Positions 1 to 45,228 of a DNA stretch of 45,228 nucleotides are shown in pieces (within the stretch, counting starts at the first letter, position 1; every line of letters begins with the position of its first letter). The translations under genes and the position numbers were made by a program. The notes under the pieces are model-generated. The model was not told the origin of the DNA, made no database searches, and was given only the letters and a program-made list of their open reading frames with translations. The DNA comes from Deltaproteobacteria bacterium (lineage in GTDB: Bacteria; JAEEML01). The stretch lies in assembly GCA_016283195.1 (NCBI GenBank), contig JAEEML010000001.1, positions 1 to 45,228 on the forward strand, written 5' to 3'.

Positions 1-1
1 A

Positions 2-1117
2 AATACTCCACTTTATCGTGCCCTTTATATTCATGTGCCTTTTTGCTGCGGTAAGTGCCGCTATTGCGACTTTTATTCGGAAAAAGAGCCGCCGGATGCT
101 GCGCTGGAAGCGCGCTATATAAACGCTATTATAAAGGAGCTTAACTGGCACAGCCCTGATTTTTCGCAGCTTGAGACGCTCTATATCGGCGGCGGGACGC
201 CCTCTTTATTGCGGCCGGAGAGTCTCAGCAAAATCATAGCTGCTATTGCCCAATACCGCCCCATAGAAGAGCTCACTGAGCTCACTATTGAGGTGAACCC
301 CGACGATGTGAGCCGGGAAAAGCTGGCCCACTACCTGGCTCTTGGCATAAACCGCCTAAGTATCGGCCTGGAATCGCCCGCTGAGCAGGAACTTGGCTTT
401 TTAGGCCGACGGCACACGGCTGCCCAGGGCCGCGCCGCCATTGAGCTAGCCCGGCAGGCCGGTTTTACTAATTTGAGCCTCGATCTTATCACCGGCCTGC
501 CGGGCCAGACGAAAGCCATTCAGGCGGCGCGGCTAAAAGAGCTCATAGAGTATAACCCGGAGCATATTTCCTGCTATCAGCTCACTATTTGTGAAAAGAC
601 GCCTCTTGGCCGAGCAGTGAAAAATGGTGAGATTCGCCCACTATCCGACCTGCGCCAGCTAGCCCTTTTAAAGGCCGCAGCGGCGCAGCTGGCGCAGGCG
701 GGGTATAGCCACTACGAAGTGAGTAACTATGCAAAATCACGCGCATTTGAGTGCCGCCACAACAGCATCTACTGGGAGCACCTGCCCTATCTGGGGCTGG
801 GGCCGGCGGCCCACTCCTTTAGCGGCACCGGGCGCTTCTGGAACAGCCAAAACCTGGCCAAATATTTGGCCAAAGTGGAAGCCGGGGTGAGCCCGGCCGC
901 CGGCCGCGAAAATTTGGATGCTTTTCAGCTAAAGTTGGAAGAGGTAGCTCTCGGTATCCGCACCAAGAGGGGCATTGCCGCCGGCCTAATAGCGGAAGAT
1001 ACAGCGGCGGAGCTGATAGCTAAGGGGCTCATCAAAAGAGAGGGCGAGCGCCTCATAGCCACAATGAAAGGCCTTACTGTGGCCGATAGGCTGCCCCTTT
1101 GGCTGCTGGACATTTAG
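2..1117 (+). CDS. hemW: HemW-like radical SAM protein, 5' end outside window
   Basis: This is a radical SAM protein of the HemN/HemW group (heme chaperone or coproporphyrinogen-oxidase-like), expected in the cytoplasm with one [4Fe-4S] cluster and SAM. The cluster motif CxxxCxxC is visible (Cys codons at 44, 56 and 65, with an extra Cys at 47), followed by YCDF and a GGGTPS motif at 188-205. A GTG at 35 would give 360 residues. However, the frame is open to the window edge, and the codons before it read NTPLYRALYIH, which is the conserved start of HemW ahead of VPFC. The true start is therefore upstream of the window. The C-terminal third fits the HemN_C region. HemW rather than oxygen-independent HemN is favoured by the compact N-terminus; this is family knowledge, not proof of function. 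Confidence 0.9.
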   Translation, partial: NTPLYRALYIHVPFCCGKCRYCDFYSEKEPPDAALEARYINAIIKELNWHSPDFSQLETLYIGGGTPSLLRPESLSKIIAAIAQYRPIEELTELTIEVNPDDVSREKLAHYLALGINRLSIGLESPAEQELGFLGRRHTAAQGRAAIELARQAGFTNLSLDLITGLPGQTKAIQAARLKELIEYNPEHISCYQLTICEKTPLGRAVKNGEIRPLSDLRQLALLKAAAAQLAQAGYSHYEVSNYAKSRAFECRHNSIYWEHLPYLGLGPAAHSFSGTGRFWNSQNLAKYLAKVEAGVSPAAGRENLDAFQLKLEEVALGIRTKRGIAAGLIAEDTAAELIAKGLIKREGERLIATMKGLTVADRLPLWLLDI

Positions 1118-1437
1118 CCTCTTTGGAACTTCATTGTTCATTCCCGCGATCTCTAACCATTTTTTTCTTGCCAGCCATTTTCCCCGTTGCCAACAACTTT
1201 CATCCAGTGTTATCCTGAGTTCTGGCCTTTGCCTGATAAGGATATACAATATGTTCAGTTCAGTTCAGTTCAGTTCAGTTCAGTTCAGTTCAGTTCAGTT
1301 CAGTCGCTTTATTTAATTGTAACACACTTCAAAATTTTCGGCAATCAAAAATTTGTAATTTATCATTTAATTTCGCACGTTTTTTCTATTTTGTTTCACA
1401 AAACCGCACCGATTTATTAATAATATAAGGAGTTTCT
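1118..1437. other. 320-bp intergenic region with pentamer repeat
   Basis: No gene is supported here. Two overlapping open frames run through it, but they mostly translate the TTCAG repeat and AT-rich sequence. The last 130 bases are AT-rich and end in a clear ribosome-binding site (AAGGAG, 7 bases before ATG 1438). I could not pick one convincing -35/-10 pair. No terminator hairpin with a T-run was seen after hemW. Confidence 0.6.
1254..1303. repeat. Perfect (TTCAG)x10 pentanucleotide tandem repeat
   Basis: Ten uninterrupted copies of TTCAG (50 bp) lie 135-184 bases upstream of the FISUMP gene start at 1438. A perfect microsatellite of this length is prone to slipped-strand length change. 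It lies outside any credible coding frame, so it could alter promoter spacing or an upstream binding site rather than a reading frame. Confidence 0.97.
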
Positions 1438-3021
1438 ATGCCCAGTCATTCGCTTAAAATAGCGTTTTTTTCTCTGGTATTATCTTTCGCTTTTCCCGCT
1501 CTCGCGCAAGAATACGGCACCTTCACCGATAGCCGCGACGGCACAGTTTATACCACAGTGCAAATCGGCCAGGAGACCTGGATGGCCGAAAACATGAAAT
1601 ATATCACCGATGAAATCAGCTGCGGCGCCGATGCCGGGCATGGCAGCTCCGTTAAAAACTACGGCTGCCTTTATAACTGGGCCGATGCTCAAAAAGTCTG
1701 CCCCGCCGGCTGGCATTTGCCCACGCAAGTGGAGTTCGGCCGCCTCTTAATCAAAATCGGCGAAGGCAAAGAAGGCTCCGATAATTTGCGCGACACTAGC
1801 TGGGGGGAGGCCAAAAACGGCTCCGGTTTTTCCGCTCTGCCGGCCGGTAGCCAGAGCTCCGGCAGCTATTTTGAATTTGGCCAGGGCGCCTATTTTTGGT
1901 CTATCACCGAGTGTGATTCTGAGGGCATTAACGCCTACGCCATGACTCTGCGCCCGGACAGAGTTTCAGTCAAAAGCTGCCATAGCCAGGTAGCCGACGC
2001 CCTTTCGGTGCGCTGCGTCAAAGATGTCGGCGAAATTCCCACTTACATATTAACCGATGAGCGCGATGGCAGCACTTATAAAACCGTGAAAATAGCCGGC
2101 GCAACCTGGCTTGCCGAAAATATAAAATATATTGCCGATGACATAGACTATAAAGCCACTGCCAAACCTGATGAATACGGCTATCTCTATAACTGGGCCG
2201 ATGCCCAAAAAGTCTGCCCCGCCGGCTGGCGCCTGCCAACCCGCGTGGAGTTCGACCGCCTGCTCACCCAGATGGGCAAAGGCGAAAAGGGCTCCGACAA
2301 TCTGCGCCATAGAAAGTGGGAAAAAGGCAAAAATATCTCCGGCTTTGGCGCCCTCCCCGCCGGTAGCTGCGACCGGAGCGGCTGCTCTTTTTTTGGCACG
2401 CAGGCCTATTTCTGGTCCGGCACGGGTCACGGCAAAGACCGCGCCTTTGGCCTCTATGTTGATAATGGCAAAGTCTCGGTAAATAGCGGCAAAAGCAGCA
2501 GCTATTTATCGGTGCGCTGTATTAAAAAAAGCGCTAAAGAGGCCGCCGCCCCAGAGGGAGCTATAGCTGCCGTGCCGCCGCAGGGCCCAGAGGCCGTGCC
2601 GCCAACCGGCACCGCTAAAGATAATAACGGCGATAAACGCTATCTTACCTCTTCTATAGTGGTGGGTACCGTGGGCGGCGGCGCCGGCGTTATCACCGGT
2701 GCAGTGCTCATAGCTATAGCGGCCAAATATGCAGGCGCTGTTAGCGCAGAAAAAGCCAAAATAGACAAAATCAATAATGGCGCTACTTTAAACGAGAGCC
2801 TCATGAATCAAAAAGAAGTTATGAACATGGAGCAAAAAGGGCGGCGGCTGGAAATAGGCAGCTATGTGGCCTTTGGAGTGGCCGGCGCGGCTGTGATTAC
2901 CGCCGTAGCTTTGGGCGTAAAACATAGCAAAAGCAAGAAAGCAGTTAATAATCAATATGTTACCGTAGCGCCGGCTTTTGATAACCGGGCGGCTGGCCTT
3001 ACTATCGGCGGCTCATGGTAG
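1438..3021 (+). CDS. Secreted protein with two FISUMP domains
   Basis: The 527-residue product starts with a cleavable signal peptide (hydrophobic to about residue 22, then ALAQ). It carries two copies of the Fibrobacter succinogenes major paralogous (FISUMP) domain at about 28-195 and 203-364. Each copy has the landmarks DG(T/S)xYxTV, WxAEN, YNWADAQKVCPAGW, LP, a FW motif and SVRC(I/V)K. A Pro/Ala-rich linker follows, then two hydrophobic segments at about 404-429 and 473-494 that could anchor the C-terminus. The domain is thought to be a cell-surface module; its molecular function is unknown. The start is supported by AAGGAG seven bases upstream. It lies 12 bp before the next gene, so the two are probably one transcript, downstream of the (TTCAG)10 tract. 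Confidence 0.85.
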   Translation: MPSHSLKIAFFSLVLSFAFPALAQEYGTFTDSRDGTVYTTVQIGQETWMAENMKYITDEISCGADAGHGSSVKNYGCLYNWADAQKVCPAGWHLPTQVEFGRLLIKIGEGKEGSDNLRDTSWGEAKNGSGFSALPAGSQSSGSYFEFGQGAYFWSITECDSEGINAYAMTLRPDRVSVKSCHSQVADALSVRCVKDVGEIPTYILTDERDGSTYKTVKIAGATWLAENIKYIADDIDYKATAKPDEYGYLYNWADAQKVCPAGWRLPTRVEFDRLLTQMGKGEKGSDNLRHRKWEKGKNISGFGALPAGSCDRSGCSFFGTQAYFWSGTGHGKDRAFGLYVDNGKVSVNSGKSSSYLSVRCIKKSAKEAAAPEGAIAAVPPQGPEAVPPTGTAKDNNGDKRYLTSSIVVGTVGGGAGVITGAVLIAIAAKYAGAVSAEKAKIDKINNGATLNESLMNQKEVMNMEQKGRRLEIGSYVAFGVAGAAVITAVALGVKHSKSKKAVNNQYVTVAPAFDNRAAGLTIGGSW

Positions 3022-3297
3022 GAGGGAATAGCAATGAAAACAAGAAACTTATCGTTTGCAGTTGGTGTTTTCCCATTTCTGACAGTTTGTGGCTGTTTAA
3101 ATTTTGATTCCGGCCCAGAAAGCGGGGTCATCTATCCTTGCGATGACAATGCAACATGCAATGAGGGCTTTATGTGCATAATAAGCTCGCGGCCTGGTTT
3201 TGAAAACGGCGAATGTGTACCGCTTTGTGAGAGTGATAAAGATTGCCCCAGTGGCCGCACTTGCCTGGATGGCGCGTGCAAAGTGCCAAATGCTAGC

Positions 3298-3339
3298 AAT
3301 AACAATAACAATACTACTAATAACAACAACAACAATAAC
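3298..3339 (+). repeat. Poly-Asn AAY triplet tract
   Basis: Fourteen consecutive codons encode five Asn, two Thr and seven Asn using AAT/AAC and ACT. They form a low-complexity linker between the N-terminal Cys-rich block and the EGF-like repeats. Its length probably varies in frame by slippage. Confidence 0.85.
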
Positions 3340-4803
3340 ACCCAATGCGAAAATCCGCTAAAAACCGGTACAAACTGCGATAAGTGCAAAAATGGCAAAA
3401 CCGGTGCAAACTGCGACGGTGAGTGCGAAAATCCGCTAAAAACCGGTGATAATTGCGATAAGTGTAAAAATGGAAGAACCGGCGACTTTTGTGATGGTGC
3501 CTGCAGCAATCCAATAATGACCGGAATAAATTGCGATGAATGTCAGCCTGGCTATTATGGCGAAAATTGTGAGCCCTGCATCTGCGAAAATGGCTCCTGC
3601 GACGATGGCAAAGAGGGCGACGGCACCTGTCTCAAATGTGCTAAAGGATTTTTTGGCGAAAATTGTCTAAATAAATGTCAGTGCACTGAAGACCAAACCT
3701 GTGATGATGGCCTAAGTGGCCGGGGCTGCTTATGCAATGGCAATTTTGTCGGCCCAAATTGCGATATTCCCATTAAGTGCCTCCACGGTGAGCTTAATTT
3801 TGCAGACGGCCATTGTAAAAGCGGCACTTGTACCAATGGTTTTGGCGGCGAAGATTGTGATCTGCCGCCTTGCACCATAAACGACCAAAAATGCAATAGC
3901 GATAACCGCCATGGCGTAAAATGCGAAGGCGGCTTCCTAAAAGAGTTTCTTTGTGCGGCCGATACCACCTGCGAACGGGCCCAAAATGGCTCTCTTTCTT
4001 GTAAAACGGTTATTAATGAGTGTCAGCCTGGCTATTATGGCGAAAATTGTCAGCCCTGCTCTTGCAACACTGCCCATGGCACTTGCAACGATGGCAGAAG
4101 CGGCAATGGTCTGTGCCGTACTTGTAATAGTGGCTATTTTGGTAAAACCTGTAATGGAGAAACTCGCTGTCTTTATGGCACTCCCAATGAGGGGCCAAGC
4201 GGTGATGGCCACTGCCAGGGAGCTTGCCGCGTCACTTCTTATACCGGCGAGGATTGCAATATTTTTATTACCTGTGAGCATGGCGAAGTCAATCCGCAAA
4301 ACGGCCATTGTAAAGGAAACTGTACTGGCAACTTTACCGGCCAAGATTGTAATGAATGTAAAACAGGTTGGGCAGGTACCAAATGCCAAGATTGTGACCA
4401 GAACCATTATGGGGCCTCTTGTCAGAATGCGTGCTCCTGCACCTCTTTGCAAGAGTGCTCTTCAGGGCTAGATGGCAAAGGATGCCAGTGCAAAAACCAG
4501 CTGATGACCGGCACTAATTGTGATCAGTGCAAAAATACACTGATGACCGGTACCTATTGTAACGAGTGCAAAAATTCGCTCATGACCGGTGAAAATTGTG
4601 ATGAGTGCAAGAATGGCAAGACCGGCACTAACTGTACTGGTGATTGCAAAAATCCGCTGATGACCGGAGACAATTGCGATAAAGAAATTAAGTGCCAGCA
4701 TGGTACACTCGATACGCAAACTGGCCATTGTAAGGGAACCTGTACGGGCAACTTTACCGGCGAAGATTGCAATAAGTGTAAAACAGGTTGGCAGGGTACA
4801 AAC

Positions 4804-4806
4804 TGA
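4804..4806 (+). other. In-frame TGA at a conserved Cys position
   Basis: Codon 591 of the EGF-like gene is TGA. Aligned to the equivalent repeat near 4375 (GTKC-QDC), the sequence here is GTN-stop-KEC, so the stop replaces the expected Cys codon by one base (TGT/TGC to TGA). The frame continues with intact repeats and a full FISUMP domain. Confidence 0.9.
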
Positions 4807-5701
4807 AAAGAGTGCAAATCCGGCTATTATGGAAGTAATTGCCAAAAGTGTAATTGCAATAGTTTACAGAGTTGCGAGTCCGGAATAAATGGCCAAGGTT
4901 GCCTATGCAATAACCCGCTGATGACCGGGGATAATTGCGACCAGTGCAAAAACCCACTGATGACCGGAGACAATTGCGATGTGTGCAAAAACGGGAGAAC
5001 AGGTGAGGAGTGTGATGGTGCATGCCGAATTGCCGATGGTACAATTGGCGAAGTATTAGATGATCATGATAATAACAGAAAATATCAAACAACGATGATT
5101 AACTGCCGCGAGTGGATGGCGGAGAATTACAAGCGCAAACTTGATTATTATGATGCTGGCCCTTATGAAGCTGGCGGCCATTGTGTGATAGGTACTAATC
5201 CTTATAGCTATTGTTATCCCAGTGGGAATAAAGATAATGTAGACACTTATGGTCTCCTCTACAATTGGGAGGTTGCCAAGTCCTATGCTTTTTGCCCAAC
5301 CGGGTGGCATTTACCATCGGTAGATGAACTCAGAGACCTACTAGACTATATGGGCGGTGAATCTACGGGCGCAAAAAACTTGCGGGCTACAACTTGGAAT
5401 CAAGGAACCGGTAAATACGGCTTTAATGTTCCCCCCGCTGGAGGATACTCCACTAGTACTGGTTCTTTCAGTTTTGGGTCTGAGGCCACGTTCTGGTCTC
5501 AGTCAAAGCTCAGTAATAGCTATCCGTATGTCCTGCAGGTGGATAACTATAATGCCAGTGTTAAATATACTAACGTCAGCAATTATTACTACTCAGTTCG
5601 CTGCATTAAAGACTTGCCTTGAGCCGGCCACCGGGCCCATTTGACCTCACCCCGTCTATAAAAGAAATTGCATCCACTCGCCCCTCTCCCAAGCGGCGAG
5701 G

Positions 5702-5790
5702 GGCTCCGCTTATTGGAAGCTAAAGCTTATTTTATCAAAAAAAACATGGGGTTAATTTTTTGCTAGGTAGTAAGCGGCGAAAACAGGAAA
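5702..5790. repeat. Dispersed intergenic repeat, copy A
   Basis: About 89 bp that align with 31677-31764 at roughly 85% identity by eye. Shared blocks include CTCCGCTTATTGG, TTATTTTATC, GTTAATTTTTTG and AGCGGCGAAAACAGGAAA. It lies between two convergent genes. A CCTCACCCCG string lies upstream of both copies. In copy A an imperfect inverted repeat (CCCCTC / GAGGGG) sits just before it. Confidence 0.8.
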
Positions 5791-5875
5791 GATAGCGGGC
5801 CCCAAGGGGGGCCGAGTGAGAAAACAGAAATTAAAGAGGTTACTTAGGGCTTTAGAAAAATGGGTTAGGCGGGGG

Positions 5876-7288
5876 TTATAAGTCTTTTATGCAGCGCACA
5901 GAAGCATAACGACTCCAATATATCGAGCTAATGTTGGCACGGCCACCGCTCAAAGTATAGACATAAACATACCCAATTTGGAAATACTGGTTCACATAGT
6001 CGCGCTTTGATGTCCAGAAATAGGTCGAATGGCCAAAGTATTTATATCCGTCATCATCACCGTCAAAAAGCATCTTCTCATATATGCCGGAAGGCAGAGC
6101 TTTAAAGCCATAAACATCGCGGCCTCTCCTTTTATAATCCCATTCGCTGGCGCCATCGGAGATAAGATCCAAAAAGGCTCCTTCCAGATTCATGGCATCA
6201 TATTGGCCCTGTTCATCAACATATTTATCAAGCTCTTCATAGTCGTCATCTGTCGGTAAACGCCAGCCATCTTCGGTGGGGCAGACTTTTTTGGCCGAAT
6301 CCCAATCATAAAGGAAGCCATACGTTTTCCAAGTGCCGCTATCGTCATTGGGATATAACCACAAAATCTCTTCATCTACAGGATTACCGTAGGCCATACT
6401 TTTACCCATCCAGAACTGCCGGCCAATCTTATATATGGGATATTCCATATTATGCCCATCAGCACGGGTATCGACATATTTACAAATTTTTGCATCGTAA
6501 TTGCTGCCTTTGACACATTCATTGCAGCCCACATCATTGCTGTAATAACCGCTGGGACACTCCAAGCTACATTCCGGGCCGTAATTGCCATTGGCGCAAA
6601 CATTACAATTTTTGCCAGTCCAGCCTTCTGCACAATTACTACACCCAACGGTATTATCTTTACCGGTGGCGCAGGTGCCGCCATGCCCACATTCGGGGCA
6701 TTTTATACAATCCGGGCCATAATAGCCCTCGGCACACTCATTGCACTCTTCACCGGTCCAGCCGCCCTCACAATCGGTACAACCTTTAAGATTAAGCGGG
6801 TTATTTATACAAATACCGTGCGCACAGGTGGCAGGGCAAGTCTTGCTGCAATTTTCACCATAATGGCCAACCACACAGGCGCTGCAATCAGCACCATCGA
6901 AACCGCTATCGCAACCGGTACAGCCGGTGGTATTGCTGGGCGAAGCTTCACAGCTGCCGCCGTTTTGACATATTGGGCAAATTTCCTCGCAGTTTTCGCC
7001 ATAAAAACCGGTGATGCACTGATCACAAGCCGGCTGATTGGCAAAGTTTCCTTCGCAAACTACCTCTTCATCACTCGCAGCGTCACTGGCAGCATCACTG
7101 GCAGCATCACTGGCAGCGTCACTTGCAGCGTCACTTGCGGCATCACTTGCGGCATCGGTTGGAGTATCAACACTATCGGCAGGCTTCGCAGGCTTTGCAG
7201 TGTTTTCGTTTTCTGACCCTACATTATTGCTGCATCCTACGGCCAGCAAAGTAGCAGTCAAAAGGCAACTCTTTAAAATCATTCTCAT
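5876..7288 (-). CDS. EGF-like / FISUMP lipoprotein with DAAS repeats
   Basis: The 470-residue product begins with a lipoprotein signal peptide (LLAVGC, Cys19). A low-complexity linker with seven DAAS units (45-72) follows, then Cys-rich EGF-like repeats (GFYGENC, GYYGPDC, GGTC and similar). A C-terminal FISUMP domain occupies about the last 185 residues (RQFWMGKSMAYGN, GFLYDWDSAKKVCP, WRLP, SVRCIKDL). The open frame extends to a TTG at 7300, but GGAG lies six bases before ATG 7288, so ATG 7288 is chosen. It is convergent with the interrupted FISUMP gene and has the same architecture, so the two are probably paralogues. It is expected on the outer membrane surface; its function is unknown. Confidence 0.85.
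   Translation of the reverse strand: MRMILKSCLLTATLLAVGCSNNVGSENENTAKPAKPADSVDTPTDAASDAASDAASDAASDAASDAASDAASDEEVVCEGNFANQPACDQCITGFYGENCEEICPICQNGGSCEASPSNTTGCTGCDSGFDGADCSACVVGHYGENCSKTCPATCAHGICINNPLNLKGCTDCEGGWTGEECNECAEGYYGPDCIKCPECGHGGTCATGKDNTVGCSNCAEGWTGKNCNVCANGNYGPECSLECPSGYYSNDVGCNECVKGSNYDAKICKYVDTRADGHNMEYPIYKIGRQFWMGKSMAYGNPVDEEILWLYPNDDSGTWKTYGFLYDWDSAKKVCPTEDGWRLPTDDDYEELDKYVDEQGQYDAMNLEGAFLDLISDGASEWDYKRRGRDVYGFKALPSGIYEKMLFDGDDDGYKYFGHSTYFWTSKRDYVNQYFQIGYVYVYTLSGGRANISSIYWSRYASVRCIKDL
7073..7156 (-). repeat. Seven 12-bp tandem repeats encoding (DAAS)7
   Basis: Seven near-identical 12-bp units (84 bp) in the linker after the lipobox of the minus-strand FISUMP lipoprotein. 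Units differ only at GGC/TGC and CGT/CAT-type positions. Slippage by one unit would keep the frame. Confidence 0.95.
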
Positions 7289-7406
7289 TTTTAACTCCAA
7301 AGCAAAAAAAGATTCCTAGCTTATAAACAAAAAGCTGGGCGCCTTTTAGCACTAAACGGCAATAAATGCAAGTGGGTTCAGGCAGTGGCCGCGAGAGAGC
7401 TGGGCT

Positions 7407-8216
7407 TTATTGGCGGGAAGAGATTCTAAACTGCCCAAGGGCTAGGAGCAAAGCCCCAAGGAGCAGCAAAAAGCCGCCCAGAGCAAGCGGCACCTTGCCC
7501 GGGTGACTTGCCACCTCAACAATCGTGTGCGCCCGCCCGGCTGCATCATGGTAATAGCTGGCCTGCGAGATATTAAAACCGGCAACGGTTATCGGCGCCC
7601 CAAGTTCCAGCTTTTCTTTAAATGAGGTGCCTTGGTACAAAATCTCCAGCTCGGTTTCATAAGCGGCATCGCGCCCCGCGGCATCGGTAATGATGGCAAA
7701 TTTAGCTGCACGCAGAGCAAAGGGCAGCGAGATATTCTTTTTTAAACCGTAGCTCAAATCCTTTGTAAATATGCTCTTGTAAGCAGCCTCATCCAGGCGT
7801 AAATAGCCGTGCTCGGCAAAATTACCTTCCAAATAACCGCCCACCATCACCATTAAAAGCGCCGCTTCGGTAAAAATAAGCGCGTAGCGGCCAAAATTGC
7901 GCTCTTGGCCATGAATTAGGCTATAAAACCTGGATGCTACATCGCCTAAAAGCGCCGCAAAAAGATAAAATGCCGTAAAAATAAAAAACCAAGACCTAAA
8001 GATGGTATTAAGTTCAAAAAAGAGCAGCACTGCAGTTAAAAATTCACCGTAAAGCCGGCTATAGGCCGCTGGCGTAAGCTGCTGCGGCACAACCATGGTT
8101 CCCAGCAAAATAGCTGTAAGAAAAAGGAAAATCATGGTGATAACCAGCCATGGCGTGCGCAGTATCTGCCAAAATCCATCAATAAAAACGCAAAAAATCT
8201 TTTTAGCCTGTTTCAT
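7407..8216 (-). CDS. ResB-like cytochrome c biogenesis family membrane protein (short)
   Basis: The 269-residue product has N-terminal hydrophobic segments at about 21-43 and 59-92, a third at about 108-127, a periplasmic-type middle region and a last hydrophobic segment at about 243-265. The layout follows ResB (CcsB partner in system II cytochrome c maturation): TPWL near the start, LGTxVPQ after TM1, FxSWFF, a beta-rich periplasmic part (GAPITVAGFNISQASYYHD) and a final helix. It is much shorter than typical ResB (about 450 residues), and no CcsA/ResC partner is next to it. The start ATG has AGGA three bases upstream. It is divergent from the S41 protease. ResB assignment is by resemblance only. 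Confidence 0.6.
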   Translation of the reverse strand: MKQAKKIFCVFIDGFWQILRTPWLVITMIFLFLTAILLGTMVVPQQLTPAAYSRLYGEFLTAVLLFFELNTIFRSWFFIFTAFYLFAALLGDVASRFYSLIHGQERNFGRYALIFTEAALLMVMVGGYLEGNFAEHGYLRLDEAAYKSIFTKDLSYGLKKNISLPFALRAAKFAIITDAAGRDAAYETELEILYQGTSFKEKLELGAPITVAGFNISQASYYHDAAGRAHTIVEVASHPGKVPLALGGFLLLLGALLLALGQFRISSRQ

Positions 8217-8306
8217 TTTCCTGCCTTAAACTGTTTAAAGGCCTTGCCCAGTTGGCCGCAATAATAGTATGTTGTCAACTGTCTCATGGGTGAAATGAGG
8301 GAAAAA

Positions 8307-11165
8307 GTGAAGACGATAAGACATTTTAAATACTTTATAACGCTTTCAGCAGCTCTTTTGGTTTTTTGCACCTGCGCCCCGGCCGAAGCCCAGTTTTGGG
8401 ACTTTTTCAAAAACGCCGGCAAAGAGGCTAAATACGATTTCAAAGAAGCCGAGCTTTTAAGCCAGGTTATCATCTATGTGCGGGAGAATTATGTAGAGCC
8501 TAGCAATATAAAACCGCGCGATATGTTCCTAAAATCACTGGAATATATTGAGCTCGAAGTGCCGCAAATTCTCGTCAATGCCGAAGGTGCTCCGGAGCGG
8601 GTCATCATCTCCTCGGGAAAAACTAAAGAAGCCATAAACATCAGCGATTTGGATCACCCTTGGCAAATAACCGTGCATATTCGCCAGGTTTTTCGCTTTA
8701 TCAGCGAAAACATTAAACTCAGCGAAAAAGAACAGCGCAATGTGGAATATGCGGCCATCAACGGTATGCTGGCCACCTTGGATCCCCACAGCGTCTTTTT
8801 AACTCCCAAGAATTTTAAAGAGGTTAGCGTCTCCACCAGCGGCGAATTCGGCGGGCTGGGTATTGTCATCTCCATCCGCGATAATGCTCTCACTGTCATT
8901 TCTCCCATCAGCGGCACTCCGGCCGCCAAAGCCGGCATCAAAGCCCAGGACAAAATCACCCGCATAGGCGATGAATCCACCGTCAATATGGCTCTCGATG
9001 AAGCTGTCGAACGCCTTAGAGGCAAAAGAGGCACCAAAGTTTCTATTTGGGTACTGCGTGAAGGCTGGTCGGCACCGCGCAAATTTGTTTTAACCCGCGA
9101 TATCATCAAAATCCAGAGTGTCTCTTCCAAACTTCTCTCCAATGGCATCGGTTACTTGCAAATCAAGAGCTTTCAGCGCAATACTTTTGACGATTTAACC
9201 AGGCATATCACCACAATGCGTAAAGCAAGCGGCAAAAAAGAGCTTACAGGCCTCATTCTCGATTTGCGCAACAACCCGGGCGGTCTTTTGGATCAAGCTA
9301 TTTATGTAGCTGATTTCTTTTTAAAAGATGGCGCCATTGTCATCACCGAAGGCGGCGGTAAAAAGCAAGTTGAAGAAGCCGAAAATCAAGGTTATGAGCC
9401 AAGTTGCCCCATTATTGTGCTAATGAACGGCGGTAGCGCTTCGGCTTCCGAAATTGTGGCCGGCGCTCTAAAAAATCACAAACTGGGCCTCGTAATGGGG
9501 CAGCAATCTTTCGGCAAGGGCACCGTGCAGATTCTCTATGACGATTTTGCCGATAAATCAGCCTTAAAACTCACTGTTGCCCAGTATTTAACGCCCGGCA
9601 ACATCTCCATCCAGGGTGTCGGCATCACACCTGATATTGTGCTCTCACCGCTTTCAACCGAGAAAGATGGCCTACACCTCTCCCATGATTCGGTTTTTCT
9701 GCGGGAATCCAATCTTGAACACTCCTTAAGCAGCGACAAAACCGAGCAAGCCAAAGCAGCACGTCCGGCTTTAACTGTTGATTATTTATATAAAAAACTA
9801 TCAGATGAAGAAGAGGCAAAACGCAATAATAACGATGAATTCGTCTCCGACACCGAAATAGAGATCGCCCAAAAACTGCTTTCTTCATTAAAAATAAGGC
9901 CGGCAACCAAAGCCACTATTCTTCAAGAAGCTGCCGACATTATGACTAAAGTAAGCAGCGATGAGGAAACAGCCATAGCCGAGAGCTTGCGTAAACTGGG
10001 CATCGACTGGCGCACCTGCCCGGAGGCCAAAGATCTACCGGCCGGTCAATTTAAAGCCGATGTTTTATTTAGTATTAATCCGGTTGACAAAGAAGGCAAT
10101 CCCATAGCGCGCAAAGAGCTTATGGCCGGCGATTCGCTAAAACTTAATGTTAAAGTTAAAAATACCGGGAAAGCCCCCTTCTGCCGTTTAAGAGCCAAAA
10201 CCAAAGCCGATAGCGGCTTATTTAACCGCCGGGAGTTCGTTTTTGGCTACCTGCCGGCCGGAGCCAGCGGCAGCTGGGATTACACTGTCGAAGTGCCCAG
10301 TGATACTTATGCCTGGAATGAGCTGGTGGAGCTTAGTTTTGAAGAAGACAATAATCATATACCGGCTCACCCCGGCCTCCAAGTGGCTATTAAAGAAATA
10401 GCATCGCCACAATTTTCCATGCAATATCGCCTGGTTGAAAAAACCGGCAATGGCGACGATCTCCTGGATGTTGGCGAACGGTTTGATTTGGAACTCATGG
10501 TGAAGAATATCAGCATCAGCAATGCCGAAAATGTCACTGTGGCCATGAAAAACGAAGGCGGCAAAGAGCTCTTTTTGGATATCGGGCGCTTTAATTTGGA
10601 AAAACTTGCCCCAAACGAAACCAAAAAAGCCACATTGTCCTTCGAGGTGCGTGAGGCGGCTATTGATGGCGCACATATTAAGCTGAGTGTTTTTGATACC
10701 CACTCCGGAGAATACCTGACAGAGGAATTCAAATGGCCAATTCAAACGCTAAAGGCCAAAGACACCGGCAAACCGGCACCTATTCCCGCTTTCTCGGCAC
10801 CTATTGATGCGCCCAGTATCAGCCTGCCAGCCGAACTGCTCGGCAGTTATACAGATAAAGAATCCATAACTGTAAGCGGCGTTGTTAATGATAAAGACCC
10901 GCCACTCGATGTTTACATTTTTGTAAATAATCAAAAATCTTTTTACAGCTCTTTAGAAAACTATAATTCGGATGCCAATAAAAAGTACCGGGCAACTTTT
11001 GATGCCAACTTGCAGCTCAAAGAGGGGCCCAATATCATCACTATTATTGCCCGGGAGAGCAAAACGCTCATAAGGCGCAAAAGCTTTACCGTTTATCGGC
11101 AGCGCAAAGGGCCCAGAGTGGAAAACGAAGAGAGCTTTTTATTGCAAAACAGCCTGATGCCTTAA
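8307..11165 (+). CDS. C-terminal processing peptidase (S41, PDZ) with long C-terminal extension
   Basis: A periplasmic CtpA/Prc-type serine protease of 952 residues. The open frame begins at ATG 8286, but neither ATG there has a Shine-Dalgarno. GAGGG lies six bases before GTG 8307, and that start gives a clean signal peptide ending in AEAQ. The N-terminal region is followed by a PDZ domain (GEFGGLGIVISI, GIKAQDKI) and the S41 core (LILDLRNNPGGLLDQA). The catalytic Ser is S379 in GSASASEI and the Lys is K404 in SFGKGTVQ, 25 residues apart as in E. coli Tsp. After the core come two beta-sandwich regions resembling CARDB domains (about 590-810) and a final Ig-like region (about 840-940). Such tails suggest recruitment to envelope partners. 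It is divergent from the ResB-like gene. Confidence 0.88.
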   Translation: MKTIRHFKYFITLSAALLVFCTCAPAEAQFWDFFKNAGKEAKYDFKEAELLSQVIIYVRENYVEPSNIKPRDMFLKSLEYIELEVPQILVNAEGAPERVIISSGKTKEAINISDLDHPWQITVHIRQVFRFISENIKLSEKEQRNVEYAAINGMLATLDPHSVFLTPKNFKEVSVSTSGEFGGLGIVISIRDNALTVISPISGTPAAKAGIKAQDKITRIGDESTVNMALDEAVERLRGKRGTKVSIWVLREGWSAPRKFVLTRDIIKIQSVSSKLLSNGIGYLQIKSFQRNTFDDLTRHITTMRKASGKKELTGLILDLRNNPGGLLDQAIYVADFFLKDGAIVITEGGGKKQVEEAENQGYEPSCPIIVLMNGGSASASEIVAGALKNHKLGLVMGQQSFGKGTVQILYDDFADKSALKLTVAQYLTPGNISIQGVGITPDIVLSPLSTEKDGLHLSHDSVFLRESNLEHSLSSDKTEQAKAARPALTVDYLYKKLSDEEEAKRNNNDEFVSDTEIEIAQKLLSSLKIRPATKATILQEAADIMTKVSSDEETAIAESLRKLGIDWRTCPEAKDLPAGQFKADVLFSINPVDKEGNPIARKELMAGDSLKLNVKVKNTGKAPFCRLRAKTKADSGLFNRREFVFGYLPAGASGSWDYTVEVPSDTYAWNELVELSFEEDNNHIPAHPGLQVAIKEIASPQFSMQYRLVEKTGNGDDLLDVGERFDLELMVKNISISNAENVTVAMKNEGGKELFLDIGRFNLEKLAPNETKKATLSFEVREAAIDGAHIKLSVFDTHSGEYLTEEFKWPIQTLKAKDTGKPAPIPAFSAPIDAPSISLPAELLGSYTDKESITVSGVVNDKDPPLDVYIFVNNQKSFYSSLENYNSDANKKYRATFDANLQLKEGPNIITIIARESKTLIRRKSFTVYRQRKGPRVENEESFLLQNSLMP

Positions 11166-11241
11166 GGAACCCATTCCAGCCTCTGGCGTCTTCTCCGGCC
11201 TAAGCCCGGGGGCAGTGCCAAGTTTTAGATATTCTGCCATT

Positions 11242-11271
11242 TTGGCATTGCTCTTGCTCCTTATTTATGAT
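11242..11271 (+). promoter_or_regulatory. Predicted sigma70 promoter for oleA operon
   Basis: TTGGCA (11242-11247), an 18-base spacer and TATGAT (11266-11271). Transcription would start near 11278, about 34 bases before the oleA GTG. Each hexamer matches consensus at 5 of 6 positions. Inferred only. Confidence 0.5.
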
Positions 11272-11311
11272 TAGCAAAGAGAGCCAGAATCATTGGTTTT
11301 AGGAGTATCTG

Positions 11312-12379
11312 GTGAACTTTCATAATGTTGTTATTCGTTCTTTTGGTTATAAATTGCCCCCAAGTGTTGTCACTTCGGCGGCTATAGAAGAGCGCCTGGC
11401 GCCCTTTTACCGCGCACTCCACCTGCCCAAAGGTCAGCTGGAAGCCATCACCGGCATCAAAGAGCGGCGCGAATGGGCAGAGGGGCAAACACTCTCGGCA
11501 GCGGCAGCTTATGCCGCTAAAATTGCCCTCATGCGGGCCCCAATCGACCCGGCCCTCATCGGCGGCCTGGTTTATGGCGGCGTCTCCCGCGAGGAAAACG
11601 AGCCGGCAACAGCAATTCATGTGGCCGCGGCTCTCGAGGAGATGGGTATAAGAATCTCACCCAATGCCGAAATCTTTGATATTTCCAGTGCTTGTCTCGG
11701 AGCTATGAACGGCCTTTTAGAAATGGCCAGGCGCATAGAGAGCGGGGAAATAGAAGCCGCTCTTGTTGTCTCGGCCGAAAGCTCGCGGGAAATCTTGCGC
11801 GAAGCTATAAAGCGCATGAATAGTGAGCCTACACTCGAGCTCTTTCGTTATGGGGTGGCCACACTCACCGGCGGCTCCGGCGCCGTTGCCATGGTGCTGA
11901 CGAGCAAAAAACTGGCCGCCGGAGAGGGGCACGCCATTTTTGGCTCTACTCTGCGCACCGCCCCCAAATATCACCTGCTCTGCCGCTGGGGCATGGAGCC
12001 GATAAATAAAGAAGAAGCCCCGCTCTTCCGCCCCTTTATGCGCACCGATTCCGTTGCTGTTTTGGAACATGGTGTGGAGCTGGGGGCGGCAACTTTTGCC
12101 CAATTTTGCCTGGAACAAGGGCTAAAGGCCACTGATATAGAGCGCACAATTTGTCACCAGGTGGGTTCAGCCCATCGCGATACTATTATGAAAACTTTGG
12201 GTCTTAAGCCGGAAAATGACTTTGTTGCCTATGATTATTTAGGTAATACTGGTACAGTGGCTTTGCCGCTGGCTGCGGCCATAGCTGCGGAGCGCGGCTT
12301 TTTGCAAAAGGGGCAAAAGGTGCTCTTTATGGGCATTGGCAGCGGGCTTAACTGCTTGATGATAGGAGTTGATTGGTGA
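11312..12379 (+). CDS. oleA: OleA-like thiolase / 3-oxoacyl-ACP synthase III family
   Basis: The 355-residue product belongs to the FabH/OleA thiolase superfamily. OleA joins two fatty acyl-CoAs head-to-head to give a beta-keto acid, the first step of long-chain olefin (ole) hydrocarbon synthesis. The catalytic triad is visible: Cys128 in SSACLGAMNG, His282 in CHQVGSAH and Asn312 in LGNTGTVALP. OleA rather than FabH is favoured by the ITGIKERR region, the low-complexity helix before Cys and the OleB-type gene immediately downstream. The GTG start has AGGAG six bases upstream. Its TGA overlaps the next start (GTGA), which implies translational coupling. OleC and OleD are not adjacent, so the final product of the pathway here is uncertain. 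Confidence 0.8.
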   Translation: MNFHNVVIRSFGYKLPPSVVTSAAIEERLAPFYRALHLPKGQLEAITGIKERREWAEGQTLSAAAAYAAKIALMRAPIDPALIGGLVYGGVSREENEPATAIHVAAALEEMGIRISPNAEIFDISSACLGAMNGLLEMARRIESGEIEAALVVSAESSREILREAIKRMNSEPTLELFRYGVATLTGGSGAVAMVLTSKKLAAGEGHAIFGSTLRTAPKYHLLCRWGMEPINKEEAPLFRPFMRTDSVAVLEHGVELGAATFAQFCLEQGLKATDIERTICHQVGSAHRDTIMKTLGLKPENDFVAYDYLGNTGTVALPLAAAIAAERGFLQKGQKVLFMGIGSGLNCLMIGVDW

Positions 12380-13266
12380 CAGCCGAATATCCCTTTGAAA
12401 GCCACTTTTTTAATAATAACGGCTTTAAATATCATTACCTGGATGAGGGCAGCGGCCACCCGGTAGTAATGGTGCACGGCAACCCCAGCTGGTCATTCTT
12501 TTACCGCCATTTGGTAGAAAAACTCGCCGCCGCCGGCTATAGAGCCATCGCCCCAGACCATATCGGCTGCGGACGTTCAGACAAACCGGCGGCCAGCGAT
12601 TATCCCTATATTTTAGAGCGGCGGATTGCCGATTTAGATAATTTTATTAATCACTTAGGCCTAAAAAAACTCACTCTTGTCGTCCACGACTGGGGCGGCA
12701 TGATCGGCCTCTCCTGGGCGCTTAAACACATGGATAAAATTGCCTCTTTTATCATCATGAATACCAGCGCCTTTCCCCTGCCCCAAAGTAAGCCATTTCC
12801 TTGGACTATTGCCCTGGCGCGCACTCCGCTACTGGGCGATATTTTGGTCAAAGGAGGCAATGCTTTTGTTAGAGGTGCCACCAAATATTGCGTCAAAAAG
12901 CCCATGGCCAAAGAAATTGCCGCCGCTTACCGTGAGCCCTATGACAGCTGGTCTCATCGGGTAGCCGTGCGCGAATTTGTGCGCGATATTCCTCTTAATC
13001 CCTGTGACACGAGTTGGCATATTGTGCACGAAACTTCCAAGCTCATGCCGCATATTATGGATGTCCCGGCCCTCTTGCTCTGGGGCGAAAAGGATTTTGT
13101 CTTTGATAAACATTTTTTAGCCGAGTGGCAAAAAAGGCTGCCTGATTTGGAATGCCACACCTTCCCCCAGGCCGGCCATTACTTACTGGAAGATGCCTTT
13201 GCTGAAATATGGCCCTTAATAGAAAAAGCGCTAGCGCCTTTCTCTATTTCCGGGGAGGCTACCTAA
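12376..13266 (+). CDS. oleB: OleB-like alpha/beta hydrolase (haloalkane dehalogenase family)
   Basis: The 296-residue alpha/beta-hydrolase closely follows OleB, the beta-lactone decarboxylase that releases the cis-olefin and CO2 in olefin synthesis. Visible features are YPFESH at the N-terminus, HGNPSWSFFYR (oxyanion region), PDHIGCGRSDKP, the nucleophile Asp105 in VVHDWGGMIG and the catalytic His268 in AGHYLLED. The halide/lactone-site Trp follows the nucleophile. A TTG three bases earlier is possible, but GTG 12376 has GGAG eight bases upstream and makes a GTGA overlap with the oleA stop. It sits in an operon with OleA. Haloalkane dehalogenase is the alternative name for this fold, but the partner gene favours OleB. 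Confidence 0.82.
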   Translation: MTAEYPFESHFFNNNGFKYHYLDEGSGHPVVMVHGNPSWSFFYRHLVEKLAAAGYRAIAPDHIGCGRSDKPAASDYPYILERRIADLDNFINHLGLKKLTLVVHDWGGMIGLSWALKHMDKIASFIIMNTSAFPLPQSKPFPWTIALARTPLLGDILVKGGNAFVRGATKYCVKKPMAKEIAAAYREPYDSWSHRVAVREFVRDIPLNPCDTSWHIVHETSKLMPHIMDVPALLLWGEKDFVFDKHFLAEWQKRLPDLECHTFPQAGHYLLEDAFAEIWPLIEKALAPFSISGEAT

Positions 13267-13267
13267 A

Positions 13268-14998
13268 ATGGCCGCTGCAAAAGAAGAAAAAGCTCCAGCT
13301 GCAGCCGAAGAACCCAATGATGCCCAAAACGGTATTCAAACTGCTTGGGAAAATCACTGGGGGCCTAGCACCCTCTTTCCCATTCACCGCAGCGAGCGCC
13401 TCTATAGCGCCAAAGATTTTCTTTTGCTCGGCTTTATAACTGCCGCACCAATAAGTATGCTGTCCCTAAATAGCGCCCTGCCGCTCTCCCCTTTGCAGCG
13501 GTTACTGGCCATGGCTATTACCGCGCTTTTAGCCACTTGCCTACTTATGCCGCTGGCCAAAATATCCTCGGCCTACGGCCTCGCGACGCCCATTCTTTTA
13601 TCGAGCCTTTTAGGGATAAACGGCGCCAAGGTGCTTAGTGCCCTGCGCGCACTTTGGGCTTTTTTCTTTTTTGCCGAAATAACTGTGGCCATGGCTCTAC
13701 TCATTAGCGGCTTTTGCACCGCTATTTGGCCTAAAGCGCACATTTTACCCTTTGACATCTGGCACTTGCATCTCTCGTTAGACACTTTGCTAATAGCCTT
13801 TATCTTATTGTTTTTACAGTTTTTTATATTAAAAAAAGGCATAGCTGTATTAAGGCGTTTTACTTTCATCAGCGCCATTGCTCTCAACACCGGCCTCGCC
13901 ATTTTAGCTATTTGGTTACTGTATAACTCTAAAACCGGCGAAGCTGCTTTTCAAGAGCCTGCCACCTTGGGGTTTGATATATCTAATTTTCTTGGATTTA
14001 TTACATATTCTTTATTAATACTCACTCCTTTTATTTTTTCTTCTCCGGACTATTTCCGCTATGCCCAAAAGAAATCTTCACAAGCGGCTATCTTTATCGG
14101 CCTGGGGCTTCTTGCGGGCTTTTTGCTTATCTTTGGCACCAATGTTCTTGTTTCACAATATATGCACCTGCCGCCAAGCACCACAGAGCCTCTAAAGTGG
14201 CTGCTTGTCGCTTATAATCCTTTAATCAGCTCTTTGGTGCTGGCTGCTCTTACCTGCGCCATACTGGCTTTTAATCTTTTGGTCAACGGCCATGTAGCGG
14301 CTGTCAGCGCCGTCTTTTGGCGCCCGGAGCGCAGCCTAAAACCCTGGTACATTGCCCTCCTCATTACCTTTTTGCCTTTTTACTTTTTGCACTGCTCTTT
14401 TATCTCTTTGGAAAACCATAGCGCTTTCCTCCTGGCCTTTAGCTCAATGCTTTGGTGCACAGCCTGGCTTTTGGTCTTTCACATTGCCTTTATAAAAAAG
14501 TATCAACTGATTCTGGATAAGCTCTACTATGAACCGCGGCGCCTGCTTGATGGTTTTAAAAAAGCTGCTTTTGCCACTGTTATTTTAGTGTTTTTCTTGG
14601 CATTTTTTATCTTTAGCATAAAAACATACCATAAGCCGGCCCAAATGCTGGTCTCGTTCTCTATCATCTGGATTCCTATTTTGGCGGTTATTACCCACTT
14701 GCTCAGTTATTTATTGCCCAATCGGCTATCCAGCGCTTATAACAAGCGAAAAATTGCCCGCACGCCACTTGACAGGCGTCCCACCCCGGATCATCTACCC
14801 GGCAAAAATCTGCGCGACCTTGAACGCGGCCCCATGCCGACGCCCATGGATTCCGAAGAATCGCGCACGGCGGTTATTATGGACCGCATGAAACGGCGCC
14901 AAGAAGCGGAAGAAGAACGCGAAGCCGAATCCCGTGTGAAGAATCTGGGCGACCGGCGCGGCAATATCAATAAAAACGTCAAATCTTGGCTGGAGTAA
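13268..14998 (+). CDS. Polytopic membrane protein, possibly NCS1/APC-type transporter
   Basis: The 576-residue protein has about twelve hydrophobic segments between residues 50 and 500, a polar N-terminal arm (Ala/Glu-rich to about 20) and a charged C-terminal tail (about 500-576, rich in Arg/Glu, probably cytoplasmic). The layout and the NHWGPSTLFPIHRSERLYSAKDF entry to TM1 recall nucleobase:cation symporter-1 or APC-fold permeases, but no diagnostic motif is certain and substrate is unknown. It starts one base after the oleB stop with GGGAGG upstream, so it is co-transcribed with oleA-oleB. A role in moving a product or precursor of that pathway is only a guess from position. Confidence 0.6.
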   Translation: MAAAKEEKAPAAAEEPNDAQNGIQTAWENHWGPSTLFPIHRSERLYSAKDFLLLGFITAAPISMLSLNSALPLSPLQRLLAMAITALLATCLLMPLAKISSAYGLATPILLSSLLGINGAKVLSALRALWAFFFFAEITVAMALLISGFCTAIWPKAHILPFDIWHLHLSLDTLLIAFILLFLQFFILKKGIAVLRRFTFISAIALNTGLAILAIWLLYNSKTGEAAFQEPATLGFDISNFLGFITYSLLILTPFIFSSPDYFRYAQKKSSQAAIFIGLGLLAGFLLIFGTNVLVSQYMHLPPSTTEPLKWLLVAYNPLISSLVLAALTCAILAFNLLVNGHVAAVSAVFWRPERSLKPWYIALLITFLPFYFLHCSFISLENHSAFLLAFSSMLWCTAWLLVFHIAFIKKYQLILDKLYYEPRRLLDGFKKAAFATVILVFFLAFFIFSIKTYHKPAQMLVSFSIIWIPILAVITHLLSYLLPNRLSSAYNKRKIARTPLDRRPTPDHLPGKNLRDLERGPMPTPMDSEESRTAVIMDRMKRRQEAEEEREAESRVKNLGDRRGNINKNVKSWLE

Positions 14999-15028
14999 TT
15001 ACCAACACAAGGATTAAGGAGGTATTTC

Positions 15029-18000
15029 ATGCGTTCAGTAAGTTCTGGCAATATAATAGCTGCTCCGGCTCCAAACTTTAACGAAATTACCCAAAAAGTG
15101 GGCTCGCAGGAAGAGTTTTCCCAAGAAAAAGCCCAGGGTATCGCCGGCGATATAAAAGCCTTTGTCAGTACCGAACAAACTATCACTCCGGAACAAGCAC
15201 AAAAGCTCCTTTCTATTGTAGCTAATCTGGAAAAAGCCGGCATAAAAGATCTAGCCGAAGTAAAAGCTTCTCTCACCACTTTGGCTAAGCCGCAAGATGG
15301 AGTCAAAGCCCCCCAAAAAGATCCGCCGCCAGTGAATAAAGCTTTTGTAAAAGATGCTGAGCCCAAAGGCGCTATTATTAACGATGTCAAAGCCGAGATT
15401 ATCGGCGGACTGGAAGAGCTTGAAGCTGAGCCGGAGCTAAAAAAAGCCAAGAATATCAGCACAGACAAGCTGCTTATAAGCTCCATTAAAAGCCTCGATT
15501 TTGTAAAACCGACCCACTCCGGCCTGGATAACTTTTTGCGCGGCCTGAAAAATTTCATCAAAAACATCTTTACTCCTTGGATTCATTACAAAACTTTGGG
15601 CGAAGAAGATCTTGCCAAACGGGCAGCCGAGTTTGGTAAACAAAATAGCCGCCTGATTTGGCAGCTTATGCGCGAAGGCAAAGAGCAAAAGGTGGTAAAT
15701 GCCCTCACCTATTATATAGATGAAGCTAATCACAATATGAGCTCGGGCGAAGTTTTGCAGGCCGTCGATGTTATGATGGGCCAGTTTAAAAAGGCGGCAA
15801 AAAGCTGGCAAAAAGAAAATCTCGATTATATTAGTGACCTCCCCAAAGGCCACCCGAGCAAGATGTTCTTAAAAGAGTCTTTGCCGGCAATCGCCAAGAA
15901 ATACGATATTAACCTTAGCGGCATCAGTGCCGATGTGGAAAGGCGCATCACCGATAACATTTTAGACCGCCTGAAAACAGCGGATGAGATTATCCCCGAA
16001 GAGCAATTTGCCGAAACAGCGCAGCGTATCATCAGCGAAGAGCTAAAAGCGGCAAAAGAGATCACCGAGGCCACGAAAAAAGGCCATGTTTTGGCTGAGA
16101 TAAAAGAGCCCAAAACCACTAACGACTATGTCAATAATTTGTGCAGTATGCTGGCCAAGGGGATCCCGGATTTAGACACCTTTTTGGCCCAAAATCATGC
16201 CGCCAGCATGGCTATCTATAAAGATAGCGCCGCAAAATTCCTCGAAGTTTTAAAGAATAAACCACACAAGGAATATGGCCCGGATGATCAATTGTGGGAT
16301 AAGCAGCAAATGCTCACCGCCTTTTTGCATAATCTCTCTGATGAACAGCTAAAGGCCATCGCTACGACTCTAACCTCGCCAACTTATGAAGCTTTATGCG
16401 ATGATATATATCGCGCTTATGATCATTTGGACGGCCACCGTGTAGATCCATATGATGCCCGGGCAGCAAAGCTTTACAAAAAAGATATGGAAACATTGCG
16501 AATTCTTCAAGTTGCCGTTTCCGAACTGATGCAAAAACGCGGTATCGCCGAAGGCTTTAACTTTGAGCCTAAGGCAGCTAAAAATGAGAATACTTATAGC
16601 TTTTTGCAAGATTATGTTGCTGCTTTCACCGGAAGCATCCGGCTAGAAACTAAGGCCACTTTTGAGGAATACACCGATGAGATTTTGAAAGGCATCATTT
16701 CACCGGAAACAAGCGAGGAACAGCTGGAAAATCTTTTTATGGAGATGCGCCTCTCCTTTGACGAAGGGCTCGTGGATGAAGAAAAAATAATGCTGCAGAT
16801 CCAGGAAGATTTTAACAGCTACTTTAGCACTATGCTAGGCGAGCGCATAAAACACCTGGGCGCCCAGGATCTTTTGACTCTCTATCGCGGTATAAATAGC
16901 CCAAAATTTATGACTCTGCGCATTAAAGCCAATCATGACCTAGGTGAGACCGGCGACCCGCGCAAAGGCATGTTGCTAAGTTCTCTAAATATCATCGAGG
17001 AAATGGTAAATATGGAAATAGCCGAAAGAGCTATTTTTAATAACGAAAAGAAGAGCGACGGCCTCACCGGCCAGCAGGCAGCCATTTTGGCGAGTGCCGA
17101 CCAGGCCGGCTTTAAGCAAGAGCTTTCGGAGCAAAAAGATGAATTTTTGGCCGGAAAAGCCGGCGAGTGGCAAGACAGCACAGCTGAAGAAGACCACAAA
17201 ATGCAGGAACAATACGGCATTACCCCGGCGCAGTTTCAAGAAGTTATCGATAGCACAGATTTCACCATCAATATACCGCCCTCACTCATTTTTGGCAATG
17301 ATTCGCCCTTCTTTAAAAACGGCAAATTACAACCTGAGGCACTAAAGCTCAAAAACGTCTTTCAGCTCCCCAATGACGAACGCGGAGATTTATACAAAAA
17401 GCGGCGCGTTGTCACTGAACAAGCGCTTTATCCGCAAATGAAAAGTTTTGAAAAGAGCGAGGATCCCAAAGCCGAAAATCACCCCATTTCCGGCGCTCTC
17501 AATATCGGCAAGCTGGAAGACGGCGCGGCAGCAAGCTACAGCCAGGATCTAACTACATGCCATGTTGTGCTGAAAAATGAGGTTAAAAAACGCACCCGCT
17601 TTACCCCGCGTGATGCCTTCCACTCGCTGCGTTTGCAAATAAATGATAAAAACATCGCCAAAATGCGCAACTTGCTGAAAGAGGTACGCGCCGGCACTTC
17701 AAAATACGGCCAATTCACTCCGCAATTTGCGGCGCAGTTTGATGATGCGGCTATAGAAGCCTTTCTTAATGATCTAAACACCTCTTTTCCCAGCAAAACC
17801 CTGGTTCTGGGCTCCAAAGAATTTCGCGGTGACCGCCTGGACCTCATCGTTCAGGACCGCATAAAGCTTAAAACCGACGATGACAAAAACGGCAACAACC
17901 AAGAATTAATAGCTCTATTAACCCTCATGGCTTTTACCGAAAAGAGCTCCGATGTACCGGTTAGCCTGGATAACATCAAAAAACTATTTAAATATCGCAA

Positions 18001-18220
18001 TGATATGTATAAGGGCATTGCCGAAATGGCTAATGACCCCGATAATTCCACCTTCTCCTTTAATGATTATATAGAGGGCGAAATCTTTGGCGGTGTCGAT
18101 CTCACTAAAGATATTACGGAAATCGTCTTTAACTCCTTTAGACCCCAAGATTTTCCCGACTATAAAGACCGCGTTGCCCAGCTGGAAAAAATCGGCATAA
18201 AAGTAACCGTAAAGATCTAA
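15029..18220 (+). CDS. Large paralogous protein 1, DUF3626-like C-terminus
   Basis: The 1063-residue protein has no signal peptide or membrane segment. The N-terminus is polar (MRSVSSGNII). Most of the chain is predicted helical and charged, with conserved blocks such as PWIHYKTLGEEDLAKRAAEF and SPKFMTLRIKA. The C-terminal part from about residue 815 carries HPISGALNIG, then a CHVVLKNEVKKRTRFTPRDAF block, and near the end FNDYIEGEIFGGVDLTKDI. I recognise these as resembling DUF3626 landmarks (YGALN, FGS.H..L, YIEAQ.HG), a family of unknown function. The gene starts 30 bases after the membrane protein with AAGGAGG. No separate promoter is evident in that gap. It is a tandem paralogue of the next gene. 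An effector or toxin role is possible but unproven. Confidence 0.7.
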   Translation: MRSVSSGNIIAAPAPNFNEITQKVGSQEEFSQEKAQGIAGDIKAFVSTEQTITPEQAQKLLSIVANLEKAGIKDLAEVKASLTTLAKPQDGVKAPQKDPPPVNKAFVKDAEPKGAIINDVKAEIIGGLEELEAEPELKKAKNISTDKLLISSIKSLDFVKPTHSGLDNFLRGLKNFIKNIFTPWIHYKTLGEEDLAKRAAEFGKQNSRLIWQLMREGKEQKVVNALTYYIDEANHNMSSGEVLQAVDVMMGQFKKAAKSWQKENLDYISDLPKGHPSKMFLKESLPAIAKKYDINLSGISADVERRITDNILDRLKTADEIIPEEQFAETAQRIISEELKAAKEITEATKKGHVLAEIKEPKTTNDYVNNLCSMLAKGIPDLDTFLAQNHAASMAIYKDSAAKFLEVLKNKPHKEYGPDDQLWDKQQMLTAFLHNLSDEQLKAIATTLTSPTYEALCDDIYRAYDHLDGHRVDPYDARAAKLYKKDMETLRILQVAVSELMQKRGIAEGFNFEPKAAKNENTYSFLQDYVAAFTGSIRLETKATFEEYTDEILKGIISPETSEEQLENLFMEMRLSFDEGLVDEEKIMLQIQEDFNSYFSTMLGERIKHLGAQDLLTLYRGINSPKFMTLRIKANHDLGETGDPRKGMLLSSLNIIEEMVNMEIAERAIFNNEKKSDGLTGQQAAILASADQAGFKQELSEQKDEFLAGKAGEWQDSTAEEDHKMQEQYGITPAQFQEVIDSTDFTINIPPSLIFGNDSPFFKNGKLQPEALKLKNVFQLPNDERGDLYKKRRVVTEQALYPQMKSFEKSEDPKAENHPISGALNIGKLEDGAAASYSQDLTTCHVVLKNEVKKRTRFTPRDAFHSLRLQINDKNIAKMRNLLKEVRAGTSKYGQFTPQFAAQFDDAAIEAFLNDLNTSFPSKTLVLGSKEFRGDRLDLIVQDRIKLKTDDDKNGNNQELIALLTLMAFTEKSSDVPVSLDNIKKLFKYRNDMYKGIAEMANDPDNSTFSFNDYIEGEIFGGVDLTKDITEIVFNSFRPQDFPDYKDRVAQLEKIGIKVTVKI

Positions 18221-18275
18221 GCGGACCGATAAAATTGCTCTCTTTATTTCCCTGGTAGAACAATTAAACTTCCTG

Positions 18276-18304
18276 CTGACATCCCCATGTTTTTATGCTA
18301 CAAT
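18276..18304 (+). promoter_or_regulatory. Predicted sigma70 promoter of paralogue 2
   Basis: CTGACA (18276-18281), a 17-base spacer and TACAAT (18299-18304), with an extended -10 TG one base before it. The start site would be near 18311, 40 bases before ATG 18351. The leader contains a small inverted repeat, TTGCC/GGCAA (18316-18332). Confidence 0.7.
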
Positions 18305-18350
18305 TCCCTAGCTTTTTGCCGCTTTATGGCAACATTTAAGGAGCTATTTC

Positions 18351-21300
18351 ATGCGCTCAGTAAGTTCAGGTAACATAATAGTCGCCCCAGCGCCAAATTT
18401 TGAAGAAATTACCCAAAAAGTGGGCACCCAAGAAGAATTTTCCAAAGAAAAAGCCCAGGGTATCGCCGGCGATATAAAAGACTTTGTCAGTACCGAACAA
18501 ACTATCACTCCGGAACAAGCACAAAAGCTCCTTTCTATTGTAGCTAATTTGGAAAAAGTCGGCGTAAAAGATCTAGCCGAAGTAAAAGCTTCTCTCACCA
18601 CTTTAGCTAGGCCTAAAGATGGCCTAAAAGCGCCGCAAAAAGATCCGCCGCCGGTGGATAAAGCCTTTGTAAAAGGTGGTGAACCCAAAGGCGCCGTCAT
18701 CACCGGTATGAAAGCTGATATTATCGGCGACCTCGATGCGCTGGAAGCTGAGCCGGAGCTTAAAAAAGCCAAGAACATCAGCACCGAAAAGCTGCTTATG
18801 AGCTCCATCGCCAAACTCGATTTTGTAAAGCCGGCCCACTCCGGCCTGGATAACTTTTTGCGCGGCCTTAAAAATTTTATTAGAAATATCTTTACTCCTT
18901 GGATTCATTACAAAACTTTAGGAGAAGAAGACCTATCTAAACGGGCAGCCGAGTTTGGTAAACAAAATAGCCGCCTGATTTGGCAACTTCTCCGCGAAGG
19001 CAAAGAGCAAAAGGTGGAAAATGCTCTCACCTACTATATAGATGAAGCTAACCACAATATGAGCTCCGGCGAAGTTTTACATGCTGTCGATATTATGATG
19101 AGCCAGTTTAAAAAAGCGGCCAAAAGCTGGCAAAAAGAAAATCTCGATTATATTAGCGACCTGCCCAAAGGTCACCCGAGCAAGATGTTCTTAAAAGAGT
19201 CACTGCAAACTATCGCGCAAAAATACGATATTGACCTCAGCGGCATCAGCGCCGATGTAGAAAGAAACACTACCGATCGCATTTTAGACCGCCTGAAAAC
19301 AGCGGACAAAACTCTCCCCAAAGAGCAATTTATCGAGACGGCGCGACAAATTATCAGTGAGGAGCTAGAAACAGCCAAAGCCATCACCGCAGCCACCAAA
19401 AAAGGCCATATTTTGGCCGAAGTAGCCGAGCCTAAAGATACTAACGATTATATAAATAATTTGTGCAGCATGCTGGGCAGAGGCATTCCCGATTTGGATG
19501 CCTTTTTGGCCCAAACTAATGCGGCCAGCACTGCCATATATAAAGACAGCGTCTTAAAATTCAAGGAAGTTTTAAAGGAAAAGCCTCATAAAGAATATGG
19601 CCCCGATGATCAATTGTTTGATAAGCTGCAAATGCTCAAAGGCTTTTTGCAAAATCTCTCTGATGCTGAGCTGAGAGAAATAGCCAAAAATGTCACTTCT
19701 CCGGCTTATAGCGACCTATGTGATAAAGTATATGAAGCTATAGAACATTTAACCGTTCAGGGAGCAAATCCATATGACAATCGGTCCGAACAAATATGTA
19801 AAAGGACCTCGGAAACATTATACATTTTCCAAGTAGCTGTAAAAGAGCTCGCCGAACAGCGGGGCATTGATATAGAATTTAACTTCAAACCACAGCCGGT
19901 TAAAGATATAGATACCTATAGCGCCTTTACAACTGCCATAGAAACACTCACAGCCAATATCAAAGCGGAAGCACATGGATTTTTCCAAAACTGCACTGCC
20001 GAAATTTTGCGCGCTATTACTGCACCGGATATTAGCGGCGAAAAGCTCACCGACCTCCTTATAACCATGCGCCTTGCCTTTGACAATGACACTGTAGGCA
20101 CACCGGAGTCTCTGGCGTTGAGACAAGAAAAATTCAACAGCTATTTTGCCGCGCTCCTGGCTGAACAGCTAAAACACATGGGCGCCCAAGATCTTCTGGC
20201 TCTCTATAGCGGCATAAATAGCCCAAAATTTATGACTTTGCGCATTAAAGCCATGGCCGCTCAAGATAACATTGACAAAAACATGCTCTTAAACTCCTTA
20301 AATAACTTGGAAGCGGCAGTTAACATGGAAATAGCCGAGAGAGCTATCTTTAATGACCAAAAGAGCGACGGGCTCAGCGGCCAACAAGCCGCCATTATTG
20401 CTCATGCCGATAAGGCCGGCTTCAAAAAAGAACTGGCTGAACAAAAAGATGAATTTTTAGCCGGGAAGGCCGGCGAGTGGCAAAACAGCGCCGAAGAAGA
20501 ACTGATGATACAGCAATATGGCATAACAGCCGAGCAATTTACCAAAGTTATTGATGAAGCGCCCTTTACTATCAATCTGCCCCCTTCCCTCTTCTTTGGT
20601 GAAGATTCACCCTTCTTCAAAAAAGGCAAATTACAAAAAGAGGCCTTTAAGCTTAAAAATGTCTTTGAACTTAAAAAAGATAAGCGCGGCGAGACCTATC
20701 AAAAACGGCGAATTTTGACCGAACAAACGCTCTACCCGGAGATGAAAAGCTTTGAAAAAGGCGAGAAGGTAAATCCGGAGAATCACCCCATTTCCGGCGC
20801 CCTCAATATCGGCAAAGCAGCTGGCGGCGCAGCCTTGTTTTATAGTGAAGACGATAACGGTCAAGGTACTATTTGCCACATCGTCCTGAAAAATGAAGTT
20901 AAAAAACGCACCCGCTTTACCCCGCGCGATGCCTTCCACGCGCTGCACTATGAAATAAACAAAGAAAATATCGACAAATTGCGCACCATGCTCAAAGAGG
21001 TGCGGGCCGGCGGTTCACAATATGGCGAATTTACAAAAGAATTTAAGGAAGGGCTCACAGATGATGTCATTGAAGCTTATCTGAAAGATCTTTTGGATAA
21101 TTTTGGCGGCAAAAAGCTGGGGATCGGCTCCGATGTATATAACGGCGACCGCATTGATCTAATCGCTGACCGCATTAAACTCAAGGTAAAAGACGATATT
21201 GAATCTAACAATAACTCTCTGGTCGGCATGCTGGCCCTAAAAGCCTTTATCAAAGATAGCTCCGATGTACCGGTTTCCTTTGAAAACATTAAAAAGCTCT

Positions 21301-21548
21301 TTAAATATCGCGACGATATGCTCAAAAACATGGCTACTTACATAGCTGATCCCGATGATGTTAACAACAAAATGCTCTTTAGTGATTATATTGAGGGTGA
21401 GATTTTTGGTGGTGTTAATCTGGCCGAAGATGTTAGCGAGATTGTCTTTACAGACTTTAACGCCAAGGCTTTTCCCGATTACGAAGAGCGGGTGGAGCAG
21501 CTTGAAGCCATGGGCATCAAAGTAAGATTCAATAAAATAACCGACTAA
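18351..21548 (+). CDS. Large paralogous protein 2, DUF3626-like C-terminus
   Basis: The 1065-residue product is a full-length paralogue of the preceding gene, colinear throughout. The N-terminal 430 residues are highly similar, about 450-600 are much more divergent, and the C-terminal 450 are again close. It has the same landmarks: HPISGALNIG, FTPRDAF and SDYIEGEIFGGVNL. The duplication includes the Shine-Dalgarno and its spacing (AAGGAGCTATTTC before ATG). Unlike copy 1 it has its own consensus promoter. Some DNA blocks are almost identical (about three differences in 110 bases near 18454, matching 15132), while others differ by 15-20% or more. The last residues (VRFNKITD) differ from copy 1 (VTVKI), and the next gene starts one base after its stop. 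Function unknown. Confidence 0.7.
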   Translation: MRSVSSGNIIVAPAPNFEEITQKVGTQEEFSKEKAQGIAGDIKDFVSTEQTITPEQAQKLLSIVANLEKVGVKDLAEVKASLTTLARPKDGLKAPQKDPPPVDKAFVKGGEPKGAVITGMKADIIGDLDALEAEPELKKAKNISTEKLLMSSIAKLDFVKPAHSGLDNFLRGLKNFIRNIFTPWIHYKTLGEEDLSKRAAEFGKQNSRLIWQLLREGKEQKVENALTYYIDEANHNMSSGEVLHAVDIMMSQFKKAAKSWQKENLDYISDLPKGHPSKMFLKESLQTIAQKYDIDLSGISADVERNTTDRILDRLKTADKTLPKEQFIETARQIISEELETAKAITAATKKGHILAEVAEPKDTNDYINNLCSMLGRGIPDLDAFLAQTNAASTAIYKDSVLKFKEVLKEKPHKEYGPDDQLFDKLQMLKGFLQNLSDAELREIAKNVTSPAYSDLCDKVYEAIEHLTVQGANPYDNRSEQICKRTSETLYIFQVAVKELAEQRGIDIEFNFKPQPVKDIDTYSAFTTAIETLTANIKAEAHGFFQNCTAEILRAITAPDISGEKLTDLLITMRLAFDNDTVGTPESLALRQEKFNSYFAALLAEQLKHMGAQDLLALYSGINSPKFMTLRIKAMAAQDNIDKNMLLNSLNNLEAAVNMEIAERAIFNDQKSDGLSGQQAAIIAHADKAGFKKELAEQKDEFLAGKAGEWQNSAEEELMIQQYGITAEQFTKVIDEAPFTINLPPSLFFGEDSPFFKKGKLQKEAFKLKNVFELKKDKRGETYQKRRILTEQTLYPEMKSFEKGEKVNPENHPISGALNIGKAAGGAALFYSEDDNGQGTICHIVLKNEVKKRTRFTPRDAFHALHYEINKENIDKLRTMLKEVRAGGSQYGEFTKEFKEGLTDDVIEAYLKDLLDNFGGKKLGIGSDVYNGDRIDLIADRIKLKVKDDIESNNNSLVGMLALKAFIKDSSDVPVSFENIKKLFKYRDDMLKNMATYIADPDDVNNKMLFSDYIEGEIFGGVNLAEDVSEIVFTDFNAKAFPDYEERVEQLEAMGIKVRFNKITD

Positions 21549-21549
21549 G

Positions 21550-24500
21550 ATGACCGTAGACAAGAAAGCGTACCAAGAAGAAGCAACACTCACAATGACT
21601 TTTGACCAAATTATTCAAAAAATTAGGAATACATCCCCAAATGCCAAAGATGCGGGAACTCGCTTTGAAACACTGATTCAGCGTTGGTTTTTAGCTACTC
21701 CTCTTTATCAAGTCCAAAAGGCCTGGCTTTGGGCTGATTTTGCCAAAGCAATAGGAGAAAAAGCCATTGATTTAGGCATTGATCTTGTGCTGAAAATGGG
21801 TATAGATGAGTTTTGGGCAGTTCAGTGTAAATTCTACAACAATGGTTCACACGTTAACGAAGAAGATGTTTCTAATTTTCTTGGTTACCAAGGTAAAGAA
21901 TTCACTTTGAACAATCAAACTCATTCATTTTCCCGCTTTGTTTGGATAGACACTGATGCTGTTTGGAGCAAGAATGCCAATGACTATGTCCAGGGTAGAG
22001 AAAATTTTACACGTATCAGCAAAGATTTTTTGAGAGCTTCAAATGTCGATTGGGATGCCATAATCAGAGGAGAGGAAACACGCTCTAAGCCCAAACAACT
22101 TAGAGACTACCAAAAAGAAGTTCTCCACAAAGCCGAAGCACATTTCAAAAATAATGAGCGTGGTAAAATCATTATGGCCTGTGGTACAGGCAAGACATTG
22201 ACTTCACAGCGCATTGCCGAAGCCGTGGCAGGAACTCAAGGAAGTCTTATTCTCTATTGTGTCCCATCAATTGCTTTACTTGGGCAGACTTATCAATCAT
22301 GGGCGGAAAATGCGCAAAAATCACCAGAAGATACAAAGCCAGCGTCTTTATTTGCCATTGGTGTGTGCTCTGATAATCACGCATTAGAAAAAAAAGCCCA
22401 AAATGGTGATTTCATCGCTGAAAACCTTATCGACTCACCATTACCAGCAACTACTGCCTTCACATCTGTCAAAGACCGTATTCTGGCAGCGGCGCAAATG
22501 CAAAAAGAAGGCATGACTGTTGTCTTTACAACATATCAATCGCTACAGGTAGTCGCCAATGCACAACAGGCAGTACTGGCTGAAACAGGCGGCTCATTTG
22601 GCGTTTTCGATATGGTCATTTGCGACGAGGCACACCGAACGACCGGGGCGGCTAAAGCGGGGCTGGAATCCAGCTTTATGAAAATTCACGACAATGATTT
22701 CATCAAAGCCCAAAAGCGTCTTTATATGACCGCAACCCCTAGAATTTATACGACAAATGCTAAAGCCGACGCCAGCAAAATGGCGACCGATGCGGTAATC
22801 TGCTCAATGGATGATGTTGCTACTTATGGTGAAGAAATTGCGCGGATTTCGTTTGGGCAGGCTGTCAATCTTGGCTGTCTCAGCGATTACAAAGTCATCA
22901 TTCTAACCGTTGATCCCAAAGATTTACCTGATAAAGTCATCGCCAGCTTTGAAAGTAACGATAAATTACTTGATTTACCTACAGCTACGCGTCTTGTTGG
23001 AGCAATACATGGCTTATCCAAGCAACTTGTTGGTGATGATGGTCGTACTCTGGCCGAGGATCCCAAACCATGCACCCGTGCCTTGGTTTTTACCTCGGAA
23101 ATAGGCAATATTGAAAAACTTGGTTCATCAAAAAATATTGCGGCTATGTTTCCAGAAGTCAGCAGTCTTTATTTACAAGCCAAAGAGACAGCAGAAGAAC
23201 GGCAAAAATATGTCTCTATCGAATGTAAACATGTTGACGGTACTATGAATACCAGTGAACGCAATGCTATCCTGACCTGGCTGGCCGGTGAGAATAGCTC
23301 AGATGATAATTCTACTGTCTGCCGGGTTGTGTCAAATGTGCGCTGTCTTTCAGAGGGGGTGGATGTTCCAGCTCTTGATGCCGTGATTTTCATGGCGCCA
23401 AAAAAATCTCAAATTGATATAGTTCAATCTGTTGGACGCGTAATGCGCAACTTCAGACGTGGCGAGGAAGGCGGCAAGAAATATGGCTATATTATATTGC
23501 CAGTAGCATTGCGGCCCGGCGAAAATATCAACGAAGCGTTGGAAGAGAGTAATCGTTTTAAAGAAGTATGGAATGTTCTTTGTGCGTTGCGTTCCCATGA
23601 TGAAAATTTCAATGCACAGGTCAATGCTATTCGCTTATCAATAGACGATTCTTCAAGTTATACGCCCAAAGCAGGAAAAATTGATGTTAATTCCGGCAAA
23701 TTTATTGTCGGTACAATTGGTGACCAAAAGAATCCAATTGATGATAACGGTGAAAACTTACTGATGAGTGATGAGCAAAAAGCAAAAATCAGAATTGCTC
23801 ATCAACTCGAACTTTTCGAACCTGAACAACAAAAAATATTCGCCAAACTTGTTGATAAAGTTGGTACGCGTAATTATTGGGAAACCTGGGCTTCTGATGT
23901 TGGCAAAGTGACTCTGGATATTCTGGCACATATGAAGATGATCATCGAGCGCCATACCGATGTGCAGAAGGAATTTAATCATTTCATCAAATCGCTAAGG
24001 GAAAATATCAATGAAAGCATTGATGAAACCCAAGCGGAAGAAATGCTGGGACAGCATATCGTCATCGGGCCGATCTTTGACGCACTCTTTGCCAATTACC
24101 ACTTCAATGAAAATAATGCAGTCAGCATAACACTCTCCAAGATGGTTAATCTGTTAAAAGAGCACGGTCTGGAGAAGGAGACCACAGTTCTCAAAACTTT
24201 CTATGCCAGCATTAAGAATCAGATCGGTAGCGTGAACAGCCCCAAGGCCAAGCAGCAGCTGATTAAGGACCTTTATAATCGGTTCTTTGCTGTGGCTTTC
24301 AAAAAGACAACCGACCGGTTGGGTATTGTTTATACGCCAGTGGAGTGTGTGGACTTCATCATCAAAAGCGTTGAGCACTTGCTGCAAAAGGAATTTGGGC
24401 GATCACTTTCCGACGAAAATGTACATATTCTCGACCCCTTTGTCGGTACTGGAACCTTCATCACCCGTCTTTTGCAATTGGGCATCATCAGGGACAAAGA

Positions 24501-26583
24501 CCTACTGCGCAAATACCAAAAAGAGATCCACTGCAACGAGATTGTTTTGTTGGCCTACTATGTGGCCGATGTAAATATTGAAACCGTCTTCAATTCAATG
24601 CGCAGTCACTTGCCTGGTGATTATGTTACCTATAATAATATCTGTCTGACCGATACCTTCCAATTGGCTGAGAGACAGCGTACACTTAACGATCTGATGA
24701 TGAGGGAAAACAGCGAGCAGATTGAACGGCAGCGCAATGCTCCAATCCAGGTTATTATCGGCAATCCGCCTTATTCGGTTGGACAAAAGAGCGGTAACGA
24801 TAATAACCAAAATCTCAAATATCCCAAATTGGACAAAAGAATTGCCGAAACCTATGCCGCAGGTTCCACAGCCACTAATAAAAATGCCATGTACGATTCC
24901 TATATCAGAGCTTTTCGCTGGGCTGCGGATCGGATCAGCAATGAGCGCGGCGGGATTATTGGGTTTGTGACCAACGGTGGTTGGATTGAAGGAAATGCCG
25001 CCGCCGGCATGAGAAAGTCCCTTTGTAATGAATTTGATAGCATTCATGTCTTTGATTTGCGGGGTGATCAGCGCACTCAAGGTGAAATGTCCAGAAAAGA
25101 GGGTGGTAAAATCTTTGGTTCTGGCTCCCGAGCAAAAGTCTGTATGACTTTTTTGGTGAAACATCCCAATAAAGAAAAACATGATGGCAAAATTTACTAC
25201 CATGACATTGGAGACTATCTTACCCGTGAAGCCAAACTAAAAATTCTGGAAGACAATGTTTCCATTGCCTCCAAAGATCTCACCTGGCAGCAGCTGACCC
25301 CAGATGAGCACGGTGACTGGCTCAATAAACGGCTGGGCGGTGCTTATGACAATTATATCCGCATTGGTGACAAAAAGGATAAAGCCGGAGAAGTTGATAA
25401 GGTCTTTGGGGATTGCTATTCAAGAGGGCTAGCAACTAGTCGTGATGTATGGTGCTATAATTATTCAGAAAAACGCATAAAGAAAAATATTGCTGGCTGC
25501 ATTGATTTTTATAACCAACAAAGGGAACTCTATGCCAATGGCGCAATTACCGAAATACCTCGTGATCCAGCCAAGATTAGCTGGGCCAGAGGCTTAGAAC
25601 AATTATTTGTAAAAAATCACACAATTAATGAAGATGATGGTTGTTACGTAAATTCTATGTATCGACCATTTATCAAGTCAAAATGCTACTATGCCAAAGA
25701 CTTAAATGAAATGATTTATCAGATTCCAAAAATCTATCCCTTTGCCGTCATGCAAACTCATCCCCAGCATGAGGTGAACAGGGTGATTTCTGTTAGTGGC
25801 CCGTCTGGAAAAAAAGACTTTGCGTGTTTAATGGTTAACCAACTTCCATGCTTGGATATGATCGAAAAAGGTCAATGTTTCCCACTTTACGTGTATGGAA
25901 CCGACGAAAAGCCTCAAAAAGCCCAAGGTGATTTATTCGACCAGGAAGCAAAAGATCTAGATTTGGAATCAAGCCGCAAGTCAGGCATTACCAACTGGAT
26001 GCTTAAGCAAACCAGAGGGAAATATGGTCATGACGAGATAACCCAGGAAGACATTTTCTATTATGTTTATGGGCTGTTACATTGCCAATCATACCGTGAC
26101 AAATACCAGAATGATTTTAAAAAAGCCCTGCCAAAGATCCCATTTGTTGAGAAATATGAAGATTTTCAGGCCTTTAGCAAAGCTGGCCGCGAATTGGGCG
26201 ATTTACACTGTAATTACGAGAGCGTCCCCATGAATACCACTGCCCAGATTGTGGAAGATGGGAGCGGCGACTACACTTTGAGCAAATTGAAACCGGCCGG
26301 CAAAGGCAATTTTACCGAGCTGCAATATAACAGCCATGTTAAAATTACGAATATTCCGGCCGAAGCCCACGAATATATCGTCAATGGCCGCTCCCCGCTG
26401 GGCTGGATGATTGACCAGTATCAGGTTTATATCGACAAAGATTCCGGCATTAAAAATGACCCCAACGAATGGTGCCAGGAGCACGATAATCCCCGGTACA
26501 TTCTGGAACTGATTCTGCGGCTGATTGAAGTGAGCGTGCGGACAATGGAGATTGTGAAGAATTTGCCGAAGGTGGAGGTGTGA
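21550..26583 (+). CDS. Type ISP-like single-chain restriction-modification enzyme
   Basis: The 1677-residue protein has the domain order of Type ISP enzymes such as LlaGI/LlaBIII. First is an Mrr-type PD-(D/E)XK nuclease (Asp78, then QCK at 92-94). A superfamily-2 helicase follows (ACGTGKT with K215; DEAH 359-362; QSVGRVMRNFRRG motif VI), then a coupler. An N6-adenine methyltransferase comes next (DPFVGTGTF from 962; NPPY 1072-1075), and last a C-terminal target-recognition region. It would methylate one strand of its site and use ATP-driven translocation to cut unmodified DNA. The annotated start is ATG 21550, one base after the previous stop and without a Shine-Dalgarno. ATG 21595 (MTFDQIIQKI) is a plausible alternative. 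Codon use and GC are lower than its neighbours, consistent with horizontal transfer. Confidence 0.9.
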   Translation: MTVDKKAYQEEATLTMTFDQIIQKIRNTSPNAKDAGTRFETLIQRWFLATPLYQVQKAWLWADFAKAIGEKAIDLGIDLVLKMGIDEFWAVQCKFYNNGSHVNEEDVSNFLGYQGKEFTLNNQTHSFSRFVWIDTDAVWSKNANDYVQGRENFTRISKDFLRASNVDWDAIIRGEETRSKPKQLRDYQKEVLHKAEAHFKNNERGKIIMACGTGKTLTSQRIAEAVAGTQGSLILYCVPSIALLGQTYQSWAENAQKSPEDTKPASLFAIGVCSDNHALEKKAQNGDFIAENLIDSPLPATTAFTSVKDRILAAAQMQKEGMTVVFTTYQSLQVVANAQQAVLAETGGSFGVFDMVICDEAHRTTGAAKAGLESSFMKIHDNDFIKAQKRLYMTATPRIYTTNAKADASKMATDAVICSMDDVATYGEEIARISFGQAVNLGCLSDYKVIILTVDPKDLPDKVIASFESNDKLLDLPTATRLVGAIHGLSKQLVGDDGRTLAEDPKPCTRALVFTSEIGNIEKLGSSKNIAAMFPEVSSLYLQAKETAEERQKYVSIECKHVDGTMNTSERNAILTWLAGENSSDDNSTVCRVVSNVRCLSEGVDVPALDAVIFMAPKKSQIDIVQSVGRVMRNFRRGEEGGKKYGYIILPVALRPGENINEALEESNRFKEVWNVLCALRSHDENFNAQVNAIRLSIDDSSSYTPKAGKIDVNSGKFIVGTIGDQKNPIDDNGENLLMSDEQKAKIRIAHQLELFEPEQQKIFAKLVDKVGTRNYWETWASDVGKVTLDILAHMKMIIERHTDVQKEFNHFIKSLRENINESIDETQAEEMLGQHIVIGPIFDALFANYHFNENNAVSITLSKMVNLLKEHGLEKETTVLKTFYASIKNQIGSVNSPKAKQQLIKDLYNRFFAVAFKKTTDRLGIVYTPVECVDFIIKSVEHLLQKEFGRSLSDENVHILDPFVGTGTFITRLLQLGIIRDKDLLRKYQKEIHCNEIVLLAYYVADVNIETVFNSMRSHLPGDYVTYNNICLTDTFQLAERQRTLNDLMMRENSEQIERQRNAPIQVIIGNPPYSVGQKSGNDNNQNLKYPKLDKRIAETYAAGSTATNKNAMYDSYIRAFRWAADRISNERGGIIGFVTNGGWIEGNAAAGMRKSLCNEFDSIHVFDLRGDQRTQGEMSRKEGGKIFGSGSRAKVCMTFLVKHPNKEKHDGKIYYHDIGDYLTREAKLKILEDNVSIASKDLTWQQLTPDEHGDWLNKRLGGAYDNYIRIGDKKDKAGEVDKVFGDCYSRGLATSRDVWCYNYSEKRIKKNIAGCIDFYNQQRELYANGAITEIPRDPAKISWARGLEQLFVKNHTINEDDGCYVNSMYRPFIKSKCYYAKDLNEMIYQIPKIYPFAVMQTHPQHEVNRVISVSGPSGKKDFACLMVNQLPCLDMIEKGQCFPLYVYGTDEKPQKAQGDLFDQEAKDLDLESSRKSGITNWMLKQTRGKYGHDEITQEDIFYYVYGLLHCQSYRDKYQNDFKKALPKIPFVEKYEDFQAFSKAGRELGDLHCNYESVPMNTTAQIVEDGSGDYTLSKLKPAGKGNFTELQYNSHVKITNIPAEAHEYIVNGRSPLGWMIDQYQVYIDKDSGIKNDPNEWCQEHDNPRYILELILRLIEVSVRTMEIVKNLPKVEV

Positions 26584-26649
26584 AATGCTTTCAAAATTTT
26601 CAAAAACAATAAGAATTAATAGTCTAATCATATCTAAGGATGGTGTATT

Positions 26650-28056
26650 ATGCGGTTCATTCTAAATAACCTCGGCAAGATCAAATGTGGAGAAATGTCA
26701 TTAGCGCCTTTGACACTTATATGTGGCAATAATAATGCCGGTAAAACATATGTAACTTATGCGTTATATGGATTTTTTAAACTGTGGCACGAATTTTTAT
26801 CTGTGGATATAGATGATTCAACTATTGAAACTCTATGGCATGATGGCCATGTTGAACTCGATATGAATAATTTTAAAGAACAGGCGCAAGATATTTTAAA
26901 TCGCGGATGCAAAGATTACATCAAATATATGCCACGTGTGTTTGCAACAAAGCCGGATCGATTTAAAGATACTGCCTTTGGGATTAAACTTGAAAACGAT
27001 GATATTCGGTTAAATAGATCGTATCATCAGGATTTTGGTTCAGGAACCAAAAATATTGTTTCTATCGATAAGAAAACTGATTCGACAGTTGTTACTGTTT
27101 CTCTATTGGTTGAATCCAGCGAGGCAAAAATAACAAAGCAATCAGCAAAAAAATATATTGAGATTATTTTGACGGAAATGATATTTGGAGAGCTTTTCCC
27201 TAAAACCTATATTGCGAGTACTGAGAGAACAGGTGCGGCTATTTTCCGAAGAGATCTTTACTTCGCACGCAATAGACTTCTAGAGCAAATTGGAAACACA
27301 ACAGGTTCAAATAGTTCAACAGATATTATAGAACTCGCTTTTCGGGCTCATAAGAACGACTATCCTTTACCAGTTCAAGATAATGTTGAATTTTCACGTA
27401 GTCTTGAAGACTGTGGACCCAATCAAAGTTATATAGCAAAGCAACATCATGAAATTCTTGAATCTTTTGCCGATATTATCGGTGGAGATTATCAGGTAAA
27501 AAAGGATGGTTTGTTTTATATCCCCAAAGGTAGTAAGGGAACTAGACTATCTATGCAGGAAAGTTCAAGCTCTGTCAGATCTCTCCTGGATATAGGTTTT
27601 TATCTTCGCCACCAAATTCAAAAAGGTGATTTTTTGATGATTGATGAGCCGGAACTTAATTTACATCCTTCAAATCAGCGCAGAATGGCTCGGCTCTTTG
27701 CCCAGCTTATCAATGCCGGTATAAATGTTTTCGTTACAACACATAGTGATTATTTAATTCGAGAACTAAACACACTTATCATGCTAAATAGTGACAGAGA
27801 ACAATTAAAACAATTAGCCACGATGGAAAAATACAAACAAGAAGAACTTCTTATACCATCACAGCTCAGTGTTTACATTGCAAAAGAGGCCTCTGTTGCA
27901 TTACCAGACAAGAAAAAGAAGCAAATTTGTCAAACACTTGTCCCTGTAAAAATTGATTCCAAATATGGAATGGAAGTTACAACGTTTGACGAAACCATCA
28001 GAGAAATGAACCGGATTCAAGATAAAATACTAGATTTGATTGAGGAAGAATCATGA
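26650..28056 (+). CDS. AAA_15/OLD-like ATPase
   Basis: The 468-residue ABC/SMC-type ATPase is of the AAA_15/AAA_21 (OLD-like) group. Walker A is GNNNAGKT (26-33), and Walker B is FLMIDEPELNLHP with D332-E333. A switch His365 sits in VTTHSDYL, and a signature-like QESSSSVRSLLD lies before Walker B. No TOPRIM nuclease domain follows, unlike true OLD proteins; the C-terminal 80 residues are charged and unassigned. AAGGA lies ten bases before ATG. Its TGA overlaps the next start (ATGA), so the two products are translationally coupled and probably act together. The gene lies directly downstream of a restriction-modification gene in a low-GC block, which suggests a role in phage defence. The exact system is not recognised. 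Confidence 0.8.
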   Translation: MRFILNNLGKIKCGEMSLAPLTLICGNNNAGKTYVTYALYGFFKLWHEFLSVDIDDSTIETLWHDGHVELDMNNFKEQAQDILNRGCKDYIKYMPRVFATKPDRFKDTAFGIKLENDDIRLNRSYHQDFGSGTKNIVSIDKKTDSTVVTVSLLVESSEAKITKQSAKKYIEIILTEMIFGELFPKTYIASTERTGAAIFRRDLYFARNRLLEQIGNTTGSNSSTDIIELAFRAHKNDYPLPVQDNVEFSRSLEDCGPNQSYIAKQHHEILESFADIIGGDYQVKKDGLFYIPKGSKGTRLSMQESSSSVRSLLDIGFYLRHQIQKGDFLMIDEPELNLHPSNQRRMARLFAQLINAGINVFVTTHSDYLIRELNTLIMLNSDREQLKQLATMEKYKQEELLIPSQLSVYIAKEASVALPDKKKKQICQTLVPVKIDSKYGMEVTTFDETIREMNRIQDKILDLIEEES

Positions 28057-28730
28057 AAGATTATTTCTCTGACAAGCAAGTATTACAGGAACTTTTAAAT
28101 GATAGTATGTTTCTTAAACATACTCAAAGCAATACTGTAACTTTAACAGAAGAACAGGCCGAAGACTCGGAAATTGTTATTACAAATTTACCAAATGACA
28201 TTATTATTATAAAATCAGATGAATTTAGATGCACTCGTCGCCCATCTAATAGAGAGATCAGTGAGTTTAAAAACTTGAAAGGCACAGAGGAAGGACAAAA
28301 AAAATCCGATATAGCCAATCGTGTTTTTAAAGGCAATTATGGAGAAAATGACTGTGCGGACTATGTATTATTGTCGCCATCATTAAAGGTCATTTTATTC
28401 CTTGAATTAAAAAGTACTAAAGATACAAAATCTGGTGCACACATAATTAACCAGCTTAAAGGTGCACAATGCTTTGTCGAGTGTTGCAAGATATATGCGA
28501 CACATTTCATTGAAAAAGCACGTCCAGATTTTCTAAACGATTATCATCAACGGTTTATTAAGTGTCTAAACACAAACAAAAAATATGTTGCACTAGATAC
28601 AGAACGCAGACCACGTACTACATGTACACAAAAAAAAGAAAAACTTGTTCCTGATTCGCCAGACAAAGCGCAAACTATAAGACAGCGTAATGTTTCTTTT
28701 AGACACATAGCATGGATAAAAAACAGTTGA
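28053..28730 (+). CDS. Putative PD-(D/E)XK-type nuclease partner of AAA ATPase
   Basis: The 225-residue soluble protein has no family I can name. Its central part reads as a restriction-endonuclease-like core: Asp103 in CADYVLL, a hydrophobic strand, then E118-L-K120 in LFLELKSTKD, and Gln134 in a following helix (IINQLKGAQ). The D-x14-ExK spacing fits the PD-(D/E)XK superfamily. The N-terminal 95 residues are charged and may bind the ATPase or DNA. The start overlaps the ATPase stop by 4 bp (ATGA). I infer a two-component ATPase-nuclease defence module next to the RM gene. Alternatives are an accessory of the RM enzyme or a regulator. The nuclease call is from motif reading alone. Confidence 0.6.
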   Translation: MKDYFSDKQVLQELLNDSMFLKHTQSNTVTLTEEQAEDSEIVITNLPNDIIIIKSDEFRCTRRPSNREISEFKNLKGTEEGQKKSDIANRVFKGNYGENDCADYVLLSPSLKVILFLELKSTKDTKSGAHIINQLKGAQCFVECCKIYATHFIEKARPDFLNDYHQRFIKCLNTNKKYVALDTERRPRTTCTQKKEKLVPDSPDKAQTIRQRNVSFRHIAWIKNS

Positions 28731-28740
28731 GTTTTGCTTT

Positions 28741-31434
28741 ATGACAGAAAACAAATCCCCCCATTTTTCCATCCGCAACCTGGTTTCCAAGAGCCAATTG
28801 GAGCGGGCCGCTGCGCTTCTCACCGCCGGGGCTATTAAATCCATTAACCAAACGGATGACGGCTATAGCGCCTTTTATTATGACGATACTTCCTTTCCCC
28901 ATTTGGTCTCCATTGCCATTAGCGGCGAACAGATTTACGGCTCCTGCGACTGTCTCTCGGCCAGCCCGGCCGAGCCGCTCTGTGACCACGCGGTAGCTCT
29001 CTATATTGCCACTAGCCCGGACGCCAAAGAGCTCGTAAAAGTGGGCGATACCCGCCTTATTTTGCCCGCGCCGGAGGAGAGCCTCTCTGAAGCCAGAGAG
29101 CGGGAAATCACGCGGCGCAAGGAGCGGGCTCTTTCGGATATTGCCGATGTCATTCCGCAAAAAAGCCGCTCGGACGGCAGCCGCCCTTTTACCGTCACTT
29201 CGCTCTCCGGCCAGCGTTATGAGGTAATTCTGCACAGCCACAACATAGCGGCTAATGATTGCAACTGTCCGGATTTAGAGATAAATCAGCTGGGTACTTG
29301 CAAGCACATCGAGGCTGCGCTCTCCTATAACGGCGGCCAGGAAATAGAGCTCTCCCGCCCGCTGCTCTATGTGGAATACGAGCGGGGACTGGCTGAACTG
29401 GCCCTACTGACTCAAGCGGATATAGAGCCAGAACTTGATGATTTATTTGATAAAAATACGCATATATTAAAAGAGCTCACCCCAGATACCTGGCAAACAC
29501 TTAACACTTTTGCCGGGGAGGGGATGCTCACTATCAGCCGGACCGCCGCCCTTCTGCTGGACTCTTTTAAACATGAATGTGCTTCAAATGATAAATCGGC
29601 TGAGCTTTTGGCCACTTTGGAAAAGAGCGGCTACAAAGTGCCAGCCTTTAAAGGATCTCTGAGCCAAACAGAAAAACAGGCGCTCACTTTTGCCTTGCGC
29701 CATCAGGCTGCCTGGCTCACTGCCCCGCTGGATTGGGGCAAAAGTGTGGTCACCCTGGCCGCTATAGCCGTTTTGGCCGCTGAAAAGCCCACCAAAGCGC
29801 TGATTGTCACTATTGAACCGCTACTAACCGATTGGCGCAAAAAGGCCGCCGCTTTTTTAAATATTCCTATCTATAGCGGCACTGAGAGTGCCGGCACTAC
29901 TTTCCTTGGGGAAGAAACTTTTATCCGCGTTATCACTTATGAAGAAGCGCTGCGCAATTGCGAAGAACTATCTGATTTTACAGCTGATTTACTCATAGTT
30001 GATGAAGCGCAATATATCAACAACTGGCGCTCACCGACCGGAAGAGCCATTACGCGCCTAAAGGCCACGCGCCGCCTGCTGCTCACTAGCTGCGATTTAC
30101 TGGCCGACCCGGATGCTGTTTTTTCTATTATGCAAATAATAGACCAAAAAGTGCTGGGCCCACTCTGGCTTTTTAATCAGCGCTTCATTGCTTTTGACAG
30201 CGATGGCAAACCAACATGGCGCTCAGAAGATGCCATTTTGAGCCATCTTGCCGCTCATTGGTGGCGCCGCCCGCTCTTAAGTGAGCGCAGTGCTCAGGAT
30301 TTGCAAATTCTCTCTTGTTATACCCAGCCGGAGGAGCAGTATTTTACCCAATACAAAAAAACTATAGCCGCTATTAACATACCTGACTCCTCCGGCCTAT
30401 TTGCCACTGATTCATCGTGGCACACTCTGCTAGATGATGTAATACGAGCCCTTTATTTTGGCGGCAAAAGCAACGCTGCCGTAGCCCCCAAAGTAGCCCT
30501 TTTAATCCAGCTCTGGCGCGGTCTCTTTTCGCGCACCGACCGCCACTATGTTGTTTTGGCCCATAGCGAGCAGATTTTGCACCTGGCTACTGCCGGCAAC
30601 AACTATCTGGGCTCAAACTGCTATATTTTATATAGCGATTTGCCGCCAGCTTCACGCCTGGCCAAACTGGAGGCTTTTCATAAAGCTCATGAGGCGGCCA
30701 TACTCTTTTGCACCGATTACAACCTAGATGATTTGCACTTTAATGATGCCAAGCTCTCTTTTATCTTTTTTGACCTGCCCTGGCACCCGTTATGGCTCAA
30801 ACAGCGCCTTGATAAAATTGCCGCCTACCCGGCTCTGGCCCTAATTTACCAAGATACCGTTGAAGAAAAATTGCTGGATTTTTATGCCAAAAACAGATCT
30901 GCTTTCACAGCTCTACCAAAAGAGAGCAAAAAAATTGATAATTCCCTGCCCATAAGTGACAAATTGGAAGCTCTTATGCGCGAAATTTTAGCTACTCTTT
31001 CCGCTAGCAGCCCATTTTCTTTACAAAAACGCGCAAATAATAATACCTCCGCCATATCCTCCACCCGCTTTAGGCGCACATCACTATTATTTGACTTTAG
31101 CTCTGCTCCCAAAGAGGCCGGCAAAGATATACCGCCGCCTAAAGCCAAAAGTAGCAAGAAAAAAAGCCCGGCAAAAGCGCCGGAAATACCGAGCGACACG
31201 CTTACTTTAGACAATCTATTGGCTTTAACGGCTAATTTAGCCAGTGCGTGGAAGTTAGAAGGCAATTACCCGGAATTATTGTTAAAAAATGCCTATATCC
31301 AAAATCTCTCCGACGAAAAGCTGCTCTTTTTACATGAACTTACGGCTATTTTTGGCCTTACCTGCCGTGGCGAGCCGGTTCCGGAAGCGCTAAAGAGACA
31401 TTTTGCGGGAAATAGAGCAAAGTTAAATTATTAA
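28741..31434 (+). CDS. Double SWIM zinc-finger SNF2-like ATPase
   Basis: The 897-residue protein has two SWIM zinc fingers (C69-x-C71-x9-C81-x-H83 and C174-x-C176-x10-C187-x-H189). A Swi2/Snf2-type helicase region follows, from about 310 to 760. The first RecA lobe keeps a GKS P-loop (K334 in LDWGKS) and DEAQ (421-424), followed by a SNF2-like LLLTSCDLLADPDAVF where TGTP is usual. The second lobe is degenerate: the glycine-rich GVGLNL motif is lost and motif VI reads QRLDKI without the usual arginines. The tail has a Lys/Pro-rich linker (about 800-820). Codon use matches the chromosomal genes, not the low-GC island upstream. The start lies ten bases after the nuclease-like gene with no clear Shine-Dalgarno. 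A DNA-binding or remodelling role is likely. Confidence 0.75.
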   Translation: MTENKSPHFSIRNLVSKSQLERAAALLTAGAIKSINQTDDGYSAFYYDDTSFPHLVSIAISGEQIYGSCDCLSASPAEPLCDHAVALYIATSPDAKELVKVGDTRLILPAPEESLSEAREREITRRKERALSDIADVIPQKSRSDGSRPFTVTSLSGQRYEVILHSHNIAANDCNCPDLEINQLGTCKHIEAALSYNGGQEIELSRPLLYVEYERGLAELALLTQADIEPELDDLFDKNTHILKELTPDTWQTLNTFAGEGMLTISRTAALLLDSFKHECASNDKSAELLATLEKSGYKVPAFKGSLSQTEKQALTFALRHQAAWLTAPLDWGKSVVTLAAIAVLAAEKPTKALIVTIEPLLTDWRKKAAAFLNIPIYSGTESAGTTFLGEETFIRVITYEEALRNCEELSDFTADLLIVDEAQYINNWRSPTGRAITRLKATRRLLLTSCDLLADPDAVFSIMQIIDQKVLGPLWLFNQRFIAFDSDGKPTWRSEDAILSHLAAHWWRRPLLSERSAQDLQILSCYTQPEEQYFTQYKKTIAAINIPDSSGLFATDSSWHTLLDDVIRALYFGGKSNAAVAPKVALLIQLWRGLFSRTDRHYVVLAHSEQILHLATAGNNYLGSNCYILYSDLPPASRLAKLEAFHKAHEAAILFCTDYNLDDLHFNDAKLSFIFFDLPWHPLWLKQRLDKIAAYPALALIYQDTVEEKLLDFYAKNRSAFTALPKESKKIDNSLPISDKLEALMREILATLSASSPFSLQKRANNNTSAISSTRFRRTSLLFDFSSAPKEAGKDIPPPKAKSSKKKSPAKAPEIPSDTLTLDNLLALTANLASAWKLEGNYPELLLKNAYIQNLSDEKLLFLHELTAIFGLTCRGEPVPEALKRHFAGNRAKLNY

Positions 31435-31779
31435 TAACAATATCAAAGGCTTTATTCTGCTATTTCAGATTTGTGCTTTTTGCTCTTTTCGTCGTGGTTC
31501 GCCCAAATTTTTAGGCCCAATATGCCTGGAGCACTTCACGCTTTTTTGCCCTCACCCCGATAATTAGTGGAATTTATTGTATATCGCCGCCTCTCCATTT
31601 TTACAAATGGCGAGAGACCTCACAAAATGTTGGGACACAACAACTGGCTACCGAGCTCGCAGGGCGAGGGGCGGCTGGCTCCGCTTATTGGGAGCTAAAA
31701 TTTATTTTATCTTAAAAACAAGGTGTTAATTTTTTGAAAGGGAGTTAGCGGCGAAAACAGGAAATTGGCGCTCGCAGGT
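31435..31779. other. 345-bp convergent intergenic region
   Basis: This gap separates the SNF2-like gene and groEL, which converge. It holds a perfect inverted repeat CCATTT/AAATGG with a four-base loop (31595-31610), extended imperfectly by flanking CTCTC/GAGAG. Repeat copy B (31677-31764) ends 15 bases from the groEL stop. No gene, tRNA or classical T-run terminator is seen. Confidence 0.6.
31677..31764. repeat. Dispersed intergenic repeat, copy B
   Basis: Second copy of the element at 5702-5790, in the same orientation, again between convergent genes. About 85% identity by eye with small gaps in the A-rich centre. It may belong to a genome-wide REP/MITE-like family or to a transcription-end element. 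Confidence 0.8.
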
Positions 31780-33447
<1,668 letters not shown>

Positions 33448-33464
33448 TTACAAATAGTTAAATA

Positions 33465-33752
33465 TTATGCTTCAACCACGCCAAGAATATCGTCTTCACG
33501 CATGATGAGGTAATCGCGGCCGTCCATTTTCACTTCGGTGCCACTGTATTTACCAAAGAGCACGATATCACCCTCTTTTACGGTAAGAGCGATAAGCGAG
33601 CCGTCTTTGGCTCTTTTACCGGGGCCGACAGCGATAACTTTGGCTTTTTGCGGTTTTTCTTTTGCTGTATCGGGAATAATAATGCCACCTTTAGTGGTGG
33701 TTTCTTCGTCCAAACGTTCAACCAAAATGCGATCATGAAGCGGCTTTAACAT
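33465..33752 (-). CDS. groES: Co-chaperonin GroES
   Basis: The 95-residue Hsp10 is of normal length and caps the GroEL ring. Recognised by [15 protein letters not shown] at the N-terminus, the mobile-loop region [27 protein letters not shown] and the end [19 protein letters not shown] lies six bases before ATG. It is the first gene of groESL, behind a predicted promoter and palindrome at 33782-33836. Confidence 0.98.
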
Positions 33753-33781
33753 AGATTCCTCCTGCTTTTACTTACTGCCAC

Positions 33782-33799
33782 TTGCGGATTAGTCCGCAA
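33782..33799 (-). promoter_or_regulatory. Perfect palindrome at groESL start site (possible operator)
   Basis: Inverted repeat TTGCGGA / TCCGCAA with a four-base centre, placed about ten bases downstream of the -10 box and 30 bases before the groES ATG. It is not the CIRCE element (TTAGCACTC-N9-GAGTGCTAA), and it has no T-run for a terminator. Confidence 0.55.
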
Positions 33800-33808
33800 A
33801 CAGGAGCC

Positions 33809-33836
33809 AAGATAAACACAGGCCGGAAGGTGTCAA
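33809..33836 (-). promoter_or_regulatory. Predicted sigma70 promoter of groESL
   Basis: On the minus strand, TTGACA (33836-33831), a 16-base spacer and TATCTT (33814-33809). Transcription would begin near 33802, just upstream of the palindrome. Confidence 0.55.
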
Positions 33837-33868
33837 GTGCGGGAGGACAAAAAATAGCGTTTAAAAAA

Positions 33869-34744
33869 TCACCCGGAGATCCCCCGCTCCATAATAGCTT
33901 TAATCAGCTTATTAGCAGCAGCAGCAGCGTCTTTGCCCTGCCCATCCGGCGTATATACTACGAGAGCATAGCGCGGGTTCTCAAAAGGCACAAAAGCAAT
34001 AAACCAGCCCTCGTAACGCCAACTGCCCATTTTGCGCGCCGTACCGGTTTTGCCGGCTATTTGATAAGCGCTATCTTTAGCTGCCTTGGCTGTACCCTGC
34101 TCCACCACTCGGTACATGGCGTGGCGCAGTTCGATGGGCACATTGAGATCTTTAGCCGGCGCCCAATTACCCGATAGTATGGCTGCCAGTTTCAGCAAAG
34201 TAAGACCGCTCACAAAAAGATTATCGCAATCGCCGATAGCGCAATCGGCTACTTCCCTGGCCGTAAGAGCCGGCGGTAAAAGCGGGCGCGCCTCCTCACC
34301 ATGCCACCCGGTAAGCTTATCAAGGTTCCAAAGGGCCATTTGTCTTTGCAAGGCCCCGGGAGGCAAAAGCGGGCTCACTTTGTAAAAATAAACATTGCAT
34401 GATTTGGTAATAGCCTGCCTTAAATCCATGTGCCCATGACCGGCTCTAAGCCAACAGCGCTGACCGGCGGAAAGTCCGGCTGTTTGCTCGCCGTGACAAT
34501 CAGCTTCCATATCTTGCAAGCCGGCTTCAAACAGGGCTGCCGCCGTAATCAACTTAAAAACACTGCCGGCCCGGTGCAAATTTAAGAGCTGCGCCTCATT
34601 ATAAAAATGTACTTTATTTTCTTTAAGTTCCAAGACGGCAGCCGCATCTTTGGGAGCCAAAGAGTTTTTTAAAAGCTCGTTCCACTCATTTTGAGCAGGC
34701 AAAGCCGCACTCAGACAAATTACAGTTATTAGGGGCAAAAACAT
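33869..34744 (-). CDS. Stand-alone penicillin-binding transpeptidase domain protein
   Basis: The 291-residue protein has an N-terminal hydrophobic export signal and only a transpeptidase/beta-lactamase-fold domain. The three active-site motifs are present: SxxK at S61-VF-K64 (GSVFKLITA), SxN at S115-C-N117 and KTG at K232-T-G234 (GKTGTARK). Full class B PBPs are about twice this size, so it lacks the N-terminal dimerisation domain. It could be a D,D-transpeptidase-like enzyme, a class D beta-lactamase relative or a sensor; motif order and spacing favour a PBP2-type domain. It has several Cys residues (for example ADC, RCW, SCN). It starts three bases after the previous stop on the same strand and lies upstream of groES. 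Confidence 0.75.
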   Translation of the reverse strand: MFLPLITVICLSAALPAQNEWNELLKNSLAPKDAAAVLELKENKVHFYNEAQLLNLHRAGSVFKLITAAALFEAGLQDMEADCHGEQTAGLSAGQRCWLRAGHGHMDLRQAITKSCNVYFYKVSPLLPPGALQRQMALWNLDKLTGWHGEEARPLLPPALTAREVADCAIGDCDNLFVSGLTLLKLAAILSGNWAPAKDLNVPIELRHAMYRVVEQGTAKAAKDSAYQIAGKTGTARKMGSWRYEGWFIAFVPFENPRYALVVYTPDGQGKDAAAAANKLIKAIMERGISG

Positions 34745-34747
34745 AAA

Positions 34748-35464
34748 TCAGTTGTTGGTGGGCATACCAAGCATCTTGGCCAAGTGATAATGGAGACGCT
34801 CGGCCTGTTCTTTGGTTGTTTCCACCAAAAGAGTGCCCGATTCAATGGGGTCGTAATCTTCAGGCAGGCCTTCTTCCACCGCCCATGAAGCCTGTTCCAA
34901 AGTGGGGGAGCGGGAAATGCCATCGGGATTAATTTTGCTCATCCGGGCCAAAGCGGCCTTTCTCAGCTCTACCTGGCGCTCCAGTTCGGCCATGCGCGCT
35001 TTAAGCTTCTCTACTGTCATGCCCTTTTGACTGGCCCAGTTGGCTTGGCCGCCTAAAAGAGAGCCCATATCGGTGCTCATTTGGCCGGAAAGCCCCATCT
35101 TACCCACGGCTCCGCCGATAACTCCCGGCTCGGGGCTGGAAACCCCATGCGGCGGCGTAAGAGTGACTTTTTTGAGATCCAAAATGGCCGGGTCACCGCG
35201 CATAGTCATAGCGCTGGACTGATTAAAATTGGTGTGCTCCATTTTAACGCCGTTAAAGATCTCATGATTATAAGCATGAGCCTTTTGCGGGCCGCTCATC
35301 TGTTGCAAATAGCTCTTGGCTACATTTAAAAACTCGGCGGAAGTACCGGTGCCCTTACCAACATTAGCTTTACCGAGATCACGCTTGGCCTCGGCCTCTT
35401 TGGCTGGGTTATTAGTTATTTGTGAAGGTATTGTAATTCCGCCCAGACGCTCTCTAACCGACAT
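34748..35464 (-). CDS. Hypothetical protein, no recognised family
   Basis: The 238-residue product has no signal peptide or membrane segment and no family I recognise. It is polar, with a Gly/Ser/Pro-rich middle (about 100-140) and a short coiled-coil-like stretch (VEKLKARMAELERQVELRKAALA) before an acidic C-terminal part. Two adjacent start codons exist (GTG 35467, ATG 35464); AAGGAG six bases before the ATG decides for 35464. It ends three bases before the transpeptidase-domain gene, so the two are probably co-translated and may share a pathway. Confidence 0.65.
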   Translation of the reverse strand: MSVRERLGGITIPSQITNNPAKEAEAKRDLGKANVGKGTGTSAEFLNVAKSYLQQMSGPQKAHAYNHEIFNGVKMEHTNFNQSSAMTMRGDPAILDLKKVTLTPPHGVSSPEPGVIGGAVGKMGLSGQMSTDMGSLLGGQANWASQKGMTVEKLKARMAELERQVELRKAALARMSKINPDGISRSPTLEQASWAVEEGLPEDYDPIESGTLLVETTKEQAERLHYHLAKMLGMPTNN

Positions 35465-35506
35465 CACACACTCCTTGCGGCTATGCCACAGGTAAAAAGC
35501 TGCTGT

Positions 35507-35534
35507 ATTTTAGCACATGAGCATTTATTTTAAA
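35507..35534 (-). promoter_or_regulatory. Possible extended -10 promoter for the 34748-35464 gene
   Basis: On the minus strand, TTTAAA (35534-35529), a 16-base spacer ending in TGC and TAAAAT (35512-35507). It lies 43 bases upstream of ATG 35464. Weak -35, good -10. Confidence 0.4.
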
Positions 35535-35565
35535 GGGGAAAATAGCGGGATGGCGGGAAAAATTA

Positions 35566-36828
35566 CTATTTCTTCTTATGTTTGGCCACAAAGGTGGAAA
35601 GGCCACCAAAGTTCATAGAGAGTTCCAAAGCAATGGTGGTATGGTCATTAAAGAATGGCACATTATAAGTACCATCCATATCAAGCTGCGAATAAACAGT
35701 ACCGGCCACCAAAGAAATATCCAGAAACTCAATCGGTGTAGCTGTCACATAGATATTGAAATAATCAACAAAGCGACAATTACTGGGGTTCTCAACACCA
35801 TGGCTAAGCTTTACTTCTTGTCCGGACATAGTGGTGACTGTTAAATCACCACTCTTATCCATTTTGTAAAGGAAAGCCACAATGCGCCCCCAAGAGAAGC
35901 CCATGCCAATCCAATCAGTAAAAGCCAGCGCAAAGCTGATATCATTGCCCAAATCCCACTGAACATTGCGCACGCCGTTCGAGAGCAGAGCATTGTAATC
36001 AGGATCTTTGGCACTCACACTAACTCTGGGGCTCACCGATTCACCGGTTGTATAGCGGTGGAAATTATACTTAGGTGCAAAAGTATAACTAATGGTAAGT
36101 CCTTTTAGAACCTTAAATGTGCGAGCCAGTGTCAAGTTGAGACCGATATCCACAATAGCAGTATCAGCCCGCGAAGCCTTGCTGGTAGGCATAATGAGTT
36201 TACCGCCGAGGTGAATATCAATACCCACCACCGGAATGCGGTAGAGGTTATTATAATTTAGCCCAATGGTGGTATCACTCATCAGCGTTTCATTGGCATA
36301 AGTGGTATCGTCGTTTTGAGTAATCTCCCGGTCAAGATCAAACTTGCCGTAAATGTTTAAGTGTTTGTTAAACCACCAGGAAAGCTTGAAGCCAAAATTC
36401 ATCCCATAGTAAGGGTTGTATGACAAATACCCTCTTTTGGCTAAAGAATATGGCGCCAGAGCATTGGTGTAAGAAAAAGTGGTGCCCGCAAATGGCACAA
36501 ATTCATCTTCTTCATCAGCTTCATTAGCGGCTAAAGCCGGCGAAGCAGCAGAGGCTGCCGGCGCGGCGGCCGGAGCCGGAGCAGCAGCCGGAGCTGCAGC
36601 AGCTTCTCCATCGGCAGCGGCGGCAGGCGCGGATTCGGCCTCGCTCGCTCCATCGGCCTTAGCCGGCGGAGCAGCAGTAGCCGCCGCTTCAGCGGCCTGG
36701 CCGTCAGCGGCCTCCTGAGCATCTTGCGGCGCATCGGAAGATCCGTCGGCCGCTTGTGCAAAGGCCGCTGGCTGGGCTGTTAAAAAGATGATGAGTGCCA
36801 GCGCTAAGGGCTGGAATAATCTGCTCAT
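35566..36828 (-). CDS. Probable outer-membrane beta-barrel protein with Ala-rich linker
   Basis: The 420-residue exported protein has a signal peptide ending AAFAQA, an Ala/Pro/Glu low-complexity linker (about 25-115) and a C-terminal region of alternating strands rich in aromatic residues (FSYTNALAPY, YYGMNFGFKLSWWF, FKVLKGLTISYTF and others). This is typical of an outer-membrane barrel of about twelve strands. The open frame begins at 36870, but GGAGGAGG lies five bases before ATG 36828, which also begins the signal peptide, so this start is chosen. It ends KHKKK rather than in an aromatic residue. It lies downstream of the metzincin lipoprotein gene on the same strand, separated by a strong hairpin. 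The substrate, if it is a channel, is unknown. Confidence 0.7.
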   Translation of the reverse strand: MSRLFQPLALALIIFLTAQPAAFAQAADGSSDAPQDAQEAADGQAAEAAATAAPPAKADGASEAESAPAAAADGEAAAAPAAAPAPAAAPAASAASPALAANEADEEDEFVPFAGTTFSYTNALAPYSLAKRGYLSYNPYYGMNFGFKLSWWFNKHLNIYGKFDLDREITQNDDTTYANETLMSDTTIGLNYNNLYRIPVVGIDIHLGGKLIMPTSKASRADTAIVDIGLNLTLARTFKVLKGLTISYTFAPKYNFHRYTTGESVSPRVSVSAKDPDYNALLSNGVRNVQWDLGNDISFALAFTDWIGMGFSWGRIVAFLYKMDKSGDLTVTTMSGQEVKLSHGVENPSNCRFVDYFNIYVTATPIEFLDISLVAGTVYSQLDMDGTYNVPFFNDHTTIALELSMNFGGLSTFVAKHKKK

Positions 36829-36877
36829 CACTTCCTCCTCCCTACTCTCATAACCAAGAGCAAGGGGCAAAGAATGA

Positions 36878-36906
36878 CCGCCCGGGCAGCCTAGCTACCC
36901 GAGCGG
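36878..36906 (-). terminator. Strong hairpin between metalloprotease and barrel genes
   Basis: Nine-base-pair GC-rich stem (CCGCTCGGG / CCCGGGCGG on the minus strand, one G-U pair) with an 11-base loop. It is followed only by a short pyrimidine stretch, so it may attenuate rather than fully stop transcription from the upstream gene. Confidence 0.5.
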
Positions 36907-36921
36907 ACACCATATTCAAAT

Positions 36922-39900
36922 TCAATCACCATAAAAACCAATCAGATTACCGGTTGACAAGTGGTAATCATTCAAGATTTGCCACATATAATCCGGCACC
37001 GACTTGTAATTATCCAAGGCAAAAGCAGCTCGGTTGGAAGTAATCGTTAGAGCATCGCAATTGCCGGCATCATAATCAGCCTTAGAACAATCGCTTACCG
37101 GCACTTCATTCGCGCCGCCATTAAGAATATCCACAAGCTGTGAATCAGCTTTCACAATGGGCGTACCGTCAGAGTAGGTATCAAAAACAGCCCGGCCGTA
37201 TTTATTGAAGCCGGCACGGTTACCGTTTTCGGCCGAAGCCGGGTAATTGGCCGTATCAAGCACATAACCCTTAGCAGTAAGTTCGTTGGCATACTCAAGC
37301 ACGCGAGCAGCAATACCTTTTTCCACTATCTTGCCACCGGCACAATCAGAGCCGGTACCAAAGAGACACTCTTTACCATAGCTACGGGCTATGTAGGAGG
37401 CGCCGGAAACAGGATCGGTCCACTCAATGCGCCGCTCAATGCCGGGGTCAGCATCTTTGCCAACACGGTAAACAGTCATCATATCAAGCCAGTTAGATTT
37501 GCTGTTGGCCGGGATATAAGCCAGCGTATTAGCAATGATGAACTTCTGCACTTCCCAGCCGATTTGCGGGTCAACAGGCACAACATTATCCACGCCAATG
37601 GGGCTAAAGCTGCCACTGGCATAGTCGCTCTTGCAAACACGGCGACCGCCGCTGGTAAAGCAAACTTCGGGGTCATCCATCCAGAAGCTCTTCCAACCGA
37701 TGGGCAGAGCCGGATATTTTGCGGCATCAGCATCAAGTTTGTTGGTTGTTGCGCTGTCCAGTAAGATTTTTCCGCTGCTATCGGCGGCGACAACCGGAGC
37801 CAAGATAGAACGATCACCGGTCAAAGCATTAGCAATAACGCGGCGGAAACCATCCGGGTAAACATCGGCCATACCGGCAGCCCGCCAGCGGGCATCGTAG
37901 TAATCGGTACGGGAGCTGCTCACGAAGCGGTCTTCAGATTCAGAGAGCAAAATAGCCACATTGATCTTGTCATAGTATGAACCGCAGTTGGCAGTGTAAT
38001 CACTGTAGTATTCACCCTGATCTTCGTCATAAGCGCTTTCCAAAGGACGGCCGCCAAAGCCTACCTCTTTTAAGTAACCGGTGGAACCGTTGGGGATAAT
38101 TACCGCCGTCTGTTTCTCTTCATCAAAATTACCATCGGGATCGATACCGCTGCGCAAGACTTCCGGCTCAAGAGCATTTTTAGAGAAGTAATGCGGGCCG
38201 GCTTCCGGGCGCACAAGCTGGCGCACGAAGTGGTCAAAAACCATCGAAGCGGTAAGAGCATTATCCTGTAAATTCCAGCCAATGATAGACGGCCACAAAG
38301 TATCAAAGTTATATCCCTGATACTGAGAGTAAGTTTTGTATAGATTGGCATAGAAACCGAGACCAGTCGCAAGGCCTAAAAGTTTTTCGTTATAACGACC
38401 GAAGCTTCTGCCAGCTGCCGAACGCACGTTAAAGGTGCTGCGCCCACGACGATAGTTATCGAAGATATGGCGGTTTTCATACATAGAGATAAGGAAATCG
38501 GCAATCTCATAAGTATCGGCACCCATATCGTGGCGGTAAACGGAAGCATTACCCAAATCGGCCCAGTTATCGGTAGCGAAAGAGTAAGGCACACGCACGC
38601 GGTTCATGGGGTCAACACATGGGCCGGCACGGTAACTGCCCTGATTATGCTCTGAAAGGTCGTTCCAAGTAACATAATCAACCGGCATCTGGCGACATTC
38701 GGTGTACTGGCCGTCAACTTTAACATAGAGGCCATCCAAAAGCGGGCTGTATTTACCATCAAGATTTTCTTTCCACCAAGAGGGCTCTTTGGGCTCAACA
38801 GAGTAGCACTTATCAATAACCTTCCAGCGTTTTTGCAATTCACTGTAATGAAAATCACTGCAACTTGAGCCACTGCCTTCACAGTATTTCACACCGAAAA
38901 GGCCACCGAAGGTATCCATATTTTGGAGCATACCGATACCGATACTGGAGCTGGGCTTAATTTTAGACTTATCCTGGAAAACCGAAACCACATCGCCATA
39001 GTGGTGGCGCACGGCGGCCACATCATAAGCACCGATACCGAGGAAATCAAGAGCCACATCACCGGCGTAATCCATAATGGAAGACTGGGTGAACATCATG
39101 ATCATGTTGTCCTGTTCTTCTTTGGAAACCGGGTCATAATAACGCGGGCCGACACAGGAATCGCCATCATCAACAGCGGTATCACAAATGGTATTCAAAG
39201 TACCGTTCTTGGTACGGAGCTGCCAGTACTGCGGGCGGAAATGGAGCGGCGCAGCAGAGGAGACAAAGTTATGGCGCAGGCCCCAAGAGTGGCCCATTTC
39301 GTGAACCAAAGTGCCATAGGTATATTTACGGTGAATGTAGTTAGCCATTTTTTTGTAACGAGCTACACGGCCGGCATCATCTTCACCCTCGGCAGCCGGG
39401 AATTTCTTCAATAATTCCTGAGCCAGGCCAATCATGGTGGTGGGTTCCGGACCGCCGGCCATAATACAAGCGCCTCTGGCAGCCAGAGCATTTTCTTTCA
39501 TCTGAGCAAGACGCGAAGCCACAAGCGGATTATTGGCAGCCAAAGGAGAAACCACATCGGCCATAACACCGCTGGTAGCTACAGCAGCATTAGCGCCGGC
39601 AAGTTGCATAATGGCTTTATTGAAGAGCTTGGCTTCCGACGGCTTGCCGCGAGCGCCGGCCATACGAGCGGAAGCTTCCAGCATATTAGCGGAAACCTCT
39701 TTGGAACTCACAGCCACTTCGGCATTTTGAGCAGCTATTTTATTAATAACTTCTCGTAGCTCATTGCTGACAGGAGTAGCCTTTATTTCTGCCATTTTTT
39801 CCGGGGTTATTTTGGCCAGAGAAGCTAAACGTCTATTTACTTCTTCTTTGGAAATAACCGGCTGGCTGACGCCGCTACCGGCACGGGTATTGGCCGAAAC

Positions 39901-41805
39901 CCAATCGCGAATATATTTACCGTTGGTAATATCTTCAGTGCTGATTTCGCCGCTGACATAGCGCACTATATCAACAAGCTGAGTAGCAGCCACATCGGTT
40001 ACATAATCCCACACGTTAATAGAAGCAGCAACCTTTTCACCGGTCACCGGGTCATCGGCATCAACCATGATACCCCAAGCAGAAGGCTCCTCAGGGGTGC
40101 CAAGAACCTGTACATTATTAAAGCGGAGATCACCAAAACGTGAAGTAGTGCCCACTTCGCCACAAGCTTTATGATCGCTTTTGATAACCGGGCTGTGGCA
40201 GAGAACTACAACCGGCGGCAGTTTTAAGACAGCGGCGATGGCAGCGGTATCGGATTTGTCGCCACGGGCATTTCCGAGATCATCGGCCATTTGAGCTACT
40301 ATATTATCACACTCGGCTTTGTCCCAACCTTTGCTGCGATGGCAGGCATCAAGGGCATAAGACATACGAACAGCGGCCTGGTTATCATCTTGCTGACCAT
40401 GCCACATGGGGAACTGTTCACGACATTTATCTTCATCGGCCCCGGTGCGAATACACTCGGTAAGACGAGCTGTCTGCACGGCGGTCTTCATAGCCATATC
40501 CCACTCAACAGTGGCCTGATTAATGGGGTCAAAAAGCTCAAGTTCCGGATCACCCTCATCAACCAAGTGCCAGGGAATCGTCACAGATTCGCGAATACGG
40601 AAAGGCAAAGTACAGCGCTGTTTAAAGGTATCGCATTGCGAACCGGGAACGCCGGTTTTAGCTGTAACTGCTTCACATTCATCAGCTGTACCGTTACCGT
40701 TTTCATCGCGGTTGGGATCGGAGCTGGGCTTGCCGGTCGGAGTAACTGATGTATCGGTGGTAGCACAGGGCACCCAGCCGGTCATAGCCTCTGGATCATC
40801 GTAGTAGTGGCTGCGTTTCCAAATGTTATATTTGGCGCCGAAGCGGAACCATTTGCTATCTTGCATACCATAGTTGCGATCATAGCCTCTGTAATTGACA
40901 TCAAACATACCAAAGGCTTGGAAACGCTTACCATCAACATGCTTCGGCTCATAATCGGTATCTACTACTTTTTTGAAAGCTAAACGAATAGTTAGCTCAA
41001 CCGGGTTACAATTGCCGTAAGGATTGGTACCGCCGGCAAAGTTGCCTTCCAGCATACAGGCAGGGAAAGAATCGATGCCCCACCCAAGGTGTGACAAATC
41101 CAAAAGTTGCGGTTTGGCAAAAGCCTTGTTGGTAACATCAAAATAGCCGCCTTTTTCGTCATACACAGGGGCATCGGCATCATTGGGGTCGAGCACTGTA
41201 TAGCTTAAAGGCTCATATTCGACACCGCCATAAACACCGAGAAGAGCCAAGGTATCGTAATCATAAGCGTCGGTGGCCAAATTCTCCGACCAGTCAACAC
41301 GCATATATTTACGCTCATACCATGGGCGATCCGAAGAGTTTTCTTCGATAATGTTGAGCTCTTCACCGGTAACAGGATTATAAGAGCGCGAAATATCAAA
41401 GTGGCTTATAATCTTGAAACTAGCGGCAATTTGACCATCGTTAGTGGTCTTTTTGGTGAGCCCATTCCACTGATTACCTTTGCCATCACTACCGGCAATG
41501 CGCTCGTAGGCCAAACGGGCATTTAAGTAGTCTTCGGTAATTTCCCAGCGGATGCGGGACACCTGTTGAGCGTAAGTCGAGGTAAATAAACCATCCTGGG
41601 CAGCACCGTACCCGATATCCACCAGCGTACCACGCATATAGAACTCGGGGTCATCGGTAATATCTACCAAGTCTTCGCCAACAAAAAAGGTCTTAGATAC
41701 TACGTTGGGCTGTACCCTATTGATAGCATCTCTTTCCTGGGCACAGGCTGTTACTAAAAACAGCGCACTCCCGGCTACGGCCAAATATCTCATGGCTTTG
41801 TTCAT
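36922..41805 (-). CDS. Giant metzincin-type zinc metalloprotease lipoprotein
   Basis: The 1627-residue lipoprotein (signal with LVTAC, Cys21) carries an extended zinc motif HEMGHSWGLRH at 835-845 (HExxHxxGxxH). A Met-turn SIMDY follows (Met911), the hallmarks of metzincin peptidases. The flanking blocks (TYGTLVHEMGHSWGLRHNF, then DVAAVRHHYG) resemble large bacterial zinc-dependent metalloproteases annotated with DUF4953/DUF5117-type domains. About 800 residues precede the catalytic region and 700 follow; neither contains a motif I can name. It is expected on the outer membrane surface or in the periplasm, perhaps degrading host or prey protein; the substrate is inferred, not shown. GGAGG lies seven bases before the ATG. 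It has a predicted promoter with an inverted repeat at the start site. Confidence 0.85.
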   Translation of the reverse strand: MNKAMRYLAVAGSALFLVTACAQERDAINRVQPNVVSKTFFVGEDLVDITDDPEFYMRGTLVDIGYGAAQDGLFTSTYAQQVSRIRWEITEDYLNARLAYERIAGSDGKGNQWNGLTKKTTNDGQIAASFKIISHFDISRSYNPVTGEELNIIEENSSDRPWYERKYMRVDWSENLATDAYDYDTLALLGVYGGVEYEPLSYTVLDPNDADAPVYDEKGGYFDVTNKAFAKPQLLDLSHLGWGIDSFPACMLEGNFAGGTNPYGNCNPVELTIRLAFKKVVDTDYEPKHVDGKRFQAFGMFDVNYRGYDRNYGMQDSKWFRFGAKYNIWKRSHYYDDPEAMTGWVPCATTDTSVTPTGKPSSDPNRDENGNGTADECEAVTAKTGVPGSQCDTFKQRCTLPFRIRESVTIPWHLVDEGDPELELFDPINQATVEWDMAMKTAVQTARLTECIRTGADEDKCREQFPMWHGQQDDNQAAVRMSYALDACHRSKGWDKAECDNIVAQMADDLGNARGDKSDTAAIAAVLKLPPVVVLCHSPVIKSDHKACGEVGTTSRFGDLRFNNVQVLGTPEEPSAWGIMVDADDPVTGEKVAASINVWDYVTDVAATQLVDIVRYVSGEISTEDITNGKYIRDWVSANTRAGSGVSQPVISKEEVNRRLASLAKITPEKMAEIKATPVSNELREVINKIAAQNAEVAVSSKEVSANMLEASARMAGARGKPSEAKLFNKAIMQLAGANAAVATSGVMADVVSPLAANNPLVASRLAQMKENALAARGACIMAGGPEPTTMIGLAQELLKKFPAAEGEDDAGRVARYKKMANYIHRKYTYGTLVHEMGHSWGLRHNFVSSAAPLHFRPQYWQLRTKNGTLNTICDTAVDDGDSCVGPRYYDPVSKEEQDNMIMMFTQSSIMDYAGDVALDFLGIGAYDVAAVRHHYGDVVSVFQDKSKIKPSSSIGIGMLQNMDTFGGLFGVKYCEGSGSSCSDFHYSELQKRWKVIDKCYSVEPKEPSWWKENLDGKYSPLLDGLYVKVDGQYTECRQMPVDYVTWNDLSEHNQGSYRAGPCVDPMNRVRVPYSFATDNWADLGNASVYRHDMGADTYEIADFLISMYENRHIFDNYRRGRSTFNVRSAAGRSFGRYNEKLLGLATGLGFYANLYKTYSQYQGYNFDTLWPSIIGWNLQDNALTASMVFDHFVRQLVRPEAGPHYFSKNALEPEVLRSGIDPDGNFDEEKQTAVIIPNGSTGYLKEVGFGGRPLESAYDEDQGEYYSDYTANCGSYYDKINVAILLSESEDRFVSSSRTDYYDARWRAAGMADVYPDGFRRVIANALTGDRSILAPVVAADSSGKILLDSATTNKLDADAAKYPALPIGWKSFWMDDPEVCFTSGGRRVCKSDYASGSFSPIGVDNVVPVDPQIGWEVQKFIIANTLAYIPANSKSNWLDMMTVYRVGKDADPGIERRIEWTDPVSGASYIARSYGKECLFGTGSDCAGGKIVEKGIAARVLEYANELTAKGYVLDTANYPASAENGNRAGFNKYGRAVFDTYSDGTPIVKADSQLVDILNGGANEVPVSDCSKADYDAGNCDALTITSNRAAFALDNYKSVPDYMWQILNDYHLSTGNLIGFYGD

Positions 41806-41855
41806 GTTACACCTCCTTGATCAGCTGAGTTAACACACTGATCACAATTCAAAAT

Positions 41856-41876
41856 TTGTTGGCTCAAAACCAACAA
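41856..41876 (-). promoter_or_regulatory. Inverted repeat at metalloprotease transcript start
   Basis: Perfect 7-bp arms TTGTTGG / CCAACAA around a 7-base loop, beginning almost exactly at the predicted +1 (near 41877). It could be an operator or a 5' stabilising hairpin in the leader. Confidence 0.55.
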
Positions 41877-41883
41877 AGTACCC

Positions 41884-41912
41884 AGCATATGTTTTTTGGT
41901 AGTTCTTGTAAA
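41884..41912 (-). promoter_or_regulatory. Predicted sigma70 promoter of metalloprotease gene
   Basis: Minus strand TTTACA (41912-41907), a 17-base spacer and TATGCT (41889-41884). A divergent weaker pair for trpB (TTGCAC 41921-41926, TATTAC 41943-41948, 16-base spacer) lies next to it. Confidence 0.6.
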
Positions 41913-42098
41913 GTATTTTTTTGCACCCTATAAAATCTATTATATTACAATGAGTTATCGCTTAAAAAATCTGTTTACCAGCACATTTTTTTGCAGGAAG
42001 TTAAAAAAAATATTTCACAAATCGGTACTAATTAAAGCTTGTCTAAAAAAAATACTCATGTTAACTAGCAAAGTCTCTTGGCGAAAGGAGATACTGCC

Positions 42099-43487
42099 AT
42101 GACAACTAATGAAATTCCTTACAAAATTTATCTTACCGAAGATGAGATGCCCAAAAGCTGGTACAATATGCGCGCTGATATGAAAAATAAGCCGGCGCCG
42201 CTTATCCATCCTGGCACCCATCAGCCGCTAAAACTCGAGGAACTAACGCCTATTTTCTGCGAAGAGCTCTGCAAACAGGAGCTAAACGACAGCGATGCGC
42301 ATATTGCCATTCCCGAGCCTATTCGCCAGTTTTACCGCATGTATCGTCCTTCTCCCTTGGTGCGTGCCTACTGCCTTGAAGAGCGCCTGAATACACCAGC
42401 GCATATTTATTACAAATTTGAGGGTAATAATACGAGCGGCAGTCACAAGCTCAACTCAGCCATTGCCCAGGCCTATTACGCCAAACAGCAGGGTCTAAAA
42501 GGTGTCACCACCGAGACCGGCGCCGGCCAGTGGGGCACTGCTCTTTCCATGGCCTCAGCCTATTTTGGCCTCGATTGCCAGGTGTATATGGTCAAATGCT
42601 CTTATGAGCAAAAGCCCTTCCGCCGCGAAGTGATGCGCACTTATGGGGCCACTGTCACACCTTCACCCTCTAATACCACCGCTATCGGCCGCAAAATTCT
42701 GGAACAATTTCCAGATACCACCGGCAGCCTGGGCTGTGCCATTTCCGAAGCTGTGGAAAAAGCCACCTCTCAAGAAGGCTACCGCTATGTTTTGGGCAGC
42801 GTCTTAAATATGGTGCTGCTCCATCAATCGGTCATCGGCCAGGAGACCATGGCCGCCTGCGATAAATACGGCATAGTGCCCGATATTATCATCGGCTGCG
42901 CCGGCGGCGGCTCCAATTTGGGCGGGCTCATTGCTCCCTTCATGGGCCGTAAACTTAGAGGCGAAGCCGATTACCGCATTATCGCGATAGAGCCTGCCTC
43001 CTGCCCCAGCTTCACCAGAGGCAAGTTCTTATATGATTTCTGCGACACCGGCCATGTCTGCCCACTGGCCAAGATGTACACTCTGGGCTCGGAATTTATA
43101 CCCTCGGCCAACCACGCCGGCGGCCTGCGCTACCACGGCATGAGCTCTACTCTCTCGCAGCTCTATGCCGACGGGCTCATTGAAGCGCGCGCTGTGGAAC
43201 AGAGCGCTGTCTTTAAAGCGGCTACAGAATTTGCCCGCTGCGAAGGCATTTTGCCGGCTCCGGAGAGCAGCCACGCCATCAAAGCGGCTATAGACGAAGC
43301 CATTAAGTGCAAAGAGAGCGGCGAAGCTAAGAATATCATCTTTGGCCTGACCGGCACCGGCTACTTTGATATGACCGCCTATAAAGCCTATAACGACGGC
43401 ACCATGAGCGACTACATTCCAACCGATGCCGATTTGGAAAGAGGCTTTAGCCACATTCCGCAATTCCCCGGCAACACAATCAACTAA
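42099..43487 (+). CDS. trpB: Tryptophan synthase beta subunit, TrpB2-type
   Basis: The 462-residue PLP enzyme joins indole and serine to tryptophan. The PLP Lys is K117 in SGSHKLNSA, and the phosphate loop is GCAGGGSN. Length and the N-terminal arm (YLTEDEMPKSWYNMRADM) match the long TrpB2 (TrpB-like) group rather than the TrpA-partnered TrpB1. The frame extends upstream to TTG 42078, but AAAGGAG seven bases before ATG 42099 decides the start. No trpA or other trp gene is nearby, and I saw no leader peptide or T-box upstream. It may salvage indole or serve as a stand-alone synthase. Confidence 0.93.
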   Translation: MTTNEIPYKIYLTEDEMPKSWYNMRADMKNKPAPLIHPGTHQPLKLEELTPIFCEELCKQELNDSDAHIAIPEPIRQFYRMYRPSPLVRAYCLEERLNTPAHIYYKFEGNNTSGSHKLNSAIAQAYYAKQQGLKGVTTETGAGQWGTALSMASAYFGLDCQVYMVKCSYEQKPFRREVMRTYGATVTPSPSNTTAIGRKILEQFPDTTGSLGCAISEAVEKATSQEGYRYVLGSVLNMVLLHQSVIGQETMAACDKYGIVPDIIIGCAGGGSNLGGLIAPFMGRKLRGEADYRIIAIEPASCPSFTRGKFLYDFCDTGHVCPLAKMYTLGSEFIPSANHAGGLRYHGMSSTLSQLYADGLIEARAVEQSAVFKAATEFARCEGILPAPESSHAIKAAIDEAIKCKESGEAKNIIFGLTGTGYFDMTAYKAYNDGTMSDYIPTDADLERGFSHIPQFPGNTIN

Positions 43488-43529
43488 TCTATAACTTATT
43501 ATAAATAAAAGAATAACTCGAAGCAGTTC

Positions 43530-43551
43530 TAAAAATTGCCGCCAGGCGGCG
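43530..43551 (-). terminator. Terminator for deoxynucleoside kinase gene
   Basis: Stem GCCGC / GCGGC with a three-base loop (43538-43550), followed on the minus strand by AATTTTT. It lies between convergent trpB and kinase genes; on the plus strand the T-run is weaker, so it mainly serves the minus strand. Confidence 0.65.
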
Positions 43552-43560
43552 TCTTTAGAT

Positions 43561-44196
43561 TTAGGCCAACCCCGGCAAAGCTTCTTTTACTTTGCTGACA
43601 AAAAGCTCACCGCCCTCCGGTGTGCGGATATCCACTTTGGAAGCGTCCCATTGTAACACTTTTAGGCCGTATTTATGCTCACACACCTGCACAAAGGTGG
43701 TGTAATAGGCCTCAAGGCCGGCCAAAAATTCGCGCTTTATATTTTGCTCTTCCACCCGGCCGCGCTCTTTAATGCGCTCCATCAGCATATCAACATCGCC
43801 TATGTGCATGTGCACCACCAGGTCGGGCTGCACCACATCTTTGCTCAGGCGGTGAAAATAATCAAAATAAAGATCCAGCTCGTCATCGGTCAAAAAGCCC
43901 AGGCCATGCAAATATTTGGCAAATATTTCCGGATCTTCATGCAGAGTGCGGTCCTGCACGGAGGAGCGGGTCATTTGGCCGATTTGTTCCAAATGGCGGA
44001 TGCGCTTTAATAAAAATTCCATTTGCAAAGTGAATGACCAGCGCGGCATATCGGCATAATACTTGGCCAAAAAGCGGTTATCCACCACCGGTTCGTCATA
44101 GAGGTCGAGCCCTAATGAGCGGTTAAGTAATTTTGCGGCTGTGGTTTTGCCGCTGCCAATATTGCCGGACATAGCAATAAAATAATTTTTAGCCAT
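43561..44196 (-). CDS. Deoxynucleoside kinase (dAK/dGK/dCK family)
   Basis: The 211-residue P-loop kinase phosphorylates deoxynucleosides in the salvage pathway. Visible motifs are Walker A GNIGSGKTT (11-19), DEPVVDN for substrate binding, the DRT (82-84) motif in QDRTLHED and the LID-like KERGRVEEQ. Its length is typical of the family. Which base it prefers cannot be read from sequence. AAGGAG lies six bases before ATG. It follows the radical SAM gene by 34 bp on the same strand and is probably co-transcribed. Confidence 0.88.
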   Translation of the reverse strand: MAKNYFIAMSGNIGSGKTTAAKLLNRSLGLDLYDEPVVDNRFLAKYYADMPRWSFTLQMEFLLKRIRHLEQIGQMTRSSVQDRTLHEDPEIFAKYLHGLGFLTDDELDLYFDYFHRLSKDVVQPDLVVHMHIGDVDMLMERIKERGRVEEQNIKREFLAGLEAYYTTFVQVCEHKYGLKVLQWDASKVDIRTPEGGELFVSKVKEALPGLA

Positions 44197-44230
44197 AATA
44201 ACTCCTTAAAAAGGTTTAGTAGCGGTTTAT

Positions 44231-45228
44231 TTAATTTTGCGCCGCTTCCAGGTTTTTAATGCACTGCGGATCGCTCCCGGTAAGAGTTCCGCTAAGGGCA
44301 TATACCAGAGCCCGGCAGCCGGCGCAATCGGCAACTTGGCAACTTTGGCAAATACCTGAATTAATATTTGGCCTGGTGCAGCTGGGGTGAAATTTAGCCA
44401 GTTTTTCCAAAATAGTGCTGAAATTTTCGCTTCTTAGATTGCCTATTGGTATAGGCAAACGGCGGCAGGGATAAATTGTGCCATTGGGCATTAAGGCCAT
44501 CGACTCCGGCCCTAAATTGCAAAGAGCGCCGGTGAGCTCGGCCTCCGCCGGGGCGCCGCCGGCAGTATCCAGCCAAAAAGCTTTATAAGGCAAAAGCTCT
44601 TTGGGGGAAATATCCACTTCTGCGGCCTTAGCTATCTCGTAAAGCACTTTTAGCCACTCACTGGGGCCAAGATTAAGGCCGGCCATCTGCTCGCCGCGCC
44701 CCATGGGTACAAAACGCTCAAATATTACACCGGAGAGCTGCTCCCTATAGGCAAAATCGGCAATAGCGCCAATGCTTTTGTAATTATGCGCCGAAAGTGT
44801 AACCATGAGAACAACCGGAATATCTACGGCTTTTAGAGCTTCTATAGCTCTTAGGAGCTTTTGCCAATGGCCGGCCCCGCGAATGGCGTCATTTTCGGCG
44901 GCGCCCGCCCCTTCTATGGAAATTTTGATGGCCGATATTTGCGGCAAAGAGGCCAGGCGGCGGGCCATAGCCCGGTCTATCAGGGTGCCGTTGGTGATGA
45001 TATTGAGCTCGGTTAAGCGCGGAAAGGCGGCGAGCCGCTCCAAAAGGTCAAAAATATGCGGATAGAAGAGCGGCTCGCCGCCGGTGAGGTTGATGTCTAT
45101 CTCGCTCTCCGGCAAAGTATTAAAAATCTTTTGCACCATTTCCAGAAGAGCCGCCGCCGGGAGCTCAGTGGCCGGCGAATAGCCTTCCTGGTAACAGTGG
45201 CGGCAGCGCAAATTGCATCTATCGGTAA
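44231..45228 (-). CDS. Radical SAM/SPASM protein, 5' end outside window
   Basis: A radical SAM enzyme with a C-terminal SPASM-type cluster domain. A TTG at 45211 could start a 326-residue form, but the frame is open to the window edge. The codons before it read TDRCNL, completing the radical SAM cluster motif C-NLR-C-RH-C. The gene therefore begins beyond the window. GGEPLFYP and ITNGTLID follow the cluster. The tail has CNLGPESMALMPNGTIYPC and a CQSCQVADCAGC cluster for auxiliary iron-sulfur centres. This group includes peptide-modifying enzymes and heme/PQQ-type maturases; no substrate peptide gene is visible in the window, so the role is open. Confidence 0.85.
   Translation of the reverse strand, partial: TDRCNLRCRHCYQEGYSPATELPAAALLEMVQKIFNTLPESEIDINLTGGEPLFYPHIFDLLERLAAFPRLTELNIITNGTLIDRAMARRLASLPQISAIKISIEGAGAAENDAIRGAGHWQKLLRAIEALKAVDIPVVLMVTLSAHNYKSIGAIADFAYREQLSGVIFERFVPMGRGEQMAGLNLGPSEWLKVLYEIAKAAEVDISPKELLPYKAFWLDTAGGAPAEAELTGALCNLGPESMALMPNGTIYPCRRLPIPIGNLRSENFSTILEKLAKFHPSCTRPNINSGICQSCQVADCAGCRALVYALSGTLTGSDPQCIKNLEAAQN

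What the first reader, a model, noticed from the sequence alone, without database searches (positions are those of the whole stretch)
26650..28730. Coupled AAA_15 ATPase and D-x14-ExK protein: candidate undescribed defence module
Seen: an OLD-like ATPase without TOPRIM, overlapping by ATGA with a 225-residue protein carrying D103-x14-E118-L-K120 plus Gln134. Both lie in a low-GC block directly after a Type ISP RM gene. Known: AAA_15 ATPases pair with nucleases in anti-phage systems (PARIS with a TOPRIM-like partner, Septu with HNH). The partner here looks like a PD-(D/E)XK nuclease instead. Inference: an ATPase-gated nuclease system.
Basis: partly seen in the sequence, partly recalled or inferred. 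Interest (0 to 1): 0.68.

Follow-up and report, generated by a model that had tools for sequence, protein, structure and literature searches.

The report
Known ATPase–nuclease phage-defence pair (PDC-M47/PD-T4-4)
The two genes are a genuine and widespread bacterial anti-phage module, an ATPase sensor coupled to a PD-(D/E)XK-type nuclease, but it belongs to a kind already catalogued and partly tested (PDC-M47, PD-T4-4, WonAB), so it is a new member of a known family and not an undescribed system.

Summary
In detail: A (26650-28056, 468 aa, OLD-like ABC ATPase, no TOPRIM) overlaps B (28053-28730, 225 aa) by ATGA in a low-GC block after a Type ISP RM gene. The D-x14-ExK string alone was weak (88% of shuffled copies of B hold a D-x8-22-[DE]xK). 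Homologues make it convincing: across 80 aligned B proteins D103 and Q134 are invariant, K120 79/80, E33 79/80, E118 74 E + 5 D. AlphaFold2 (pLDDT 84) puts them where a PD-(D/E)XK site belongs. All 72 related loci with a complete B start it within -38..+32 nt of the ATPase stop. So 'ATPase-gated PD-(D/E)XK nuclease' is well supported.

'Undescribed' is not. The pair matches PADLOC's candidate PDC-M47 (A 7.5e-187, B 1.3e-30) and is homologous on both genes to PD-T4-4, found by phage selection in E. coli. The literature describes OLD-ABC ATPase + REase dyads, shows for the related WonAB that the nuclease lysine and ATPase are needed and that infection aborts through translation arrest, and reports such dyads as BREX backup effectors; I also find this pair nested in BREX operons. 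Link to Type ISP genes is not recurrent. Verdict: ordinary new member; trigger and target unknown here.

The parts
26650..28056 (+). Gene A: OLD-family ABC ATPase, 468 aa, no TOPRIM; Walker A aa 26-33, ERTG 192-195, OLD-type signature region 302-311, Walker B 332-340, H-loop 363-367, C-terminal extension about 380-468
28053..28730 (+). Gene B: predicted PD-(D/E)XK-fold nuclease, 225 aa; E33, D56, D103, E118, K120, Q134; starts in the ATGA overlap with A
28053..28056 (+). ATGA stop/start overlap coupling A and B
21550..26583 (+). Neighbour, not part of the module: Type ISP restriction-modification enzyme, 1677 aa (Mrr-like nuclease, helicase, coupler, N6 methyltransferase, specificity domain)
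   Evidence: no homologue near the related pairs

Best explanation
A two-gene abortive-infection module of the PDC-M47 / PD-T4-4 / WonAB superfamily (OLD-ABC ATPase + PD-(D/E)XK 'REase'). A dimerises around ATP and acts as the sensor and gate; B is a metal-dependent nuclease held with A through A's C-terminal extension and inactive or unstable until A senses infection, after which B cuts a nucleic acid and stops phage production by arresting or killing the cell. Shown here: gene coupling, homology on both genes, intact ATPase motifs, conserved PD-(D/E)XK residues in the expected secondary-structure positions. Shown in relatives by others: phage protection for PD-T4-4; for WonAB the need for both genes, the ATPase motifs and the nuclease lysine, translation arrest and intact host DNA. 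Inferred for this locus: complex formation, trigger, substrate (perhaps tRNA or rRNA by analogy with WonAB) and activity.
For: PADLOC: A = PDC-M47A 7.5e-187, PD-T4-4_A 2.2e-154; B = PDC-M47B 1.3e-30. Of 73 B homologues 73 match PDC-M47B and 49 also match PD-T4-4_B models. hhalign of the B family to PD-T4-4_B-type proteins: 98.2%, E 3e-14, catalytic positions in register; control B versus A 0.1%. Conservation: D103 80/80, Q134 80/80, K120 79/80, E33 79/80, E118 74 E/5 D. AF2 model of B pLDDT 84: D103 precedes strand 104-108, E118/K120 in strand 113-121, Q134 in helix 128-152. ATPase fold nearest to solved Septu/retron PtuA and Rad50. 72/72 loci have B at -38..+32 nt from the A stop. Nested in BREX operons or beside RM genes in several genomes. 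Literature: PMC9519451, PMC12137116, PMC12839542.
Against: Foldseek of the B model gives no match below E 0.5 in PDB or 0.05 in the viral library; PD-(D/E)XK nucleases only crowd the weak top of the lists. No Pfam family passes its cut-off for B. The window B departs from the family at R101 (C), Y144 (C), W153 (I) and K100 (D), and in the closest relative L011 the B frame is interrupted. No complex was modelled.
Confidence: 0.82

Rival explanations
1. B is a direct DNA-cutting restriction-like nuclease guided by A, degrading phage DNA rather than aborting infection.
For: PD-(D/E)XK enzymes are mostly DNases; the pair sits next to DNA-modifying systems here and in BREX and type I loci.
Against: In the related WonAB, host DNA stays intact, phage DNA replication proceeds nearly normally and translation stops; no modification gene is part of the pair in most loci.
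Confidence: 0.2
2. The pair is not an independent system but an accessory of the adjacent Type ISP restriction enzyme.
For: 66 bp gap, same strand, same low-GC region.
Against: No Type ISP homologue near any of the 87 other loci; homologous pairs occur alone on 4.3-4.8 kb plasmids; GC3 of the pair (0.28, 0.24) differs from the ISP gene (0.425).
Confidence: 0.06
3. A toxin-antitoxin or regulatory pair in which B is not a nuclease, or a decayed pair.
For: Weak fold matches for B; B in L011 is broken; window B lacks R101, Y144 and W153 of the family.
Against: Near-total conservation of the D/E/K/Q set over very divergent proteins, both reading frames intact in the window; for WonAB simple sequestration was ruled out by the authors.
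Confidence: 0.08

Closest known systems
PDC-M47 (PADLOC phage-defence candidate)
   Same: A matches over nearly its full length and B over its C-terminal two thirds; same order and coupling.
   Different: Window B is longer (225 versus about 185 aa; an insert around residues 60-90) and departs at several family residues. PDC-M47 itself is a candidate by PADLOC name; no paper in the held library uses the name.
PD-T4-4 (Vassallo et al. 2022)
   Same: Homologous ATPase (PD-T4-4_A 2.2e-154) and, at profile level, homologous nuclease with the same D/(D,E)/K/Q positions.
   Different: Window B does not itself match the PD-T4-4_B models; identity between window B and PD-T4-4_B-type proteins is 15-22%.
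WonAB (Adams et al. 2025) and 'OLD-ABC ATPase + Novel REase' (Krishnan et al. 2020)
   Same: Same architecture, ATPase motif set (Walker A K, Arg, Walker B E, H-loop H) and PD-(D/E)XK effector; the authors place PD-T4-4 in the same larger family.
   Different: Sequences not at hand, so orthology was not tested; [quoted passage not shown]
PARIS (AriA/AriB)
   Same: OLD-ABC ATPase sensor plus a separate nuclease; AriA models match A at 6.6e-29.
   Different: Partner is PD-(D/E)XK-like, not TOPRIM.
Septu / retron PtuAB
   Same: Closest solved ATPase fold (E about 1e-8).
   Different: PtuB is an HNH nuclease; sequence match far weaker than to PDC-M47A.

Membership tests
PDC-M47 | ATPase matching PDC-M47A | tested here: met
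   620 bits, 7.5e-187, residues 1-461 of 468
PDC-M47 | Adjacent partner matching PDC-M47B | tested here: met
   104.5 bits, 1.3e-30; ATGA overlap
PD-T4-4 | ATPase matching PD-T4-4_A | tested here: met
   513 bits, 2.2e-154, but below PDC-M47A
PD-T4-4 | Partner matching PD-T4-4_B | tested here: not met
   No PD-T4-4_B match for window B at E<1; 49 of 73 members of its family do match and the families align at 98.2%: sister family, not the same subfamily
PD-T4-4 | Protection against phage | not testable with these tools
   Known for the founding system from PMC9519451; needs plaque assays for this locus
WonAB | Direct orthology to WonA/WonB | not tested
   WonAB sequence not recovered (primer scan of viral contigs)
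PD-(D/E)XK superfamily | Conserved D ... (D/E)xK plus following-helix Gln | tested here: met
   80-sequence alignment
PD-(D/E)XK superfamily | Core fold with the catalytic residues on the central strands | tested here: inconclusive
   AF2 secondary structure fits; Foldseek not significant
PARIS | TOPRIM partner (AriB) | tested here: not met
   B has no AriB or TOPRIM match
Septu | HNH partner (PtuB) | tested here: not met
   No HNH or PtuB match in B
OLD / Gabija (GajA) | TOPRIM domain fused to the ATPase | tested here: not met
   A has 468 aa and no TOPRIM match; AAA_15/AAA_21 are the only families above cut-off

The most novel reading that the evidence does not exclude
The pair is a backup suicide switch triggered by phage anti-restriction proteins that disable the neighbouring methylation-based system (Type ISP here, BREX or type I elsewhere), as PARIS is by Ocr, but using a PD-(D/E)XK effector that cuts a translation RNA. 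The nesting between brxC and pglX and beside RM genes fits this; the general idea of OLD-ABC backup effectors is already published, and the trigger and target remain unshown.
Probability: 0.2. Interest if true: 0.5.

Novelty: new member of a known kind. Interest (0 to 1): 0.2.

Why it matters
It adds one divergent member, from a lineage with no close relative in the searched set, to a broad but little-studied class of ATPase-gated nucleases. The alignment gives a precise residue set (E33, D56, D103, E118, K120, Q134 in B; K32, R193, E333, H365 in A) for testing the class, and the nesting of PDC-M47 pairs inside BREX operons supports the published backup-effector idea. A surprise would come only from knowing the trigger and the RNA or DNA target.

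Tried and rejected
Recovering wonAB with a published qPCR primer as an exact pattern in viral contigs: no hit. Searching relatives and phylum of the window genome: no close relatives held, single copy only. Foldseek of B: not significant. PDB sequence profile search of B: only Hjc at E 1.6 besides chance matches. Looking for E. coli relatives of the Serratia pair, to identify the founding ECOR58 PD-T4-4: no match. Linkage to Type ISP genes: rejected. Mobile-element boundary repeats around 21-29.5 kb: only short imperfect repeats, no convincing boundary. Promoter and terminator scans not far above shuffled counts, not used. PARIS, Septu and OLD/Gabija membership rejected for lack of the defining partner or domain.

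Full report
Observation. Two + strand ORFs lie where stated: A 26650-28056 (468 aa) and B 28053-28730 (225 aa), sharing ATGA. A is an OLD-like ABC ATPase (Pfam AAA_15 1.6e-26) with Walker A GNNNAGKT at 26-33, Walker B DEPELNLHP at 332-340 and H-loop TTHSD at 363-367, and no TOPRIM. The gene before it, 21550-26583, is a Type ISP RM enzyme. The pair is clearly AT-richer (GC 0.357 and 0.335, GC3 0.28 and 0.24) than the window (0.471) and also than the ISP gene (0.43, GC3 0.425), so pair and ISP gene were probably not acquired as one unit (inference).

Is the motif more than chance? On its own, no: 10% of shuffled copies of B contain the exact D-x14-E-x-K and 88% contain some D-x8-22-[DE]xK. The proof comes from relatives. 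In all 72 loci with a complete B, B starts between -38 and +32 nt from the ATPase stop, 40 of them at -1. Most of the other loci are cut by the contig end or have an interrupted, masked or shortened B frame. In the 80-sequence B alignment, which includes the window and seven plasmid or phage pairs, D103 and Q134 are invariant, K120 and E33 are kept in 79, E118 is E in 74 and D in 5, D56 is D in 74 and E in 6.

Fold. AlphaFold2 on 73 B sequences gives pLDDT 84 and pTM 0.79. D103 lies just before strand 104-108, E118 and K120 in strand 113-121, Q134 in helix 128-152, followed by strand 165-173: the order expected of a PD-(D/E)XK core. Foldseek finds nothing significant, but the weak top lists are crowded with PD-(D/E)XK proteins (FAN1, DdmD, XisH, Nt.BspD6I, SdaI, HincII, FokI, Avs3; Cas4, VRR-NUC and exonucleases in the viral library). 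Among weak Pfam matches of the family are HSDR_N, HSDR_N_2, DUF2726, PDDEXK_9, VRR_NUC and Hjc, which I know as members of the PD-(D/E)XK clan. [quoted passage not shown] A's model (pLDDT 82) is nearest to PtuA of Septu and retrons and to Rad50.

What it is. PADLOC names it: A matches PDC-M47A (7.5e-187) and, next, PD-T4-4_A (2.2e-154); B matches PDC-M47B (1.3e-30). All 73 aligned B proteins match PDC-M47B and 49 also match PD-T4-4_B models; the B family and PD-T4-4_B-type proteins align at 98.2% probability, E 3e-14, with D, E, K and Q in register, while the control comparison B versus A gives 0.1%. PDC-M47 and PD-T4-4 therefore look like sister branches of one two-gene family, and the window pair falls in PDC-M47.

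Literature. PD-T4-4 was found by selecting for phage resistance in E. coli (PMC9519451). Adams et al. 2025 (PMC12137116) describe WonAB, an OLD-ABC ATPase with a PD-(D/E)xK partner: both genes are needed, ATPase mutants (K34A, R182A, E300A, H333A) and WonB K71A lose protection, activation stops translation while DNA stays intact, and the authors place it with PD-T4-4 and the 'OLD-ABC ATPase + Novel REase' operons of Krishnan et al. 2020 in one larger family. The matching residues here would be K32, R193, E333 and H365 in A and K120 in B (my mapping by motif; WonAB sequence not aligned). A 2026 BREX survey (PMC12839542) reports OLD-ABC ATPases paired with HNH, PD-(D/E)XK or PIN nucleases as BREX backup effectors.

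Neighbourhood. No Type ISP homologue lies near any of the 87 other loci. Several pairs are nested in BREX operons: in L015 the order is brxC, 13 bp, A-B, 3 bp, pglX, all on one strand; L020 has brxC before the pair and L053 pglX after it; six to seven upstream neighbours in all match BrxC and six downstream ones PglX. The closest relative, L011 (59% in A), has a IIG/DrmMI-type methyltransferase upstream, and L042 a type I specificity subunit. PD-T4-4-type pairs sit alone on 4.3 and 4.8 kb plasmids of Klebsiella and E. coli and in a P2-like Vibrio phage between the CI repressor and a recombinase. It is thus a mobile, self-sufficient module that is often, not always, found in defence loci; many cyanobacterial copies sit beside housekeeping genes.

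Mechanism. Most likely A is an ATP-gated sensor and B the effector of an abortive response. Coupling, homology and active-site conservation are shown here; need for both genes, translation arrest and lysine dependence are shown by others for WonAB; complex, trigger and substrate of this pair are inferred. Points of caution: window B departs from its family at K100, R101, Y144 and W153 (D, C, C, I), and B of its nearest relative is interrupted, so reduced or altered activity in this branch is possible.

Verdict. New member of a known kind; low interest.

Noticed in passing
window 15029-18220 and 18351-21548: Two tandem paralogous proteins of 1063 and 1065 aa, 68% identical, with only weak DUF3626 matches; the second ends 1 bp before the Type ISP gene starts. 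Function unknown.
   Followed up: partly
window 28741-31434: SNF2-type helicase with a weak SWIM zinc-finger match starts 10 bp after B on the same strand, but with GC 0.49 against 0.335 for B, so the right edge of the low-GC block is abrupt.
   Followed up: partly
L015 4436-13444; also L018, L026, L053, L020: PDC-M47 pair nested inside BREX operons between brxC and pglX, with gaps of about 3-14 bp (brxC and pglX confirmed in detail for L015; in part for L020 and L053; the rest by gene sizes and family counts).
   Followed up: partly
L005 (pSCU-105-5) and L008 (pKPN6): ColE1-like plasmids of 4.8 and 4.3 kb whose only sizeable cargo is a PD-T4-4-type ATPase-nuclease pair.
   Followed up: no
L009 3001-5032: P2-like Vibrio phage 1.202.O carries a PD-T4-4-type pair between its CI repressor and a recombinase gene, apparently a cargo slot.
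   Followed up: no
L090 9407-9949 and L065 9361-9930: B proteins with altered catalytic residues: K to Q (Poribacteria MAG) and E to N (Omnitrophota MAG), possible inactive or altered effectors.
   Followed up: no
L010 2998-5578: Enterococcus faecium plasmid ATPase relative with no annotated partner gene; an IS256 transposase gene follows it directly, next to an aminoglycoside resistance gene.
   Followed up: no
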